NCBI RefSeq assembly: GCF_018860635.1
Contig: NZ_JAHKPT010000025.1
Coordinates: forward strand, 1 to 64,000
Direction: 5' to 3'
Source of the DNA: Aliiglaciecola lipolytica
GTDB taxonomy: Bacteria > Pseudomonadota > Gammaproteobacteria > Enterobacterales > Alteromonadaceae
DNA length: 64,000 nt
Positions 1-64,000 of this stretch are shown here, in pieces. The notes beneath the pieces are model-generated. The model searched no databases, was not told the origin of the DNA, and was given only the letters and a program-made list of their open reading frames with translations. Within the stretch, counting starts at the first letter, position 1, and every line of letters starts with the position of its first letter. The position numbers and the translations under genes were made by a program.

Positions 1-57
1 AAATTTCAGGCACAAAAAAACCAACTAAAAAGTTGGTTTAATGTTTGGTACCAGAGG
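1..57. repeat. Direct repeat copy A of tRNA-Leu 3' end plus terminator
   Basis: These 57 bases are repeated without visible change at 219-275. In the second copy they form the last bases of the tRNA-Leu gene and its terminator hairpin. In this copy the sequence leaves the tRNA after the shared ccagagg, so only the tRNA 3' tip is duplicated. Such displaced tRNA 3' ends are typical of an old integration or excision event or of tandem tRNA loss; which one applies cannot be told from this window. Confidence 0.85.
14..39 (-). terminator. Duplicated tRNA-Leu terminator hairpin
   Basis: Read on the minus strand this is the 9-bp stem AAACCAACT/AGTTGGTTT with a four-base loop and a T run. It is identical to the terminator at 232-257 and belongs to the displaced repeat copy. 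It probably no longer serves a gene unless a second tRNA lies further left outside the window. Confidence 0.6.
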
Positions 58-218
58 GTAAGGCTGGTTTCTTTAGCAACGCAGTTGCGCCCAGCCGCAC
101 GACACGCCAAGGATGGCGTGGCTGGGTGAGCCACCATGGATGGGTTCAAATTGGGTTTTGTCTAGCGTTAATTCGAAGAGCTCACCTCACGAATAGTCCG
201 GCGAGTTGAGATTAACTC
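58..218. other. Spacer between the tRNA-Leu end repeats, with nested hairpins
   Basis: This 161-base stretch separates the two 57-bp repeats. It contains a small hairpin GCAAC-GCA-GTTGC near 75-87 and a nested hairpin at 91-125 (CCAGC outer arm, CACGCC-AAGGAT-GGCGTG inner stem, GCTGG). I see no open reading frame of note. It may be a dispersed intergenic repeat or the remnant of an integrated element; neither can be shown without a genome-wide comparison. Confidence 0.4.
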
Positions 219-275
219 AAATTTCAGGCACAAAAAAACCAACTAAAAAGTTGGTTTAATGTTTGGTACCAGAGG
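219..275. repeat. Direct repeat copy B of tRNA-Leu 3' end plus terminator
   Basis: Second member of the 57-bp direct repeat (first copy at 1-57). Here the repeat covers the terminator and the last dozen bases of the intact tRNA-Leu gene, so this copy is the resident one. Confidence 0.85.
232..257 (-). terminator. Rho-independent terminator of tRNA-Leu
   Basis: On the minus strand, directly after the tRNA CCA end, a 9-bp perfect stem AAACCAACT/AGTTGGTTT with a TTTT loop is followed by a T run. Position and structure fit an intrinsic terminator for the tRNA transcript. Confidence 0.8.
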
Positions 276-350
276 CCGGACTTGAACCGGCACACCATTA
301 CTGGCGGCGGATTTTGAATCCGCTGCGTCTACCAATTCCGCCACTCTGGC
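264..350 (-). tRNA. tRNA-Leu (anticodon CAA)
   Basis: The minus strand folds as an 87-nt class II tRNA with encoded CCA. The acceptor stem GCCAGAG pairs with CTCTGGT (a G-T pair at the first position). The anticodon stem GCGGA/TCCGC encloses loop TTCAAAA, giving anticodon CAA for the UUG leucine codon. A long variable arm and the T-loop sequence GTTCAAGTC are present. The long variable arm and length of 87 support leucine identity. A terminator follows at once, and the 3' end is duplicated at 1-57. Confidence 0.95.
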
Positions 351-526
351 AACGTACGCTTAATCTATTTGATTAAGCGTTTGGTATACTCGCTGTGCTA
401 ACGAGTGGCAGGCATTATATCTTCGCAATTTCTGCTTGCAAGTATTTTATGCAATGAACATCATCAAATGTCGATAAATTAGGCATAATCGGACAAATGA
501 TGTGCTCATGAACTGAATTTTTACTG

Positions 527-871
527 CTAAGCGTAAGTATCAACAGTTAACAAACTATCAGAACTGGATTTTTGTCCGCTAATTTGAGAAAGCGCGTTAA
601 GAAATTGACTGCCTTTTTCCTCATCACTTAGCTTATCTGCCTGAGACTTATTGCTATCCAGAAATGATTTCAATTCCGCTTGTTGATCTTTAGATAAAGA
701 ACTCAACATGGATGTCACTTGCTCTTGCTGCTCAGATGATAAAGACGCCACTGATGACTCAAGACCTGGCGGCACTGCACCTTGTGGCGGTGGTGGCGGA
801 CGTCTTTGTTGAGTATCATCCATGTTGATATCTGACATATTGATTGAACTGCTTTGACTATTAATTTGCAT
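527..871 (-). CDS. Small proline-rich protein with LSxxQQ repeats (unknown function)
   Basis: This encodes a 114-residue protein without an obvious signal peptide. Residues 23-29 are RRPPPPP. After that come three evenly spaced helical motifs, LSSEQQ, LSKDQQ and LSDEEK, which recall the LTxxQ motif of Spy/CpxP chaperones, although I cannot assign it to that family. The C-terminus is rich in Ser, Asp and Gln. It starts 14 bases after the end of the 886-1149 gene on the same strand, so the two are probably cotranscribed, divergently from the two-component system. The function is not known to me. Composition and context make it a plausible real gene; homologues near BaeSR-like systems would confirm it. 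Confidence 0.65.
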   Translation of the reverse strand: MQINSQSSSINMSDINMDDTQQRRPPPPPQGAVPPGLESSVASLSSEQQEQVTSMLSSLSKDQQAELKSFLDSNKSQADKLSDEEKGSQFLNALSQISGQKSSSDSLLTVDTYA

Positions 872-885
872 TGTTCGCTCCGGTA

Positions 886-1149
886 TTAGTTATTGTCTTC
901 AGATCTGCGCTGTCCATGCCCTTCCGGCACAGCTACAAGTTCGTCTTGCATGGTTTGGCAAGTAGCGGTAATGGTATCACCACGGGGCGTACTGAAGCTC
1001 ACTTCATCGCCTTCACTTTTTCCTTCACAAGCTTCGAGTGCTTCTTGTGGAGGCTTACCACCTCGCCCTTCTCTATCTGGCTTTGCTAGCGTTAATGGGC
1101 TGACTAAAACGGAACTCAAAATCAAAAGTGTCATCACTGATTTTTGCAT
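886..1149 (-). CDS. Small secreted protein with a two-cysteine EACEGK domain
   Basis: An 87-residue protein starting at the ATG at 1149, preceded by GGAG; a TTG two codons upstream is a poorer start. Residues 1-22 form a signal peptide ending in LTLAK, so the product is exported. The mature part contains ALEAC(E)GK, a TPRGD turn and a second Cys in ATC. The pattern ALxACxxK...GxC resembles that of the secreted protein at 4613-4921, which has four cysteines. It is the first gene of a probable two-gene minus-strand unit and faces the sensor kinase gene across a shared control region. Its function is unknown; periplasmic partner or reporter of the system is an inference. Confidence 0.72.
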   Translation of the reverse strand: MQKSVMTLLILSSVLVSPLTLAKPDREGRGGKPPQEALEACEGKSEGDEVSFSTPRGDTITATCQTMQDELVAVPEGHGQRRSEDNN

Positions 1150-1221
1150 ATACAATTCTCCAAAATTAAAAGATGTAAACGATTAAATTGACTATTTTCA
1201 CTGGTTAAAGGTTAACAAATG

Positions 1222-1240
1222 AATGTGCAGAAAGTGTGCA
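1222..1240 (-). promoter_or_regulatory. Candidate response-regulator binding site, copy 1
   Basis: On the minus strand this reads TGCACACTTTCTGCACATT. It matches 17 of 19 bases of the element at 3532-3550 upstream of the YHYH gene. The core is a direct repeat of TGCAC spaced 11 bases, as expected for OmpR-family regulators. It lies between the divergent starts of the sensor kinase gene and the small secreted protein gene. Confidence 0.55.
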
Positions 1241-1313
1241 TTTACCGTGGAATAAAGCGCTACTTCAGCTTTTGTGACTAGTGCAAGCCAAATTCACCCG
1301 ATATACTTGCGCC

Positions 1314-2792
1314 ATGAAAATGACAACTAAACTATTTTTGATTTTATTGGGCCTTATCACCACTATGCTGGTGATTTCTTTAAGCCTTGCCCAGTGGAGC
1401 TTTAAACAAGGATTTCTGGAATTTGTTTCTGGTATCGAACAAAGCCGTCTTGAGAAAATAAGTAACGATGTACTGGCGCAATATGTATTGTCCAAGAACA
1501 GTTGGGAAGACGTTCAACGGATTGGTCTGGAAGACTTTATCAACAACAATAAACGTTTTAATTCTCCGCCAAAACATCCGCCCATGAATAATAGAGGTGG
1601 TGGAGAGCGGCCAAGACATGCTCCGCCTCCCCACCAGCAACTGCTTGCCAATAGGCCTAACGAGAAACCCAATCCAGGTGCGCCCTGGCGGGATAACACG
1701 TCCGGCCCTCCAACGGGGTTATTCGACGTAAATGGCGCGCTACTTTCAGGTGATGACCACTCAGATAATAGTCAGAACTCGTTTAGCTATCCATTGTATA
1801 TAGATAATATAAAAGTGGGCGAACTTAGAAGCTGGCCAAGCATTGAAGGCTCCTCTGAGTCAGCAAACCTATTTGCGCAAAAACAATTTTCTGCTTTTTT
1901 AATTATTGGACTCGTCTGTTTAATTTTGGCCGGCTTGCTGTCACTGTTGGTATCTCGTAAATTGTTGCAGCCCATCAAACTAATTATGCAAGGTGTTTCC
2001 CAACTTAGTAGCGGCAATTACGCTGTTAATCTCACCACAAATCGCAAAGATGAACTTGGCGAACTAATGGATAACGTTTCCTACTTAAGCCAAACCTTAA
2101 ATAAAAACCGCTCTGCCAAAAATCGGCTTTTTGCGGATATTTCTCACGAATTGAGAACTCCGTTAACAGTGCTAACCGGTGAAATTGATTTATTAAAAGA
2201 AGGGGTTAGACCCTTTAACTTGAAAAATTTACTATCTCTGGAACAGGAAACTGAGCGTCTAAATCATCTGGTTGAAGATTTGTACCAACTATCTCTATCG
2301 GATGTGGGAGCATTGAAGTACTCCATGGTTCAGACAAACTTATCCGAAACTGTTGAACGCTGCATTCAAAGTGTTAGCCAGCACGCAGGAGCAAAGTCGA
2401 TAAAAATAACTGCCGACATTCAACACAATATTATGATGACCATGGATAATAGGCGAATTGAACAACTGTGCTTGAACTTGCTAATGAATTCCATTGCATA
2501 TACAGATACGCCTGGGCAGATAGATATAGCTTTATCGGTACAACAAGAGCACATTAGCTTACGCATCAACGACTCCAAACCATCAGTTAAACATAGCGAT
2601 TGCGAGAAGCTATTTGAACCCATGTTTAGGTTAGATTCATCGCGCACCAGCAGAGAATCCGGTGCAGGATTGGGTCTTACAATTTGTAAAAATATTGCAG
2701 AAGCCCATCAGGGGCAAATTAAGGCATCACCATCTTCGCTAGGTGGCTTATGTATCGAAGTAATGTTTCCGTTACCAAGGGGTGAAAAGTGA
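1314..2792 (+). CDS. BaeS-like sensor histidine kinase with a Pro/His-rich periplasmic domain
   Basis: Membrane histidine kinase of 492 residues. I chose the ATG at 1314; a GTG at 1281 would add eleven residues before the first membrane segment. The order is TM1 (about 6-26), a periplasmic domain (about 27-190) with an unusual Pro/His/Arg-rich stretch (PPKHPPMNN, RPRHAPPPHQQ), TM2 (about 192-212), HAMP, the DHp helix with ISHELRTPLTVL (His278 as phosphoacceptor), and an ATPase domain with LCLNLLMNSIAYT (N box) and SGAGLGLTIC (G box). It resembles BaeS in layout. The stop overlaps the GTG of the response regulator gene by four bases, so the two are coupled. The signal is unknown; the His-rich segment makes a metal ion possible but unproven. 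Confidence 0.9.
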   Translation: MKMTTKLFLILLGLITTMLVISLSLAQWSFKQGFLEFVSGIEQSRLEKISNDVLAQYVLSKNSWEDVQRIGLEDFINNNKRFNSPPKHPPMNNRGGGERPRHAPPPHQQLLANRPNEKPNPGAPWRDNTSGPPTGLFDVNGALLSGDDHSDNSQNSFSYPLYIDNIKVGELRSWPSIEGSSESANLFAQKQFSAFLIIGLVCLILAGLLSLLVSRKLLQPIKLIMQGVSQLSSGNYAVNLTTNRKDELGELMDNVSYLSQTLNKNRSAKNRLFADISHELRTPLTVLTGEIDLLKEGVRPFNLKNLLSLEQETERLNHLVEDLYQLSLSDVGALKYSMVQTNLSETVERCIQSVSQHAGAKSIKITADIQHNIMMTMDNRRIEQLCLNLLMNSIAYTDTPGQIDIALSVQQEHISLRINDSKPSVKHSDCEKLFEPMFRLDSSRTSRESGAGLGLTICKNIAEAHQGQIKASPSSLGGLCIEVMFPLPRGEK

Positions 2793-3475
2793 ATCAACAA
2801 AAACATGTTCTGATTGTTGAAGATGAGCCCAAGATCGCTCAAATCTTAGTTGAGTTTTTACAACTAGAAGATTTTCAGGCTACCGTTTTACACGATGGCA
2901 AAAACGTAATCGAGTTTGTCAAAAAACACTCCCCTGACTTCGTTATTCTGGATGTCATGTTGCCGTTTAAAGATGGTTACACTCTATGTAAAGAAATTCG
3001 TCAATTTTCCACGGTTCCGATTCTGATGTTAACCGCCAGAGTAGATGAAATAGATAGAATAATGGGCTTAGGAATTGGAGCCGATGATTATGTTTGCAAA
3101 CCTTTTTCCGCCCGAGAAGTGGTAGCAAGAGTACAAGCCATATTGCGTCGATTTGAACAACAATCGATTTCCTTAGACAATGTAGTTACCTATAAAAATA
3201 TTCAACTGGATTTAGCTCGTCACCAGACCACAGTAGCGGATGTTCACGTTGAATTAACCCCGGTGGAATTTAGGTTATTACTGGCCTTAGTTAAGCGTCC
3301 TGGCGTGGTATTTTCACGCGACCAACTAATGAATACCTGTTATGAGGATGAGCGAATTGTTAGCTCACGTACTATTGATAGTCACATGAAAAATCTAAGA
3401 GCTAAATTACAAATAGGTCAATCCGCAAATCCCCTGCTACATTCAATTTATGGCGTTGGTTATAAAATCGAATAA
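2789..3475 (+). CDS. BaeR-like OmpR/PhoB-family response regulator
   Basis: A 228-residue response regulator starting with GTG inside the kinase stop region. The receiver domain (about 6-117) has the acidic pair in IVEDEP, Asp55 in VILDVMLP as phosphorylation site, the Thr in LMLTAR and the Lys in CKPFSAREV. The C-terminal winged helix (about 128-228) has VELTPVEFRLL and ends in SIYGVGYKIE. It is closest in feel to BaeR. It most likely binds the TGCAC direct repeats at 1222-1240 and 3532-3550, which would give autoregulation and control of the YHYH lipoprotein gene; this is inference from position and repeat spacing. Confidence 0.92.
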   Translation: MNQQKHVLIVEDEPKIAQILVEFLQLEDFQATVLHDGKNVIEFVKKHSPDFVILDVMLPFKDGYTLCKEIRQFSTVPILMLTARVDEIDRIMGLGIGADDYVCKPFSAREVVARVQAILRRFEQQSISLDNVVTYKNIQLDLARHQTTVADVHVELTPVEFRLLLALVKRPGVVFSRDQLMNTCYEDERIVSSRTIDSHMKNLRAKLQIGQSANPLLHSIYGVGYKIE

Positions 3476-3531
3476 GTACGGGCAGCGAATCTTCCAAGGG
3501 CTTTAAAATTCAATCAAAAACACACTTTATT

Positions 3532-3550
3532 TGCACAGTCTCTGCACATT
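3532..3550 (+). promoter_or_regulatory. Candidate response-regulator binding site, copy 2
   Basis: TGCACAGTCTCTGCACATT, 17 of 19 bases identical to the minus strand at 1222-1240. The two TGCAC half-sites start 11 bases apart. A TATGCT that could be a -10 box lies at 3558-3563, so the element would overlap the -35 region, the usual place for an OmpR-family activator. It controls the YHYH gene at 3605 if real. Confidence 0.55.
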
Positions 3551-3604
3551 TCGTCGCTATGCTTTCGCTCATTCAAATATTGAGTACAAAGTAGAGGCTC
3601 TAGA

Positions 3605-4597
3605 ATGCAAAAAAAATCATGTTTTGCTCTATCATTGATAATTAGCAGCGTATTGTTATACGGATGTAATGGCAGCCAAACAGATGATGTCACTGTTGAT
3701 GATGGAAGTAGCAGTGACGACAGTTCGCTGACAACCCAATCTACTTTCGACCCAGATGTGTTTCACGATGGTGCGCTACTTGAAACCCCTACCATTGAAA
3801 ACTGCACTTTATCAGGTGGAACCTCAACGACTTGCTACCGGATCACTATCGCTGGCGAGCCTGTCACAACGGACATCGGTCCCTTTTGTCCTCCTACTAT
3901 TTATTCCGATGCCAGTGAAGGAGGAATCTGGTTTGACGGTTCAGGGGAAGTGTATGATATTGATGGCGAATTTATTCTCAATCTTGCCAATCTCTACGGC
4001 GCCGATTGGCAACTTTATGATCCTGAAACAGGCAACGTCAATGTAACCAATACGCAAGCTTCTTGCGAAGGTGCGGCCCGCCCGAATGTTGCAGAAGAAT
4101 ACCAAAATCACTGTGTCGAATGCTCACTCACTTACTTTGGTGGTGCAGTGTCTCAAACCTTTTTAATCCCCGTTGAACCCGTTGCAATGAGCAATCCCGA
4201 CAGTATCAACAATAACGATTTGGGAATAACAGTTAACGGCGTGGTGTTAGCTCCTCCTGCTCCTGTTGACGCTATTCTTGCAGCCAATACCATCGCTGCG
4301 TTTGATGATTGTGGTGGACACATCAATCCGTTTGAAGGCTACCACTATCATGCTTCAACTGGTTGCACAGAATCGGTATTTCAAGACGACAATCACGCCA
4401 GTTTATTAGGTTATGCCATCGACGGATACGGTATTTATGGAATGCTAAATATGTCTGGCGAAGAAGATTACGACTTGGACGAATGTCGTGGTCATAGTGA
4501 TGACACTAGAGGCTATCACTACCATTCGGCGAGCGCTGGAGAAAATATGTTTATCGGTTGTTTCAAAGGTGAACAAGGGTACTTGGTTAGCGAGTAA
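3605..4597 (+). CDS. YHYH-domain lipoprotein
   Basis: A 330-residue exported protein. The N-terminus has a lipoprotein signal with lipobox LLYGC (Cys21), followed by an acidic Ser/Asp linker. The C-terminal half carries the family signature twice: EGYHYHAS and RGYHYHSA, together with DGYGIYGM between them and FDDCGGHINP. This identifies the YHYH domain family, whose biochemical role is not established; the conserved His-Tyr-His clusters suggest a metal site. Several cysteines may form disulfides. It follows the two-component genes with a 129-base gap containing the candidate operator, and is followed by a small secreted cysteine protein after 15 bases, so those two are probably one transcript. 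Confidence 0.85.
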   Translation: MQKKSCFALSLIISSVLLYGCNGSQTDDVTVDDGSSSDDSSLTTQSTFDPDVFHDGALLETPTIENCTLSGGTSTTCYRITIAGEPVTTDIGPFCPPTIYSDASEGGIWFDGSGEVYDIDGEFILNLANLYGADWQLYDPETGNVNVTNTQASCEGAARPNVAEEYQNHCVECSLTYFGGAVSQTFLIPVEPVAMSNPDSINNNDLGITVNGVVLAPPAPVDAILAANTIAAFDDCGGHINPFEGYHYHASTGCTESVFQDDNHASLLGYAIDGYGIYGMLNMSGEEDYDLDECRGHSDDTRGYHYHSASAGENMFIGCFKGEQGYLVSE

Positions 4598-4612
4598 TTA
4601 TTTAAGGATAAA

Positions 4613-4921
4613 ATGATGAAAAAATATGTATTGATAGTTGGATTAGTTGCTTTTAACAGTGTTGCTCATCAAGGGCACATTGACGATACAGCATTACAAG
4701 CATGCGCTGAGAAGGCTATAGCAACCCCTTGTGGATACGTGTCAGCCAACCTACAACTACACAAGGGCAGCTGCCAACAATTTAATCAAAATCTTATTTG
4801 TGTGCGGAATAAACCCCTTGAGACAGTGACGGACGAGAAATTGGCTAAGCTCAGAGCCGAGGGTGAAGTTGCCATATCGACTTGGTTGTCGAAACGACAT
4901 GCCTCCCATAAAGGACACTAG
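4613..4921 (+). CDS. Small secreted four-cysteine protein
   Basis: A 102-residue protein with an N-terminal signal peptide (MMKKYVLIVGLVAFNSVAH) and four cysteines in the pattern ALQAC...ATPCG...KGSCQQF...LICV. The ALxACxxK start, GxC middle and hydrophobic LxxV end match the smaller protein at 886-1149, which keeps only the first and third cysteines, so the two look like distant paralogues. The C-terminus is His-rich (KRHASHKGH). It sits 15 bases after the YHYH gene and is likely cotranscribed. Function unknown; periplasmic or secreted location is inferred from the signal peptide. Confidence 0.75.
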   Translation: MMKKYVLIVGLVAFNSVAHQGHIDDTALQACAEKAIATPCGYVSANLQLHKGSCQQFNQNLICVRNKPLETVTDEKLAKLRAEGEVAISTWLSKRHASHKGH

Positions 4922-4939
4922 TAGGTTAATTTAAGTCGG

Positions 4940-4971
4940 TTTAATTAAGCTGCAAGCAGTCTCTAATTAAA
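4940..4971. terminator. Weak inverted repeat between convergent genes
   Basis: TTTAATTA and TAATTAAA form arms around CTGCAAGCAG, which can itself pair. It lies between the convergent genes ending at 4921 and 4990. The stem is AT-rich, so a terminator role is only possible. Confidence 0.3.
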
Positions 4972-4989
4972 AATCGCAAACGAAGATCT

Positions 4990-5640
4990 TTATTGCTCAC
5001 TGAAGTCATACACTTTAGGTAAATAAAAATCTTCGCCTGCTTTGTGTTTTTTCTGCATTACGTCAAAAAATGCTCTGATTGAAATCCCGTGGACTTTGAC
5101 AACATTCAGCTTGTGTTGCAAATCATCAATGAAATCTTCACTAATATTATGCGCGTATTTAATTAACTCCAAATCAGCCTCGTCCCCCACATCAAAGTAG
5201 CTTTGTATAAAAGTATGCAACTGAGCAATGCGAAACAACACTTTCATTGAACTTGGGATCCAGCGCTTAAATTCCATATCTGGATGATTAATTAAACCTC
5301 TATCAACTTCTTGGTTTTTCATCCAAGGAATGCAATGAATTTCAAACCCTCGATGGGTAAACACCTTGTAAATAGACAACCTAGGAGCTCGCGTAAATTC
5401 GACTGAGCCAAGCTGGCCGGCCTTACCATCAAGGGTTTTGGGATTCCAATTAGCCTGATTTAATAATCCATCAAGAGAGTTCTCAAAGCCATAACGAAAC
5501 ATTCCTTCGGCTAGGCCTAAGGAAGTCGAAACTGCATGGTAAAACGGTGGAACATTATTAAAAGTGATTTTTTGTTTAAGACGATTAATGTCTCGCAAGA
5601 CTAAATCATGACGTTTATTGATAGTAGGATCAGGGGACAT
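4990..5640 (-). CDS. Unrecognised 216-residue protein
   Basis: A soluble-looking protein without signal peptide or membrane segment. I do not recognise a family. It has a basic, charged N-terminus (NKRHDLVLRDINRLKQK), a central stretch with paired aromatic residues (VFTHRGFEIHCIPWMK) and a helical C-terminal half ending in FYLPKVYDFSEQ. The start is ATG at 5640. It stands alone: the neighbour at 4921 is convergent and the sugar kinase at 5734 lies 93 bases upstream on the same strand, so cotranscription with the kinase is possible. Base use looks like that of its neighbours. Confidence 0.7.
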   Translation of the reverse strand: MSPDPTINKRHDLVLRDINRLKQKITFNNVPPFYHAVSTSLGLAEGMFRYGFENSLDGLLNQANWNPKTLDGKAGQLGSVEFTRAPRLSIYKVFTHRGFEIHCIPWMKNQEVDRGLINHPDMEFKRWIPSSMKVLFRIAQLHTFIQSYFDVGDEADLELIKYAHNISEDFIDDLQHKLNVVKVHGISIRAFFDVMQKKHKAGEDFYLPKVYDFSEQ

Positions 5641-5733
5641 TTTTGCTAGGGCATTTAACCAAATTCATAATAACTAATAGTGTACTTGGATAAGGCTAAA
5701 TGCAACCTATAAACCTAGGTCTAGCAAAGACTT

Positions 5734-6702
5734 TTACGCTGCTTTGTAACCTTTCCAGAAGTTCTTAAATTTTTCTTGGGGCATAATCGAGCCGCGATGA
5801 TTAGTGACCTCTTTGGCAACTGCAGCCGCTTTTTCGATGGCACTTTTCATATCTAAGCCTAGGATTCTTGCTCCAAGGTAAACACCAGCAAAAGCATCGC
5901 CAGCTGAAGTGGTATCGATAACGGCGGGATTAGGGGCAACTTGCACTTCACAACATGCATCTGAGGAATAGCCGAAAACACTCTTCGAGCCATCTTTAAT
6001 AATCAGTTCATCAAAGCCACAACTATTTAAAAATTTGACAATTTGTTGCCGTTGTCGCAACCCAAATAGTTCGAAGTCTTCCATTCCCGGCAATAAAATA
6101 TTGGCTACCTGAAAACCCTGACCTATGGCATTTTGGGCGACTTTTTCGTTTTCCCATAAAGCGGGGCGATAATTTGGATCGAATGCAATATTGACACCTT
6201 TATTACGCAAACGACAAAGCATATGCAGTAACTGAGCACGATCATTGTCATTTAAGATAGCTAAGGTGATACCGGAAAAAAAGATTAATTGGCAATCTTG
6301 AAGGGCTTGTTCGGCATTTTTTGACAAGTTCTGCATTAACAATTTAGCCGCAGAGTCGTTGCGCCAATATAAAAAAGAACGCTCACCTTGATTATCTGTT
6401 TGCACCATGTAAGCACCCATAATACGCTTTTCATCTACTTCGATAAAACGATTATCTAAGCCTTCTAATTGCAACATATCGAGCAGTTGTGTGCTTACAG
6501 TATCGCTGCCAATGCAACTCATAAAATTAACATTTAATTGCTCAAAAGCACGTTTCATATAAACACTGCTATTAAAAGTATCCCCAGCAAAGCCCTTATG
6601 AAACTTGTCATCTCCGTATTGACTTAGCTCCATCATACATTCCCCAATCATGACAATAGGTTTTGAAGAATATATCTGCGAATTATCACTTTGTTGCACC
6701 AT
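5734..6702 (-). CDS. kdgK: 2-dehydro-3-deoxygluconokinase-type PfkB sugar kinase
   Basis: A 322-residue PfkB/ribokinase-family kinase. I prefer the ATG at 6702 over the GTG at 6732. The N-terminal motif IGECMMEL followed by GFAGDTFNSSVY is typical of KdgK, which phosphorylates 2-keto-3-deoxygluconate to KDPG for the Entner-Doudoroff aldolase. The C-terminal signature DTTSAGDAFAG holds the catalytic Asp and the anion hole. It is a cytoplasmic enzyme of uronate, alginate or pectin breakdown. No other pathway gene (eda, uxu, kdu) is nearby. A FadR-type regulator is encoded divergently, and its operator-like sequence lies upstream at 6846-6856. Fructokinase is the alternative, but the N-terminal motif favours KdgK. 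Confidence 0.82.
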   Translation of the reverse strand: MVQQSDNSQIYSSKPIVMIGECMMELSQYGDDKFHKGFAGDTFNSSVYMKRAFEQLNVNFMSCIGSDTVSTQLLDMLQLEGLDNRFIEVDEKRIMGAYMVQTDNQGERSFLYWRNDSAAKLLMQNLSKNAEQALQDCQLIFFSGITLAILNDNDRAQLLHMLCRLRNKGVNIAFDPNYRPALWENEKVAQNAIGQGFQVANILLPGMEDFELFGLRQRQQIVKFLNSCGFDELIIKDGSKSVFGYSSDACCEVQVAPNPAVIDTTSAGDAFAGVYLGARILGLDMKSAIEKAAAVAKEVTNHRGSIMPQEKFKNFWKGYKAA

Positions 6703-6845
6703 TATCCAGCTCACTTGTTTGTAAAACCACACCTAGATCATGAAGATCTGCTAATTATGTCCAGTTTCTGTCGATTCATATTGAATAAAAACCGCCAACA
6801 ACAAACTAACCAAAACAGAATGATAACATTACCAATTACAAATAT

Positions 6846-6856
6846 TGGTCATACCA
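6846..6856. promoter_or_regulatory. FadR/UxuR-type operator candidate
   Basis: TGGTCATACCA fits the FadR-subfamily GntR consensus TnGTnnnACnA exactly and resembles UxuR/ExuR sites (TTGGTATACCAA). It lies about 145 bases upstream of kdgK and is the best candidate site for the regulator encoded at 7424-8155. Confidence 0.5.
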
Positions 6857-6928
6857 CAATATTATGATCACAAATTAATGTCGATGGGTTTGAAATATAA
6901 AGATTTAAAATGAGAGAGAGGGAAATTA

Positions 6929-6944
6929 GGCCACCGAGGTGGCC
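6929..6944. repeat. GC-rich perfect palindrome
   Basis: GGCCACCGAGGTGGCC is a hairpin of 7-bp arms around GA in an otherwise AT-rich intergenic region. No T run follows on either strand, so it is not a clear terminator. A dispersed repeat or a binding site is possible. Confidence 0.4.
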
Positions 6945-7423
6945 TCCGCAGGGTACGCGGGCATGAGTAAGTTACCTGAACAAACCGCATTGTCAACCAA
7001 AACATAAAAAAGGTATAACCAAAAATACCAAATCCAAATAAAACAACTAAATCAAATGGTCAGGTATTTGTTTATGAAATCTAGGCTTGTTGAAATCATT
7101 ATTGCTGAGAATTATTATTGCTAAATAAAATTGAACACTTAACAAGATTCGTAAACAGAATAAGGTGTAGACTAGTACAAAATAAAAAGTATTTAGCCAC
7201 TTAAAATTGTATTAAATCAATTGCTCTGCACGGTAAGATCCTTAACTTAATCTTGCTTACCAATGTATTTCTCAGTTGCTTGCTCAACTTAGTACAGTTA
7301 GCACGTTGGGCTATACAAATTGGCATTGCAGTTAAGTACGCGTACAATTTGCATTATTATAGATGCAGACTCTGGCTAATTGTTCTTTGCTGTATAAATT
7401 TTGTTTCAGGAAAAATTTAGAAA

Positions 7424-8155
7424 ATGAAAAATCGTCGTATGTTTTGGCAGATTGTAAGTAAAATTGAATCACAGATTGACGCTGGCCGTTACCCTGTGGG
7501 CAGTCGCCTTCCACCAGAAAGAGAATTAGCAGAAAACTTTGAAGTCAGTCGCCCTACTATTCGAGAAGCGATAATTGCGCTAGAAGTAAGAGGCAGAGTT
7601 GAAGTAAAAGTGAGTTCAGGTGTATACGTCATTGATACTGCATCTAAAGGCGAATCTACGCCCAACATCAGCGCATTTGAATTAACACAAGCGCGCGCTT
7701 TAGTTGAGGGAGAAGCAGCCGCCCTTGCTGCATTATCAATTACCGATAAAGAACTCGAAGCACTAGAGAAAACGTTAAAAGCAATGGAAAATGGCGATGA
7801 GCCAGAAGCCGCTGATCGCGAATTTCATTCGATTATTGCTACTGCAACTCGCAATACAGCTTTGCTTTATTCGATACAACATTATTGGACGTTACGTGAG
7901 TCTCAGCCACAAATTGTTGCTGCATATAAAGGTGTATGTAGTAGTAGTGTTCAAGATCGTCTTGAAGAACATAGACGCATCTATTTGGCACTGAAAAAGC
8001 ATGACTCTCAAGAAGCACGAGCGGCTATGCACGGCCATTTTCATCGTTTAATTAATTCATTATTTGAAATATCTGAAGCCGAAGCATTGGAAGAAGTCAG
8101 AAAAAAATCCAATGAAACCCGTGATCGTTATTCTTTGACTCACTTGGTCGGTTAA
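7424..8155 (+). CDS. GntR-family (FadR/UxuR-type) transcriptional regulator
   Basis: A 243-residue regulator. Residues about 8-72 form the winged helix-turn-helix with RLPPERELAENFEVSRPTIR, the family signature. Residues about 85-220 form the helical FCD ligand domain with metal-binding candidates in ADREFH, LEEHRRI and MHGHFH. The FCD order is that of UxuR/ExuR-like repressors, which sense uronates or related sugar acids. Its divergent neighbour is the KdgK-type kinase, and TGGTCATACCA lies between them. I infer that it represses kdgK and possibly itself. The ATG at 7424 has no strong ribosome binding site. Confidence 0.85.
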   Translation: MKNRRMFWQIVSKIESQIDAGRYPVGSRLPPERELAENFEVSRPTIREAIIALEVRGRVEVKVSSGVYVIDTASKGESTPNISAFELTQARALVEGEAAALAALSITDKELEALEKTLKAMENGDEPEAADREFHSIIATATRNTALLYSIQHYWTLRESQPQIVAAYKGVCSSSVQDRLEEHRRIYLALKKHDSQEARAAMHGHFHRLINSLFEISEAEALEEVRKKSNETRDRYSLTHLVG

Positions 8156-8259
8156 TATCAGCATGGCTTATGTTGTTGTGAATACAATATAAGCTTGATT
8201 TGTTTAAATTTTGCCAACTATTTTTGTGCGCCCATAGCATCATTATCATTTAGGTTAAC

Positions 8260-8769
8260 ATGACCCAAACTACCCAACATTTTCCTCGTGCTGGCTTTTT
8301 TAAACGATTAGCAGCCATGGTATATGACATCCTAGTTGCCGTGGCAATTGGCATGTGTGCAGGACTTATTTATTCAGTTATTGGCTTGATGTTATTTGAA
8401 AATGGCATAATTGATAAGCAAGGTTTTACCCATTTCATGGATTTTACTGACCAATCCCTGTGGTTTAGAATCAGCGAGCAAATCTGGGTTGGATTCTGGA
8501 TTTTGGTTTTCTTTTTGTGGTTTTGGCGAAATGGTGGACAAACCATCGGCATGCGTGCTTGGCGATTACGTTTATTTAGTACAACCGATCAGCCGTTGGG
8601 CTACGGTCGAGCTTTAATGCGAATTATTTTCTCATTAGGGGGATTGGGAACACTTTTAGTATTATTTGATGTGAAAAATAAACAATCTTTGCAAGATAGA
8701 CTGGCAGGAACGGAAATGCTGGTGTTAAGCAAAGATGCAAATCATCACCGTGCTTGGAAATCACTTTAA
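8260..8769 (+). CDS. RDD-family inner membrane protein
   Basis: A 169-residue membrane protein with three hydrophobic segments (about 22-46, 75-93, 121-139). The RDD motifs are visible: FFKRLAAMVYD at the N-terminus, GQTIGMRAWRLRL before the last third and SLQDRLAGT near the end. Members are poorly characterised; some are proposed ion exchangers. It follows the regulator gene by about 100 bases on the same strand and may be a separate unit. The specific function is unknown. Confidence 0.85.
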   Translation: MTQTTQHFPRAGFFKRLAAMVYDILVAVAIGMCAGLIYSVIGLMLFENGIIDKQGFTHFMDFTDQSLWFRISEQIWVGFWILVFFLWFWRNGGQTIGMRAWRLRLFSTTDQPLGYGRALMRIIFSLGGLGTLLVLFDVKNKQSLQDRLAGTEMLVLSKDANHHRAWKSL

Positions 8770-9142
8770 GCACTTAATCATCGCTAATGAACTCAATCAG
8801 AATTGTTTCTTGCTGCTATTTAGGATTATTCAACGACATCGGTAAATAAAAGGATCTAAGGCTCACAAGCGCTATTTTTCACAGAGTGTTCAGTATGGTG
8901 CAATGCTCATTTTTTAGGCCTTTTGTGGTGCACTTAGACGTTAAGCAGCCTGCGAAAAAAATACCCCCTCCATCAAAAAACCAATAAATACCGTTACATT
9001 TCAACACCTTATGAAACAATAAAAAAGCTGACCATTCGGTCAACTATATGGCATCTTTTGTGCTAACTCTCTTGACTAATTGATTCAGAAATCAAAATCA
9101 ATTTATTCAAATAAGAATTACACACAAGCCAGGAAACACACT
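8770..9142. promoter_or_regulatory. Upstream region of the TonB-receptor gene
   Basis: A 373-base region without a gene. It contains two TGGTGCA half-sites (near 8896 and 8929), an AT-rich block and the perfect inverted repeat at 9029-9042. It very likely holds the promoter for the purine-uptake genes that follow. No purine riboswitch fold or PurR-like ACGCAAACG box was recognised. Confidence 0.45.
9029..9042. promoter_or_regulatory. Perfect inverted repeat TGACC-N4-GGTCA, TetR-type operator candidate
   Basis: TGACCATTCGGTCA is a perfect 5-bp inverted repeat with four central bases, the form bound by many TetR-family repressors. It lies about 100 bases before the receptor start. No TetR gene is present in the window, so the regulator would be encoded elsewhere. 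Confidence 0.45.
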
Positions 9143-11584
9143 ATGAAAAACAACAACAAACAAAAGTTTCATCCGGTAGCATTGGGAATTGCTATTGGTC
9201 TTGCGACTTTGCAGCCTTTGAGTTTATATGCACAAGAAGCTGAAGAAGATGCAACTGAAAGCGTGGAGCGCATCTCTGTTACAGGCTCCTTAGGTAGCTT
9301 GCCTGGTCAAGATGTAGAGTCAGTATTCGGTTTTGGAAAATCTATACTGGAGACTCCCCGTTCAGCCTCCACGATTAGTGATGAACAACTCGAGCGTTTT
9401 GCGGTATCCGACATAGATGATTTAGTCGCTTTCGCTCCAGGTACTTATACCCAATCATTCTTTGGTGTTGCGGGCTCTTTGGATGTACGTGGTACTCCGG
9501 GTGAAGCATATTTTCGAGGGGTTAAACGATTAGATAATCCTGGAAACTATCCAACTCCAATTGGTGCCTCAAGCAGTATCGATATTGTAAGAGGCCCAGC
9601 TTCCCCTATTTACGGACCAGCTAAAATTGGGGGATACCTCAACTTTAACCCTAAATCTGCCCGTGCTAGCGGTGGCCAATATTTGGATGAAAATAAAGGT
9701 GCATTCTCATACACATTAGGAAGTTGGGACAAAAGTGTCCTAACTGCCGAATTAGGTGGCCCAGCGTCAATCGGCGATAAAAAAATGGGCTTCTATCTCT
9801 ATGGTGAAGTTGAGAATTCTGGCAGCTACTATGATAACTCAGCAACCGATCAAACCGTGTTACAAGCATCGTTTAATATTGATATCACTGATAATTTACG
9901 CCTTGAATTTGGTGGAATGCATCATGATTATGATGGAAATCAAGTAGCCGGTTGGAACCGCTTAACCCAAGATTTAATTGACACAGGAACCTACATAACG
10001 GGTACCGCCAAAAATATTGATACCGATGGTTCAGGAGCTATTTCCCATGAAGAGTATGGTGCTGTAAATCTAGCTGGAGAAAACTTTTTCTATGCATTTG
10101 CACCATCGTTCACCGATGCCGACGCCACTGAATTGATGCAGCTTGATAATCCTGGCACCACAACATTAAGCGGTAATCAGGTATTAGTTGCCGCCGACGA
10201 TGTCCTAACTAACACTGTTGATACCCTATATTTCGATATTATTTATTACACAGAAAATGATTGGGAAATTAAAAACCAAATGTTTTATGAGGCATATGAA
10301 AACCTCAATGAAAATGCCTATGGTTTCTCTCAATTCCATGAAAGTTCTGTTTTCGAAAACAAATTGATTATTTCAACTGAATACGAAAACGACTCTCTAC
10401 TTGCACAATTTCAGGTGTCACCATCTATTCGACGCACTCAGTTCTTACATGGTGATGATTTTACCTATGAGTACTTTAACCGTCGCGATTTAACCATGGA
10501 GTCAACCGCGTTAGATAGACGTGAATTAGCCACACGTATCGACGACAATTACGATAACTATGACGAAGGTAATTACATCGATTATGGTATTGCTGCGATG
10601 ACCGATTTAACCTGGGATTTCGGCCTGAATATCGTGTTAGGTCTTCGCTATGACGTTATCGATGTAGAAACCACTAGCCACGGCGATAAGCTATTGGTGA
10701 AAGGGCCTGTTGTTAGTGCTGAGGATAGTTTCAATGGCACCTCATGGAACACCAGTATTTCATATAAAACGCCAATTGGTTTGATTCCCTACATCACGAT
10801 AGCGGAACAAGCAACCGTGATTGCAGGTCAAGGTGCTGAGATTGGTTATGGTCAATTGATTGATGATGATGGCAATTCATATAACGGTGCATTTGATACT
10901 TCTGAATTGAAAGAAATTGGTATCAAGGGCTCGTTTTTAGATGATACCTTGTATTTTGCTTTATCTTCCTATAAACAAGAACGCTCCGATTTTAATGCAC
11001 AAGCGATTGTTACCAATGCAACTACTGAGAACAAAGGTACTGAGTTTGAATTACGTTGGGTTGTGAATGAGCAATTAGTTGTTACCGCTGGTTATACCAA
11101 CATGAAAGTATACAACCTAACTGCATACAACAATGGTGAAGGTGGTTCATTATTTGGTTTCTTGGGTGCTGAAGATCTGACTAGCCTATCTGACCCATCA
11201 CTTGTATTTGGTGGTAATCCCATCGGCTTAACCTTAATCGATGTTGGTGCAAGTAAAGAAGATGCCCGTAAACAAGGGATTCCAGAAAACATCTACACCG
11301 CAACCGCGACCTATGATTTCCAGAATGGTTTTGCAATAAACGGGAGTGTAATTCGTGCTGACGAAACTTACTCTAGCTTCTCTAAATCGGTTGAATTACC
11401 TGCCTATACTTTGGTCAATGCAGGGGTTGTTTACGATGCAGATACCTGGACTGCGAGTTTATCCATTAAGAACCTTACGGATGAAAAATACTATCGCGCA
11501 AATTTCCCAGATCTATTTGGGGCGCAAATTGTGCTACCTGAGTTACCAAGACATTACCAAGCGAAATTTAGCTATAAATTTTAA
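9143..11584 (+). CDS. TonB-dependent outer-membrane receptor with an EF-hand-like loop
   Basis: An 813-residue receptor. I chose the ATG at 9143, preceded by AGGAA, rather than a TTG further upstream. Residues 1-30 are a signal peptide ending SLYAQ. The TonB-box region and plug (about 45-180) show ERISVTGS, RSASTISDEQL, DVRGTPGEAYFRG and IDIVRGPASPIYGP. The rest is the beta barrel, ending in the expected aromatic FSYKF. At residues 293-304 a canonical 12-residue EF-hand loop (DTDGSGAISHEE) is inserted in what should be an extracellular loop. It precedes a NUP-family lipoprotein gene and a purine permease gene, so a nucleoside or purine ligand is inferred. A siderophore-receptor role is the alternative. 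Confidence 0.9.
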   Translation: MKNNNKQKFHPVALGIAIGLATLQPLSLYAQEAEEDATESVERISVTGSLGSLPGQDVESVFGFGKSILETPRSASTISDEQLERFAVSDIDDLVAFAPGTYTQSFFGVAGSLDVRGTPGEAYFRGVKRLDNPGNYPTPIGASSSIDIVRGPASPIYGPAKIGGYLNFNPKSARASGGQYLDENKGAFSYTLGSWDKSVLTAELGGPASIGDKKMGFYLYGEVENSGSYYDNSATDQTVLQASFNIDITDNLRLEFGGMHHDYDGNQVAGWNRLTQDLIDTGTYITGTAKNIDTDGSGAISHEEYGAVNLAGENFFYAFAPSFTDADATELMQLDNPGTTTLSGNQVLVAADDVLTNTVDTLYFDIIYYTENDWEIKNQMFYEAYENLNENAYGFSQFHESSVFENKLIISTEYENDSLLAQFQVSPSIRRTQFLHGDDFTYEYFNRRDLTMESTALDRRELATRIDDNYDNYDEGNYIDYGIAAMTDLTWDFGLNIVLGLRYDVIDVETTSHGDKLLVKGPVVSAEDSFNGTSWNTSISYKTPIGLIPYITIAEQATVIAGQGAEIGYGQLIDDDGNSYNGAFDTSELKEIGIKGSFLDDTLYFALSSYKQERSDFNAQAIVTNATTENKGTEFELRWVVNEQLVVTAGYTNMKVYNLTAYNNGEGGSLFGFLGAEDLTSLSDPSLVFGGNPIGLTLIDVGASKEDARKQGIPENIYTATATYDFQNGFAINGSVIRADETYSSFSKSVELPAYTLVNAGVVYDADTWTASLSIKNLTDEKYYRANFPDLFGAQIVLPELPRHYQAKFSYKF

Positions 11585-11629
11585 TCTTAAAAATAACGTT
11601 AAAATGAGTTAATTGTTTTATTGGTATTA

Positions 11630-11665
11630 GGGTAAATATGTTGTTTCGACATATTTACCCTTTTT
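11630..11665 (+). terminator. Strong intrinsic terminator or attenuator after the receptor gene
   Basis: GGGTAAATATGT and ACATATTTACCC form a perfect 12-bp stem with a 7-base loop, followed by TTTTT. It lies between the receptor gene and the NUP gene. Because the next gene starts only 15 bases later on the same strand, it may act as a partial terminator that lowers expression of the distal genes. Confidence 0.8.
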
Positions 11666-11679
11666 ACAGGAATCGACAA

Positions 11680-12798
11680 ATGTTCGGCATTACACTCCAA
11701 AAATTATTTAACAGCGCATTATTCAGTGTCGCTATATTAGGGTTGACAGCTTGTACTGTCGATAACAGTGAATCTAATTCAACAACGCTTCCAACAGCGA
11801 TTGAAGTAAAAGTGGTTGTGGTAACCATGTTTGAAATTGGTGAAGATGAAGGGGATAAACCCGGTGAATTCCAACTTTGGAAGGCCGGCCAAAAACTCTC
11901 AACCAAATTCGATTTCCCCCACTCACATCACGATATATATATGAATACTGACACTGGCGTGATGGGAATTGTCACCGGCATGGGCACCGCTAAGGCCACT
12001 GCAGCAATAATGGCGCTAGGTTTAGATCCTCGCTTTGATTTAAGTAAGGCCTATTGGTTGGTAGCCGGCATAGCGGGTTTTGATCCCGCTGATGCATCTA
12101 TTGGTTCTGCCGCTTGGGCAACATGGATTGTAGATGGCGACTTAGCCCACCAAATTGACGCACGAGAAATTCCAGAACAGTGGTCTTCTGGTTATTTTCC
12201 GCTTTTTGCCAATGCTCCATATTCTGATTCAGAACACGCATCAGACACCCAGCACAGCGCTAACGGTGAAGTTTATAAACTGAATCCATCGTTAACGGAA
12301 TGGGCTTTTCAGCTCACTAAAAATATTCAATTAACAGATTACCCAGCAATGGCAGAATTGCGGGCCAAATACAGCGACTTTGCAAATGCGCAGAAAAAAC
12401 CTTTTGTGCTCAAAGGTGATCAGCTTGCCTCGTCTACGTTCTGGCACGGAAAACGACTTAATCAATGGGCAAATGACTGGACAACCTTTTGGACCAACGG
12501 TCAGGGTAACTTTGTCAGCTCCGGTATGGAAGACACCGGCACTATGCAAGCCATAGAGTATTTAGACCGAATAGATAAAGTAGATAGAGACAGAGTGATG
12601 GTGCTGCGTACAGGTAGCAATTACTCTATGCAACCAACAGGTTTAAGTGCCGCCGAAAATCTGGCGATGGAAAGCGGTGAGGCGGGCTTTGCTGGCATGC
12701 AATCGGCCTTGGAATCAGCCTATACGGTAGGTAGCACAGTCGTAAAAGCCCTACTTGACGATTGGAAAAATTATCGCCAAAATCCACCAAGCGCTTGA
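11680..12798 (+). CDS. NUP-family purine nucleoside permease-like lipoprotein
   Basis: A 372-residue protein. I chose the ATG at 11680 with AGGAA upstream; an earlier ATG at 11638 falls inside the terminator hairpin. The signal peptide ends in the lipobox GLTAC, so it should be a lipoprotein. The mature part matches the NUP family (first described as a fungal purine nucleoside transporter), with KVVVVTMFEIGEDEGDKPGE, YMNTDTGVMGIVTGMGTAKA and YWLVAGIAGFDP. The fold belongs with nucleoside phosphorylases, so a periplasmic nucleoside-binding or -cleaving role is as likely as transport. Between an outer-membrane receptor and a base permease, it could release bases from nucleosides; that is inference. 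Confidence 0.8.
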   Translation: MFGITLQKLFNSALFSVAILGLTACTVDNSESNSTTLPTAIEVKVVVVTMFEIGEDEGDKPGEFQLWKAGQKLSTKFDFPHSHHDIYMNTDTGVMGIVTGMGTAKATAAIMALGLDPRFDLSKAYWLVAGIAGFDPADASIGSAAWATWIVDGDLAHQIDAREIPEQWSSGYFPLFANAPYSDSEHASDTQHSANGEVYKLNPSLTEWAFQLTKNIQLTDYPAMAELRAKYSDFANAQKKPFVLKGDQLASSTFWHGKRLNQWANDWTTFWTNGQGNFVSSGMEDTGTMQAIEYLDRIDKVDRDRVMVLRTGSNYSMQPTGLSAAENLAMESGEAGFAGMQSALESAYTVGSTVVKALLDDWKNYRQNPPSA

Positions 12799-12862
12799 TT
12801 TTAATAGTATAAAAAATGCTGATAGACATCAGGTCAATTATAATAACTAGAGACATCATCCA

Positions 12863-14191
12863 ATGAACACATTTTTAGAGCGCTTTTTTAGTCTGTCGCA
12901 ACACGGTACAAACTTTAAAACCGAATGCATTGCCGGTCTGACGACATTTGCCGCTATGTCATATGTATTAGTAGTCAATCCAAGCATCTTATCCGCCTCT
13001 GGTATGCCCGTCGCCGGCTTAATTACGGTAACTGCATTGGCTGCCTGTATTGGCACTTTGTTGATGGCATTCATGACTAATTATCCGATTGCTATGGCAC
13101 CGGGCATGGGGCTCAACGCGTTTTTTGCGTTTACTATCTGTATTACTCGAGAGGTGCCTTGGGAAGCGGCCCTTGGTATTGTATTTTGGAATGGGATTTT
13201 ATTTGTACTGTTATCGTTATTGGGGATCCGCAAAAAAATTGCCGATTCTATACCGAATGCCTTAAAGATAGGTGTGCAGTGCGGTATCGGACTATTTATT
13301 GCTTTTATCGGACTGAAAAATGCCGGCTTGATTGTCGATAACCCAGCCACATTGGTGTCTTTAGGGGACTTATCTCAACCTGTGACCCTACTGGCATTAG
13401 CGGGCATAGTCGGTACCATCATATTAGTCGCGAAGAATATTACTGGGGCAATTTTAATATCGGTTATTGGTTTAGCCATTATTGGCGCCTTCATTCCCCA
13501 TGGAGAAGGTACATTAACCCCTACTCCCGCCGGAATAGTTGGGTTACCAGAGAGCATATCATCAACGTTTTTTGCAATGGATATTATGTATCCCATAGAA
13601 AATTTTGCGCACACCTGGGATCTAATATTCGCCCTACTGTTTGTGAATATGTTCGATACTATAGGTACCCTAATAGGCGTATCTCGCAAAGCCAACTTAC
13701 TTGATAGTAATGGTGAATTACCGAAGATGGGCAGCGCCATGACCGCTGATGCTGCAGCCAGTGTGGTAGGAGCAACCTTAGGTACATCACCGGTCACATC
13801 ATATGTAGAATCAGCATCAGGGGTGTCAGCCGGCGGCAGAACGGGGCTCACTGCGGTAATTGTCGCCCTTTGCTTCGTGTTAGCCTTGTTCTTCACTCCA
13901 TTGATGGTTGTAGTGCCCGTAATGGCAACCACGCCAGCATTAGTGATGGTAGGTATATTTATGATGGAGTCTATTCGTCAACTAGATTTTGATGACTTGC
14001 CCTCGTTAGCAACCGCCACTGTAGCCTTACTCACAATGCCACTCACGTTTAGCATAAGCGAAGGTATCGCATTGGGCTTTATCACTTATGTTGGGGTGAA
14101 TCTGGGGATGGGCAAATACAAACAAATATCGGCCCTTACTTACATCATGGCTGGCATATTTATGCTGCGCTATATATTTAACTTGAAATAA
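12863..14191 (+). CDS. AzgA-type adenine/guanine/hypoxanthine permease (NCS2 family)
   Basis: A 442-residue inner-membrane permease with about 14 hydrophobic segments. Motifs of the AzgA/PbuG branch are present: TTFAAMSYVLVVNPSIL near the start, MAPGMGLNAFFAF, NMFDTIGTLIGVS and TSPVTSYVESASGVSAGGRTG (shortened here as the substrate-site region around residues 312-332). It imports purine bases with protons. It follows the NUP lipoprotein gene by 64 bases and completes an outer-to-inner-membrane purine route. Substrate choice between adenine, guanine and hypoxanthine cannot be read from sequence alone. Confidence 0.9.
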   Translation: MNTFLERFFSLSQHGTNFKTECIAGLTTFAAMSYVLVVNPSILSASGMPVAGLITVTALAACIGTLLMAFMTNYPIAMAPGMGLNAFFAFTICITREVPWEAALGIVFWNGILFVLLSLLGIRKKIADSIPNALKIGVQCGIGLFIAFIGLKNAGLIVDNPATLVSLGDLSQPVTLLALAGIVGTIILVAKNITGAILISVIGLAIIGAFIPHGEGTLTPTPAGIVGLPESISSTFFAMDIMYPIENFAHTWDLIFALLFVNMFDTIGTLIGVSRKANLLDSNGELPKMGSAMTADAAASVVGATLGTSPVTSYVESASGVSAGGRTGLTAVIVALCFVLALFFTPLMVVVPVMATTPALVMVGIFMMESIRQLDFDDLPSLATATVALLTMPLTFSISEGIALGFITYVGVNLGMGKYKQISALTYIMAGIFMLRYIFNLK

Positions 14192-14223
14192 ATCAAAGGG
14201 ATCTTACCCCTTGATTTATTTTT
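14192..14223. terminator. Terminator between convergent azgA-like gene and lptG
   Basis: ATCAAAGGG and CCCCTTGAT pair with one mismatch around ATCTTA, followed by TTATTTTT on the plus strand. It fits an intrinsic terminator for the purine permease transcript and may also serve lptG. Confidence 0.65.
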
Positions 14224-14228
14224 GGGGG

Positions 14229-15290
14229 TTAGCGTTTGAGCAAAAATCCGGCAATTGCAGCAAAAACTAAACTTGGCGTTATTGCACCGAGGAAAGGGGG
14301 CAGTTGAAAGACTAAGCTGAAGGTGCCAAAGGTTTCATTACTAATGAAAAACGCAAACCCCGCTAATACTCCCATAATGACCCGAGCTCCCATAGTCACA
14401 CTGCGCAACGGGCCAAACACAAAGGATAAGGCTAGTAACAACATTACGCCAATAGACACGGGTTGCAAAATTTTACGCCACAATGCCAAATTATAACGCC
14501 CCGAATCTTGGCTGTTATTTTCTAAATATTGCACGTAACCATTCAAACCTTGAATTGATAATGCTTCGGGTTTGACACTTACCACGCTCAATTTGTCAGG
14601 AGTGAGAGTTGATTGCCAACTGCCTAACTTGACATTTTGTCCACGTATTTTCTTATCGCCAATAAACGTATAATCAACGTTTGTTAAGCGCCAAACGTCA
14701 TCCACAAACTCCGCTTTTTCAGCGCTCGTAATCTGACGAAGGTTCAAATCTGAATCAAATTCGTAGACATTGATATCGATAAGATTATTGCGGTCAACAA
14801 CCTCACCTATGCTCACAAAGTTATCACCATCCTTTGCCCACACCAGACTGTCAGATGAAAACAAACTGCCGCCAGATATAGCCTGGGTTCTTATTTCTTT
14901 GGCCTTTGCTTCGGTAACAGGTGCCACCCATTCACCAATTGCCATCACAAATAAAACCATCACAATGGCCGTTTTCATTGCCGATACTGTGATATTCCAA
15001 CGTGATAACCCGGCCGATTGCATGATCACCAACTCAGAATTGCTTGCCAGAATACCCAATCCGATCAAACCGCCCAATAAGGTGGCCATTGGAAAGAACT
15101 GCTCTAACTCGCGGGGTAAACTGAGCAGCACATAAATACCAGCTGCTGTCATATCGTAACTGCCACGGCCGACGCTTTTCATTTGCTCTACGAATTTAAT
15201 CAGAGCGCTTAAACCTACAAGTACAGACAAACTAATCGCCGTGGTGCCAAGCAAGGTGCGAGCAATATAAATATCTAGAATACGAAACAT
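14229..15290 (-). CDS. lptG: LPS export ABC transporter permease LptG
   Basis: A 353-residue permease of the LptB2FG complex that extracts lipopolysaccharide from the inner membrane and passes it to LptC. The N-terminus MFRILDIYIARTLLGTTAIS and the three N-terminal and three C-terminal membrane segments flanking a periplasmic beta-jellyroll (about 130-260) are those of LptG. It starts two bases after the end of lptF, so both are translated from one message. The length matches the family. Confidence 0.95.
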   Translation of the reverse strand: MFRILDIYIARTLLGTTAISLSVLVGLSALIKFVEQMKSVGRGSYDMTAAGIYVLLSLPRELEQFFPMATLLGGLIGLGILASNSELVIMQSAGLSRWNITVSAMKTAIVMVLFVMAIGEWVAPVTEAKAKEIRTQAISGGSLFSSDSLVWAKDGDNFVSIGEVVDRNNLIDINVYEFDSDLNLRQITSAEKAEFVDDVWRLTNVDYTFIGDKKIRGQNVKLGSWQSTLTPDKLSVVSVKPEALSIQGLNGYVQYLENNSQDSGRYNLALWRKILQPVSIGVMLLLALSFVFGPLRSVTMGARVIMGVLAGFAFFISNETFGTFSLVFQLPPFLGAITPSLVFAAIAGFLLKR

Positions 15291-15292
15291 GC

Positions 15293-16390
15293 CTACCCTC
15301 TGCCAAACGCGGCTCTAAACCGCACTCCAATCGGACGACCTTTGACCACTAATGTTACTCCAATTAGCAACACCACAGCATGCACCCACCATAATCCAAA
15401 AGCAGGGGGGATTTTACCATCCTCTAATACTTTTCTGCCTGCCATCAATAACATAAAGTATCCAAGATAAAGTAATAATGCAGGGAACATTTTGCCAAAT
15501 CGGCCTTGCCGTGGGTCTACTGAACTCAATGGAACAGCAATTAAAATAAGGAAAGGCAAAGACAACGGGATTGCAATCCGCCATTGTAATTCAGCAATCG
15601 CTTCAATACTGTCATCCTCCAATAGATCCATAGTCGGGATGGCGGTCATTTTACGGCGCTTTTGTTCGGCTTCCCGTTCTGAAATTTCAATTTGGTACTG
15701 ATCGAATTCAACAACTCGGTAATCCCTTTTGCCCCGTTTACCTTCATATTGAACCCCTTGTTGCAAAATTAATTGCTGTGAGCCTTCGTCATCCAAACTG
15801 ACTTTACCCTTTTGAGAATAGACAATATGCACCTCTTGTTCGTCGCGTTTGTCGTGCTGTGCAAGAAACACTTTGTTCAATGAAGCATTATCTGAATCTA
15901 TTTCATGGACAAATATCACCGCCTTACGATTGGCCGTTTCTTGAAAGCGACCAGCGATTAACGCAGTCAAACCACTTTCGGCACCGGCTTTTTCTTGCAA
16001 TTGATATTCACTTTCAACGGACAAGGGAGCCAACCACAAGGTTAAAGTGGCGGTCACTACCATCATCAATACCGACAGCACCAACATCACTCTAGTGATA
16101 TACCATTCGCTGATGCCACAGGCTCTCATCACCGACATTTCACTGTCTACGTACATGCGTCCATGGGCTAACATCACTCCGAGGAATAAGCTCAAGGGTA
16201 AGATTAAAGATGCCAAATAAGGGGTGCTCAAGGCCAAAAAGCCTAGCACTAAACTGGCAGGAATTTCGCCGTCGGAGGCGTCTGCCAATACCCGCACGAA
16301 ATTACGTGTGAGGAAAATGGCCATAATGACAAGAAACACAGCCAATTGTGACTTTACGGTTTCTTTAAGTAAATAGCGGAATATCAGCAC
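15293..16390 (-). CDS. lptF: LPS export ABC transporter permease LptF
   Basis: A 365-residue partner permease of LptG. The start is GTG at 16390, giving MLIFRYLLKETVKSQLAVF, which aligns with the known LptF N-terminus. Motifs LILPLSLFLGVMLAHGRMY and SEMSVMRACGIS near the first membrane bundle and IAVPLSSVDPRQGRFGKMFP in the second are characteristic. The usual divergent neighbour pepA lies 243 bases away, a conserved gammaproteobacterial order. Confidence 0.95.
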   Translation of the reverse strand: MLIFRYLLKETVKSQLAVFLVIMAIFLTRNFVRVLADASDGEIPASLVLGFLALSTPYLASLILPLSLFLGVMLAHGRMYVDSEMSVMRACGISEWYITRVMLVLSVLMMVVTATLTLWLAPLSVESEYQLQEKAGAESGLTALIAGRFQETANRKAVIFVHEIDSDNASLNKVFLAQHDKRDEQEVHIVYSQKGKVSLDDEGSQQLILQQGVQYEGKRGKRDYRVVEFDQYQIEISEREAEQKRRKMTAIPTMDLLEDDSIEAIAELQWRIAIPLSLPFLILIAVPLSSVDPRQGRFGKMFPALLLYLGYFMLLMAGRKVLEDGKIPPAFGLWWVHAVVLLIGVTLVVKGRPIGVRFRAAFGRG

Positions 16391-16633
16391 TTTTTGTCCA
16401 AGGGAAAAGTCGCTTTTTTAGTGGCATGATGCGAATTTTTAAGTAAACTTAGTGTTTTGACAAGTTTAATGTATGAATGACTTTAAATAAAGCCACTCTT
16501 GGACTTGAATTTCTTCGAATCTGTCAGGCAATAGCAAAAAGACAGACAATCCTGAAAATATATTGCTGACTGATTGCTGGTCATTATTTGAATAACATAG
16601 CATCAGTTACTTCGATTACAATGAGGAATTAGC

Positions 16634-18139
16634 ATGGAATTTAGCGTAAAAAGCGGTAGCCCTGAAAAGCAACGCAGCGCTTGTATAGTCGTTGGTGTAT
16701 TTGAACCCCGACGTTTAACCTCAGTAGCAGAACAACTAGACGAAATCAGCGAAGGTTATATCAGTAACCTGTTACGACGAGGCGACTTGGAAGGCAAAGC
16801 CGGCCAAATGCTGTTGCTTCACCATGTCCCTAATATTCTAAGTGAAAGAGTATTATTGGTTGGTTGCGGAAAAGAACGTGAATTAGACGAACGTCAGTAC
16901 AAGCAAATTATCGATAAAACCATCAAGACACTTAACGAAACTGGCTCGATGGAAGCGGTGTGTTTCTTAAGTGAACTGCATGTTAAAGGTCGAGATGTTT
17001 ATTGGAAAGTCCGCCAAGCAGTAGAAACAACTCAAGACTCACTATACACCTTCTTACAACTCAAAACTAAAAAAGGCGAGCCCCGTCGTCCGTTGCGTAA
17101 AATTGTTTTCAATGTGCCGACTCGTCGCGAATTGCCTGCTGGCGAACGTGCTGTTGAGCACGGATTGGCTATTTCAGCTGGAATGAAAACCACAAGAGAT
17201 GTAGCTAACATGCCACCTAATATTTGTAATCCAGCATATTTGTTGGAACAAGCAAAAATATTAGAAAAAGATTACGCCAGCATCAAAATTGAGTCGGTAA
17301 ATGAAGCGCAAATGGCCGAATTACAAATGAACTCTTATCTGGCTGTCGGGCGTGGTTCAGTTAACGAATCGATTATGACTATTATTCATCACAATGGCGG
17401 CCCGAAAGATCAGGCGCCAGTAGTCTTGGTCGGCAAAGGACTGACTTTTGATTCAGGTGGTATTTCTATTAAGCCAGGCGAAGGCATGGACGAAATGAAA
17501 TATGACATGGGTGGTGCAGCGGGCGTGTTAGGTACTATGCATGCCATTGCCGCCCTGAACATTCCACTCAATGTGATTGGCGTTTTAGCTGGCTGTGAAA
17601 ACATGCCCGATGCCAACGCATATCGTCCAGGTGATATTCTAACAACCATGTCAGGGCAAACTGTCGAAGTTCTGAATACCGACGCCGAAGGTCGTTTGGT
17701 GTTATGTGATGCATTGACCTACGTAGAAAGATTTGACCCTGAGTTAGTTGTTGATATGGCTACCTTAACCGGTGCTTGTATCGTTGCCTTAGGAGCCCAT
17801 GCATCTGCCGTATTGAGTAATCACAATCCTTTAGCTCACGAACTGCTAAATGCTTCAGAGCAAAGTGGTGATAAAGCTTGGCGCTTACCTTTGTGGGATG
17901 AATATCAATCACAACTGGATAGCCCATTTGCAGACATGACCAACTTAGGTGGACGTGCAGCAGGTACCATAACAGCGGCCTGCTTCTTGTCTCGTTTCAC
18001 TAAAAAATATAACTGGGCGCATATGGATATTGCTGGCACGGCATGGCGCAGTGGCAAAGACAAAGGTGCGACCGGAAGACCCGTGCCTATGATGACCCAG
18101 TTTTTGATGAATCGTGCAGGACTGGAAACTGAAGAGTAA
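16634..18139 (+). CDS. pepA: Leucyl aminopeptidase (cytosol aminopeptidase) PepA
   Basis: A 501-residue M17 metallopeptidase that removes N-terminal residues from peptides; in E. coli PepA is also a DNA-binding accessory factor. The catalytic C-terminal domain shows [19 protein letters not shown] (metal and catalytic Lys region), YDMGGAAG and the M17 signature [10 protein letters not shown]. The ATG at 16634 is preceded by GAGGAA. The stop codon shares one base with the holC start (TAATG), so the genes are coupled. Confidence 0.96.
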
Positions 18140-18597
18140 TGACTGATGTTACTTTTTACATGCTAGAAAAAGCAGATGAAGAGCATCCTGCGCATTGGCT
18201 AACAGCATGTGAATTAGCCGCCAATAGCTATCGTAATAAGCGCCGTTGTTTAGTTATCTGTGACGATAAAAAAACAGCTGAAGCCTTCGATGAGCTTCTT
18301 TGGCAGCAACCACTGGAGGCTTTTGTCCCCCACAATTTAAGTGGCGAAGGCCCAAGTGGAGGCGCTCCAGTGGAAATATGCTGGCAGGTGAATAACCCCG
18401 GCAATAGGCCAGTGGTAATCAACCTTGCCAACCAAGTGCCCAGCGACGCTCAGCGCTTCAAACAAATATTCGATTTTGTGCCCGCAGAAGAAACCGCTAA
18501 GCAACAGGCTCGAGAAAGATATAAACAATACCGCGCAGCAGGATTAAACATGCATAACCTGCCCGCGAGTAGCATTAATGAGAATCAACATGGATAA
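18139..18597 (+). CDS. holC: DNA polymerase III subunit chi
   Basis: A 152-residue protein of the usual HolC length. The N-terminus [15 protein letters not shown], the [20 protein letters not shown] segment and the [21 protein letters not shown]-terminal region match chi. In the clamp loader it joins the gamma/tau complex through psi and binds single-stranded DNA binding protein. Its position between pepA and valS is the classic order. It overlaps both: one base with pepA and eight bases with valS. Confidence 0.93.
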
Positions 18598-21355
18598 GAC
18601 TTTTAGTCCACAGAATATCGAACAAGCCCGTTACCAACTCTGGGAACAAAAAGGCTATTTTAAAGCCAGCGGAAAAGGTGACCCTTACTGTATTTTGTTA
18701 CCACCACCGAATGTTACTGGTAACCTACATATGGGACATGCTTTCCAGCATACCATCATGGATTCACTGATTCGTTATCACCGAATGAAAGGCGATAATA
18801 CTCTCTGGCAATGTGGAACTGACCATGCAGGTATTGCCACCCAAATGGTTGTAGAACGCCAATTAAATGCACAAGGTAAAACCCGCCATGATTTAGGCCG
18901 AGAAGCCTTTGTCGACAAAATCTGGGATTGGAAAGAGGAATCAGGCGGTAATATTACTCAACAAATGCGCCGCTTAGGTACTTCTCCAGACTGGGAAAGA
19001 GAAGCATTTACGATGAATCCTGACCTGTCTGAAGCAGTTCAAGAAGTATTTGTTAAATTGCACGAAGAAGGTCTAATTTATCGTGGTAAACGCCTAGTAA
19101 ACTGGGACCCAGTGTTACACACCGCAGTGTCTGATTTAGAAGTGTTAAACGAAGAAGAAGATGGCTTCATGTGGCACATGCGCTACCCGCTAACGGATGG
19201 CAGTGGCGAGTTGGTGGTAGCGACAACAAGACCAGAAACAATGCTTGGCGATACCGCCGTGGCAGTGCACCCAGATGATGAACGTTATCAAAGTTTAATT
19301 GGTAAAAGCATCACATTACCGCTAACTGGACGAGAAATTCCGATAATCGCTGATGATTATGTGGATCCGGAATTTGGTACTGGATGCGTGAAAATTACCC
19401 CAGCCCATGATTTTAACGATTATGAGATGGGTAAACGCCATAGCCTAGAAATGATTAATATTTTCACGGCAGACGCAAAAATAAATGATACCGCTCCGGA
19501 GCAATATCGAGGGCTAGACCGCTTTGATGGGCGTAAACAAATTGTCGCAGATTTAGAAGCGGCGGATATTTTAGTTAAAGTCGAAAATCACAAACTAAAA
19601 GTGCCTAGAGGCGATCGCACAGGTGCGGTAATCGAACCTTACTTAACAGACCAATGGTATGTTGCCGTTGAATCTTTAGCCAAACCTGCGATTGAAGCGG
19701 TAGAAAGCGGTGAGATAAAATTTGTCCCAGAAAACTGGAATAAGACCTATTACCAATGGATGTACAACATTCAAGATTGGTGTATTTCACGTCAATTATG
19801 GTGGGGCCATAGAATTCCAGCATGGTATGACGATAAAGGGGGAATATACGTAGGCCGCAATGAGGCCGAAGTGCGTGAAAAACACAATCTAGGCGCAGAT
19901 GTTAATTTACGCCAAGATGAAGACGTATTGGATACTTGGTTTTCATCCGCCCTTTGGCCATTCGCCACTATGGGCTGGCCGAAAGAGACACCGGAATTAG
20001 AAACTTTTGTGCCTAGTTCAGTGCTGGTAACTGGCTTCGACATTATCTTCTTCTGGGTAGCCAGAATGATCATGATGACCAAAAAATTCACCGGCAAGAT
20101 TCCCTTTAAAGAAATATACATCACTGGACTTATTCGTGATGAGCAAGGGGATAAAATGTCTAAATCGAAAGGCAACGTGCTTGATCCCATCGATTTAATT
20201 GACGGTATTACCTTAGAAGCGTTATTGGAAAAGCGTACCGCGGGCATGATGCAGCCGCAAAAAGCTAAAGCCATAACCAAACGCACGACAAAACAATTCC
20301 CAGATGGTATCAATGCCTATGGCACTGACGCGTTGCGTTTCACCTTTGCAGCAATGGCATCCACCAGCAGAGATATCAACTTTGATATGGGCAGAGTGGA
20401 AGGTTACCGTAACTTCTGCAATAAATTGTGGAATGCTTCACGTTTTGTATTAATGAATACCGAAGAACAAGATACCGGCATTCAGGGTGGTGAGTTGGAA
20501 TTAAGTCTCGCTGATAAATGGATTTGGGCACGTTTTCAACAAACCCTAAGTGAATTTGAATCGGCGATCAAAGATTATCGTTTTGATATTGCCGCCCAAG
20601 CTGTGTATGAATTCACTTGGAATCAATTCTGTGATTGGTACTTAGAGTTGTCTAAACCAGTTCTGAATGCTGAAACCAGCACTGATGCGCAAAAACGAGG
20701 CACTCGACATACACTTATCAATGTTCTGGAAAGTCTGTTGCGTCTTATGCACCCTATTATGCCATTTATTACGGACGAAATTTGGTTAAGAGTGGCACCT
20801 TTATGTGGGCTTGAAGGCGATAGCATCATGGAAAGACCATTTCCTGAATTAGATACTTCCCGTCAAAACGAAAGTGTATTAGCCGATATTGAATGGGTGA
20901 AAAGCTTCATTGTAGGAATACGTAACATTCGTGGTGAAATGGATATATCACCCAATAAACCCCTCAATGTACTTTTAAAAAATGTCAGTGACAAAGATCA
21001 GTCTCGCTTAGACTTGAGTGAGAGTTTCTTAGCAAAAATGGCGAAGCTTGAGAGCATTACAGAGCTGAAAGCCGGCGATAAAGCGCCAGCCTCAGCGACA
21101 GCACTTGTGGGCGAAATGGAAATTCTTATCCCAATGGCAGGTCTGATAGATAAAGACGCGGAACTATCGCGAATTGCTAAAGCCTTGGACAAAATCGAAA
21201 AAGATTTTGCCCGTACACAAGGTAAACTGAGCAATGAGAAATTTGTCAGCAATGCTCCTGAAGCTGTTATTAACAAAGAAAAAGCTAAATTGGATGACTT
21301 CCAAATGCAGATAAATAAACTCAACGAACAGCGAGATACAATTCAAGCACTCTGA
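18590..21355 (+). CDS. valS: Valyl-tRNA synthetase
   Basis: A 921-residue class I synthetase. I chose the ATG at 18590 ([11 protein letters not shown]), which fits the E. coli start; an ATG four codons upstream is also open. The HIGH-type motif is [15 protein letters not shown], the KMSKS motif is [13 protein letters not shown], and the editing domain with [15 protein letters not shown] is present. The C-terminal coiled coil (about 850-921) shows [13 protein letters not shown]. It charges tRNA-Val and edits threonyl products. A strong terminator follows. Confidence 0.97.
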
Positions 21356-21376
21356 GTTTAATCTTTTTCTAAACAC

Positions 21377-21401
21377 AAACCCCGGTTGTACCGGGGTTTT
21401 T
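21377..21401 (+). terminator. Intrinsic terminator of the pepA-holC-valS unit
   Basis: AAACCCCGG and CCGGGGTTT pair around TTGTA and are followed by further T. It lies 22 bases after the valS stop, a clear rho-independent terminator. Confidence 0.9.
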
Positions 21402-21409
21402 AGTTTCTG

Positions 21410-21436
21410 CGCTAGTTAGCTCAGTGCTAACTGGCG
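21410..21436. repeat. Inverted repeat downstream of valS
   Basis: CGCTAGTTAGC and GCTAACTGGCG pair (one G-T type mismatch) around TCAGT. It lies between the convergent valS and DUF445 genes without a T run. It may be a second, weaker terminator or mRNA end structure. Confidence 0.4.
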
Positions 21437-21500
21437 AGAACAATGAAAAAGGCTTAAGTCAGCTTATACCTAGTCGTCATCAAGTTAGCCATCCCTCGGT

Positions 21501-22202
21501 CTACACAAAGATTGCCGCTATTAAACCAATTAAACCACCGAAAACACCTCCCCATACCACTAACCAAGCCAAATGCTGTTTAATCATTTGTTGTACGAGT
21601 ACTTTTACCATGGTTGGCGTGAGCTCATTTAAACGCTGCTCAACAATTTTATTAATATTTGCTATGAGATCGTCATTGGAATTGGATCCAGCGAGTTGCT
21701 CTTGCAGAGCAGCCATAAATGCTGGGTCTTGAACTATACCTTCAAGTGATGTTTCCATTTTAGTAACAAAGGGCTGTTTGAGGGGCTCTAAGGCTGCTTC
21801 ACCTCCAAACATACCAAGCATTTGCCCAAATGAAGACTCTTTAATCACCGCTATCAACGAATCAAACGTGGGGTTTAAATCCACTTTTTTGAGCAGCGCG
21901 CCCACATGTATAGCTAAAGAAGGTTTATTATCCGTCAAGAAACGTTGAATATTTTCGCTATTAAAAAACTGTTCCATAATCAAATTTCGAATACCTAATT
22001 TGAAGTCTTCAAAATGCTCAGGAATCACGCCAGAACCGTATAATCCAGGGACTTTTTCAAATAACATATGAACGGCTAACCAGTTGGTAAGTGCCCCTGA
22101 CAAAGCAAATAACCCCACGGTTTTCACTATGCTATTATCTAAACCGAAACCAACCAACACTAACAATGCGGCCAAACCATTAGTGGCAATACTTTTATTC
22201 AA
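21501..22202 (-). CDS. DUF445 family inner membrane protein
   Basis: A 233-residue protein starting with TTG at 22202, six bases after GGAG. It has an N-terminal membrane segment (about 8-38) with LSGALTNWLAVHMLFEKVPGLYGSGVIPE, the typical DUF445 sequence, a helical middle part, and a C-terminal membrane hairpin (WLVVWGGVFGGLIGLIAAIFV in the last 20 or so residues). Family members are membrane-anchored and of unknown function. It stands alone, convergent with valS. Confidence 0.85.
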   Translation of the reverse strand: MNKSIATNGLAALLVLVGFGLDNSIVKTVGLFALSGALTNWLAVHMLFEKVPGLYGSGVIPEHFEDFKLGIRNLIMEQFFNSENIQRFLTDNKPSLAIHVGALLKKVDLNPTFDSLIAVIKESSFGQMLGMFGGEAALEPLKQPFVTKMETSLEGIVQDPAFMAALQEQLAGSNSNDDLIANINKIVEQRLNELTPTMVKVLVQQMIKQHLAWLVVWGGVFGGLIGLIAAIFV

Positions 22203-22365
22203 ACTTAATCTCCGCTAAATACAAAAGGGTGAGTTAATACAACATTCAAAACTGTGGCGAGCATGCTAGCCTAAGTCAGCCCAAATTGGCATATCAAGGT
22301 AGATATTGTTTGATACAAAAACTTCAAGATCTTAAATAAAATTTCTTTGTACAAATTAGCCCCAT

Positions 22366-22388
22366 AAAAAAAGGGAGCCTAAGCTCCC
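22366..22388 (-). terminator. Intrinsic terminator of the GlyGly-CTERM-like gene
   Basis: On the minus strand GGGAGC-TTAG-GCTCCC is followed by seven T. It lies just after the stop of the gene ending at 22411. Confidence 0.9.
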
Positions 22389-22410
22389 AGAAAATCTTAC
22401 CTAACCAAAC

Positions 22411-23175
22411 CTAACTTCTTGTGAAAAATACTCTTCCCATTAGTATTGGTATTAACAACAAGGTAAGAAATCCAAAACTTCCACCGTGTTCAGTGACGAT
22501 AATTACTTGTGGCTGTTCGTAACTTTGACTCTCAAGTGTGAGTAAACTTAAGTCTGCATCACTATATCCATCAGAGATCGCGACTAAACGATTGTCATAG
22601 GTGTCATAGAGTTCAATTAACAACTCATAATCACCGGGAGGAAAACCAGTTTGCAGGTCACTCTCAATAACATAGCTATCTGAACTAGAATCACCGTTGA
22701 TAAAAAATAGCGAGGTAGTGTGATATTCTTCAAATACGTCACCTCTTGCCAAATATAAACGGGCATAAACTTCCGCTTCGGTATAAATAGTGTCGGCATC
22801 AAATTCCAGAGTGAATCCAGAGTAATATCCGTCAGCATCGCGATCTATATCTAAAAATACGGTTGCATCGTAAATCCAAAAATCAGGATCGTCTTCGACC
22901 ATACGTAAATCACGATCAAGTGGCCTAGTTAAAGGCGCTGCCGCTTGCCGCATTTTGTGGGCTTCAGCTTTATCTAATGAAACTGACTCCATTGATTGTT
23001 TTTGAACACTTCCCGGTACGCCTTTTTTGTTCACTTGAGCTAACACTGAACCGTATTGAGATTCTGTAGAAGTAACACTGATGGATTCCGTTGTATCACT
23101 TTGCGCACTCAAGGCTGAAAACGAAGCGATTGAGAACATTAGTGAAAAAGTACTAATTAATGTAAATCGGGTCAT
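22411..23175 (-). CDS. Exported protein with GlyGly-CTERM-like anchor
   Basis: A 254-residue protein. I chose the ATG at 23175, which has GGAG five bases upstream, over the codon at 23223. Residues 1-25 are a signal peptide ending ALSAQ. The mature part has a repeated Thr/Ser-rich start, then a beta-sandwich-like region with paired acidic motifs (DPDFWIYDATVFLDIDRDADGYY and GDYELLIELYDTYDN, each quoted only in part elsewhere). The C-terminus has GGSFGFLTLLLIP followed by a basic end (GRVFFTRS), the layout of GlyGly-CTERM sorting signals processed by rhombosortase. The protein is probably surface-attached or released. A strong terminator follows. Specific function unknown. Confidence 0.78.
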   Translation of the reverse strand: MTRFTLISTFSLMFSIASFSALSAQSDTTESISVTSTESQYGSVLAQVNKKGVPGSVQKQSMESVSLDKAEAHKMRQAAAPLTRPLDRDLRMVEDDPDFWIYDATVFLDIDRDADGYYSGFTLEFDADTIYTEAEVYARLYLARGDVFEEYHTTSLFFINGDSSSDSYVIESDLQTGFPPGDYELLIELYDTYDNRLVAISDGYSDADLSLLTLESQSYEQPQVIIVTEHGGSFGFLTLLLIPILMGRVFFTRS

Positions 23176-23748
23176 GCTTACTCCAAAAACTTTCCTGTTA
23201 ATCTGAGAATCATTGTGGACCAATTAAGATGAATAAAAGCTGAAGGGATGCTTAACTGTGTTCTTATAGCCCACATTTTATTCCGCGAACTGTGAGCAAA
23301 TAACAACAAACAGCGAAAGAACTGAACGCTACTTGCTACTGGTGCATCAAATAAGCTTCGAAAAATTGACTAGCAACAACCAGTTTGAGCTTAGTTACCG
23401 CGCAAGGTATTCCTAAATTCTCGCGTTTTGATGTAAAAAACAGTTAATTCTTTTAACAACTCCTTGTTAAACATAGGCTGCAAGGCATTTTGTAATTAAA
23501 TTACAATACAACTTTCATATAAAAATAAGAAAAGATATATCTTTATGATATATGGAAAAACCTAACAAACCAACTAAATCAATAACTTAGAGTCAAATGT
23601 AACGTTTTCCGGAAGCGTGTAACACAATTTTAATCAAACCTATACAGTATAAAAACAACATTAAACTGAAATTTAATTACAATAAAGTCACTGGTTAGGT
23701 AATCAGTGATTCAAAATTTATTTTATATTTATTAAATAGGTGTCCATT
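23176..23748. other. AT-rich divergent intergenic region
   Basis: About 570 bases between divergent genes with no supported reading frame. It contains the palindrome at 23490-23506, a related sequence TTAATTACAATAA near 23673, and the inverted repeat TCACTG-N10-CAGTGA at 23688-23709 close to the DUF3718 start. It probably holds two promoters. Confidence 0.45.
23490..23506. promoter_or_regulatory. AT-rich perfect palindrome, operator candidate
   Basis: TTGTAATTAAATTACAA has 8-bp perfect arms around a central A. Part of it recurs about 180 bases downstream, nearer the DUF3718 gene. A binding site is possible; the regulator is unknown. Confidence 0.35.
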
Positions 23749-24072
23749 ATGAAAAAATTAGTATTAGCAAGTTTGCTTGCCCTATCTGTTCCATTTACAG
23801 CTTCAGCTTCAGAGTCTTCTGCTGAAAGCGTAAAATTCATTGGTGATTTAGAGTATGCATCATTTTGTAAAGCAGTAGTCAACAACGACGTAGAGCTTTT
23901 CAAATTGTCATTAAACCGTTTTGTTGGCGAGCTAGGTTCTTCTAGAAAGCGTGTTCTTAAGCGTGTTTTAGCTGATAACAATGTTACTTGTTCTGGTCAA
24001 TCTTTGGTTGAATTTTCTGCAAAGCGCAACGCTACGCAAATAGGTTCATTCATTACTGCACAGGCTGAATAG
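23749..24072 (+). CDS. DUF3718 family exported protein
   Basis: A 107-residue protein starting at the ATG at 23749. Residues 1-21 are a signal peptide (VPFTASASES). The mature part has FCKAVVNNDVELFKLSLNR and a second Cys in NNVTCSGQSLVEF, the pattern of DUF3718 proteins found in Alteromonadales and relatives. Two cysteines probably form a disulfide in the periplasm. Function unknown. It appears to be a single-gene unit. Confidence 0.78.
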   Translation: MKKLVLASLLALSVPFTASASESSAESVKFIGDLEYASFCKAVVNNDVELFKLSLNRFVGELGSSRKRVLKRVLADNNVTCSGQSLVEFSAKRNATQIGSFITAQAE

Positions 24073-24134
24073 TGACTGTAGGTAGGCAAGCTGGAAATCA
24101 ATAATCCAGCTTGCTAAATCCTTCTATAACAAAA

Positions 24135-25286
24135 TTATCCTTTGGTAAGTAAAACTGCCATTCCTCGGTTGAAATGTCCAAGCCAAGTTTTACAATATTG
24201 ACCTTCCGCCGCTCTATTTATCTCAACCACTGCTCTTTTCTTAGGCTGTTGATTATGTCCAGTGTAAGCACGACTGTGAGTAATCGCATCAAAACTATCT
24301 AAAATGGCTAACAATCTTGCACCTTCACAGATATCTTTGTCCTTAATACCTAGTGGGTAGCCACTTCCATCGATGCGTTCGTGATGTTGCATCACAATTT
24401 TTCGAGCACTATTCCATTGATCAAGATGTTCTAATAATCTTGAGCTCTTATACACGTGTGAACGCACCAAATTAAACTCATTGGCAGTCAATTTACCTTC
24501 TTTGTGTAAAATACTAAGAGGCATAAAGGCCATTCCAAAATCGTGCACATAACAGGCTACGGCAAGCTGATCTTCTTCAATTGGATTACCCGCAATGCTA
24601 TTGATATAAAAAGCCAACTTTGCAATGCGATCTCCGCGGCCTTCCCAATACATAGAACGTCGCTCTATCGGTTTCATGAGTTCTCTGAAAAACAAAATGT
24701 CCATTTGTTTTTCATTACTTAACCCTTTAGGAATACCGGTATTAGCCAATGTGACTGACCGCGATGGTGTGGTTTCACCTGCAGCTTCTTCGATAACATC
24801 TGCTGCCGTGTGGTCTAAATCAGGATTGAGTAACAGTACCGCATCAGATAGCAGTTGCTCATGAGAAGCAGAATTTTCCGGGGTGATTTTCGCTACATGG
24901 TTAACTAACAGACGATACAGCTCTGGATCGTACTGAGCAAAACCCTTTTCGAAGCAACTTTCCACGAAGATTTTAACTCTGTCCATGGTTAGCAAAACCA
25001 GATCACTCATTGTACTGGTATATCTAACTTGGTTTTTGCGTAAAAAATCGAGCAGGTCTTCAACGTGTTGGAGCAACGGCAACAGAGGTTTAAAGTTAAC
25101 TAAGCCTAAATCCCCTTTGATAGTGTGCACTGAGCGAAAGAGCGAACGTTGCAGCTCGTTGTCTTCTGGTCGCAGCTCCAATTCAATTAGAGTTTGCTCA
25201 CTGGCCTCATAAAGTTCATTAATTTCATCGAGGAGATCATTCAAGATATCATCATCAAGATCTTCTGGAGTAAAGGTTTGCATCAA
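24135..25286 (-). CDS. Hpt domain fused to an HD-GYP-like domain
   Basis: A 383-residue cytoplasmic signalling protein. Residues about 10-130 form an Hpt domain with RSVHTIKGDLGLVNF, where His54 is the phosphotransfer residue. Residues about 205-375 form an HD-GYP-like domain with HD at 248-249 and HHERIDGSGYPLG. The metal site looks partly degraded: the first His of the GHSxRVA motif is Arg in EGRGDRIA, and the Lys of HDxGK is Met252 (HDFGM). Cyclic-di-GMP hydrolysis is therefore uncertain and a regulatory or binding role is possible. The Hpt domain implies input from a phosphorelay encoded elsewhere. It is a single gene, divergent from plsC. Confidence 0.88.
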   Translation of the reverse strand: MMQTFTPEDLDDDILNDLLDEINELYEASEQTLIELELRPEDNELQRSLFRSVHTIKGDLGLVNFKPLLPLLQHVEDLLDFLRKNQVRYTSTMSDLVLLTMDRVKIFVESCFEKGFAQYDPELYRLLVNHVAKITPENSASHEQLLSDAVLLLNPDLDHTAADVIEEAAGETTPSRSVTLANTGIPKGLSNEKQMDILFFRELMKPIERRSMYWEGRGDRIAKLAFYINSIAGNPIEEDQLAVACYVHDFGMAFMPLSILHKEGKLTANEFNLVRSHVYKSSRLLEHLDQWNSARKIVMQHHERIDGSGYPLGIKDKDICEGARLLAILDSFDAITHSRAYTGHNQQPKKRAVVEINRAAEGQYCKTWLGHFNRGMAVLLTKG

Positions 25287-25504
25287 TTTGATTTACCTCA
25301 AGCAATATCACAAAGTTCAATAATAACTAATAGTTATCGACCATCTGAACACGATCTACACAGCATATCTCTACTTTATTGGTTAAGCACTGCCGTGAAC
25401 AGAGTTAATTTCTGAAAAAGTCGCTTATAACTAGATTAGGTTAAGATTTGGTATTAATCAGAAACATTGTATACTCACCGCCCATTTTTTATTTGAGAGT
25501 ACAC

Positions 25505-26230
25505 GTGTTAGCTATTGGACGAGTGATATTCATTTTGTGCTATTTTACACTTGCAAGTTTAGCAATGATTGTGATGTGCCTAGTGCGTCCATTTCATCGT
25601 AACAACGTGCATGTTATTGGCAAGGTATATGGTGCTATTGCACCCATGATAGGCTTGAAAGTAAAGGTCAATGTGCCAACCAGCGTTAAAAATGGTGGCC
25701 CTTTCGTCTTTGTTGCAAACCATCAGAATAGTTATGATCTCATCACAGTGTGTCTTTCCGCTCAAAAGGGCGTTGTTTCTGTGGGCAAAAAAAGCCTAGT
25801 ACTGATTCCCATTTTTGGTTGGTTGTATTGGTTATCTGGCAATATCTTGATTGACCGTAAAGATTCTGGACGAGCTAAAGATACTTTGAAGCAAACTATA
25901 GACAAAATTAATCAACGCAAACTTTCAGTATTCTTTTTCCCCGAGGGGACACGAAGTAGAGGTCGTGGTCTATTAAGTTTTAAAACCGGAGCATTCAGAA
26001 TTGCGCAAGCTGTCAACGAACCTATCGTGATGGTAAGCACGAGTAATTTACATCAAAAAATACAGTTGAACCGATGGGATAATGGCACTTTGCTTATTGA
26101 CTTGAGCGAGCCCGTAATCTTGGATAAACAACATGACGCCAAAACTTGGGCCAAAGAAATCCATAACCGGATGAAAATCAAGATTGCGGAACTTGACAAT
26201 CAAGTTGCACAAATCGACGAAGTTAAATAG
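25505..26230 (+). CDS. plsC: 1-acyl-sn-glycerol-3-phosphate acyltransferase
   Basis: A 241-residue membrane enzyme that acylates lysophosphatidic acid to phosphatidic acid. I chose the GTG at 25505 (MLAIGRVIF), which aligns with the E. coli PlsC start and follows GAGAG; a TTG at 25448 is less likely. The catalytic motif is NHQNSYD (NHxxxxD), followed by GKKSLVLIPIFGWLYWLSG and the substrate motif FFPEGTRSRGRGL. An N-terminal membrane segment covers about 4-26. It precedes rraB by 35 bases on the same strand. Confidence 0.94.
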   Translation: MLAIGRVIFILCYFTLASLAMIVMCLVRPFHRNNVHVIGKVYGAIAPMIGLKVKVNVPTSVKNGGPFVFVANHQNSYDLITVCLSAQKGVVSVGKKSLVLIPIFGWLYWLSGNILIDRKDSGRAKDTLKQTIDKINQRKLSVFFFPEGTRSRGRGLLSFKTGAFRIAQAVNEPIVMVSTSNLHQKIQLNRWDNGTLLIDLSEPVILDKQHDAKTWAKEIHNRMKIKIAELDNQVAQIDEVK

Positions 26231-26265
26231 ATTATCTCAAAAGTATAAACAACGAAGGATAGCCA

Positions 26266-26619
26266 ATGAGCAATGCAGAACAAAAAGAAGAGTGGTACGA
26301 ATTTAATCAAGAAACCGTTGAAGCTTTAATTGAAGACGGAAGCAATGCAGAATTGCCACACACTATCGAATATCATTTTGCTCATTCTGATTTTGATGTC
26401 CTCGAAAAAGCAGCTGTAGATGCTTTCAAAGCGGGTTTTGAAGTGGGTGATGCCGAAGAGTTGATGTTAGACGATGGTGGCACCGTATTCTGCTTTGATG
26501 CTGTTGTAGAAAGAATGCTAGATATTGATTTGATCAATAAAGATACGGATACACTGCTAAAAATCGCTGACAAACATAATATACACTACGATGGTTGGGG
26601 TACTTACTTTATCGAGTAG
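26266..26619 (+). CDS. rraB: Ribonuclease E regulator RraB family protein
   Basis: A 117-residue acidic protein that matches RraB through LIEDGSNAELPHTIEYHF, KAAVDAFKAGFEVGDAEEL and the C-terminal DGWGTYF. RraB binds RNase E in E. coli and modulates its activity. The ATG at 26266 follows GGAT at a normal distance. This version lacks the long acidic tail of E. coli RraB. It is probably cotranscribed with plsC. Confidence 0.9.
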   Translation: MSNAEQKEEWYEFNQETVEALIEDGSNAELPHTIEYHFAHSDFDVLEKAAVDAFKAGFEVGDAEELMLDDGGTVFCFDAVVERMLDIDLINKDTDTLLKIADKHNIHYDGWGTYFIE

Positions 26620-26815
26620 TTAAGGGTTTTATGTGATACAAAAGTAAAAGCGCAAAATCAATGATAAATAACTTTTCGAGATTCAGTTGAGGCATTCGTA
26701 ACCTCTAGTTGGCTTAATTGCTGAAGTTTCTAGTGTTGCCACAGCCCAAGGCGATATGGTTTAGAGTTCTGTTAACAATGCCGTTGCAGAACTATTAATA
26801 ATAAGGAAATGCATT

Positions 26816-27136
26816 ATGTCAGAAGTTAAATTAGTTGTTTTATACCCTCAACCAACTGATGTGGCTCAATTCGAGATCGATTATCCAGCACATATATCGT
26901 TGCTTCATGAGAAAATGAACATCCCCACAGACCATAAACCTTATACTGTAACCAAATTTGATTCACAACCGCAAAACCCATCCCCATTCTATCAAATGTT
27001 TTCCATGCCCTTTCCTTCAGCAGAGGTGTTGCAGCAAACATTGGAAAGTGCCGAGATGCAAGAGGTAGCGGGTGACGCAACACGCATTTCAACTGGTGGC
27101 GCGCCGGTAATTTTGACTGGAAGCGACGCCAAATAA
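26816..27136 (+). CDS. EthD-like stress-responsive small protein
   Basis: A 106-residue protein of the dimeric alpha-beta barrel (EthD-like) type. It shows KLVVLYPQPTDVAQFEIDY at the N-terminus, the HxxLL helix start, a PFYQMFSMPFPS strand and a C-terminal short Gly-rich end (STGGAPVILTGSD). Members are often annotated as EthD family with unclear roles in oxidation pathways. The ATG at 26816 follows AAGGAA. The 196 bases upstream hold a possible hairpin AGTTCTG...CAGAACT (26764-26793) but no recognised gene. Confidence 0.75.
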   Translation: MSEVKLVVLYPQPTDVAQFEIDYPAHISLLHEKMNIPTDHKPYTVTKFDSQPQNPSPFYQMFSMPFPSAEVLQQTLESAEMQEVAGDATRISTGGAPVILTGSDAK

Positions 27137-27143
27137 ATCAGGT

Positions 27144-27274
27144 GTAGCATGGACTTTAGGCCATGGAATTGAACTAAACCATAGCATTGGCTAGTTGCAT
27201 AAATGGATTATAATGGCCGAGGGGCTTTGGGTAATGACTTAAATCTGTAACTGGGACGGGCGTCCCAGCTACAG
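27144..27274. repeat. Inverted pair of REP-like hairpins (BIME-like)
   Basis: On the plus strand, 27144-27169 reads GTAG followed by the hairpin CATGG...CCATG and GAAT; it matches the first hairpin of the array at 36397-36731 except for one base. On the minus strand, 27245-27274 begins GTAG and forms the hairpin CTGGGAC-GCCC-GTCCCAG. Two palindromes each led by GTAG and facing opposite ways are the hallmark of bacterial REP/BIME elements. It lies between the convergent EthD-like gene and ilvH. Confidence 0.75.
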
Positions 27275-27290
27275 TTTACTGTTTTACAAT

Positions 27291-27788
27291 CTATACTCTT
27301 AGTGACTTTTCACCGCGAGCCAAACCACAAACTCCCGTTCTGGAAGACTCAATAACTTCAGTCTGAGCCCACATGGCTTGCGCAAACGCATCCAATTTAT
27401 CACTCGTTCCAGTTACTTGAATCGTGTAATTTTTTGCATCTGTGTCCACTATTTGAGCGCGAAAAATATCAACAGTGCGGTTCACTTCAGAGCGCACTAA
27501 ATCCGTTTTCGCGGCAACTTTAATTAGCATCAACTCACGTTCAACATGGGTTCCATCGGTTAAATCAGTAACTTTTAGTACATCTATTAACTTGTTTACC
27601 TGTTTAGTAATTTGCTCAATCACTTTGTCATCACCGTGGGTCACTATGGTCAAACGCGAAAGGCTTGAGTCTGTAGTAGGTGCTACGCACAGTGAATCAA
27701 CGTTATATCCACGTTGAGAAAACACGCCCACAATGCGTGACAATGAACCTGGTTCGTTTTCCATCAATACAGAGATAATTCTTCTCAT
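27291..27788 (-). CDS. ilvH: Acetolactate synthase small (regulatory) subunit
   Basis: A 165-residue subunit with an N-terminal ACT domain ([21 protein letters not shown], of which the ENEPGSLSR core binds valine) and a C-terminal ACT-like domain. It activates the large subunit and gives valine feedback inhibition. The ATG overlaps the ilvI stop by one base (TGATG), so translation is coupled. The length is that of E. coli IlvH. Confidence 0.96.
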   Translation of the reverse strand: MRRIISVLMENEPGSLSRIVGVFSQRGYNVDSLCVAPTTDSSLSRLTIVTHGDDKVIEQITKQVNKLIDVLKVTDLTDGTHVERELMLIKVAAKTDLVRSEVNRTVDIFRAQIVDTDAKNYTIQVTGTSDKLDAFAQAMWAQTEVIESSRTGVCGLARGEKSLRV

Positions 27789-29506
27789 CAGGTACGCTCC
27801 GTTTTACTTAATCTCATTTCATCCATAGCACCGTATTTGATTTGCATGGGATATACATGTTCATTCTGATCTATTGCTATATCCATAAAGACCAAGCGAT
27901 CTTTTAAGGCAAAACACTTCTCCATTGCTTCATCAAGCTCAGATGGATGATTAACTTTAATGCCAACATGGCCATAAGCTTCAGCCAATTTAACGAAATC
28001 AGGCATAGAATCCATATACGAATGAGAATGGCGACCTTTATAAATCATATCTTGCCATTGTCTTACCATGCCTAACGCGCGGTTATTCAATGAAATAATT
28101 TTGACTGGCAAGTTATATTGCAAGCAAGTAGATAACTCTTGGATATTCATTTGAATACTACCGTCACCCGTTACCACTACGGAAACGGCTTCAGGATTAG
28201 CCATTTGAACACCCATGGCGGCAGGCAAACCAAAGCCCATGGTGCCAAGACCACCTGAATTGATCCATCTTCTCGGTTTTGCAAAAGGATAATAAAGCGC
28301 AGCAAACATCTGGTGTTGACCAACATCAGAACTCACATATGCATCACCGTTTGTATGTTTATACAATGCTTCGATAACTTGCTGTGGCTTAATGACGTCA
28401 TCATTTTTCTGATAATCTAAGCACTTGAGATCACGCCACGAATTGATTTGATTCCACCAATCCGCAAGCTTTTGTTTCTGTCCTGATAAGTCTTTTTTAT
28501 TAAGTTGACTTAATACTTGCTCAACAACCTTATCAACGGAACCGACTACAGGTATGTGCACAGCAACGGTTTTAGAAATTGACGCGGGATCGATGTCAAC
28601 GTGGATAATAGTTGCATGGGGACAGAATTTTTCCACATTGTTGGTCACACGATCATCGAAGCGTGCGCCTAACGCAAAAATACAATCGGCGTTGTGCATC
28701 GTTTTATTAGCTTCAAGAGTACCATGCATACCCAACATGCCAACGAACTGCTCATGTACGCTTGAGAACGCTCCCAAGCCCATTAACGTCGAAGTTACAG
28801 GGGCATTAAGTTTCTCAGCCAACTCAGTAATTAATGCAGAGGCTTCAGAGGTAATTGCACCACCACCAACATAAAGCACAGGTCTTTTTGCACTAACTAA
28901 AGTATCAACAGTTTTTCTAATCTGTTTACTGTGTCCTTTCAACGTTGGGTTGTAAGAACGCATAGTCACATCAGAAGGATATTCATAAGGATGAGATTCA
29001 AGCACATTCACTAAATCTTTTGGCAAATCAACAACCACAGGACCTGGACGGCCGGTATTAGCGATGTAGTATGCTTTAGCGATGGCCATAGGAATATCGA
29101 TTGCTCGTTTAACCAAAAAACTATGCTTTACGATTGGACGTGAACAACCCACCATATCAGTTTCTTGGAATGCATCTTCACCTATGTGCATTGAAGGCAC
29201 CTGACCAGACAACACAACCATAGGAATTGAGTCCATATAAGCAGTGGCAATACCGGTAATTGTATTGGTTGCTCCGGGTCCCGATGTCACTAAAACAGTA
29301 CCAGTTTTTCCTGTAGAGCGAGCATAACCATCAGCCATATGGGCTGCGGCTTGTTCGTGGCGGACGAGTACATGCTTGACGTCATCTTGTGCATACAAAG
29401 CATCATAAATGTCGAGAACGGCACCACCAGGGTATCCGAACACATGCGTAACTCCAGAATCTTTAAGGGCGCGAACTACCATAGCTGCACCTGACATCAT
29501 TTCCAC
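27788..29506 (-). CDS. ilvI: Acetolactate synthase large subunit, type III-like
   Basis: A 572-residue thiamine-diphosphate enzyme that joins two pyruvates, or pyruvate and 2-oxobutyrate, in valine, leucine and isoleucine synthesis. The start is GTG at 29506 with AGGAGG upstream. Motifs are [16 protein letters not shown] and [14 protein letters not shown] at the N-terminus (Glu of the TPP activation site), and [12 protein letters not shown]...NN in the C-terminal TPP/Mg domain. It forms an operon with ilvH. The upstream 198 bases contain a possible leader peptide and hairpins. Confidence 0.96.
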
Positions 29507-29588
29507 CAGACATCCTCCTGTGTAATTAATTAGTGACTGTTAGATTTATAGAGGGACTATACGTGACAGATTAGGAAGATAAAACAGC

Positions 29589-29630
29589 AAAACGGCATAA
29601 AGTGAGATATATATCCCAATATACCGTTTT
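29589..29630. promoter_or_regulatory. Inverted repeat in the ilvI leader region
   Basis: AAAACGG and CCGTTTT form the outer arms around an AT-rich interior containing ATATATAT. On the minus strand it lies between the candidate leader peptide and ilvI, and is followed by T-rich sequence. A terminator/antiterminator role is possible only. Confidence 0.3.
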
Positions 29631-29631
29631 T

Positions 29632-29670
29632 TTAGGATGAACATCCTATTATCAAGCTTAAAATAGCCAT
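29632..29670 (-). CDS. Candidate branched-chain leader peptide upstream of ilvI
   Basis: On the minus strand, ATG at 29670 opens a 12-residue frame, MAILSLIIGCSS, with five of twelve residues Ile or Leu, ending just before a small hairpin (AGGATGTTCATCCT overlaps its end). Branched-chain-rich leaders control ilv operons by attenuation in enterobacteria. There is no clear ribosome binding site, so it is only a candidate. Confidence 0.25.
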   Translation of the reverse strand: MAILSLIIGCSS

Positions 29671-29704
29671 AAATAGGATGAATTTACATTTTATTTACAC
29701 GCTT

Positions 29705-30082
29705 TTAGGAATCCATATCCACTTCTAACTCTACATCGTCATTTATTGACGCGTCTTCGTCGTCGTCATTCAGATGAGAAGGCTTGTTGCCGTAGATACT
29801 GCCCAGTTTTGGTCGACTAATGCGTTTTTGGTATTTTAACCAAGCACGCTCCGAAACAGTTTCAGGTTCTACCTTTCCAAATGCCGATTCAATAAAGTGC
29901 TGATCTTCTTCGGTTTCAGGTGAAATAACACCATCTACTAAAGCAGCATATAAGGCACCGTATTGACTTAACGCCTTGCTCTCATTAATCGAAAAGTCTC
30001 CAGAACGTGAAAAGCCGTAAGGATAATTTTTCACATCGCTGAAAACGCGTTTTGTCAAAGAATCTCTTGTAATATTTGCCAT
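29705..30082 (-). CDS. maoP: Macrodomain Ori organisation protein MaoP (DUF413)
   Basis: A 125-residue protein starting MANITRDSLTKRVF at 30082. It matches E. coli MaoP (YifE) through NYPYGFSRSGDFSINES, ETVSERAWLKYQKRI and RPKLGSIYGNKP. In E. coli MaoP with the DNA site maoS, located next to the gene, organises the origin macrodomain. The C-terminal tail is strongly acidic (DDDEDASINDDVELEVDMD). Its position next to acetolactate synthase genes recalls the E. coli ilvG-yifB-yifE neighbourhood. Confidence 0.88.
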   Translation of the reverse strand: MANITRDSLTKRVFSDVKNYPYGFSRSGDFSINESKALSQYGALYAALVDGVISPETEEDQHFIESAFGKVEPETVSERAWLKYQKRISRPKLGSIYGNKPSHLNDDDEDASINDDVELEVDMDS

Positions 30083-30509
30083 GATGGACATCCCAAAAAA
30101 CAAAAAATAATCAATCTTAAAAACTGGTTCCAAATTGGTTATTGCAATTCACAACAAAAACACAAATTGGTGCGTCTATTCAAGTGGATAAATAAAACCA
30201 AAACGACCTAGTGTCAATAAAAATTTGATGACAATTTAAAGTCGGGTAAAATTCGTCGCAGATCCGCTACAGGGTTGAGGTTAATGAACTATTTAGGTGC
30301 ATAAATCATTAGCATAAAATAGGCCAAAAGAACTATTGAAACGAGGCTAAAAGGAAAAATTACGGATAGAAAAAAACGCTTATTCAAATTCGTACTTGTT
30401 GGCTAAGAAAGTTGATAAATAATTTATATACCAAGCCCCAATTTGGTTCTGATTTTGAGCATTGTATTATCCCTTTTGAGCCGGGACGGCAGATTTGCCA
30501 ATTGGAGGG
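30083..30509. other. Upstream region of maoP without recognised genes
   Basis: About 430 AT-rich bases. I see scattered CCAAATTGG-like sequence near 30128 and no reading frame worth calling. By analogy with E. coli, a maoS-like site could lie here, but I cannot identify one. Confidence 0.4.
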
Positions 30510-30998
30510 TTATTTTTTCGGCACCCAGGCCCATATCATCTCAGCTTCAAGGGGTACAATATCTGCTCCATCAGTAATCACAACTTGCACTGCAATTTCA
30601 CCTTTTGGCTGGTGTTGCATTAATTCAATTTGTTCCTCAGTCAGCCACGCCTTAGCAGTAATATCTCCGGTACAGCGTTTGACATAGTTCAGGTTCATCG
30701 TTTTGATTAACGGAATTTTATCTGCTGGTAAATTGATACCAACCACAAATCCGGTGGCGGATTCAGCCAACAACGCCATACCAGCCGCATGAACAGTGCC
30801 AATATGATTACGAACCTTGCGCCTATTTTTCAATTTTAAGGTTGCAGAGACCCCGTCCGTTTCAACAATGTCGATTTTAGCAGTGCCCACCAACTTTACT
30901 TTATAGCGGAACAAAGTTGTCATCAGAAATTGACTCAGCCATTGAGGGTATTGATTGGCTTTATCGACAAATTGTTTTAACGGGCTTTTAACTGACAT
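30510..30998 (-). CDS. DUF4442 hotdog-fold protein
   Basis: A 162-residue protein starting at the ATG at 30998 with GGAG upstream. It has the hotdog thioesterase-like layout of DUF4442: RNHIGTVHAAGMALLAESATG as the central helix region (shortened core HAAGMALLAE) and strands such as KTMNLNYVKRCTGDI. Family members are related to acyl-CoA thioesterases; the substrate is unknown. It is a single gene, downstream of tRNA-Gly on the same strand. Confidence 0.82.
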   Translation of the reverse strand: MSVKSPLKQFVDKANQYPQWLSQFLMTTLFRYKVKLVGTAKIDIVETDGVSATLKLKNRRKVRNHIGTVHAAGMALLAESATGFVVGINLPADKIPLIKTMNLNYVKRCTGDITAKAWLTEEQIELMQHQPKGEIAVQVVITDGADIVPLEAEMIWAWVPKK

Positions 30999-31202
30999 GG
31001 TGTATTCTCCACTTACTGGTTGGACCACGAGAGTGTGAGCTATTTTATAATGAGTATCAAGCTAAAATAATCGCTGAACTTCGACGCTCAAGAAGAACGG
31101 TTAACAGTGAAGTTATGGTTATCAGGAACGAGTAAAGTAATAACAGATTCCCTGTTTGGGAAAGTTATCTTTAGATGTATAGATAGATTTCATTTAGAAA
31201 AT

Positions 31203-31278
<76 letters not shown>

Positions 31279-31433
31279 ATTTTGGTGGTGGTTGGCAATT
31301 CCTGATTTGCCGTTTTGCTTTCGGTTCATCCTAAACCGGGTGCGCATTGTACAAAAATAATTTAACGAATCAAGTGTTATTTTCAATTAATTTAGTTAAG
31401 TTGCTTTAATTGCTAAAAATATAATCATTACGC

Positions 31434-31979
31434 TTATATATTGAACACATGCTGACGGTAATAAACTAATTCCTCGATAGACTCTCGAATATCATCTAAG
31501 GCTTGATGAGTACCTTTTTTATGGAATCCGTCCAAAACTTCAGGCTTCCAACGTTTAATTAGCTCTTTTAATGTACTGACATCAATACTGCGATAATGAA
31601 AATAGTTTTCTAGGTCTGGCATATATTTCACAAGAAATCGACGATCTTGCCCGATAGTGTTACCGCATAATGGGGAAGCTCCACTGGGAACATATTGCTG
31701 TAAAAATGCAATTGTTTGTTTTACTGCCTCTTTCTCATCTATTGAGCTGGCTTTGCAACGATCTGTTAAGCCCGACTTACCGTGCACATCAACACACCAA
31801 GCATCCATGTTGTCGAGTATCTCATTGCTTTGATGAATCGCTAAAACCGGCCCCTCTGCTAGAACATTGAGGTTTTTGTCGGTGACAATAGTAGCAATTT
31901 CTAAAATGACATCGGTTTCAGGTTCAAGTCCGGTCATTTCAAGATCTATCCAAACTAAATTTTCGTTATTTAATGGCAT
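31434..31979 (-). CDS. orn: Oligoribonuclease
   Basis: A 181-residue DEDDh exonuclease that degrades di- and short oligoribonucleotides, the last step of mRNA decay. The motifs are [13 protein letters not shown] (DxE), the central [10 protein letters not shown] (Asp) and [13 protein letters not shown] (H and D). Its position divergent from rsgA and close to psd is conserved in gammaproteobacteria. Confidence 0.96.
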
Positions 31980-32169
31980 AAAACAAACCTTATTAATGGG
32001 CCAACTGGTTTTTTCTTCAACTATTCGACAGTTTTAAACTATCTATCTCACCAAGCGTATCTTTCAGGATTTAGCTTGCCGATAAGCCAAGCCAAATAAA
32101 ATATTATCAAAATTCACGCGCTGACGTTAACATGTATGAGTCTTACGAGCCAAATTAAGTAAAGTAAAC

Positions 32170-33201
32170 GTGGCAAAAAAACCAAAGTTAACAAAAAAAC
32201 AAAAACGACAGGTCTCTACCAACCGTCAAAAAAGGCTTTCCACCAAAGAGTCTTTTCAAAACGATGAACAATTAGCTGATAGCCGAAATGGAACCGTTAT
32301 TGGACGTTTTGGTAAACATGCTGACGTACAAGATGAATCCGGGGAAATCACCAAGTGCTACATGCGACGCACTATTGGCAGTGTGGTTTGCGGTGATAAA
32401 GTTGAATTTCGTCCCGGCAAAGATGTCAATGAAGGGGTGAGCGGCATCATTGAATTAGTCCATGACCGAACTTCCGTTCTCACTCGACCTGATTTTTATG
32501 ATGGTGTTAAGCCAATTGCCGCCAACATCGACCAAATCATAATTGTGAGTTCAGTTTTACCGGCGCTTTCATTGAATATTATTGATCGTTACTTAGTTGC
32601 ATCTGAAGATGTTCAGATTCAACCTGTTTTGCTGTTAAACAAAATTGAAATGCTAGATGAAGATGCACGTTTAGCCGTTGATAAAGAACTACAAATATAC
32701 AGAGATATAGGCTACCAAGTGTTACTTACCAGTTGTAAAACCGGTGAAGGTATAGAACAACTTAAACACATTTTATCAGACAAAATTAGCGTATTTGTAG
32801 GTCAATCAGGAGTGGGGAAATCAAGTATCGTCAATCAATTGCTCCCTGATGCAGATGAGGCAATTGGCGATATCTCAGACAATTCAGGTTTAGGCCAACA
32901 TACGACCACTGCGGCTAAAATGTTACACTTCCCAGGAGGCGGAGATCTTATTGATTCGCCGGGCGTCAGGGAATTCGCTCTTTGGCATCTGCCTGTAGAA
33001 AAAGTGACCTCAGGATTCATTGAATTTAGAGATTATATTGGCGGCTGTAAATTTCGAGACTGTAAGCATTTAGATGATCCGGGTTGTATCATTAAGCAGG
33101 CAGCGTTAAATGGCGAAATATCTCAGCAACGATATGCCAGTTACCATAAGATATTATCTTCAATGGAAGACAACAGACCAAACCGCGCAATTCCAACTTA
33201 A
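32170..33201 (+). CDS. rsgA: Ribosome small subunit-dependent GTPase A
   Basis: A 343-residue circularly permuted GTPase that assists 30S maturation. The order is a basic N-terminal tail ([12 protein letters not shown]), an OB fold (about 40-110), G4 LLNKIE, G1 [14 protein letters not shown]3 DSPGVRE, and the C-terminal zinc site [14 protein letters not shown]. The start is GTG at 32170. The usual neighbours orn and psd flank it. Confidence 0.96.
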
Positions 33202-33234
33202 ATGTAATCTTTTGTTTCCACAATAGGCTTCTAA

Positions 33235-33257
33235 GCCCCTAAAAATGGGGCGTTTTT
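33235..33257 (+). terminator. Intrinsic terminator after rsgA
   Basis: GCCCC-TAAAAAT-GGGGC followed by GTTTTT, 34 bases after the rsgA stop. psd therefore probably has its own promoter. Confidence 0.8.
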
Positions 33258-33358
33258 CTACTCCCCATCAAAATGGCATGAGTTAGACCGACTCATTCTC
33301 AGACTAAAATTACAATATACGATACAATAAATTGGTCGAAATTACGGAGGCTCCGGTC

Positions 33359-34219
33359 TTGATCAGTTGGTTCAAAATTAAGTTACAATACATATTGCCT
33401 AAACACCTGCTATCCAGACTAGTGGGTAAGCTGGCAGCTAGTGAAGCAGGTGGATTAACCACCGCATTGATTAAGTTGTTTATTAAACAATATAACGTTG
33501 ACATGTCAGAGGCTAAATTTTCAGAGCCTGACCACTACCGCACATTTAATGAATTTTTTACCCGAGAATTAAAAGAAGGTGTGCGCCCAATTTGTGATGA
33601 TCCTAAGCAATTAGCGATGTCAGTAGACGGCACAGTAAGTCAATTGGGCGACATTGATTTTGATACCATTTTCCAAGCCAAAGGTCATAATTACAGTCTG
33701 ACTACTCTTTTAGGTGGTAATCCAGATATTGCTGCACCTTTTCAAGGTGGAAAATTCGCTACCATTTATCTATCACCGAAAGATTACCATCGTATCCATA
33801 TGCCTATGGACGGTGTACTGACGGACATGATTTATGTACCCGGAGAGCTGTTTTCAGTAAACCCTCTCACCACCGAAAACGTACCAGGACTATTTGCCCG
33901 CAATGAGCGTGTTGTATGCGTATTTGAGTCTGAGCACGGTAAGTTCGCCATTGTATTGGTAGGTGCAACTATAGTTGCCAGTATCGAAACAATTTGGGCT
34001 GGTACGGTAACTCCCCCTGCAGGGAAAAATGTTCAACATTGGCGTTATCCCAAAGATAGCGAAAATACCATTACTTTGGCCAAAGGCGAGGAAATGGGAC
34101 TGTTCAAACTGGGCTCTACTATTGTTGCCTGTTTTGAACCGGAAATGATCGAGTTCAACGGTCAGTCCAACGGTGACACAACACGACTAGGTGAAGTTTT
34201 CGCCACGCTAAAAGACTAA
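33359..34219 (+). CDS. psd: Phosphatidylserine decarboxylase proenzyme
   Basis: A 286-residue enzyme that makes phosphatidylethanolamine at the inner membrane. I chose TTG at 33359, with GGAGG eight bases upstream, because the resulting N-terminus ([15 protein letters not shown]) aligns with E. coli Psd; the TTG at 33332 precedes the ribosome binding site. The self-cleavage motif LGST is in [13 protein letters not shown], giving the pyruvoyl group. HRIHMPMDG and YLSPKDYHR are conserved. It shares its strand with rsgA, as in many gammaproteobacteria. Confidence 0.95.
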
Positions 34220-34224
34220 GATTC

Positions 34225-35091
34225 ATGCATCCAGTAAAACGAAGCCTATGGTCTTTGCACCTAACCGTAATATTGTTAGGTGCCACGGCATTAATGTCTA
34301 AAATTATTCCTCTGTCCGCTACCGATATTACATTTGGGCGTTCATTGGTTGCTTGTATTGTGTTGGCATTGTTAGTCAAGCTCTCAGGGGCTAGCTTGCG
34401 CCTTAATAATATTAAGGATTATTGGGTTGCCTTAGCCCTTGGTTTGTTGATGTCAGCGCATTGGGTAACGTATTTTGCAGCCATGCAGTACTCGTCAGTG
34501 TCAGTTGGTATGATTGCACTTTTCACCTTCCCCGTTATCGCGGTTTTGTTAGAGCCGTTCTTTGAAGGAATTCGTTTAGTTTGGCAGGACGTTGTCAGCG
34601 CAATCGTGGTATTTATTGGTATTTTCCTGATCGTTCCTGAAATTTCTTTAAAAAATGACGTAACCTTAGGAATTCTTATAGGCATGCTTTCTGCGGTACT
34701 TTACGCACTTAGAAACTTATGCCATCGAAAGTATTTTTCTCACTACTCTGGCTCCCACGCAATGGCTTACCAGACGTTAGTGATATTAATTAGCCTGTTA
34801 TTTTTTGTTTCCGACGACTTTTTCACGGCCAGTAGTGAAACCTATATGTGGTTAGTGGTGCTAGGTATCTTTTTAACCGCCCTACCCCATGCCTTGATTG
34901 CGACTAGCTTAAAACATCTACGGGTTAAAACCTTTGCATTGGTAGCCTGTATGCAGCCTTTTTATGGCGTGATTCTGGCCATTATCGTGCTTGATGAAAA
35001 ACCTAACTGGCAAACTTTTCTCGGTGGAACACTGGTAATTTCTGCAGCAATCTACGAGACTGTAAACGCCCAAAAACTGCATCGCAAATAG
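34225..35091 (+). CDS. EamA/DMT-family transporter
   Basis: A 288-residue inner-membrane protein with about ten hydrophobic segments in two repeated halves, as in EamA drug/metabolite transporters. Typical stretches are SAHWVTYFAAMQYSSVSVGM (first half) and ALPHALIATSLKHLRVKT with PFYGVILAIIVLDEKPNW in the second. The substrate is unknown. It starts five bases after the psd stop and is followed by a glycerophosphodiesterase gene after 35 bases, so the three may form one unit. Confidence 0.85.
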   Translation: MHPVKRSLWSLHLTVILLGATALMSKIIPLSATDITFGRSLVACIVLALLVKLSGASLRLNNIKDYWVALALGLLMSAHWVTYFAAMQYSSVSVGMIALFTFPVIAVLLEPFFEGIRLVWQDVVSAIVVFIGIFLIVPEISLKNDVTLGILIGMLSAVLYALRNLCHRKYFSHYSGSHAMAYQTLVILISLLFFVSDDFFTASSETYMWLVVLGIFLTALPHALIATSLKHLRVKTFALVACMQPFYGVILAIIVLDEKPNWQTFLGGTLVISAAIYETVNAQKLHRK

Positions 35092-35126
35092 TTCCTTTTA
35101 TTAGGCTAGCGATTAATGGATTTTAC

Positions 35127-35831
35127 GTGTTTATATACGCTCACCGTGGTGCCAGTGCGCTGGCACCAGAAAACACCTTACTTGCTCTTAAAACGGCAAT
35201 TTCCCAGCAAGCCGATGGCATTGAATTTGATGTATTCCAACATCAAAACGAATTTATTTTAATTCATGATCGCTGGCTTCATCGCACTACCAATGGCATT
35301 GGTAATATAGATTCATTATTACTTGAGCAAATCAGAAAATTAGATGCAGGAGAAGGGGAAACAGTACCGACCCTATTTGAAGCGCTAGAATGTATCGGTC
35401 AATCCTGTCAAATCAACATTGAATTGAAGGGCGTTAGGGATGTTCCTTTGCTCCTAAAATACGTTCAGCAAGCCTGTATAACCTTATCTATTCCATGCTC
35501 AAATATTTTGTATTCGTCATTTGATCATCATTTACTAAAAGCCATTAAAACGATTTCACCTACTTCAAGAATAGGCGCATTAACTGCAAATAAGCCAGTT
35601 GACTACGCTGCATTTGCTGAAAACTTAGGCGCTGAGTTTGTTAATGCTGATGTGACATTTGTAGACAAAAATTTTGTTTACGATGCGAAACGAAGAGGAC
35701 TTAAAATGGGTGTTTATACCGTTGATCAGCCTGAAGACTTATTACAATTGCAAAAATGGGGAGTGGACGCAGTATTTTGCAATAATCCACTCAATGCCAG
35801 ATTAGCTCTTACTGATTCGGCTGTTGACTAG
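35127..35831 (+). CDS. Cytoplasmic glycerophosphodiester phosphodiesterase
   Basis: A 234-residue GDPD TIM-barrel protein without signal peptide, like UgpQ. The start is GTG at 35127, giving FIYAHRGASALAPENT, the family signature with catalytic HR. EFDVFQ holds the metal-binding Glu/Asp, HDRWLHRTTNG the second His, and NIELKG the later Glu. It hydrolyses deacylated phospholipids to glycerol-3-phosphate and alcohols. Its 3' end overlaps that of the convergent MerC-like gene by 23 bases. Confidence 0.9.
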   Translation: MFIYAHRGASALAPENTLLALKTAISQQADGIEFDVFQHQNEFILIHDRWLHRTTNGIGNIDSLLLEQIRKLDAGEGETVPTLFEALECIGQSCQINIELKGVRDVPLLLKYVQQACITLSIPCSNILYSSFDHHLLKAIKTISPTSRIGALTANKPVDYAAFAENLGAEFVNADVTFVDKNFVYDAKRRGLKMGVYTVDQPEDLLQLQKWGVDAVFCNNPLNARLALTDSAVD

Positions 35832-36225
35832 ACTCACAATCGTGACAAGTATCGCAGCTTTTGCACAAACGAATATTGGCAACATGTGCTGCAACGATCA
35901 GTAGCGCTCCCAAACCAATAGTAAATGGTTCATAAGCCTCACCAAACATATCTTTGTTCCAATAAATTAAGCCACCTAAGAGCAAGCTGTATATTGGATA
36001 TAATTGTCTGTGGTATCGATAGAACCCGAAAAGAAGGGCCCAGAAACCTACTATCATCGATAAGGTCAGAATCGTTTTTTCAAACCAATCTTGAGCAAAA
36101 AAGCTCGCGCTGACAAAGGGCACAAGCGGAATGAGAATAGGCAACAGCAAACAATGCAAAGCACAGATACTGGACGTCCAGATCCCTACTCTATCCATTA
36201 CTGATTTATTTTCAGATGTTGCCAT
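35809..36225 (-). CDS. MerC-like small membrane protein
   Basis: A 138-residue protein starting at the ATG at 36225. It has four hydrophobic segments and the MerC-type Cys pattern ICALHCLLLPILIPL in the first one, plus a Cys-rich tail (LCKSCDTCHDCE). MerC is a mercuric-ion membrane transporter, but no mer genes are near, and chromosomal MerC-like proteins in marine bacteria have no proven metal. The Cys-rich tail suggests metal or redox binding. The 3' end overlaps the glycerophosphodiesterase gene tail to tail. Confidence 0.8.
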   Translation of the reverse strand: MATSENKSVMDRVGIWTSSICALHCLLLPILIPLVPFVSASFFAQDWFEKTILTLSMIVGFWALLFGFYRYHRQLYPIYSLLLGGLIYWNKDMFGEAYEPFTIGLGALLIVAAHVANIRLCKSCDTCHDCESSQQPNQ

Positions 36226-36396
36226 GGCGCTAACTAAACCTCTCACGTTATGCTTATTTAATTCAGTTTTACATTAAATGCAGGATATAAGATCAAGTTT
36301 AAATCTTACCCTATTAAAACCGGGACGTTATAGTATAACATTTCCATTCAAATGCAACCGTTATTAGTTTTTTTTATAGGCCAATTGTTGGGTTAA

Positions 36397-36731
36397 ACAA
36401 CAGAAATCCGTAGCATGGTCTTTAGGCCATGGAATATCTCAAACACATTGCGGGGCTAAAGCACCCACCTACAACAGAAATCCGTAGCATGGTCTTTAGG
36501 CCATGGAATATCTCAATCCCATCGCGGGGCTAAAGCCCCCACCTACAACAGAAATCCGTAGCATGGTCTTTAGGCCATGGAATATCACAAAGCCATCGCG
36601 GGGCTAAAGCACCCAGCTACAACAGAAATCCGTAGCATGGTCTTTAGGCCATGGAATATCTCAAACACATTGCGGGGCTAAAGCACCCACCTACAACAGA
36701 AATCCGTAGCATGGTCTTTAGGCCATGGAAT
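36397..36731. repeat. Tandem array of 4.5 copies of a 74-bp double-hairpin REP/BIME unit
   Basis: The unit starts ACAACAGAAATCCG and repeats exactly every 74 bases at 36397, 36471, 36545, 36619 and 36693; the last copy stops after CCATGGAAT at 36731. Each unit has a plus-strand hairpin led by GTAG (CATGG...CCATG) and a minus-strand hairpin also led by GTAG (GGTGGGTGCTTTAGCCCC form). Copies 1 and 4 are identical, copies 2 and 3 vary only in the second half. GTAG-led inverted palindromes are the mark of REP/BIME elements mobilised by RAYT transposases; no RAYT gene is in this window. It fills the gap between the MerC-like gene and the zinc-ribbon gene. Confidence 0.92.
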
Positions 36732-36780
36732 CCGAGCCAAAAATGTCAAATATAGGACGTAATTTATTCCGCTGAATTCA

Positions 36781-37170
36781 TTAATCCCCTAGCAAGTCCC
36801 GTAACTTTTGTTCGGCTATTTGCGCGGGCGTTAATTGTTTATCTTCAGATTCTGCCACATCCTTCACTTCGGGCTCTTCACCAAATAGGGCGGCCAATTG
36901 TGCTTTGGCGTGCTGTGCTTTGTGATCCTGAGTTTGAGCAAAGGTTTTACCAGAGGGTGAGAAATAGTCACAGAAGTTTGCCTTTTCAGGATCACTTACT
37001 TGCTCAGCCCTTGGTTCATTGCAGCCACCTCGTCCGTCGTAATCTTTACACATTTTACAAACATGCTGATCTGCACCACAGTTGGCACATTCTTCTCGGC
37101 GAGACATAGGAAATATAACATCGGTTAGACGGTTGCCACATTTCCAGCAGGTTAATTCTGAACAACTCAT
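36781..37170 (-). CDS. Cysteine-rich zinc-ribbon protein of unknown function
   Basis: A 129-residue protein with cysteines at about 3, 8, 11, 28, 31, 38, 41, 50 and 67: CWKC, CANC and CKMC pairs followed by GGCNEPRAE and NFCDYF. This fits one or two zinc-binding ribbons. The C-terminal half is helical and charged. I recognise the C-x-YDGRGGC...ANFCDYF pattern as widespread in bacteria but know no function. Its ATG overlaps the stop of the VOC protein gene by four bases, so the two are coupled. Confidence 0.8.
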   Translation of the reverse strand: MSCSELTCWKCGNRLTDVIFPMSRREECANCGADQHVCKMCKDYDGRGGCNEPRAEQVSDPEKANFCDYFSPSGKTFAQTQDHKAQHAKAQLAALFGEEPEVKDVAESEDKQLTPAQIAEQKLRDLLGD

Positions 37171-37505
37171 TGGTGTTGATCAAACATAATTACATTGCCA
37201 TCAGGGTCTTTTAAAATACAGTGGGCAGGCCCTGACTCTCCTTGAGTTTCAGAATCGATTGGATAACCATTTTTACGAATATGAGCTTCTATTGATCTGA
37301 CATCCAAGGGATTAAACGTAAGAATATTATCTTCAAACATACCTTCAAATAATCCGATAACAGTAGTGTCTTTTTGTAATATCAGCCATTTATCTTCAAC
37401 GCTGCCACAGCCTTCATGGGTTATAAACCCAAGCATTTCATAAAATGCTTTGGATTTAACAATGTCTTTCACTGCCAAGCTAACCGAAAATTGTCCTAAT
37501 TCCAT
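37167..37505 (-). CDS. VOC/glyoxalase-superfamily protein
   Basis: A 112-residue protein with one vicinal-oxygen-chelate fold. I chose the ATG at 37505; GAGG lies about nine bases upstream. It shows LAVKDIVKSKAFYEMLGF at the start and AHCILKDPDGNVIMFDQH at the end, typical of glyoxalase/bleomycin-resistance-like proteins. The metal ligands are not fully clear. The stop overlaps the start of the zinc-ribbon gene, which suggests that the two proteins act together, but no function is known. Confidence 0.82.
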   Translation of the reverse strand: MELGQFSVSLAVKDIVKSKAFYEMLGFITHEGCGSVEDKWLILQKDTTVIGLFEGMFEDNILTFNPLDVRSIEAHIRKNGYPIDSETQGESGPAHCILKDPDGNVIMFDQHQ

Positions 37506-37618
37506 AGTGGAAAACCTCACTTTATATCACTGTATAATCAATATAGCCTCAAACGACGCAAATGATAATAAAGTTAACAATCGGTTTTGTGCTTTGTTGA
37601 GCGACCTATTACTTCATT

Positions 37619-38557
37619 TTAGGAAGATTTTTTCAGTTTAGTGGCGAAGGTCACAACAAGCATCACTACAGCACCGGCCATTACCCCGGTTAAACCTTCG
37701 AGTAAAATTGGGGCAACGCTTTGACTAACACTGCCAAATAGGGTTTCAAGCCAAGCGACTATTTCATGAACCACATGATGAATAGTTGGAATACTATGCA
37801 CCAATATGCCACCACCAACCAGAAACATGGCAGCAGTCCCAACAATAGCTAAGGTTTTCATCAGCATAGGGGCAAACATTAATAGTCCTCTACCTAAGGT
37901 GCGTTGCAGTGTATCAAACTTGCCGGTTATCGATTTACGCAGTAGATAGAGTCCCAAGTCATCCAATTTCACAATACCAGCGACTAGACCATAGACCCCC
38001 ACGGTTATAAGTAACGCCAGCCCAGATACCACCGCCAACTGGGTCATGAAAACTTCGTCTTTTACAGTGCCCAGTACTATTACAATTATTTCAGCAGAAA
38101 GAATAAAATCAGTGCGAATTGCGCCCTTAATTTTATCTTTTTCTAAAGCAACGAGATCAACGTTAGGATCTGCCAAAGCTTTTATCTTTTCTGCATGCTC
38201 GGCCTGTAACTCTTCTTTGGAGTGGAAGAACTTATGGAATACCTTTTCAAAACCTTCAAAACTTAAATATAAGCCACCAATAACCATCAAAACGGTGATT
38301 AACACAGGTAAAAATGCGCTAATTGCTAAAGCTGCAGGCACTAAAATGAGTTTATTTAAAAATGAGCCTTTAGCGACAGCCCACACCACTGGTAATTCCC
38401 GATCAGCTTTTACACCAGAAACTTGCTCGGCGTTCAAAGCAAGATCATCCCCCAAGACACCGGCGGTTTTTTTCGCTGCCACTTTGGAAAGCACAGCGAC
38501 ATCATCAAGAATAGTGGCAATATCATCAATTAAAGCGAGTAGATTAGAAGCAGCCAT
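37619..38557 (-). CDS. DUF808 (YedI-like) inner membrane protein
   Basis: A 312-residue membrane protein that matches YedI through SNLLALIDDIATILDDVA, KKTAGVLGDDLALNAEQV and GGLYLSFEGFEKV. There are about six membrane segments. Family function unknown. It lies 26 bases downstream of the yibQ-like gene's end on the opposite reading order (it is transcribed before yibQ's right-hand neighbour), so the relation to the envC unit is unclear. Confidence 0.88.
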   Translation of the reverse strand: MAASNLLALIDDIATILDDVAVLSKVAAKKTAGVLGDDLALNAEQVSGVKADRELPVVWAVAKGSFLNKLILVPAALAISAFLPVLITVLMVIGGLYLSFEGFEKVFHKFFHSKEELQAEHAEKIKALADPNVDLVALEKDKIKGAIRTDFILSAEIIVIVLGTVKDEVFMTQLAVVSGLALLITVGVYGLVAGIVKLDDLGLYLLRKSITGKFDTLQRTLGRGLLMFAPMLMKTLAIVGTAAMFLVGGGILVHSIPTIHHVVHEIVAWLETLFGSVSQSVAPILLEGLTGVMAGAVVMLVVTFATKLKKSS

Positions 38558-38583
38558 GGTTATTCCTTTTATCTGCTTTGAGT

Positions 38584-39378
38584 TTATTCAAGTTCAGATG
38601 ATACTCGACGCGATTTTATATTTACGTCTTGGACCACTGCGAGGTGTTGAGTATGCAATAGCTCGCTGATAGTAACTAATTGTACATTCAGTTTGTCGAC
38701 TGACAGCAAAGCTTTTTGCAAATAGGCCACAGTTTGCGGGTAAGGATGCGCAATCCCTACTGCGTGACCGTGTTGTTTGGCCAGTTGGAGTAATCGTTGA
38801 AATTGAACATCAATTTCTTCAACTCGACTATCATTATCTAAAAATACGTTGCGTGGTGCACTTAACACACCATTTTGTTGCGCGATTTTTAGCGCTTTGC
38901 TATATCGCGTTGTTCTACTGTCCACGAAAAATAGGTGGTGCTGAGCTAAGAATTTCATTGTGACATTCATCGGTAAACTAAGTTGCGTTAGTTTACTACC
39001 CATATGATTATTCACTCCGATAGCATCAGGCACAGTTGCCAGCGCCTGCATGAGTGTTTGTCGAATAGATTCAGCAGACATATCTGCGGTTAAGGCTCCT
39101 GGACCTAATCGTTTTCCGGCCAGCGACTCCATGGGAATATGCAGCATGACGTCGCGTTTTTGGAATGCCGCTTTACGGGAAAATTTTTCGGATAAATGGG
39201 TAAGGGGCAAGATTGAAAATGCCACCTCTTTAGGCAAGTTGAAAGCCGCCTCGTCACGCTTAGTATTTCCCATATCATCGATAATCAACGCAATTTCCGC
39301 AGCCAACAAGGGGAACATTGGGAAATATAATAGAGCCATGCAGGCTAATTTGCGTAACTGTTTTTTAATATAATGCAC
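38584..39378 (-). CDS. yibQ: Divergent polysaccharide deacetylase family protein YibQ
   Basis: A 264-residue exported protein starting with GTG at 39378. After a signal peptide (about 1-27) come AEIALIIDDMGNTKRDE, HIPMESLAGKRLGPGAL, GVNNHMGSKLTQ and FFVDSRTT, the motifs of the divergent polysaccharide deacetylase family. It is probably a periplasmic protein related to peptidoglycan or envelope maintenance; deacetylase activity is not proven. It follows envC and gpmI as in E. coli. Confidence 0.9.
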   Translation of the reverse strand: MHYIKKQLRKLACMALLYFPMFPLLAAEIALIIDDMGNTKRDEAAFNLPKEVAFSILPLTHLSEKFSRKAAFQKRDVMLHIPMESLAGKRLGPGALTADMSAESIRQTLMQALATVPDAIGVNNHMGSKLTQLSLPMNVTMKFLAQHHLFFVDSRTTRYSKALKIAQQNGVLSAPRNVFLDNDSRVEEIDVQFQRLLQLAKQHGHAVGIAHPYPQTVAYLQKALLSVDKLNVQLVTISELLHTQHLAVVQDVNIKSRRVSSELE

Positions 39379-39415
39379 GATAGTGATTAATTCTTAGTAT
39401 ATGTCATGTGAGTTA

Positions 39416-40543
39416 TTATTTTTTAAGCCATTGGCTTGGATTAATTGGCGTCCCTTTGTGACGAATTTCGAAATATAAGTTAGGGCTACTTTGTCCACCA
39501 CTTTGCCCAACCAGCGCAATGGTTTCGCCACTTTGCACAGTGTCTCCAACCTTTTTCAACAACGCCTGATTATGCCCGTACAAGCTCATATAACCATCAC
39601 CATGACTCAATACAGTAACCAAACCAAACCCCCGAAGCCAATCAGCATACAAAACTCTACCTGCATGCACTGCTCGCACGGGAGCCCCAGTATTGCCGTT
39701 AAACAACACTCCTTTCCAACGAATTTGTCCCTGTCGAATTCGACCGAACATATTACGCATTTTACCTTGCGTCGGTAATAGTAATTTCCCTTTAAGGCCT
39801 GCTAATCCAGTTAAGTTCAAAGGCCCTTGCTTAGCGTTACGCTCAGCCTCTTCAATCGCTTTAAGTAGCGCCTGTTCATTGATTTGTAGTTGTTCTATTT
39901 TTGCCGCTTCAGAATCAATTTGTTTTTCAATTTTGGTTAACGTAATTTGTCGCAAATCTTGCTGCTGCTGAAGTTGCACTTGTTGCTGAGTTAGTTCTTT
40001 TTCTAATATTTCCAACTCATGCTGTTTGGCTAAGAGTTGTTCTGAAACCTCTCGAAGTTCAGTCACTAAATTGCGAAACGCATCAATTTGTTTTTTTCTC
40101 GCCTCGGTTAAGTAGCGATAATAACTAAAAGTCCGCTCCATTTTTGATGCATCTTCAAGATTAAACAACATCTTAGCGAAATCATTTTCACCCACCATGT
40201 ACATACTTTTTAACTGGCTTGCTAGGGCTTGTTGCTGTTGTTTTACTTGTGATTGTAAGGATTTTTGCTGATTAACCAGCTCTGTGTGTTGACGCTGATT
40301 ATTGCGTAACTCGTTGCGGGTATTTTCGATCTTCTCTACTGTTCGCGCGATATTCAGTTCAGCAGCTTTTAATTGCTGCTGTAACTGTTTTGCTTCGGCA
40401 AGTTGCTTTTTAATTTGCTGCTGTTTTTGTTTAATCTGAGCCTGAATATCTTTTAATTCTTCAGTTTGTTGGGCACTAACAGACAAACAAACTCCAACCA
40501 CTGCAAAACACAGTAGCCGGAGTAAAGCACGAATATGTATCAT
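39416..40543 (-). CDS. envC: Murein hydrolase activator EnvC
   Basis: A 375-residue periplasmic protein. Residues 1-24 are a signal peptide ending SVSAQ. Residues about 25-245 are a long Gln/Glu-rich coiled coil, which binds FtsEX in E. coli. Residues about 260-375 are a LytM/M23 domain without intact zinc ligands (GRVLYADWLRGFGLVTVLSH, YGHNQALLKKVGDTV), so it activates AmiA/AmiB rather than cutting murein. It lies between gpmI and yibQ, the conserved order. Confidence 0.93.
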   Translation of the reverse strand: MIHIRALLRLLCFAVVGVCLSVSAQQTEELKDIQAQIKQKQQQIKKQLAEAKQLQQQLKAAELNIARTVEKIENTRNELRNNQRQHTELVNQQKSLQSQVKQQQQALASQLKSMYMVGENDFAKMLFNLEDASKMERTFSYYRYLTEARKKQIDAFRNLVTELREVSEQLLAKQHELEILEKELTQQQVQLQQQQDLRQITLTKIEKQIDSEAAKIEQLQINEQALLKAIEEAERNAKQGPLNLTGLAGLKGKLLLPTQGKMRNMFGRIRQGQIRWKGVLFNGNTGAPVRAVHAGRVLYADWLRGFGLVTVLSHGDGYMSLYGHNQALLKKVGDTVQSGETIALVGQSGGQSSPNLYFEIRHKGTPINPSQWLKK

Positions 40544-40573
40544 CTTAAACTGTGTACAAATTTACATGTAACA

Positions 40574-42109
40574 TCAATTTTTAAGGGTCATAATGGGTTT
40601 GCCGGTCATTTCTTTTGGCTGCTCCATGCCCATGAGGTGCAACATAGTGGGTGCTACGTCACTCAAGGTTCCACCCGTGCGAACATCGGCATCTCGACCA
40701 ACATAAATAAAAGGCACCAACTCACTAGTGTGAGCGGTATGCGCTTGTCCAGTCTTAGCATTGACCATTTGTTCAGCGTTTCCATGGTCAGCTGTAATCA
40801 GACACTCGCCGCCAACTTTCTTCAATGCTTCCGTTACCCGTCCAATGCAGCTATCGACAGCTTCAACAGCTTTTATAGCCGCTTCATATACGCCTGTGTG
40901 GCCTACCATGTCGCCATTTGGATAATTACAAATGATTGCATCGTACTTGCCCGATTCAATTGCCTCAACCAACTTATCGGTTAGCAACTTAGAGTTCATT
41001 TCCGGCTGCAAATCGTATGTTGCTACCTTTGGAGACGGAATCAAAATACGCTCTTCACCTTCATACTCAGATTCACGACCGCCACTGAAAAAGAAAGTAA
41101 CGTGAGCATATTTTTCTGTTTCGGAGATACGTAATTGCGTTTTATGATGCTGCGCCAACCAATCGCCCATCACATTAACCAATGGTTCGGGAGGATAAGC
41201 TGAAGGGGCATCGATAGAATCCGCATACTGAGTCAACATCACAAAGTTTAGATTTTTAGGGCAATATTCCCGTTCAAAACCGCTAAATTCTGGCTCAACA
41301 AAAGCACGAGTTATCTCTCTTGCACGGTCCGCTCTGAAATTCATAAAGATAAGTGAATCGCCGTCTTCAACCTTAACGGCATCACCAATAATGGTAGGTT
41401 TAACAAACTCATCTTTTTCATCACGCTCGTAAGAAGCCTCAAGTGCTTCTATTGCGGACGCATATTGGTATTCACTTTTGCCTTGAGAAATTAAATCATA
41501 AGCCGCTTGAACCCGTTCCCATCGCTCATCTCTATCCATCGCATAATAACGACCGATTAAAGTTGCAGTTTTACCTACACCCAGAGTTTTAAATAACTCG
41601 TCAGCTTTTTGCAAAGATTCCTTTGCACTTTTTGGTGCTGTGTCTCGACCATCAAGGAAGCAATGTAAAAAGACTTTTTTAGCACCTTTATGGACAGCCA
41701 TTTTGACCATTGCAAATAAATGGTCTTCGTGACTGTGCACGCCACCTGGAGATAAAAGCCCCATAATGTGCACAGCTTTGTCTTTATTTACTGCATTTTC
41801 TACAGATGCAGCCAAAACCTTATTGCTTTCAAATTCGTTATCTTCAATCGCTTTACTAATACGTGTGAATTCCTGATACACCACACGCCCGGCTCCTAAG
41901 TTAACATGCCCTACCTCAGAGTTTCCCATCTGACCAGGTGGCAATCCAACATCAAGACCAGACCCGGAAATAAACGTATTGGGATATTCCTGCACCAACT
42001 TATCTAAAACTGGCGTATTGGCGTTAGCAATGGCGTTTTTATCGGTATCTTCACGATGTCCCCATCCATCCAATATAAGCAGTGCTAGCGTCTTTTTCGC
42101 GTTGGGCAT
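40574..42109 (-). CDS. gpmI: 2,3-bisphosphoglycerate-independent phosphoglycerate mutase
   Basis: A 511-residue glycolytic enzyme. I chose the ATG at 42109 ([17 protein letters not shown]), preceded by AGGAG; an earlier codon would add 17 residues. ILDGWG holds a manganese ligand, [14 protein letters not shown] the catalytic Ser, and [12 protein letters not shown] and [10 protein letters not shown] the other metal ligands. It converts 3-phosphoglycerate to 2-phosphoglycerate. It is the first gene of the gpmI-envC-yibQ set and divergent from yibN. Confidence 0.96.
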
Positions 42110-42360
42110 AGGTTGCTCCTGTGTAATTTTTGATAAAGTTGTTAATAAGAGTGAAGTCATCTATCGACTTTTGAATCGGTTTTGAGAACATTCATATTGA
42201 TAGATCCCCAACAGTTTATCCTGTGAACTACATCACTTAAAGAGTATTTATCAGTTAAGTTATAGCTGAATTGCAGATTCCACTATGCAAGGACTGGTTT
42301 CTGTATAGATTTTCTATATACTTTGCACTCTTTTTTCTACGCCAAGGGGCCGAAGTAGTA

Positions 42361-42786
42361 ATGGATCAAATTATTGAGTTTGTTGGAAACCATCCTTTTT
42401 TGTCTGCTGGTTGGGTAGCACTAGTAGTGTTAATTATCTATAGCTATGTGGCTGGGATTTTTTCTCAAGTCAAAGAACTTAGCACCCACGAAGCAACGAT
42501 TCTTATGAATCGACAAGATGCTGTAGTGTTGGATATTCGCCCGGCTGCAGAGTTCAATAAAGGCCATATTCTTGGCGCAAAACAAATTAAAACAGAACAA
42601 CTAAATGGCGCTGACTTTAGCGCCCTTGAAAAATTCAAAGACAAACCCATTATTGTAGTGTGTGCCATGGGCATGACAGCTAAAAAGACAGCAACAGCTT
42701 TATTGAAAGCTGGTTTTAGTCATGCTTCCGTACTAAAAGGTGGAATGAATTCGTGGCAGAGTGCAAATTTGCCCGTTGCGAAATAA
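42361..42786 (+). CDS. yibN: Rhodanese-like membrane protein YibN
   Basis: A 141-residue protein. I chose the ATG at 42361 (MDQIIEFVGNHPFLSAGWVAL), which aligns with E. coli YibN; the upstream open codons are unlikely. A membrane segment at about 12-33 precedes a rhodanese domain with AVVLDIRPAAEFNKGHI and the active loop VVCAMGMTAKK, where Cys is the likely sulfur carrier. The gene is followed by grxC and secB in the conserved order. Confidence 0.92.
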   Translation: MDQIIEFVGNHPFLSAGWVALVVLIIYSYVAGIFSQVKELSTHEATILMNRQDAVVLDIRPAAEFNKGHILGAKQIKTEQLNGADFSALEKFKDKPIIVVCAMGMTAKKTATALLKAGFSHASVLKGGMNSWQSANLPVAK

Positions 42787-42804
42787 ACAGATTTAAGGCT
42801 GACA

Positions 42805-43062
42805 ATGAGCAAAGTTGAACTATATACCAAAGGTTATTGCCCGTATTGCCATCGTGCAAAGGCATTACTAGAAGAAAAAGGCGTTGCATTCGAAGAATAT
42901 CGAATTGATCAAAACCCTGATCTTCGTGACACCATGATTACCCGAGCGAATGGCGGTTATACCGTTCCACAAATTTTTATTGATGACAAGCATATCGGTG
43001 GTTGCGACGACATGTATGCACTAGAGTCACAAAATAAACTAGACAACCTACTTAGCGTATAA
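42805..43062 (+). CDS. grxC: Glutaredoxin 3
   Basis: An 85-residue thioredoxin-fold protein with the dithiol active site CPYC in [25 protein letters not shown] (cis-Pro) and GGCDDMYAL. It reduces disulfides with glutathione. It lies between yibN and secB, spaced 18 and 25 bases. Confidence 0.96.
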
Positions 43063-43087
43063 CGCAGTAAACCAAGGAAAAATTAAC

Positions 43088-43591
43088 ATGGCAGATGATA
43101 TCCAAGCTAACCAAGCCGGTGAGCAAGCTCCACAACAAAACGCACAATTTGCAATTCAACGTGTTTACACAAAAGACATTTCGTTTGAAACACCAAACTC
43201 TCCTGCAATTTTCAAAAAAGAGTGGAAACCTGAAATTAAACTGGATTTAGATACTAAAACAGTTGAATTAGAAACGAATCTTTATGAAGTCGTTTTATCG
43301 GTTACAGTAACCGCAAATTTAGGCGAAGAAACGGCATTCCTTTGTGAAGTTCAGCAAGCGGGTATCTTTATGATTGGTGAAATGCCTGAAGCAAATAAAG
43401 CGCATACTTTAGGTTCATTCTGCCCAAATACCTTGTTCCCTTATGCAAGAGAAACTATCTCTAATTTGGTTAATCGAGGTACTTTCCCTCCATTAAACCT
43501 TGCACCGGTTAATTTTGATGCAATCTTTGCTGCTTACATGCAAAAGCGTGCCCAAGAACAGCAAGGTCAAGCGCAAAAACTTGATGCTTAA
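43088..43591 (+). CDS. secB: Protein-export chaperone SecB
   Basis: A 167-residue tetrameric export chaperone. [42 protein letters not shown] and [18 protein letters not shown] are all family motifs (quoted in short parts). It keeps preproteins unfolded and hands them to SecA. The tail is Gln-rich. gpsA follows after eight bases. Confidence 0.96.
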
Positions 43592-43599
43592 TCATTGTA

Positions 43600-44613
43600 A
43601 TGACAATGCTAAATAAGCAAAGCGTTACAGTACTAGGAGCAGGGTCTTATGGCACTGCTCTTGCGTTTTGTCTTGCACGAAATGAAGTGCAAACCTATCT
43701 GTGGGGTCGAGATACCGCGCAGATGAAAGAAATGCAAACGTCCCGATGCAACCAACGATACTTACCTGAAGCGATATTTCCTGACGCCTTGGAAATTATT
43801 CCAAATCTTGCTTCGGCAATTGCCAACAGTCAAGATATTCTAGTCGTTGTACCAAGCCATGCCTTTGCGCAAACTTTAACAGCAATTAAGCCATTTTTGA
43901 CAGATCAGCATCGTTTGATTTGGGCGACAAAAGGGCTGGAACCAAAAACTGGTAGATTGCTCCAAGAAGTTGCAGAGGAAGTTTTGGGAAGTGATATTCC
44001 TTTGGCTGTTCTGTCAGGACCAACCTTTGCCAAAGAAATGGTGGCAGGGTTACCAACCGCTATTTCGTTGTCGTCAACGGATGAACTCTTAGCGGAAGAG
44101 TTTAGTGCAAAATTACACTGTTCAAAAAGCTTCAGGGTATACAAAAATCCCGATTTCATTGGCGTTCAATTAGGTGGTGCGGTTAAGAATGTGATCGCAA
44201 TTGGTGCCGGGTTATCTGATGGTTTAGGGTTTGGTGCAAATGCGAGAACCGCATTAATCACCCGAGGACTTGCTGAGCTTACCCGTTTAGGATTAAAAAT
44301 GGGAGCTAAACCTGAAACCTTCATGGGCATGGCAGGATTAGGCGACCTTGTACTCACCTGTACCGACAATCAATCTCGAAATCGACGTTTTGGATTAGCC
44401 TTAGGAACAGGAAAGTCGGTTGAAGATGCTATCGACAGTATTGGTCAAGTTGTAGAAGGCTATCGAAATGCAGAAGAAGTCAAAATTTTAGCCGACAAGT
44501 TAGCTGTTGAAATGCCGATTACTGAGCAGATTTACCAAGTGCTTTATCAAGGGAAACCAGCGAAAAGTGCCGCACTTACGTTGCTAGGCAGAGAGCCAAC
44601 TGTAGAAGGTTAG
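43600..44613 (+). CDS. gpsA: Glycerol-3-phosphate dehydrogenase [NAD(P)+]
   Basis: A 337-residue enzyme that makes glycerol-3-phosphate for phospholipid synthesis. The Rossmann motif [30 protein letters not shown], the catalytic Lys in [14 protein letters not shown] and [11 protein letters not shown] are present. It closes the yibN-grxC-secB-gpsA unit. A hairpin GGTTAG-TTAAG-CTAACC follows at 44608-44624. Confidence 0.96.
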
Positions 44614-44624
44614 TTAAGCTAACC
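44608..44624. terminator. Short hairpin between convergent gpsA and trmL
   Basis: GGTTAG-TTAAG-CTAACC, a perfect 6-bp stem overlapping the gpsA stop. A weak T content follows, so the terminator role is tentative. Confidence 0.4.
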
Positions 44625-44629
44625 TCTCC

Positions 44630-45094
44630 TTAAACAGCCCCTTCAAAACCCAATTGTCGCCAAGACTCATAAACAAAAACCGAAACCGCATTCGATAAGT
44701 TCATACTGCGACTCTTGGCCAACATTGGAATTCTTAAGCGTTGTTCCGCCGGTAAATTCTGAATGACCTCGTCAGGTAAGCCTCGCGTTTCAGGGCCAAA
44801 CAGTAACGCATCACCCAATTTAAAATCAGCATCTGCGAAATTCTTAGTACCTTTAGTGGTGCAGGCAAACACTCTTTGCGGTTTTTCGGATTGAAGATAA
44901 GCAGTTAGATCTGCGTGACGTTTAACCTCAGCAAATTCATGATAATCCAATCCCGCCCTGCGCACTTTTTTATCATCCCAGTCAAACCCTAGCGGTTCAA
45001 TCAGATGCAAGTCGTAACCTGTATTTGCGCACAGACGAATAATGTTTCCGGTGTTGGGAGGGATTTCCGGTTGATATAAAACAATACTAAGCAT
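44630..45094 (-). CDS. trmL: tRNA (cytidine(34)-2'-O)-methyltransferase
   Basis: A 154-residue SPOUT methyltransferase that methylates the wobble base of tRNA-Leu isoacceptors. The knotted domain motifs are [29 protein letters not shown] and [15 protein letters not shown]. It is convergent with gpsA, as in relatives. The window also encodes a candidate substrate, tRNA-Leu(CAA), at 264-350. Confidence 0.95.
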
Positions 45095-45197
45095 ATTTAA
45101 TCGAGGTTCTAGAAAACTAATTGTTTAAGTGTAACAAATATTACGCCCGCAAGAACCAGCAACTTCACTATTTTAAGCTATGCCGCGGCAAATTCGC

Positions 45198-46169
45198 TTA
45201 AGCTAAGAATCTCAAAATTGCCCGTAACGATTGATCACGAATATCCTCAGTTTCGAAGAATATTTCATGACTCGCATTTTCAATTCGCATAAGCTCACAA
45301 TTTAGCATTTTTGCTGCGACTTGAGTTTGTTTAGCGTTATTCACGACCCGATCATCTCCAGCCTGCAATAACAGCACTGGAATAGTAATCGCGGCAGCAT
45401 TTTTTTGGATAAATGACATCGTTTTATCAGCTTGTTTGAGCCAAGCTGTTGTTACCCCACCTAGCTTGCATTGCGGATTAGCCTCATAGGTATCTCGAAA
45501 AATTTTGTATCTTTGTTGGCAATGGGTTAATTCATTTATTGCAAAGGCTTTAGGGTTATATTTGGACTGACCAATAAAATACCATGGGCTTTTACCAAAG
45601 ACATGGTTTAGCAAGGTATAACTTTCAATTAGCAAACAACTTAACCATTTTGGTAATGCCGGCCTGATACCGAACATCGGAGCCGACATAATACATTTAG
45701 CGAAGTCTCCAGGGTGTGTGAGTAAATACAAACTAGAAATTGCGGCTCCCATGGAATGGCTAAGTAAAATCGGTTTATGACCGCTATTAGGGCTAATAAC
45801 TTGGTCAAAAAACGATTTAAAATCAGCAACGTAGTCTGCAAAATCAGCCACATACCCTTTTTCTGGATCATCTAACATTCGTCCTGACAACCCTTGTCCT
45901 CGATGGTCGTGAATAAACACACTAAAACCTGCGTGGTACAAATTGAATACCAGCTCTTTATATTTTAATAAGGTTTCAATACGACCAGAGGAAATGGCTA
46001 TGCTTCCAATAGGATTCGGATTGATCACATAAGCATAGGCAATTCGTACCTTTTGCTTCCCCAGAAAATAACCGTTAATCACGTTTCTTTGCCAAAACGG
46101 TTCTATAAATTGCTGATTCCGCTTTTCTACCAAAGTTTCATCTTCTGGGATTTGGCTCTGTTCAATCAT
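45198..46169 (-). CDS. PldB-like lysophospholipase / alpha-beta hydrolase
   Basis: A 323-residue hydrolase starting at the ATG at 46169. It shows the PldB/monoglyceride-lipase layout: FIHDHRGQGLSGRM (oxyanion region), the nucleophile elbow LLSHSMGAAIS, where the first Gly of GxSxG is Ser, the Asp in LLQAGDDRVV and the His in ENASHEIFFE. There is no signal peptide. It probably acts on lysophospholipids or monoacylglycerols; the substrate is inferred. It appears to be a single gene. Confidence 0.85.
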   Translation of the reverse strand: MIEQSQIPEDETLVEKRNQQFIEPFWQRNVINGYFLGKQKVRIAYAYVINPNPIGSIAISSGRIETLLKYKELVFNLYHAGFSVFIHDHRGQGLSGRMLDDPEKGYVADFADYVADFKSFFDQVISPNSGHKPILLSHSMGAAISSLYLLTHPGDFAKCIMSAPMFGIRPALPKWLSCLLIESYTLLNHVFGKSPWYFIGQSKYNPKAFAINELTHCQQRYKIFRDTYEANPQCKLGGVTTAWLKQADKTMSFIQKNAAAITIPVLLLQAGDDRVVNNAKQTQVAAKMLNCELMRIENASHEIFFETEDIRDQSLRAILRFLA

Positions 46170-46280
46170 GTTGTACGCTAACAATTAAATCACTTATCAA
46201 GATGCGTAATACTGCAATGTTGCATAGAATCAATCTACAAACACAATTCACTCGCGATCTCGCCTCAAAGGTTTCACTCA

Positions 46281-47678
46281 TTATTGTTTAATCGGAATCG
46301 TGATGTTTACAATTAACCCACCTTCTGGCGAATTCATGGCTACGACTTCACCGCCGTGTAATTTTACCGCTTGTTTAACAATGGCTAAGCCTAAACCTAC
46401 CCCACCCGTATCTCGATTTCGTGACGCAGACAACCGATAAAATGGTTTAAACATATCTTCCAAATCCGAAGAAGGTACACCTCTACCGTCATCTTTTACC
46501 GTCACTTGTAGTGTAGTAGTCAGATTAACCACTGACACTTCAACTTTAGTAGAACAATATTTAATTCCATTACTAATCAGATTTCCTACAGCACTTTTCA
46601 GTAGGTGTGGATAACAACTTAAAGTCAGTTCTGGAATGTCACCTAAAATTAATTCCTTACCACTATTTTGCGCTTCAAACTCGGCATCATTGAAAAGCTC
46701 TGTAAAACAACTTTTCAAACCAACAAGTTGTTTATCTTCAACAGCTACATCTGCCTCTAATCTAGATAGACGCAACACTTGACCAATCATTGAATCGATT
46801 TGCTGTGCTTCTTTTTCGATTCTCAATAGCTGTTTTTCAATCGACTCTGGCAGCTGTTCTTTTTGATTTTGAGCAATACCAATGGCAAGTTGCAATCTTG
46901 CCAGTGGCGACCTTAACTCATGTGATATATCAGCGACTAACCTTTTTTGACTTCCCATTAAGTCGGCAAGGCGTTTCGTCATAGAATTAAAATCTCGCCC
47001 CAAGGCGCCTATCTCGTCACCTCTTTTTGATGCAAATTTTACGTTCTGGGTTAAGTCACCATTGGCCACTTTCCTAGCACTTTTCTGCAATTGTCGAATA
47101 GGTCGAACAAGCGACCAGACAAACAAAGCGCACAGACTTCCGCTGACTAGCAATACGCTTAAGCCAAGCGCTATGGGATTTGTCTGCATCAACTGCCGTG
47201 CAAGATTTGGAGGGCGCGGTTTACCAGTGAACAGAAAATATGTCTGTCCTCTTACCGAGACTTTAGCTGGCCCAAAAAAGACCCCTGACGTAGTTCGAAT
47301 AACAAAAGGTTGCGTCTCATTAATGAGTTCCAAAAACGGCTCTTTTAACGGCATCATTTCTCTTGGAAAACCATAAATAAATTCTTTGCTTTGAGCATCT
47401 ATTAACATCAATGCATCTTTGCTTCTTTGCCCCGTGCGGCCTAATAAACGATTTAATTCGGCTTTGGGAAATCGCTCTGCAGTTAGCTCAATACGAGATG
47501 CTATTTGCTGTATACGATTAATGTCTACGTTATTTAGCGGTTTAATTGAGTAGTTAGAGTTGGTTTGCTTAGCTAACCAAGCGCCAACAAGACCCAACAG
47601 AATCGCTGCCAACCAAAACCATAAAAACGTTTTGCCAAAAAGACTGTTGGCAGGGTTAAGCTTTTTTAAAAACCTCAT
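46281..47678 (-). CDS. cpxA: Envelope-stress sensor histidine kinase CpxA
   Basis: A 465-residue kinase. TM1 is at about 15-35, a periplasmic domain at about 36-165, TM2 at about 170-192, then HAMP, DHp with LVADISHELRSPLARLQLA (His phosphoacceptor) and ATPase with LISNGIKY and GVGLGLAIVKQ. The DHp motif is that of CpxA. The start overlaps the cpxR stop by four bases. It monitors misfolded envelope proteins in its family. Confidence 0.93.
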   Translation of the reverse strand: MRFLKKLNPANSLFGKTFLWFWLAAILLGLVGAWLAKQTNSNYSIKPLNNVDINRIQQIASRIELTAERFPKAELNRLLGRTGQRSKDALMLIDAQSKEFIYGFPREMMPLKEPFLELINETQPFVIRTTSGVFFGPAKVSVRGQTYFLFTGKPRPPNLARQLMQTNPIALGLSVLLVSGSLCALFVWSLVRPIRQLQKSARKVANGDLTQNVKFASKRGDEIGALGRDFNSMTKRLADLMGSQKRLVADISHELRSPLARLQLAIGIAQNQKEQLPESIEKQLLRIEKEAQQIDSMIGQVLRLSRLEADVAVEDKQLVGLKSCFTELFNDAEFEAQNSGKELILGDIPELTLSCYPHLLKSAVGNLISNGIKYCSTKVEVSVVNLTTTLQVTVKDDGRGVPSSDLEDMFKPFYRLSASRNRDTGGVGLGLAIVKQAVKLHGGEVVAMNSPEGGLIVNITIPIKQ

Positions 47679-48370
47679 TGTTCAACCACGAACAAATAGC
47701 CAGTACCTCTGACCGTTTTAATTTTTTCTTGATCACTGTGTTGCATTAATTTACGCCTAATATTACTCACATGCATATCAATACTGCGATCAAATGCCAT
47801 CAATTTTCTGCCCAATACTTTTTCGCTGATATCATTTTTACTAACAATTTGACCTGCGTTTATCATCAACAAATGCAAAATTAAAAACTCAGTAGCGGTA
47901 AACTCTAAAATATTTCCAGCACATTCAACACTCTGTGTATTGGGGTTCAATACAACATCATCAATTTGTAATCGTTGCTGAGAGCTTGTTGAAGGCAAAT
48001 AATCCATGCGCCTGACGATAGCTTTGATTCGAGCCGATAACTCACGATGATTAAATGGTTTAGGCAAGTAATCGTCGGCGCCAAGCTCTAACCCAAAAAT
48101 TTTATCAAAATCATCGCCTTTAGCTGTTAACATCAACACTGGCGTTAAATGACTAGTGCGTAATCGCTTAAGCACTTCAAATCCATCTATTTGCGGCAAC
48201 ATCACGTCCAACAAAATTAAATCGTAATGTTTCGGCCCGATGGCTTTTTGTAAGCCTGTCTCACCATCATTGGCTTGATCTATTTCATACCCTTGGGGCG
48301 ACAAATACTCTATCAACAAGTTGCACAGTTCTTTATCATCATCGATAACAAGTAGTGATTTATTTTGCAT
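47675..48370 (-). CDS. cpxR: Envelope-stress response regulator CpxR
   Basis: A 231-residue OmpR-family regulator. The receiver has LLVIDDDKELCNLL, Asp55 in LILLDVMLP and the Lys in LPKPFNHREL. The winged helix has LEFTATEFLILHLL and ends RGTGYLFVV. It is divergent from the cpxP-like gene. A CpxR-box-like sequence lies between the two at 48460-48475. Confidence 0.94.
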   Translation of the reverse strand: MQNKSLLVIDDDKELCNLLIEYLSPQGYEIDQANDGETGLQKAIGPKHYDLILLDVMLPQIDGFEVLKRLRTSHLTPVLMLTAKGDDFDKIFGLELGADDYLPKPFNHRELSARIKAIVRRMDYLPSTSSQQRLQIDDVVLNPNTQSVECAGNILEFTATEFLILHLLMINAGQIVSKNDISEKVLGRKLMAFDRSIDMHVSNIRRKLMQHSDQEKIKTVRGTGYLFVVEQ

Positions 48371-48459
48371 GTAACCTCAATTATTCTATATGTCATTGGT
48401 ACATTATGTGGTGAATTGTAAGCTTCCAGCTGATTAAGTGACAGACGAAAAGAACATTA

Positions 48460-48475
48460 TTTACACAAGCTTTAC
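48460..48475 (-). promoter_or_regulatory. CpxR box candidate
   Basis: On the minus strand GTAAA-N6-GTAAA (plus strand TTTAC-ACAAGC-TTTAC). This fits the CpxR consensus of two GTAAA half-sites spaced 4-8 bases. It lies 90 bases from the cpxR start and about 50 bases upstream of the likely start of cpxP transcription, as expected for activation and autoregulation. Confidence 0.75.
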
Positions 48476-48507
48476 AATGGCCAGACACTTCTTTGCATTG
48501 ACGTAAC

Positions 48508-48513
48508 TATAAT
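48508..48513 (+). promoter_or_regulatory. -10 box candidate of the cpxP-like gene
   Basis: A perfect TATAAT 67 bases before the cpxP-like ATG. No good -35 hexamer sits 16-18 bases upstream, which fits a promoter that needs an activator such as CpxR. Confidence 0.5.
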
Positions 48514-48579
48514 GTTTATCAAATCAACGACAAGGTAAATGTCGTTATTTCGTTAAACATTAATCAAAAGGTGATACAC

Positions 48580-49395
48580 ATGAAAAGCAAATTGATTTTT
48601 TCTAAAGCAATCATTACCATAGCTGCTACCGCAGCCGTCACTGCATTTGCAATTCAAGCGCATGAGCGTCCAGAACCACCAATGCGTGCGGTATTCAAAA
48701 AGCTAGATTTAACAGATCAGCAAAAACTTGATGTACGCACTATCATGCAGCAATCTAAAGCAGATGGTGAAATTTACAAGCAAGATTTAAACAACATCAA
48801 AAATCAGCTTAAGAGCTTAATTAGATCTACTGATTGGGATCAAGATTCGGTAGTGAGTTTGTTACAACAAGAGCAAGATATTAAATCTCAACTTGCGTTA
48901 AGCTCGGCGACCAAACGCAACGCTGTCTGGAATACCCTCACCGCAGAGCAACAACAAAAGTTGAGTGCCATGAGCGAAAAGGGCAAAGAACGCAAAGGCA
49001 AGGGGCATAAAGGAGAAAAACGTTCTTCTCCGATGAAAATGTTCAAGAGACTCGACTTAACCGACGAGCAAAGTGCAAAAATTAAAGCTTTGTTTGAAAG
49101 CCAAAAAGCGGCTATGGAATCTCAGCGTGAAACGGTGAAAGGTTATCGCGATCAAGCTCAACAGCTGGTTAGAAGTGAAACTTTTGATCAATCAGCATGG
49201 TTGGCAGTGAGTGAGAAACTTCAAGCAGCTCATTTGCAAATGTCGACAGACATGTCAAAAGTGCGCCATCAAATCTGGAATATCCTTGATGAGGAACAAC
49301 AGGCAAAAATGGCGAAAATGGATGAAAAAAGAGAACACCGCAAAGGTGGTGACAAACATGATAAGAAGAGACGTCATCAAGACGACGAACTCTAA
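48580..49395 (+). CDS. cpxP: CpxP/Spy-family periplasmic protein with two tandem domains
   Basis: A 271-residue exported protein, about 100 residues longer than E. coli CpxP. I chose the ATG at 48580 over the GTG at 48571. Residues 1-27 are a signal peptide. LTxxQ motifs occur at 44-48 (LTDQQ), 120-124 (LTAEQ), 160-164 (LTDEQ) and 236-240 (LDEEQ). The two halves have the same internal spacing of 76 and are offset by 116 residues, so the protein is a tandem duplication of a Spy/CpxP domain joined by a Lys/Gly-rich linker (about 133-150). Family members are dimeric chaperones and dampen CpxA. The divergent cpxRA genes and the CpxR box support the call. Confidence 0.9.
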   Translation: MKSKLIFSKAIITIAATAAVTAFAIQAHERPEPPMRAVFKKLDLTDQQKLDVRTIMQQSKADGEIYKQDLNNIKNQLKSLIRSTDWDQDSVVSLLQQEQDIKSQLALSSATKRNAVWNTLTAEQQQKLSAMSEKGKERKGKGHKGEKRSSPMKMFKRLDLTDEQSAKIKALFESQKAAMESQRETVKGYRDQAQQLVRSETFDQSAWLAVSEKLQAAHLQMSTDMSKVRHQIWNILDEEQQAKMAKMDEKREHRKGGDKHDKKRRHQDDEL

Positions 49396-49417
49396 CTATC
49401 ACATTGGTTACGTTAAA

Positions 49418-49452
49418 GATTATTGATAGTTATAAATTAACTATCAATAATC
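49418..49452. terminator. Long perfect inverted repeat between convergent cpxP and mgsA
   Basis: GATTATTGATAGTTA and TAACTATCAATAATC form a perfect 15-bp stem with a five-base loop. The right arm overlaps the last nine bases of mgsA, including its stop codon. No T run follows, so it may stabilise both mRNA ends rather than terminate. Confidence 0.6.
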
Positions 49453-49863
49453 AGGCACAGTCCTCAAGTATTCGTCGCTGTCAAACAGCGGCGAAGTAAT
49501 GATTAAATCCGCAGTGCAACGATTACAAGCTACAGGCAAATTCCACACCGAACATAATCGAAGTAAAGCTTTTACGTCAGGATCATGAGGTGCGGGGTTG
49601 AGTGGATCCCAAAAAAAGATTAAACAATCTAGTTTTCGCTCAGCGATTAATGCGCCAATTTGTTGGTCGCCACCTAAAGGTCCACTTTTAAAACGATGAA
49701 CAGGTAAATCTAAACTGTCGGCGATTAGTCCGCCTGTTGTACCTGTCGCCACCAAATTATACTTTTTCAATTGTTCAATATGGGTGCGACTCCAGTCAAC
49801 TAACTCCGCTTTCATGTGATCGTGAGCCACTAAAGCAATGGTCTTTTTTACTAATTCAGTCAT
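49444..49863 (-). CDS. mgsA: Methylglyoxal synthase
   Basis: A 139-residue enzyme that converts dihydroxyacetone phosphate to methylglyoxal and phosphate. [12 protein letters not shown] (His), [12 protein letters not shown] (phosphate loop), [16 protein letters not shown] (Asp) and [14 protein letters not shown] (Asp, His) are the family motifs. The length is close to E. coli MgsA. It lies 19 bases downstream of argE on the same strand. Confidence 0.95.
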
Positions 49864-49882
49864 GGATATTATTTCCTAGTAT

Positions 49883-51043
49883 TTATCTAGCTGATTCGCT
49901 AAAGCACACGTGTTTTATCATATTCTTTAACAAAGAAACTGTGGGGTCCACATATTCTAACGATATAAACTCATCCGGCTGATGGGCTTGATTGATACTG
50001 CCCGGCCCCAAAACCAAAGTATCGCAGCCAAGCTGATTGATAAAAGGAGCCTCAGTAGCATAATTAGCATTTGTGACTTTAAAATCCGTCAACTTTTCAG
50101 CTAAGGCGATAATATTGTGCTCATTCTTACATGAGAACGCCGGAGCTGTCGGATACATAAGCTGCATGTCTACGCGGTCAGGATAAGCCTGTTTAACAGG
50201 TAACAGCGCTTCATCAATCAATGCAATTGCTTCTTCATCACTCAATCCAGGTACACAGCGAATATCAAAGTTAAGTTTGCAATGTCCACAAATTCGATTT
50301 TCGCCATCGCCGCCATGAATATGCCCTAAATTCATCGTTGCTTGGGGAACACTAAAACTTTCGTCGCGGTAATTTTTGGCAAGTTGGTCACGTAACGTGA
50401 GTAGCTGCTGTATTGCCATTTGCATAATTTCAATGGCGTTTACGCCTTTATCTGGATCGCTGGAATGGCCAGCTTTTCCAGTAATATTTAGGCTCTGCGC
50501 CATATGTCCTTTATGTTTACCGATTGGTTTCAGCTCTGTGGGTTCACCAATGATAGCCATATCAGGTTTAATTAACTGTTGTTGAGCAAAAAACCTAGCT
50601 CCGGCCATAGAGGTTTCTTCATCGGCTGTGGCTAAAATATACAGTGGTTTTTGCAGCTTTTTTAAAGGAATATCTTTTAAAGCTTCCAAAATAAAAGCAA
50701 AAAATCCTTTCATGTCGCAGGTCCCTAAACCATAAAAGGAATCATTTTTTTGCTGCAGTATAAATGGGTCGCTATTCCATCGACCTTCATCAAATGGCAC
50801 TGTATCTGAGTGACCAGCTAACAGCAGACCGCCCTTGCCCGTGCCGAGTTTGGCTAATAAATTGAATTTATTCCGTGCTTCAGGCACTTTTTGAATAGAA
50901 ATGCTAAAACCTAAGTCTGAAAAAAGATTCCCTAAATAGTCGATTAACTGACGATTACTCATATCTAGATCTTCGTCTACGGCACTTATTGTAGGGATGG
51001 AAATGATTTTTTCATAAACTTCTAAGAAAGTTAAATTTGGCAT
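49883..51043 (-). CDS. argE: Acetylornithine deacetylase
   Basis: A 386-residue M20 metallohydrolase that releases ornithine from N-acetylornithine. Metal and catalytic motifs are LLAGHSDTVPFDEG (His, Asp), YGLGTCDMKGFF (Asp), ATADEETSMAGA (Glu) and the late His in INQAHQPDEFI. It is divergent from argC, with ARG-box-like sequence between, as in E. coli argECBH. mgsA follows it. Confidence 0.95.
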   Translation of the reverse strand: MPNLTFLEVYEKIISIPTISAVDEDLDMSNRQLIDYLGNLFSDLGFSISIQKVPEARNKFNLLAKLGTGKGGLLLAGHSDTVPFDEGRWNSDPFILQQKNDSFYGLGTCDMKGFFAFILEALKDIPLKKLQKPLYILATADEETSMAGARFFAQQQLIKPDMAIIGEPTELKPIGKHKGHMAQSLNITGKAGHSSDPDKGVNAIEIMQMAIQQLLTLRDQLAKNYRDESFSVPQATMNLGHIHGGDGENRICGHCKLNFDIRCVPGLSDEEAIALIDEALLPVKQAYPDRVDMQLMYPTAPAFSCKNEHNIIALAEKLTDFKVTNANYATEAPFINQLGCDTLVLGPGSINQAHQPDEFISLEYVDPTVSLLKNMIKHVCFSESAR

Positions 51044-51380
51044 AAGAACCTTAAAATATAATTATTCACTTTTATTGCATATTTATAACATTGATGGCAT
51101 GCTACGTCCATGCAACAAAGAACCAGTTTTAAACTGATTTTTAAACCTTAACGATCAATTACAGTGCATATTGCCTGAAAATTGATGAATAGAGAATAAA
51201 TGAGAACTATGAGCACAAATAACTCCCTGCCTTGCTACGCTTGTACGTCTGTCCGACGAATCTAATTTTGGTTGCGTAGCACGCTCCTCTCCTTTGATAT
51301 AGAAGAAGTTTTTAAAGGATTGGGGCGCTTTTTTTATTTTTCTAAGTTAACATTTTCAAAAATTATCGGTAAACATCATT
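51044..51380. promoter_or_regulatory. argE/argC divergent control region
   Basis: A 337-base region. It holds the tandem ARG boxes at 51163-51201 and, between these and argC, the inverted repeat TGCTACGC (51233-51240) / GCGTAGCA (51274-51281), which could fold in the argC leader RNA. No gene is supported. Confidence 0.5.
51163..51201. promoter_or_regulatory. Tandem ARG boxes (ArgR operator candidate)
   Basis: Two 18-bp sites separated by exactly 3 bp, the E. coli arrangement. Site 2 (core TGAATAGAGAATAA) matches 8 of 10 fixed positions of TGAATwwwwATTCA; site 1 (core TGCATATTGCCTGA) matches 6 of 10. The position between the divergent argE and argC supports repression of both by ArgR with arginine. 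Confidence 0.55.
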
Positions 51381-52409
51381 ATGTTGAAAGCATGTGTAAT
51401 CGGAGCAAGTGGATATACAGGCGCAGAACTCGCCAGAATATTAACCTTGCATCCTAAATTTGAGCTAGCAGGATTGTTTGTTTCGCAAAACAGTCAAGAT
51501 GCAAATAAAGCTTTAAGTCAGCTCCACCCCTCTTTAAGCGGTTTAGTCGACACTAAGGTTTTACCCATTAATGATGGTCTGTTAAGCGAGCTCGCAGATT
51601 CTTTAGATGCCATATTTTTAGCCACACCTCACGAAGCCAGCCACGACTGGATGCCTATATTAACGGCAGGAAAAGCAAAAATATTCGATTTATCAGGGGC
51701 GTTCAGAATTAAAGATGCAGACGTGTTTGCAGACTTTTATGGATTTGCACACCAGCATAAACCGTTACTTGAAAAAGCGGTCTACGGGTTAGCTGAATGG
51801 AATGCAGCGTCTATTGCTGAGGCATCGCTAGTAGCAGTGCCAGGTTGCTACCCTACAGCTTCGCTATCAGCGCTCAAGCCTTTGTTTAATTCAAATCTGT
51901 TAGACAGCCAGCATCGTCCAATTATTAATGCGGTATCTGGTGTTAGTGGTGCGGGAAGAAAAGCCGCTTTGGGAAATAGCTATTGCGAAGTGAGCCTGCA
52001 AGCATATGGTGTTCTTGGCCATCGCCACCAGCCAGAAATTAGCCAAGCCTTAGGTACCGACGTTATATTTACTCCCCATTTAGGTAATTTTAAGCGCGGA
52101 ATATTGGCCACAATTACGGTGAAAACAGTTGCTGGCACCAGCAAAGAGCAAGTATCGGATGCTTACCAAAAAGCCTACAGTGATAAACCTATTATCCGTT
52201 TACTAAATCATTTTCCTAAGTTAGATGATGTAGTGAATACTGCGCACTGTGATCTGCATTGGAAGTTAGATGAAAAATCTGGATATTTAGTCATTGGCAG
52301 TGCCATCGACAACTTGTTAAAAGGTGCAGCATCTCAAGCAATTCAATGTGCTAACTTAAGTTTCGGTTTTGCATCTCCTACTGGATTAATTGCTGAGGTG
52401 AGTAAATGA
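51381..52409 (+). CDS. argC: N-acetyl-gamma-glutamyl-phosphate reductase
   Basis: A 342-residue enzyme for the third step of arginine synthesis. The Rossmann start is CVIGASGYTGAELARIL, the catalytic Cys is in VPGCYPTASLSALKP, and SGVSGAGRKA and HRHQPEI are conserved. It starts the argCBFGHA run; its stop overlaps the argB start by four bases. Confidence 0.96.
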   Translation: MLKACVIGASGYTGAELARILTLHPKFELAGLFVSQNSQDANKALSQLHPSLSGLVDTKVLPINDGLLSELADSLDAIFLATPHEASHDWMPILTAGKAKIFDLSGAFRIKDADVFADFYGFAHQHKPLLEKAVYGLAEWNAASIAEASLVAVPGCYPTASLSALKPLFNSNLLDSQHRPIINAVSGVSGAGRKAALGNSYCEVSLQAYGVLGHRHQPEISQALGTDVIFTPHLGNFKRGILATITVKTVAGTSKEQVSDAYQKAYSDKPIIRLLNHFPKLDDVVNTAHCDLHWKLDEKSGYLVIGSAIDNLLKGAASQAIQCANLSFGFASPTGLIAEVSK

Positions 52410-53200
52410 AAGTAAAAGTTATCAAAGTTGGTGGTGCATTTTTAGATGACCCAAGTATTTCCGCAGACTTTTTTGCCGCGCTTTATGCCGCTCAAGAACA
52501 ACAGCCAATAGTGTTAGTTCATGGTGGTGGCAGCAGTGTTGAGAAGCTTTTAAAAAATCTGTCACTTAGCAGTCATAAACTAAATGGTCTGAGAGTCACG
52601 CCGAAATCACAAATTGATTATGTCGTCGGTGCTTTAGCCGGCACAGCCAATAAAAACTTGTGTGCATTAGCGAAAAAAAGTGGACTTATCCCTGTGGGAT
52701 TAAGTTTATTGGATGGTAACATTACCAATTGCCATCAAATCAGTGAAGAATTAGGCAATGTAGGTTCTGCAGAGCCTATTGATCAAACTTTACTGACGAC
52801 TCTGTTGGCAGCTGGCTTTTTACCCATAGTGAGCTCCATTGGAGCAGATGACCAGGGTGAATTGCTTAATATCAACGCCGATCAAGCAGCAACAGCCATT
52901 GCCAAACTGCTTAATGCACAACTAGTTTTGTTATCAGATGTAGCAGGTGTGCTCGATCAGAATAAGTCACTTATTAATAAACTCACGTCTGACGATATTG
53001 AAACTTTGATATCAGATGGTGTTATTCGCGATGGTATGACAGTGAAAGTAGAAGCGGCATTAGATGCGGCGAATCAAATAGGACAGTCTGTGACTATAGC
53101 AAGTTGGAAAAACCTTGATATTTTAACCCAAGATACTCCAACTGAAGAAAACGCTTCTGCAGGAACAACCATTTTCCCATCGTCTAAGGAAAACAAATGA
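52406..53200 (+). CDS. argB: Acetylglutamate kinase
   Basis: A 264-residue amino-acid kinase. KVGGAFLDD and VLVHGGGSSVEKLL hold the nucleotide-site Lys and Gly loop, NINADQAATAIAKLL and LLSDVAGVLD the later ATP-site residues, and GMTVKVEAALDA the catalytic Lys region. It phosphorylates N-acetylglutamate. Short, like the arginine-insensitive E. coli form. Overlaps argC and argF by four bases each. Confidence 0.95.
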   Translation: MKVKVIKVGGAFLDDPSISADFFAALYAAQEQQPIVLVHGGGSSVEKLLKNLSLSSHKLNGLRVTPKSQIDYVVGALAGTANKNLCALAKKSGLIPVGLSLLDGNITNCHQISEELGNVGSAEPIDQTLLTTLLAAGFLPIVSSIGADDQGELLNINADQAATAIAKLLNAQLVLLSDVAGVLDQNKSLINKLTSDDIETLISDGVIRDGMTVKVEAALDAANQIGQSVTIASWKNLDILTQDTPTEENASAGTTIFPSSKENK

Positions 53201-54105
53201 AACAGGACCTATTAACGTTTAAAGATTGGAGTTCGCAGGATTTAAATAATTTGTTGGCGCTAGCGGCAAAAATTAAAGCTGCGCCTGAAGAACACAATCA
53301 AGTTTTGGCTGGAAAATCAATTGCGGCTTTGTTCGAGAAACCCTCTTTGCGTACCCGTGTTAGTTTTGATATTGGTATCAATAAACTCGGTGGACACATG
53401 GTTTACCTTGACTCCCAGGCTGGTAAACTAGCTGGCCGAGAAGACGCCAAAGACACAGCAGCAAATTTAGCTTGTTGGGCAGATGCGATTGTTGCCAGAG
53501 TGTTTAGTCATGATACCTTAGTGCAGTTTAGTCAAGCTTCTAAAGTACCGGTAATCAACGCGTTATGCGACCTCTATCACCCGTGCCAAGCAATAGCTGA
53601 TTTTCTCACCTTACAAGAAACCTATGGTTCATTAGAAAACTTAACCTTAGCTTATGTAGGTGATGGCAATAACGTTACCCATTCACTATTGCTGGTTGGC
53701 GCTATACTAGGGGTGAATATCGTTAGTGTTACCCCTGCAGGTTACGAAGTTGATCAAGGGATATTTGAATTAAGCCAAAAAATTGCAGAAAAATCTGGTG
53801 CAAAAATCATCCAAAGTAATAACGTCGAAGACGCTAAAGGTGCCAATGTACTTTATGCTGATACGTGGTTATCAATGGGAGATGAAACACCGTTATCAGA
53901 TATTAAACGCATTTTTGACCCATACAAAGTCGACGAAGCTATGATGGCATTAACCGGTGCACAATATGTTATGCATTGCCAACCCGCTCATCGTGATTTA
54001 GAAATTAGCGGTACTTTAATTGATAGCGATAAATCATTATTAATGCAACAAGCTGAAAATAGAATGCATGGCCAAAATGCCATTCTAGTAACGTTGTTAG
54101 CTTAA
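53197..54105 (+). CDS. argF: Ornithine carbamoyltransferase
   Basis: A 302-residue enzyme that makes citrulline from ornithine and carbamoyl phosphate. The carbamoyl-phosphate site is FEKPSLRTRVSF, with HPCQAIADFLT, and the ornithine loop is MHCQPAHRDLEI, where HCQP replaces the more common HCLP, a variant known in other OTCases. It overlaps argB by four bases, and argG follows after 94 bases. Confidence 0.94.
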   Translation: MKQDLLTFKDWSSQDLNNLLALAAKIKAAPEEHNQVLAGKSIAALFEKPSLRTRVSFDIGINKLGGHMVYLDSQAGKLAGREDAKDTAANLACWADAIVARVFSHDTLVQFSQASKVPVINALCDLYHPCQAIADFLTLQETYGSLENLTLAYVGDGNNVTHSLLLVGAILGVNIVSVTPAGYEVDQGIFELSQKIAEKSGAKIIQSNNVEDAKGANVLYADTWLSMGDETPLSDIKRIFDPYKVDEAMMALTGAQYVMHCQPAHRDLEISGTLIDSDKSLLMQQAENRMHGQNAILVTLLA

Positions 54106-54199
54106 AATTGAGTGACTCGAAGTTCATTTTAAAAAATCAATCTGTTGAAGCTGATTTGTTCAAACTACAAATCAACACAAGTTTATTTAGGAAATAGTT

Positions 54200-55432
54200 A
54201 TGTCAAAACCCGACGTTAAAAAAGTTGTTTTAGCCTATTCAGGCGGCTTAGATACCTCTGCCATTATTCCATGGTTGAAAGAAAATTATGATTGTGAAGT
54301 AGTCGCCTTTGCGGCAGATGTTGGCCAAGGCGATGAAGAATTAGAAGGTCTTCGTGAAAAAGCCATTAAAACCGGTGCCAGCGAATGTTATATCGTTGAT
54401 TTGAAAGAAGAGTTTGTTGCTGACTATATTTATCCAACAATCAAAACTGGCGCGGTATACGAAGGAGAATATTTACTAGGTACTTCAATGGCTCGTCCAG
54501 TAATTGCGAAAGCACAAGTAGAAATTGCCCGTAAAGTAGGCGCAGACGCGCTATGCCACGGTTGTACTGGTAAAGGTAACGACCAAGTACGTTTCGAAAG
54601 TACTTTTGCAGCTCTAGCACCTGACTTACAAGTTATTGCACCTTGGCGTGAGTGGGATATGGTTTCACGTGAAGACTTATTAGATTACCTAGCAAAACGT
54701 GATATTAAAACCAGTGCTTCTGCCACTAAAATATACAGCCGTGATGCAAACGCTTGGCACATCTCTCATGAAGGTGGTGAATTAGAGGATCCTTGGTGTG
54801 AACCAACCAAAGGCATTTGGACCATGACCGTCGATCCAGAAGATGCGCCAGACAAGCCAGAAAGCGTTTCCCTAAGTTTTGATAAAGGACAACTTACTAC
54901 AGTTAACGGTGTTGCTCTTTCGCCATATAACGCGCTAGTTGAACTGAACAAAATTGCAGCCAAACATGGTGTTGGCCGAATCGATATCGTTGAAAACCGC
55001 TTAGTCGGCATGAAGTCTCGTGGATGTTATGAAACTCCTGGCGGCACAGTCATTATGGCTGCGTATAAAGCGCTAGAGTGCATGGTTTTAGATAAAGCAG
55101 CATTAAAACACCGTGAATATTTAGGTTTAGAGTTTTCACACGTGATGTATGACGGACGTTGGTTTACTGCTCTTTCCGACTCATTGTTAGCAGGTGCCGA
55201 AGTATTTGCGCAACAAGTTACTGGTGACATCGTCATTAAGCTATATAAAGGTCGCGCTACTGTTACTCAACGTCGTTCACCAAATAGCTTGTATTCAGAA
55301 GATTTTGCCACCTTCGGACAAGACGATGTGTATGACCAAAAACATGCTGAAGGATTTATTCGTTTGTTCAGCTTATCAAGTCGTATTGCAACCTTAAATA
55401 AAAAAGCGCGCGACGCGAATAAAGGAAACTAG
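54200..55432 (+). CDS. argG: Argininosuccinate synthase
   Basis: A 410-residue enzyme that joins citrulline and aspartate. The ATP pyrophosphatase P-loop is [18 protein letters not shown], with [14 protein letters not shown] and [20 protein letters not shown] conserved. It is of the type 1 length (about 400). The GGAAAT before the ATG at 54200 is a good ribosome binding site. argH follows after two bases. Confidence 0.97.
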
Positions 55433-55434
55433 TC

Positions 55435-56811
55435 ATGGGTTTATGGGGAGGCCGCTTTCAAGAGGGCAGCAGTAATATGTTCAAACAGGTCAACGACTCG
55501 TTGCCCTTTGATCGGATTTTGGCCAGCCAAGATATTCGCGGTTCAATTGTGTGGTCACGTGCCATTGCTAAAGCAGGTGTATTGACCACTCAAGAACAGC
55601 AACAAATAGAAGCTGCTTTAAATGAATTGCTAAGCAAAGCCGAAGCAGATGAATTGGATTTTGATGCCAGTAGTGAAGAAGATATTCACAGTTTCATTGA
55701 GTCTGCGTTAATTGAAAAACTTGGTGATCTGGGAAGAAAGCTTCATACCGGTCGCAGTCGTAACGATCAAGTCGCTACCGACTTTCGATTGTGGTGTAAA
55801 GAGCACCTAGAAAGCTTGAAAGACGATTTACTGGCAATCAAAAGTGCGCTGGTATTGTCTGCTGATCGCAACAGAGACGTCATCTTACCTGGTTACACCC
55901 ATTTGCAACGAGCTCAACCAGTACGATACCCGCATTGGTGTTTGGCTTATGTTGAGATGATCAAACGCGACATTAGTCGTTTAGAGGATTTGCTGGTAAG
56001 AATGAATCAATGCCCATTAGGCAGTGGCGCGCTAGCCGGCACGGTTTACGCCATTGATCGTCAGGAAATTGCTGAACAGCTGAGCTTTGGCTCTCCTTGC
56101 GCCAACAGTTTAGACGCCGTATCCGATCGAGACTATGTTTTAGAACTATTGTTTTGTGCCAGTACTTCAATGATGCATTTATCGCGCATGGCTGAAGATC
56201 TTATTTTCTTTAACTCTGGCGAAGCCGGCTTTATCACCCTTGGTGATGCAGTCACTTCAGGCTCGTCATTAATGCCGCAAAAGAAAAATCCAGATGCATT
56301 AGAATTAATGCGCGGAAAATGCGGCAGAGTATTTGGAAGCTTACAAGGCTTGTTGGTTACCATGAAGGGTCTTCCCTTGGCTTATAACAAAGACATGCAA
56401 GAAGACAAAGAAGGTGCCTTTGATGCAGTTAATCAATGGCATATCTGTTTGTGTATCGCTGCAGAAGTGGTAGACACTATTGAGTTAGATGCTCAACGGA
56501 CTGCTCAGGCGGCCAAACAAGGTTATGCCAATGCTACCGAAATGGCAGATTACCTTGTTGCTAAAGGTATTCCATTTAGGACGGCACACGATATTTCTGG
56601 TCAAATTGTTCTAGCAGCCATTGAGCAAAACAAACCCATTGAAAATTTAAGCATAGCTGAATTGCAAACCTTCAGTTCAGTAATTGAAGATGATGTATAT
56701 GCTGTATTAGAGCTTGAATACTTAGTGGACAAACGCAATATTTTGGGTGGCACAGGTGCTCATCCAGTGTTTGCAGCCCTTGATGCAGAACTGAAAAGTT
56801 TAAAGAGCTGA
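55435..56811 (+). CDS. argH: Argininosuccinate lyase
   Basis: A 458-residue lyase that releases arginine and fumarate. [11 protein letters not shown] at the start, [23 protein letters not shown] and the superfamily signature [11 protein letters not shown] are present. There is no GNAT extension, unlike the fused ArgHA proteins of some marine gammaproteobacteria; a separate argA follows after ten bases. Confidence 0.97.
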
Positions 56812-56821
56812 GGAACGAAAG

Positions 56822-58138
56822 ATGGTGATGTCAGACATTGATGGCGTTAGGTTGTTTCGCAACTCAGCACCCTATATTAATTCTCATAGGGGCAAAACGT
56901 TTGTTTTAATGTTTGGTGGCGAGGCCGTTGAGGATGTTAATTTTCCTAACATTATCAATGATATAGCCTTGCTCAACAGTTTGGGTGTGAAGCTTGTTTT
57001 AGTGCACGGTGCAAGGCCACAAATCGATCAGCGCATTGCATTAAGAGGGGTTGAAAAACGTTTCAACAATAATATTCGTCTCACCGACAAACAAACCTTG
57101 GAATCTGTAAAAGACGCTGCAGGCTCGGTGCGCTCGCAAATCGAGGCACTATTAACCATGGGGCTAGCTAACTCGCCAATGCACGGAGCTCATATTCGTG
57201 TGTGTTCTGGTAATTTGGTTGTGGCTATGCCCATGGGCGTTAGAGAAGGCGTCGATTTTGAGCATACCGGTGTGGTAAGACGAATTGACGTGATGGGCAT
57301 CAACGATCATCTTCAGGATGGTTCAATCGTATTGCTTTCCCCCATGGGTTACTCGTCTACGGGCGAAGTCTTCAACTTATCTCATGAAGATGTCGCCACA
57401 CAGGCTGCCATCAGCTTAAACGCCGATAAGTTGATTGTTTTTTCTGAACATCAGGGCATTTTAGATGAAACAGGAAAGCTGCGTCGTAATATCGATTCAG
57501 CCCAATTATCTGATTTGCTTGAAGAAGGTGCCAGAGAAGACCAGTTAGGAATATTGGATGCCATTAACCAGACAATAGCCGCTGATATTCCTCGCTGTCA
57601 CTGTGTCAGTTACAAAAAGGACGGCGCCTTATTGCAGGAGTTGTTCACCCGTGACGGTTCAGGCTCGCTTGTTTCTAAACGCCATTACGAGCAACTTAGA
57701 AAAGCACGAATTGAAGATGTGGGCGGGATCCTACAACTGATCAATCCTCTCGAAGAAAAAGGTATTCTGGTTAAACGTTCTCGAGAACTCCTTGAAGCGG
57801 AAATTGAACAGTTCACGGTCATAGAGCGAGACGGTATGATTATCGCCTGTGCTGCCTTTTATCCTTACCCGCAGGATGGTACTGGTGAGCTTGCCTGTGT
57901 TGCTACCCATGGTGATTATCGCGGCAAAAGTCGTGCTGAACGTCTGCTCGAAGCAATTCGACAAGATGCCATTGAGCAGGGTTTAGAGAGTATTTTTGTG
58001 CTGACGACAGTGACTGCACATTGGTTTCAAGAACAAGGATTCGTTTTGGCCAGCATTGATGCGCTGCCTGAATCGAAAAAGTTGTTATATAACTTTCAAA
58101 GAAATTCGAAAGTATTTGTAATGGCCCTTGATAAATAA
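56822..58138 (+). CDS. argA: Amino-acid N-acetyltransferase (N-acetylglutamate synthase)
   Basis: A 438-residue enzyme for the first step of arginine synthesis. Residues about 1-280 are an amino-acid-kinase-like domain (FVLMFGGEAVED, VLVHGARPQID) that binds arginine in relatives, and residues about 290-438 are a GNAT domain with ELACVATHGDYRGKSRAERLL (the acetyl-CoA loop YRGKSRAERLL). The length matches E. coli ArgA. It ends the arg run; a hairpin follows at 58201. Confidence 0.95.
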   Translation: MVMSDIDGVRLFRNSAPYINSHRGKTFVLMFGGEAVEDVNFPNIINDIALLNSLGVKLVLVHGARPQIDQRIALRGVEKRFNNNIRLTDKQTLESVKDAAGSVRSQIEALLTMGLANSPMHGAHIRVCSGNLVVAMPMGVREGVDFEHTGVVRRIDVMGINDHLQDGSIVLLSPMGYSSTGEVFNLSHEDVATQAAISLNADKLIVFSEHQGILDETGKLRRNIDSAQLSDLLEEGAREDQLGILDAINQTIAADIPRCHCVSYKKDGALLQELFTRDGSGSLVSKRHYEQLRKARIEDVGGILQLINPLEEKGILVKRSRELLEAEIEQFTVIERDGMIIACAAFYPYPQDGTGELACVATHGDYRGKSRAERLLEAIRQDAIEQGLESIFVLTTVTAHWFQEQGFVLASIDALPESKKLLYNFQRNSKVFVMALDK

Positions 58139-58200
58139 ACAGCCTTCTTATCTTGATGTGGGCTGAGCTCAAATTGCGAAACTATTTGACTGCGACAACA

Positions 58201-58231
58201 CTGCCAACTATTTAACATAAATAGTTGGCAG
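58201..58231. terminator. Perfect inverted repeat between convergent argA and the malic enzyme gene
   Basis: CTGCCAACTATTTA and TAAATAGTTGGCAG form a 14-bp perfect stem around ACA. It sits nine bases beyond the malic enzyme stop. There is no T run on either side, so it may be a transcript end structure used by both genes. Confidence 0.6.
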
Positions 58232-58239
58232 TAAATCGA

Positions 58240-59928
58240 TTAAATACTAGTACGTTTGTATTGACGATATTTAGGGTTCCAGAAATTAGCTTCAATACTA
58301 GCTCGTAAAGCTTCGTCAGAGGTCTCTAAAGCCAAACCTTGTTGTTGCGCAACCTTGCCTACTGCAAATGCAATCTTTTTACTCAGACTAGCAATGTCGG
58401 TTAAAGGCGGTAACAAAGATCCCTCACCTTCACTTGCTAGTGGCGAAGCAAGTGCTAAGGCTTCACTGGTTGCCATTAACATTTCTTCACTGACCAATCG
58501 AGCTTTTGTGGCCACCACACCCAAACCAATTCCTGGAAAGATATAACTATTATTACATTGGGCAATGGGGAAAATACTGCCGTTATATGCAACAGGAGCA
58601 AAGGGACTTCCGGTAGCGATAATAACTTGGCCGTTGGTCCATTCAATAACTTGCTCGGGTCTTGCTTCAACCTGACGGGATGGATTACTTAATGGGAAAA
58701 TAATCGGCAAATCACAATTCGCTTTCATTCCGCGAATAACTTCTTCAGTAAATAGACCTGGCTGTCCGGAAACCCCAATTAGAATGTCTGGTTTTGCATG
58801 CGTAACTACGTCTAACAAGCTCGCCCATTCATTTTCAGTATTCCACTGCTTAATCACCTCAGGATTTTGTACTAACTTTTGCTGGAAGTCGCGAAGGCCC
58901 TGCATACCATCAGTTAACAAGCCAAAGCGGTCAATCATGAACACTTGCTGTCTAGCTTGAGCGTCGCTAATTCCCTCCTGGCACATACGACTGATGATCA
59001 TTTCTGCAATACCACATCCTGCAGAACCTGAACCCACAAATACCACTTTTTGCGCACTTAATTTAACACCTTTGCTCAAACAAGCTGCGAGGATTGAACC
59101 TAGAGTAACCGCTGCTGTACCTTGAATATCATCGTTAAAACAGCAGACCTGCTCACGGTAACGTTCCAATAATGGCATGGCATTAGGCTGTGCAAAGTCT
59201 TCAAACTGAATCAAAACGTCAGGCCAACGTTTGTGGGCTGCTTGAATAAACATATCGACAAATTCATTATATTCATCGCCAGTAATACGTTTATGACGCG
59301 CGCCCATGTACATAGGATCGTCGAGCAATTTTTGATTATTTGTCCCTACATCCAACATCACCGGTAAAGTATACGCAGGACTAATTCCGCCACATGCGGT
59401 ATACAGTGACAATTTACCAATGGGTATACCCATTCCACCAATTCCTTGGTCACCTAAGCCCAAGATCCGCTCACCATCAGTTACCACAATGACTTTTACT
59501 TTACGTTTAGTGGCATTACGCAGAATATCGTCTATTTGCGTTCGTTCAGAATATGAAATAAATAAACCACGAGAACTGCGATAAATATCCGAAAACTGTT
59601 CGCAAGCATCCCCAACCGTCGGGGTGTAAATAATCGGCATCATTTCATCGATATGAGACTGCACTAATCGATAAAACAAGGTTTCATTATTGTCTTGTAT
59701 CGCGCGCAAATAAATATGCTTGTTAATGGGTGAGGAAAAACTGGAATATTGCATATAAGCCCGTTCGACCTGCTCTTCAATGCTTTCATAGCGTGGCGGC
59801 AACAAACCGGTCAAATTGAAGTTTTCACGTTCTTTGGCGGTAAACGCACTACCTTTATTTAACAGCGGCGTCTCAAGTAGTGAAGGGCCAGAATGGGGAA
59901 TATACAAGTATTTAGAAGTATTGCTCAT
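58240..59928 (-). CDS. maeA: NAD-dependent malic enzyme
   Basis: A 562-residue enzyme that decarboxylates malate to pyruvate. [18 protein letters not shown] (Tyr of the active site), [19 protein letters not shown], the metal region FEDFAQPNA and the NAD motif [14 protein letters not shown] are present. The length and SfcA-like sequence favour the NAD-specific form. It is a single gene convergent with argA. Confidence 0.95.
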
Positions 59929-60112
59929 TAGAGGTATTTTTTTTCCAGTTTTCTCTTTGTTATCAAGAGGATTTAAAGTGATTAGGTGTCAAGTAATAGC
60001 AAGTTTAACGAATATTCAGCTAAACTCAGTATCAATTTGTCTGGTCAGATGTGCATCAGAATTATTTATCTAATAACTCATCCATTTTCGCTCAATTTAA
60101 ATGCGCCTCCGG

Positions 60113-60153
60113 CTCCTAAGTTAGCTACCAATTTACATTAGCGAACTTAGGAG
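60113..60153. repeat. Long imperfect hairpin between mrcA and maeA
   Basis: CTCCTAAGTTAGC and GCGAACTTAGGAG pair over 13 bases with one mismatch around a 15-base loop. It lies downstream of mrcA and upstream of maeA, both on the minus strand. There is no T run. It could be a transcript end structure, a small RNA part or a dispersed repeat. Confidence 0.4.
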
Positions 60154-60208
60154 TAAGGAACATTTGTTCTTATATATACGTTTGAAAAGTGAAACTTCCC
60201 TATCGGAT

Positions 60209-62896
60209 CTAAAAAATATCTTCAGGTTCCACACTTTCTGATTGATCGCTTTCAAAGGGATCAACAACAGAGTCAGACTGAACTGAAGAGGTTGGCTCGG
60301 TACCCTTTATGAAATATTCAAACATAGACGTATAATCTGTACGTGTTGTGAGTTTACCCGTTGCTCTATCAATTCGAACCGTGATGATATTTTCAGGCAT
60401 AGGTTTAATTTCTTGAGGCACACCATCAAGCGCTTTTTCCATAAAGCGAATCCATGCAGGTTGAGCTGCTTTCGCGCCATCTTCCGCGCCGATCATGGCG
60501 TTGCCAATCCAGTTAAATTTTTCAGGATTTTCGTTTATCAAATTCTGGTTACGAGATGTACGGCCGAGCATACGACTCATATCATCAAAACCAACCCAAG
60601 AAGTAGCCACTAACCCTGGCGCAAAACCACTAAACCAAGTATCCCGAGAGTCATTGGTTGTACCGGTTTTACCCGCCAGATCGGTGCGACCAAGAATGTT
60701 TCTCGCCCGCCAGCCAGTGCCAAGCCAATAGGTATTGCGCTGGGGATCATTGCTCCATCGACCATTTCCTCGAACAGCTGTACGCATCATTTCGCGCACT
60801 AAAAAGGTATTTTGCGCAGACACCACTCTTTGGGCTTGGATTATTTCAGGCTGAGAATCGGCTTCATCTTCTGGGAAACCGTTTAATTCAGCCGCCAACA
60901 AAGCCTCGATTTGCTGCTCTGTGAGCTCCTCTGAATTAAGCTCTGATGCATTGGTTACAGATGTTTGCTCAGCATTGTGAGTTTCACATTCTTCACACAC
61001 TTGCGGAGGATTAGCTTGCCACAATATTTTGCCGTGCTCATCTTCAATACGTTGAATAAAATGAGGGCGCACATAATAACCGCCATTGGCAATAACCGAC
61101 ATTGCAGTAGCAACCTCTAGGGGAGTTTGTGAACCTGAACCTAGTGATAAGGTTTCATCTTTCGGAATTTCAGCGCGGTCAAAACCAAATTTACTCAGAT
61201 GGTCTGCCGCGGCATTAATACCAATTGCCCGTAATAAACGCACTGACACTACGTTTTTCGATTTGCCCAAGGCGACCCGCATTCGAATTGGTCCGTCATA
61301 CACAGCTGGCGAGTTTTGTGGCCGCCATGCTGTGCCAGTACTTGCATCCCACTGATTGATAGGAGCGTCATTAATAATACTTGCTAAGGTGTAACCCTGT
61401 TCTATTGCTGCGGAATATATGAAAGGTTTAATATTCGAGCCTACTTGTCTTTTAGCTTGAGTCGCGCGATTGAATTGACTCTGATAAAAACTATATCCAC
61501 CGACGATTGCCTGCACCGCACCGTTTTTAGGATCCAGTGCCACAAAAGCACCACTCACCGTTGGCAATTGCGACAATTTCCAGATCCCTTCCTCGTTTTG
61601 TCTAATCCAGATCAATTGACCTGCAGCCACTATGTCAGCAGCACTTTTAGGATCCGGTCCTTGGCGATTGTCGTCAATGTAGGATCTTGCCCAATGCATA
61701 CCCTGCCATTCGATAGTTTGATAATTTCCTTGGCCATTAAAAACCACAAAACTGGTTTCATCAACCTGGGTAACAACTGCTGGGTTAAGCACTCCAATTG
61801 GCGTGTAAGCGTCCAAAACCTCTAGCATTTGTGATTCGTCCCAAGGTTCAGAATCCAAGGCTACCAATTCAGTATTTTGATCTTCACTGTTGTTTAGGCT
61901 TTGATTGTCATCTGGCTCTCCCCATAACACGCGAATAGGACCACGATAACCATGTCTTTCATCATAATCATGTAAATTACGTATTACTGCTGTTTGTGCG
62001 GCAAACTGCAAATCCGAAGGTGCGGTAGCGAAAACTTGATATCCGCCAGTTTCAGCTTCTTCTTTGCCATACAATTCAACCATTTCATTATAAATAAGAT
62101 CGGCCAAATAAGGCGCATCTAACTGAATCTCAGCACCGTGGCGTTTAGAAATGACAGTTTCATTGCTGGCCTGATCAAACTCTTCACGGGTAATATATTC
62201 CTCATCGAGCATTCTTAACAATACGACTCGACGACGCGCTTTCGCTCTTTCTGGGCTGGAAATTGGATTCAAAGTAGAAGGCGCTTTAGGCAGTCCAGCA
62301 ATAGTCGCTACTTCAGCTAAACTGAGCTCATTAACGGATTTTCCGAAATATACTTGAGCAGCAGCACCAAACCCAAAGGCACGATGCCCCAATTCAATTT
62401 TGTTTAAATACAGCTCTAAGATTTCATCTTTACTGAGCAAACCTTCCATGTGCCAAGCAATAAAGATCTCTTTTATTTTACGTATATAGGTTTTATCACG
62501 GGTTAAGAAAAAGCCTCTGGCTAGCTGCATCGTGAGGGTACTACCACCTTGCCCACGTTCGCCGGTTAAGACTAAATTCACAAAAGCCCGCGCTATGCCG
62601 ATAGGATCTATACCAGGGTGTTCGTAAAAGCGACTATCCTCTATAGAAAGTACGGCATTTATTAATGATTGCGGGACTTCATCTAACTCTAACGGAATAC
62701 GACGCTTGACCCCAAACTGTGAAATTAGTTTGCCGTCTTGTGTATAAATCTTCATGGGGGTTTGTAAGCGCACATCTTTTAGCACTTCAACACTTGGAAG
62801 ATCGGGTTTGATATAAAAGTACATACCTACAATCGCTATCGTACCTAGCAGAAATGCGGCTATACTCATTATTAATAACAGTTTGATGTACTTCAC
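60209..62896 (-). CDS. mrcA: Penicillin-binding protein 1A (bifunctional murein synthase)
   Basis: An 895-residue class A PBP starting with GTG at 62896. One membrane segment lies at about 6-30. The glycosyltransferase domain (about 55-230) has SIEDSRFYEHPGIDPIGI, with the catalytic Glu, and RGQGGSTLTMQLAR. An OB-like insert follows. The transpeptidase domain has GSNIKPFIYS (SxxK), SKNVVSVRL (SxN) and KTGTTND. The C-terminus is acidic. It is divergent from pilM, the usual order. Confidence 0.96.
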   Translation of the reverse strand: MKYIKLLLIMSIAAFLLGTIAIVGMYFYIKPDLPSVEVLKDVRLQTPMKIYTQDGKLISQFGVKRRIPLELDEVPQSLINAVLSIEDSRFYEHPGIDPIGIARAFVNLVLTGERGQGGSTLTMQLARGFFLTRDKTYIRKIKEIFIAWHMEGLLSKDEILELYLNKIELGHRAFGFGAAAQVYFGKSVNELSLAEVATIAGLPKAPSTLNPISSPERAKARRRVVLLRMLDEEYITREEFDQASNETVISKRHGAEIQLDAPYLADLIYNEMVELYGKEEAETGGYQVFATAPSDLQFAAQTAVIRNLHDYDERHGYRGPIRVLWGEPDDNQSLNNSEDQNTELVALDSEPWDESQMLEVLDAYTPIGVLNPAVVTQVDETSFVVFNGQGNYQTIEWQGMHWARSYIDDNRQGPDPKSAADIVAAGQLIWIRQNEEGIWKLSQLPTVSGAFVALDPKNGAVQAIVGGYSFYQSQFNRATQAKRQVGSNIKPFIYSAAIEQGYTLASIINDAPINQWDASTGTAWRPQNSPAVYDGPIRMRVALGKSKNVVSVRLLRAIGINAAADHLSKFGFDRAEIPKDETLSLGSGSQTPLEVATAMSVIANGGYYVRPHFIQRIEDEHGKILWQANPPQVCEECETHNAEQTSVTNASELNSEELTEQQIEALLAAELNGFPEDEADSQPEIIQAQRVVSAQNTFLVREMMRTAVRGNGRWSNDPQRNTYWLGTGWRARNILGRTDLAGKTGTTNDSRDTWFSGFAPGLVATSWVGFDDMSRMLGRTSRNQNLINENPEKFNWIGNAMIGAEDGAKAAQPAWIRFMEKALDGVPQEIKPMPENIITVRIDRATGKLTTRTDYTSMFEYFIKGTEPTSSVQSDSVVDPFESDQSESVEPEDIF

Positions 62897-63032
62897 AAAA
62901 ATAAAACTACCAGAGCAAAATTGACTAAATGACTTATATTTTATACCTATGTACCGTTATTAGAACCATTAAAAACAAAAAAATGAGTAATAATGGTAAA
63001 ACTAAAGCAACTAAAATGATTCGGAACTAACT

Positions 63033-64000
63033 GTGTTGAAAGAACTTTTCAAGAAAAAAGCTTCACAAATGATAGGTCTCGATATCGGTACACGGTACGT
63101 TAAGGCTGTTTTGTTTGAACAAGATGGCAACCAGACTAAGGTGCAGAGTTTCGCATGTGAGCAGATAAACGGCAATGCCTTTGCTGACAGAGAAATAAAA
63201 GATTTTGACGCCATAAGCAATGTGCTCAAAAAAGTGAAGTTGTCACTGAAAAGCAAAAATAAAAATGTAGTAGTCGCGATATCTGGAAGTTCGGTATTGA
63301 GTAAAATAGTTTATATGGATCCAGATCAACAGGACTTCGAGTTAGAAACCCAAATAGAAATCGAATCTGATAGTCTAATTCCTTATCCGTTAGAGGAAGT
63401 ATATCTGGATTTTGAAGAGTTAGGTGAGAGTAAAACTCACATCGGTAAAGTAGATGTGTTGCTCAGCGCAGCCCATAAAGATGTGGTCGATAGTCGCATC
63501 ACATTATTAAGAGAAGTGGAATTTGTTCCTAAAATCGTCGATATCGAAAATTATGCTTTGGGTAATGCAATTATCGAGTTCGCTGAATATCCCGCAGATA
63601 AACCAATATTGTGTTTTAATATTGGTGCCTCTCAATTACAACTCTGTGTCGTAGAAAATGACAGAGTTATTTATAGTAAAGAACACAGTTTTGGTATGAA
63701 CAGCCTTATTCAAGATCTCAGCATAATCCATACCTTAGATAAATCAGAAACTGAACAGCAATTAGTAAACGGTGAGTTACCTGCAACATGGCGCGAAGAT
63801 ACCTTCCCAATATTTTTAGCGAACTTAAATCAACACATCAGCAAAGCAGTACAAATGTATATCAGTTCAACTGGCGCTGAGAGGCCAGAATCTTTGATGG
63901 TTTGTGGTGGCGGGGCAAATATAGAAGAAATTGCCGCGGCACTTGAAGGTGAATTGGCAGTGGAAGTCACCCTTTTCAACCCATTTGAACAAATGCAAAT
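63033..64000 (+). CDS. pilM: Type IV pilus assembly protein PilM (5' part, cut by window end)
   Basis: An open frame from GTG at 63033 (or the next codon, TTG) to the window edge, giving at least 322 residues. It has the actin-like ATPase motifs of PilM: MIGLDIGTRYVKAVLF near the N-terminus, VVVAISGSSVLSKIVYM, ETQIEIESDSLIPYPLEEV, FNIGASQLQLCVV and LMVCGGGANIEEIA near the edge. PilM is cytoplasmic and binds PilN in the pilus alignment complex. pilNOPQ should follow outside the window. Confidence 0.93.
   Translation, partial: MLKELFKKKASQMIGLDIGTRYVKAVLFEQDGNQTKVQSFACEQINGNAFADREIKDFDAISNVLKKVKLSLKSKNKNVVVAISGSSVLSKIVYMDPDQQDFELETQIEIESDSLIPYPLEEVYLDFEELGESKTHIGKVDVLLSAAHKDVVDSRITLLREVEFVPKIVDIENYALGNAIIEFAEYPADKPILCFNIGASQLQLCVVENDRVIYSKEHSFGMNSLIQDLSIIHTLDKSETEQQLVNGELPATWREDTFPIFLANLNQHISKAVQMYISSTGAERPESLMVCGGGANIEEIAAALEGELAVEVTLFNPFEQMQ

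Follow-up and report, generated by a model that had tools for sequence, protein, structure and literature searches.

A two-component cassette of Aliiglaciecola lipolytica as the probable control unit of a dispersed YHYH regulon

Introduction

CpxP is a regulated small periplasmic protein of the LTxxQ type, and its gene lies divergent from the two-component genes. In PhoB promoters, the region immediately before the -10 element holds two 11-bp direct repeats, which replace the -35 element, and 11-bp direct repeats are typical of OmpR/PhoB regulators. For Vibrio cholerae, the available part of one paper describes a small periplasmic protein, DbfQ, whose binding to the sensor domain turns the kinase towards phosphatase activity (PMC12714742). 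YHYH proteins occur in bacteria and are also reported from diatoms (PMC11992049) and phages, and a Zn site has been predicted in YHYH domains (PMC7824862), as far as the available parts of these sources go. A search of one open literature collection gave no paper dealing with how YHYH genes are regulated and no tested function for YHYH proteins; among papers on response regulators with a TGTGCAG direct repeat, none concerned the present system by its title. The available part of a paper on Clostridium perfringens with CotH and VTC genes (PMC2879425) added nothing.

The window analyzed here is a stretch of 64,000 nucleotides from A. lipolytica (contig NZ_JAHKPT010000025.1, positions 1 to 64,000). 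An earlier note, made from the sequence alone, had described in it a BaeSR-like two-component system packaged with a YHYH lipoprotein and three small proteins, and had suggested that the exported proteins are outputs, and perhaps modulators, of the sensor.

Results and Discussion

Gene content of the locus

All six genes were found as ORFs where the earlier note had placed them (Table 1). Two of the small proteins are exported Cys proteins; the third, PRO, shows no signal peptide by our reading and so is probably not Sec-exported. The kinase was taken to start at the ATG at 1314, the frame also being open from a GTG at 1281, and for CYS1 the ATG at 1149 is the more likely start compared to a TTG at 1155. 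The YHYH lipoprotein belongs to family PF14240 (58.6 bits; cut-off 25), and no Pfam family above the cut-off was found for CYS1, CYS2 or PRO. Profile comparison indicated that CYS1 and CYS2 are homologous (HHalign probability 96.6%, E 4.9e-10, 43 columns), which is an addition to the earlier account. PRO showed 46-88% identity in seven other loci; homology between this type-I PRO and the Pro-rich protein of the type-II system is not claimed, the HHalign probability being only 49% over 14 columns.

Table 1. Genes and predicted promoter elements of the six-gene set
Feature	Coordinates	Strand	Basis and remarks
PRO, 114-aa Pro-rich protein	527..871	-	ORF; 3' of CYS1, co-transcription probable
CYS1, 87-aa exported protein, divergent from kinase	886..1149	-	ORF and alignment; C41 and C64 invariant
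CYS1-PRO promoter: predicted regulator box and -10-like element (TGCACACTTTCTGCACATTCATTTGTTAACCT)	1209..1240	-	Full-box pattern, 0 mismatches; 60 bp before CYS1
HK, 492-aa BaeS-like sensor kinase	1314..2792	+	Pfam; Pro/His/Arg-rich periplasmic loop
RR, BaeR-like response regulator of the OmpR/PhoB family	2789..3475	+	Pfam; BaeR model; tree
YHYH-CYS2 promoter: predicted regulator box and -10-like TATGCT	3532..3563	+	0 mismatches; 42 bp before YHYH
YHYH-domain lipoprotein, 330 aa, two YHYH motifs	3605..4597	+	PF14240; alignment; AlphaFold2 model
CYS2, 102-aa exported protein, four invariant Cys	4613..4921	+	ORF and alignment; partner gene of this YHYH subfamily

Conservation of the gene set

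The gene set is more than a chance arrangement, since further genomes of the family, searched as the earlier note had proposed, show the genes in the same order and orientation. The set was kept in 13 of 196 family genomes, and partial relatives were present in other families (genes in relatives' loci are longest-ORF calls). A kinase orthologue was detected at E<=1e-75 in 22 of the 196 genomes; by our own tally, a YHYH gene lay within about 5 kb in 17 of these, and a CYS1-like gene adjoined the kinase in 19. By our grouping, the YHYH genes that accompany the kinase-regulator pair are of four kinds, i.e., the targets have been swapped.

Starting from YHYH genes, 80 loci were named and 74 were usable, six being dropped as no YHYH ORF was called at the match. 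In 56 of the 74 loci, YHYH had a CYS-like gene no more than 700 bp away, whereas HK and RR were located within 6 kb in only 18. The expectation that all these genes stay together is thus borne out for YHYH and the Cys proteins and not for YHYH and the two-component genes; that the YHYH and Cys homologues usually lie away from the latter is one of the two findings the earlier note had named as speaking against its reading. Against the other, expression that does not depend on the regulator, the operators described below can be cited. A YHYH-CYS fusion as proof of contact was not seen among the YHYH ORFs of these loci.

When the search for the kinase was widened to the class (E<=1e-60), 25 of 369 genomes had a match. 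No YHYH gene was called near any of the 20 places inspected, and two of them (L206 and L209) had a CYS1-like gene; these places mark where the family ends.

A direct-repeat box shared by the promoters

An 11-bp direct repeat, CTGCACAnTTTCTGCACA, precedes both CYS1 and YHYH and is followed at a fixed distance by a -10-like TAnnnT; these two promoters of the window are where the motif was first noticed. The exact sequence TGTGCAGNNNNNGTGCA occurs three times in the 5.03-Mb genome: once between CYS1 and HK, once before the YHYH gene of the cassette and once in front of a YHYH gene that is unlinked. The 13 cassette genomes contained 22 exact sites, 17 of them at YHYH or CYS1/HK promoters according to our comparison of coordinates; four were present in 13 genomes of the family that lack the cassette and have a slightly lower mean size.

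A matrix trained on 10 CYS1/HK promoters, with TAnnnT left out of the training, was applied to 12 genomes and detected sites in front of 28 of their 46 YHYH genes, each in the same orientation and 17 of them outside the cassette, compared to 1 of 496 control genes and 0.09% of 2300 dinucleotide shuffles; many of the genomes are congeneric, so that these counts are not independent. The -10-like element was aligned in 27 YHYH promoters (T in 25, A in 27 and T in 23) and in 10 of 10 CYS1 promoters. In these alignments, TAnnnT follows the beginning of the second half-site at a distance of 16 nt; a repeat box at fixed spacing from a -10 element is likewise a trait of PhoB-like promoters. By our reading, the box covers the -35 position. 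The number of YHYH genes rests on PF14240 places, as the YHYH profile wrongly flagged a CotH lipoprotein (L147), and a weak match in G149 (25.4 bits, barely above the cut-off) was excluded from the 46. For the other 18 YHYH genes no matrix site was found within 250 bp; four of these belong to the sister type-III system, and another is one of the two YHYH genes of the G105 cassette. Two further YHYH genes of G065 had no site, and the YHYH gene of the G149 cassette had a full box just beyond 250 bp. In G106, a matrix site precedes HK in a kinase-regulator neighborhood with neither CYS1 nor YHYH, and the sole full-box match of that genome is inside an unrelated gene.

Allowing one mismatch at most, 51 full boxes were found in 21 genomes, compared to eight with the reversed pattern. 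Of the 51, 37 were assigned to YHYH or CYS1/HK, three to CotH and one to a VTC operon, and 10 were elsewhere; the surroundings of one site (G129:C9) were not included, and the CYS1 genes of L196, L049 and L044, missed by the ORF caller, were assigned from other views of these loci.

The CYS1-PRO and YHYH-CYS2 units thus share the box and the spaced -10-like element, and unlinked YHYH genes have the box as well, so that RR appears to have the exported proteins among its outputs. The in silico support for this part of the earlier account is good, and the account can be widened to a regulon dispersed over the genome.

CotH genes behind the box

CotH was present in 3 of 13 and in 11 of 20 genomes searched (two lists, with G161 in both). 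Among the 15 CotH matches of the 20-genome list, those of G009 and G339 had a correctly oriented site with a score of at least 20; G339 carries both an unlinked YHYH gene with a full box and a CotH gene with a matrix score of 21.0. Judged from larger loci, the CotH gene of G144 has a full box and that of G116 a matrix score of 18.3. The site at the G007 CotH gene is wrongly oriented and points to the kinase operon, and the upstream sequence was too short to judge for the CotH genes of G161 and G167 and for one of the two in G173. No site was found for 7 of the 15 matches. CotH was therefore rejected as a universal target, being present only in part of the genomes and lacking a site in these seven cases.

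Proposed mechanism

We consider it probable that the cassette controls a YHYH regulon, combining sensing, activation by RR at the box, dispersed targets and feedback by CYS1. The kinase would sense an envelope signal and phosphorylate RR, which we infer to bind two 11-bp direct repeats (CTGCACAnTTT CTGCACATTT) standing in for the -35 element and to activate promoters with a -10 element at fixed spacing. RR is predicted to act on CYS1-PRO, on the neighboring YHYH-CYS2 operon and on unlinked YHYH genes that belong to other subfamilies and have partner genes of their own. In some species, a VTC-DUF4956-porin operon or genes for CotH-kinase lipoproteins would be targets as well. CYS1 is related to CYS2 but has two Cys; its probable role is feedback, which it would give by binding either the sensor or the output proteins. 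This idea rests on its gene position and on analogy with CpxP and with DbfQ of V. cholerae.

The main new result is the link, suggested by promoter sequences, between the kinase pair and scattered YHYH genes. A predicted regulator with a sharp operator provides a handle on the YHYH genes and makes them testable, and the results suggest that in several genera one switch would control both YHYH and CotH, each an obscure family of surface proteins. A wider reading, which we regard as doubtful, is that such kinase-regulator pairs of marine Gammaproteobacteria command a surface program of YHYH lipoproteins, CotH-type secreted kinases and polyphosphate-type VTC/DUF4956 genes that yields a phosphorylated, cation-binding surface or matrix, with small Cys or EF-hand proteins as the means by which the kinase learns of cations or the redox state in the periplasm.

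A metal or redox role

The set could tentatively be seen as a module of metal or redox homeostasis, in which YHYH-CYS2 binds or oxidizes a metal that the kinase reads directly; this is compatible with a control unit of a YHYH regulon, and both may hold. In its favor are the 10 Cys (lipobox Cys included) that are invariant, along with two YHYH motifs, among 15 aligned relatives, the SCO1-SenC and MORN partner genes next to one kind of YHYH gene and the Zn site predicted for YHYH domains in PMC7824862. An EF-hand protein in the place of CYS1 in a sister system points the same way and makes divalent cations a fair guess, though only a guess. However, no metal transporter or efflux gene occurs among the 41 assigned full-box targets, and no metal site can be transferred to the YHYH protein, since its AlphaFold2 model (pLDDT 82.0, pTM 0.76) matched no solved structure well (best Foldseek E 1.2; best Z 2.2 over 402 chains in a second fold comparison, mostly residues 49-191). 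By sequence, the best E against solved structures was 0.16. These weak matches do not show a new fold. In a viral library, 2 of 149 matches reached E<=0.001; one was to an entry called 'YhyH protein' and the other to a protein without a name. Perhaps the YHYH proteins are metal-dependent enzymes at the cell surface.

Sister systems and the owner of the box

YHYH genes are also found beside two sister types of the kinase-regulator pair, whose operators are altered. The variants mostly follow the type, with TGTGCAG for type I, TGTGCAA for type II and roughly TACATAATTGCCCYACATTTG for type III; exceptions are the type-II locus L309, where YHYH is preceded by TGTGCAG, and the type-I locus L196, where TGTGCAA precedes the kinase. 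YHYH-CYS2 also occurs where this kinase is absent, in Pseudoalteromonas and Colwellia-like genomes, and to explain these cases one must assume a sister system whose box is degenerate. The related boxes that YHYH-CYS2 genes still carry in genomes without the type-I kinase, together with the box upstream of the kinase itself, would also fit a site of another, more global regulator with the two-component pair as one of its targets. We regard this as improbable, as exact sites become far fewer where the cassette is absent, the 11-bp direct repeat is of a kind typical of OmpR/PhoB regulators and the operator variants follow the two-component type apart from the two exceptions.

Relation to BaeSR

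The kinase carries HAMP, HisKA and HATPase domains (Pfam). RR has the domains of an OmpR/PhoB regulator (Response_reg, 97.9 bits; Trans_reg_C, 71.9 bits) and was placed in the type-I clade (98/93 in the tree). The best NCBIfam models were BaeS and BaeR, so that 'BaeSR-like' stands as a statement of nearest kin, but the scores against these equivalogs, 312.9 bits for the kinase (cut-off 500) and 293.5 bits for the regulator (cut-off 380), were well below what BaeSR proper requires. A strict BaeSR-type envelope-stress system carrying YHYH as a passenger gene, for which these top models speak, is very improbable given those scores, a box unlike that known for E. coli BaeR, and YHYH genes of four kinds that recur next to the pair, as would not be expected of a passenger.

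The sensor model had a pLDDT of 72.7 and a pTM of 0.45, with residues 83-89 and 91-129 below pLDDT 50. Deducing the ligand from its fold was rejected, as the best matches, an integrative WalK-YycH model (E 1.4e-6) and the BaeS fusion 5wvn (E 0.16), were too weak.

Comparison with described systems

The promoters resemble those with a PhoB box in that a repeat box would replace the -35 element, but the half-site is CTGCACA and the regulator is another one. As for CpxP and CpxA, the gene of a small periplasmic protein, CYS1, is divergent from the two-component pair; however, CYS1 represents another, Cys-containing family, for which sensor binding is putative, and no LTxxQ-type Pfam match was found at E<=0.1 among 10 CYS1 and 17 CYS2 members. 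DbfQRS and its relative BqsRS/CarRS of Pseudomonas aeruginosa likewise have a small periplasmic protein next to a kinase-regulator pair, according to the available part of PMC12714742. DbfQ is described there as a PepSY protein, whereas the 10 CYS1 members gave no PepSY match at E<=0.1, and the predicted targets here are YHYH genes. CotH, polyphosphate polymerase and DUF4956 groups have been reported next to Pel clusters in the available part of PMC7112168, and CotH, VTC and DUF4956 genes are also found behind full boxes here. Those Pel-linked groups are Gram-positive, whereas the genes found here are predicted to share control by one two-component system with YHYH.

Gene content and conservation of the cassette

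All six genes of the cassette described in an earlier note were found, and HK, RR and the YHYH protein (PF14240) contained the expected domains (Pfam). The BaeSR-like label given there was appropriate in that BaeS and BaeR were the closest named models for HK and RR, but both missed the cut-offs widely. The sensor loop of HK is rich in Pro, His and Arg, and residues 83–129 were poorly predicted in the structure model. No Pfam family above cut-off was detected for the small exported Cys proteins CYS1 and CYS2 or for PRO, the Pro-rich protein behind CYS1, and alignment-based Pfam scans of CYS1 and CYS2 likewise gave no better match. CYS1 and CYS2 were shown to be homologous to each other. The alignment contained four invariant Cys in CYS2 (C31, C40, C54, and C63), of which CYS1 retains the first and third equivalents as C41 and C64 and has lost the second and fourth; this joint loss suggests disulphides 1–3 and 2–4 in CYS2.

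Downstream of the cassette in the window, a KDG-kinase-like PfkB gene and a GntR/FCD regulator were suggestive of uronate use, unrelated to the cassette. The window opens a contig of an Aliiglaciecola-like genome; its first bases recur beside a tRNA-Leu gene, and this repeat is perhaps why the contig ends there.

Features in the window and in compared loci
Feature	Sequence	Position
Cassette	window	527–4921
HK	window	1314–2792
RR	window	2789–3475
YHYH lipoprotein gene	window	3605–4597
PfkB and GntR/FCD genes	window	5734–8155
Repeat of about 56 bases	window	1–~56; about 221–276
tRNA-Leu	window	264–350, minus strand
CotH lipoprotein gene, perfect full box	L147 (G000 contig 18)	1849–3456
Type III pair, PEBP-YHYH gene	L037 (G000 contig 29)	332–5418
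Box variant, kinase and 640-aa protein genes	L310 (type II genome)	8422–10671
TGTGCATAAAAAGTGCA by receptor gene	L154	6652
TGTGCATAAAAAGTGCA by receptor gene	L183	6297
Full box, one mismatch	L321 (G177 contig 6)	5885

Relatives of the YHYH protein were present in 39 of 196 family genomes and kinase relatives (E ≤ 1e-75) in 22, all of which were used for comparison of kinase neighbourhoods. Divergent CYS1, HK, RR, YHYH and CYS2 were found together in 13 of these 22. The G105 cassette contained an additional YHYH gene and partner inserted between the usual genes, and a YHYH gene of another kind was located within about 5 kb of HK-RR in G009, G075, G144, and G177. G018 showed the weakest kinase match of the 22 (37%).

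An alignment search with YHYH among named loci, of which the best 80 of 234 were taken, gave a usable YHYH ORF in 74, the closest loci being those of Aliiglaciecola sp. 3_MG-2023 (88%) and A. lipolytica (78%). Within these best 80, the proposed linkage held for CYS-like genes, present within 700 bp of YHYH in 56 of the 74 loci, but HK and RR were found within 6 kb in only 18. RR was 53–92% identical in 16 of these, including Woeseiaceae, Gilvimarinus, and Thalassotalea, and 31–37% in two. Loci from Sulfurovum, Myxococcales, and Sphingorhabdus contained YHYH and a CYS2-like gene and no such HK-RR pair in the sequence available, some contigs being short. This taxonomic breadth suggests that YHYH-CYS2 arose first and was later brought under the control of the kinase pair.

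A predicted operator shared by dispersed YHYH genes

Within the window, the direct repeat TGTGCA-N5-TGTGCA is confined to two places, the CYS1-HK intergenic region and the region upstream of YHYH. A search allowing up to one mismatch gave 2 matches compared to 0.40 expected, a number reached by 8 of 100 shuffles; the repeat was also seen across genomes upstream of cassette genes. Exact TGTGCAGNNNNNGTGCA occurred three times in the window's genome, the third site preceding an unlinked YHYH gene, and 22 times in the 13 cassette genomes. Of these 22 sites, 17 stand at YHYH or CYS1/HK promoters; G089 accounts for two of the remaining five, and G141, G054, and G161 for one each. There were 3 sites in the reversed control and 4 in 13 family genomes without the cassette.

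A matrix trained exclusively on ten CYS1/HK promoters was tested on PF14240 genes in 12 cassette genomes, omitting G164 (same species) and a G149 gene that matched weakly (25.4 bits). Sites scoring at least 14 within 250 bp were detected for 28 of 46 YHYH genes, all 28 sharing one orientation with respect to their gene, compared to 1 of 496 other genes of the same loci and 0.09% of 2300 shuffles, in a search that was inspired by the window's own YHYH site and included several congeneric genomes. Eleven sites belonged to the 13 YHYH genes in cassettes and 17 to the 33 outside. Besides, matrix sites were found before an LTD-CotH gene following CYS1 in G116, and a single one at an unlinked YHYH gene in G160 (18.8) and upstream of HK in G106, where neither CYS1 nor YHYH was near HK.

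When promoters were aligned on the box, the first base of a −10-like TAnnnT lay 16 nt downstream of that of the second half-site, its three fixed bases occurring in T 25, A 27, and T 23 of 27 YHYH promoters (one of the 28 was too short) and at 10/10 for each position in CYS1 promoters. This fixed distance places the box over the −35 region, the arrangement known from PhoB-type activation. The full box (repeat plus TAnnnT), with up to one mismatch, gave 51 sites in 21 genomes with the window's kinase-regulator kind (type I), 50 of them inspected gene by gene: 24 upstream of YHYH, 12 of CYS1 (nine by gene caller, three assigned from locus comparison), one in the HK upstream region (G177), three of CotH genes (G000, G009, and G144) and one of a VTC-DUF4956-Porin_O_P operon (G116; these identities and LTD-CotH were assigned by Pfam). 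The other ten, including the uninspected G129:C9, are about chance level, since the reversed pattern gave 8 in all. Zero-mismatch boxes numbered 20: 13 at YHYH, five at CYS1, one at CotH, and one at a G121 position lacking a CotH gene. G065 had an exact full box at an unlinked YHYH gene and no site at two further YHYH genes. In G339, from another family, a full box was present at an unlinked YHYH gene, and one of two CotH genes had a matrix site (21.0) in the right orientation.

One of the other boxes, in L321, lies 41 bp before the gene of a 520-aa exported protein and may therefore be a further target instead of chance. The G000 CotH box is retained in the sister species G121 (L185, contig 9), near a gene reading like a REP-type transposase; no CotH gene was found in the G121 genome. 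A conserved TGTGCATAAAAAGTGCA site was located upstream of a TonB-dependent receptor gene in L154 and L183 (receptor by Pfam for L154), G089, G117, G054, and G161 sharing this 17-mer; it points away from the receptor gene and lacks the full box.

Partner genes varied by YHYH kind, comprising CYS2, weak-EF-hand exported proteins, MORN plus SCO1-SenC proteins, or unnamed exported proteins. The MORN-repeat and SCO1-SenC genes followed one YHYH kind in L157 and L164 (Pfam) and L158, L165, L172, and L196 (likeness), hinting at copper or thiol chemistry. For YHYH chemistry, the one published proposal found was a Zn-dependent hydrolase predicted for phages (PMC7824862); YHYH also appears in a list of diatom families (PMC11992049).

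Sister kinase-regulator systems

An RR 47–53% identical to that of the window was present in each of ten genomes that had YHYH but lacked a type I kinase at E ≤ 1e-75. Seven of 11 regions around these sister RRs encoded HK-RR, a small exported EF-hand-like protein (tested by Pfam in one, L307) and a Pro-rich protein, and eight of 11 had a matrix site of at least 13, mostly TGTGCAA-type; sites standing before HK point at the kinase operon. L309 showed the row YHYH, box, Pro-rich protein, EF-hand protein, RR, HK, box, CotH, the second box being directed at the kinase operon rather than at CotH. The L310 box variant, which separates the kinase from a divergently encoded exported protein of 640 aa, also points at the kinase operon; this protein looks like a choice-of-anchor I/alkaline-phosphatase-like protein. 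Type III accompanies PEBP-YHYH proteins of ~750 aa (domains checked for one) and had a motif of its own, roughly TACATAATTGCCCYACATTTG, in 5/6. In the RR tree, the clade of type I plus one unassigned row was supported at 98/93 and that of type III at 100/100; type II was not a single clade with confidence. G000 contains a second kinase-regulator pair, of type III, with a PEBP-YHYH frame broken by one TGA and uninterrupted in relatives (about 730–760 codons).

Proposed regulation

The reading of the cassette as an envelope sensing unit with exported outputs is supported in part: the unit is real and conserved, and judged from sequence, the control locus of a dispersed YHYH regulon is the more fitting description. 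An envelope signal would act through HK to give phosphorylated RR, which would bind the predicted box and activate CYS1-PRO, YHYH-CYS2, and scattered YHYH/CotH genes. By analogy with CpxP, CYS1 may have a feedback role. DbfQ, as described in an excerpt of PMC12714742, offers a second analogue for such feedback.
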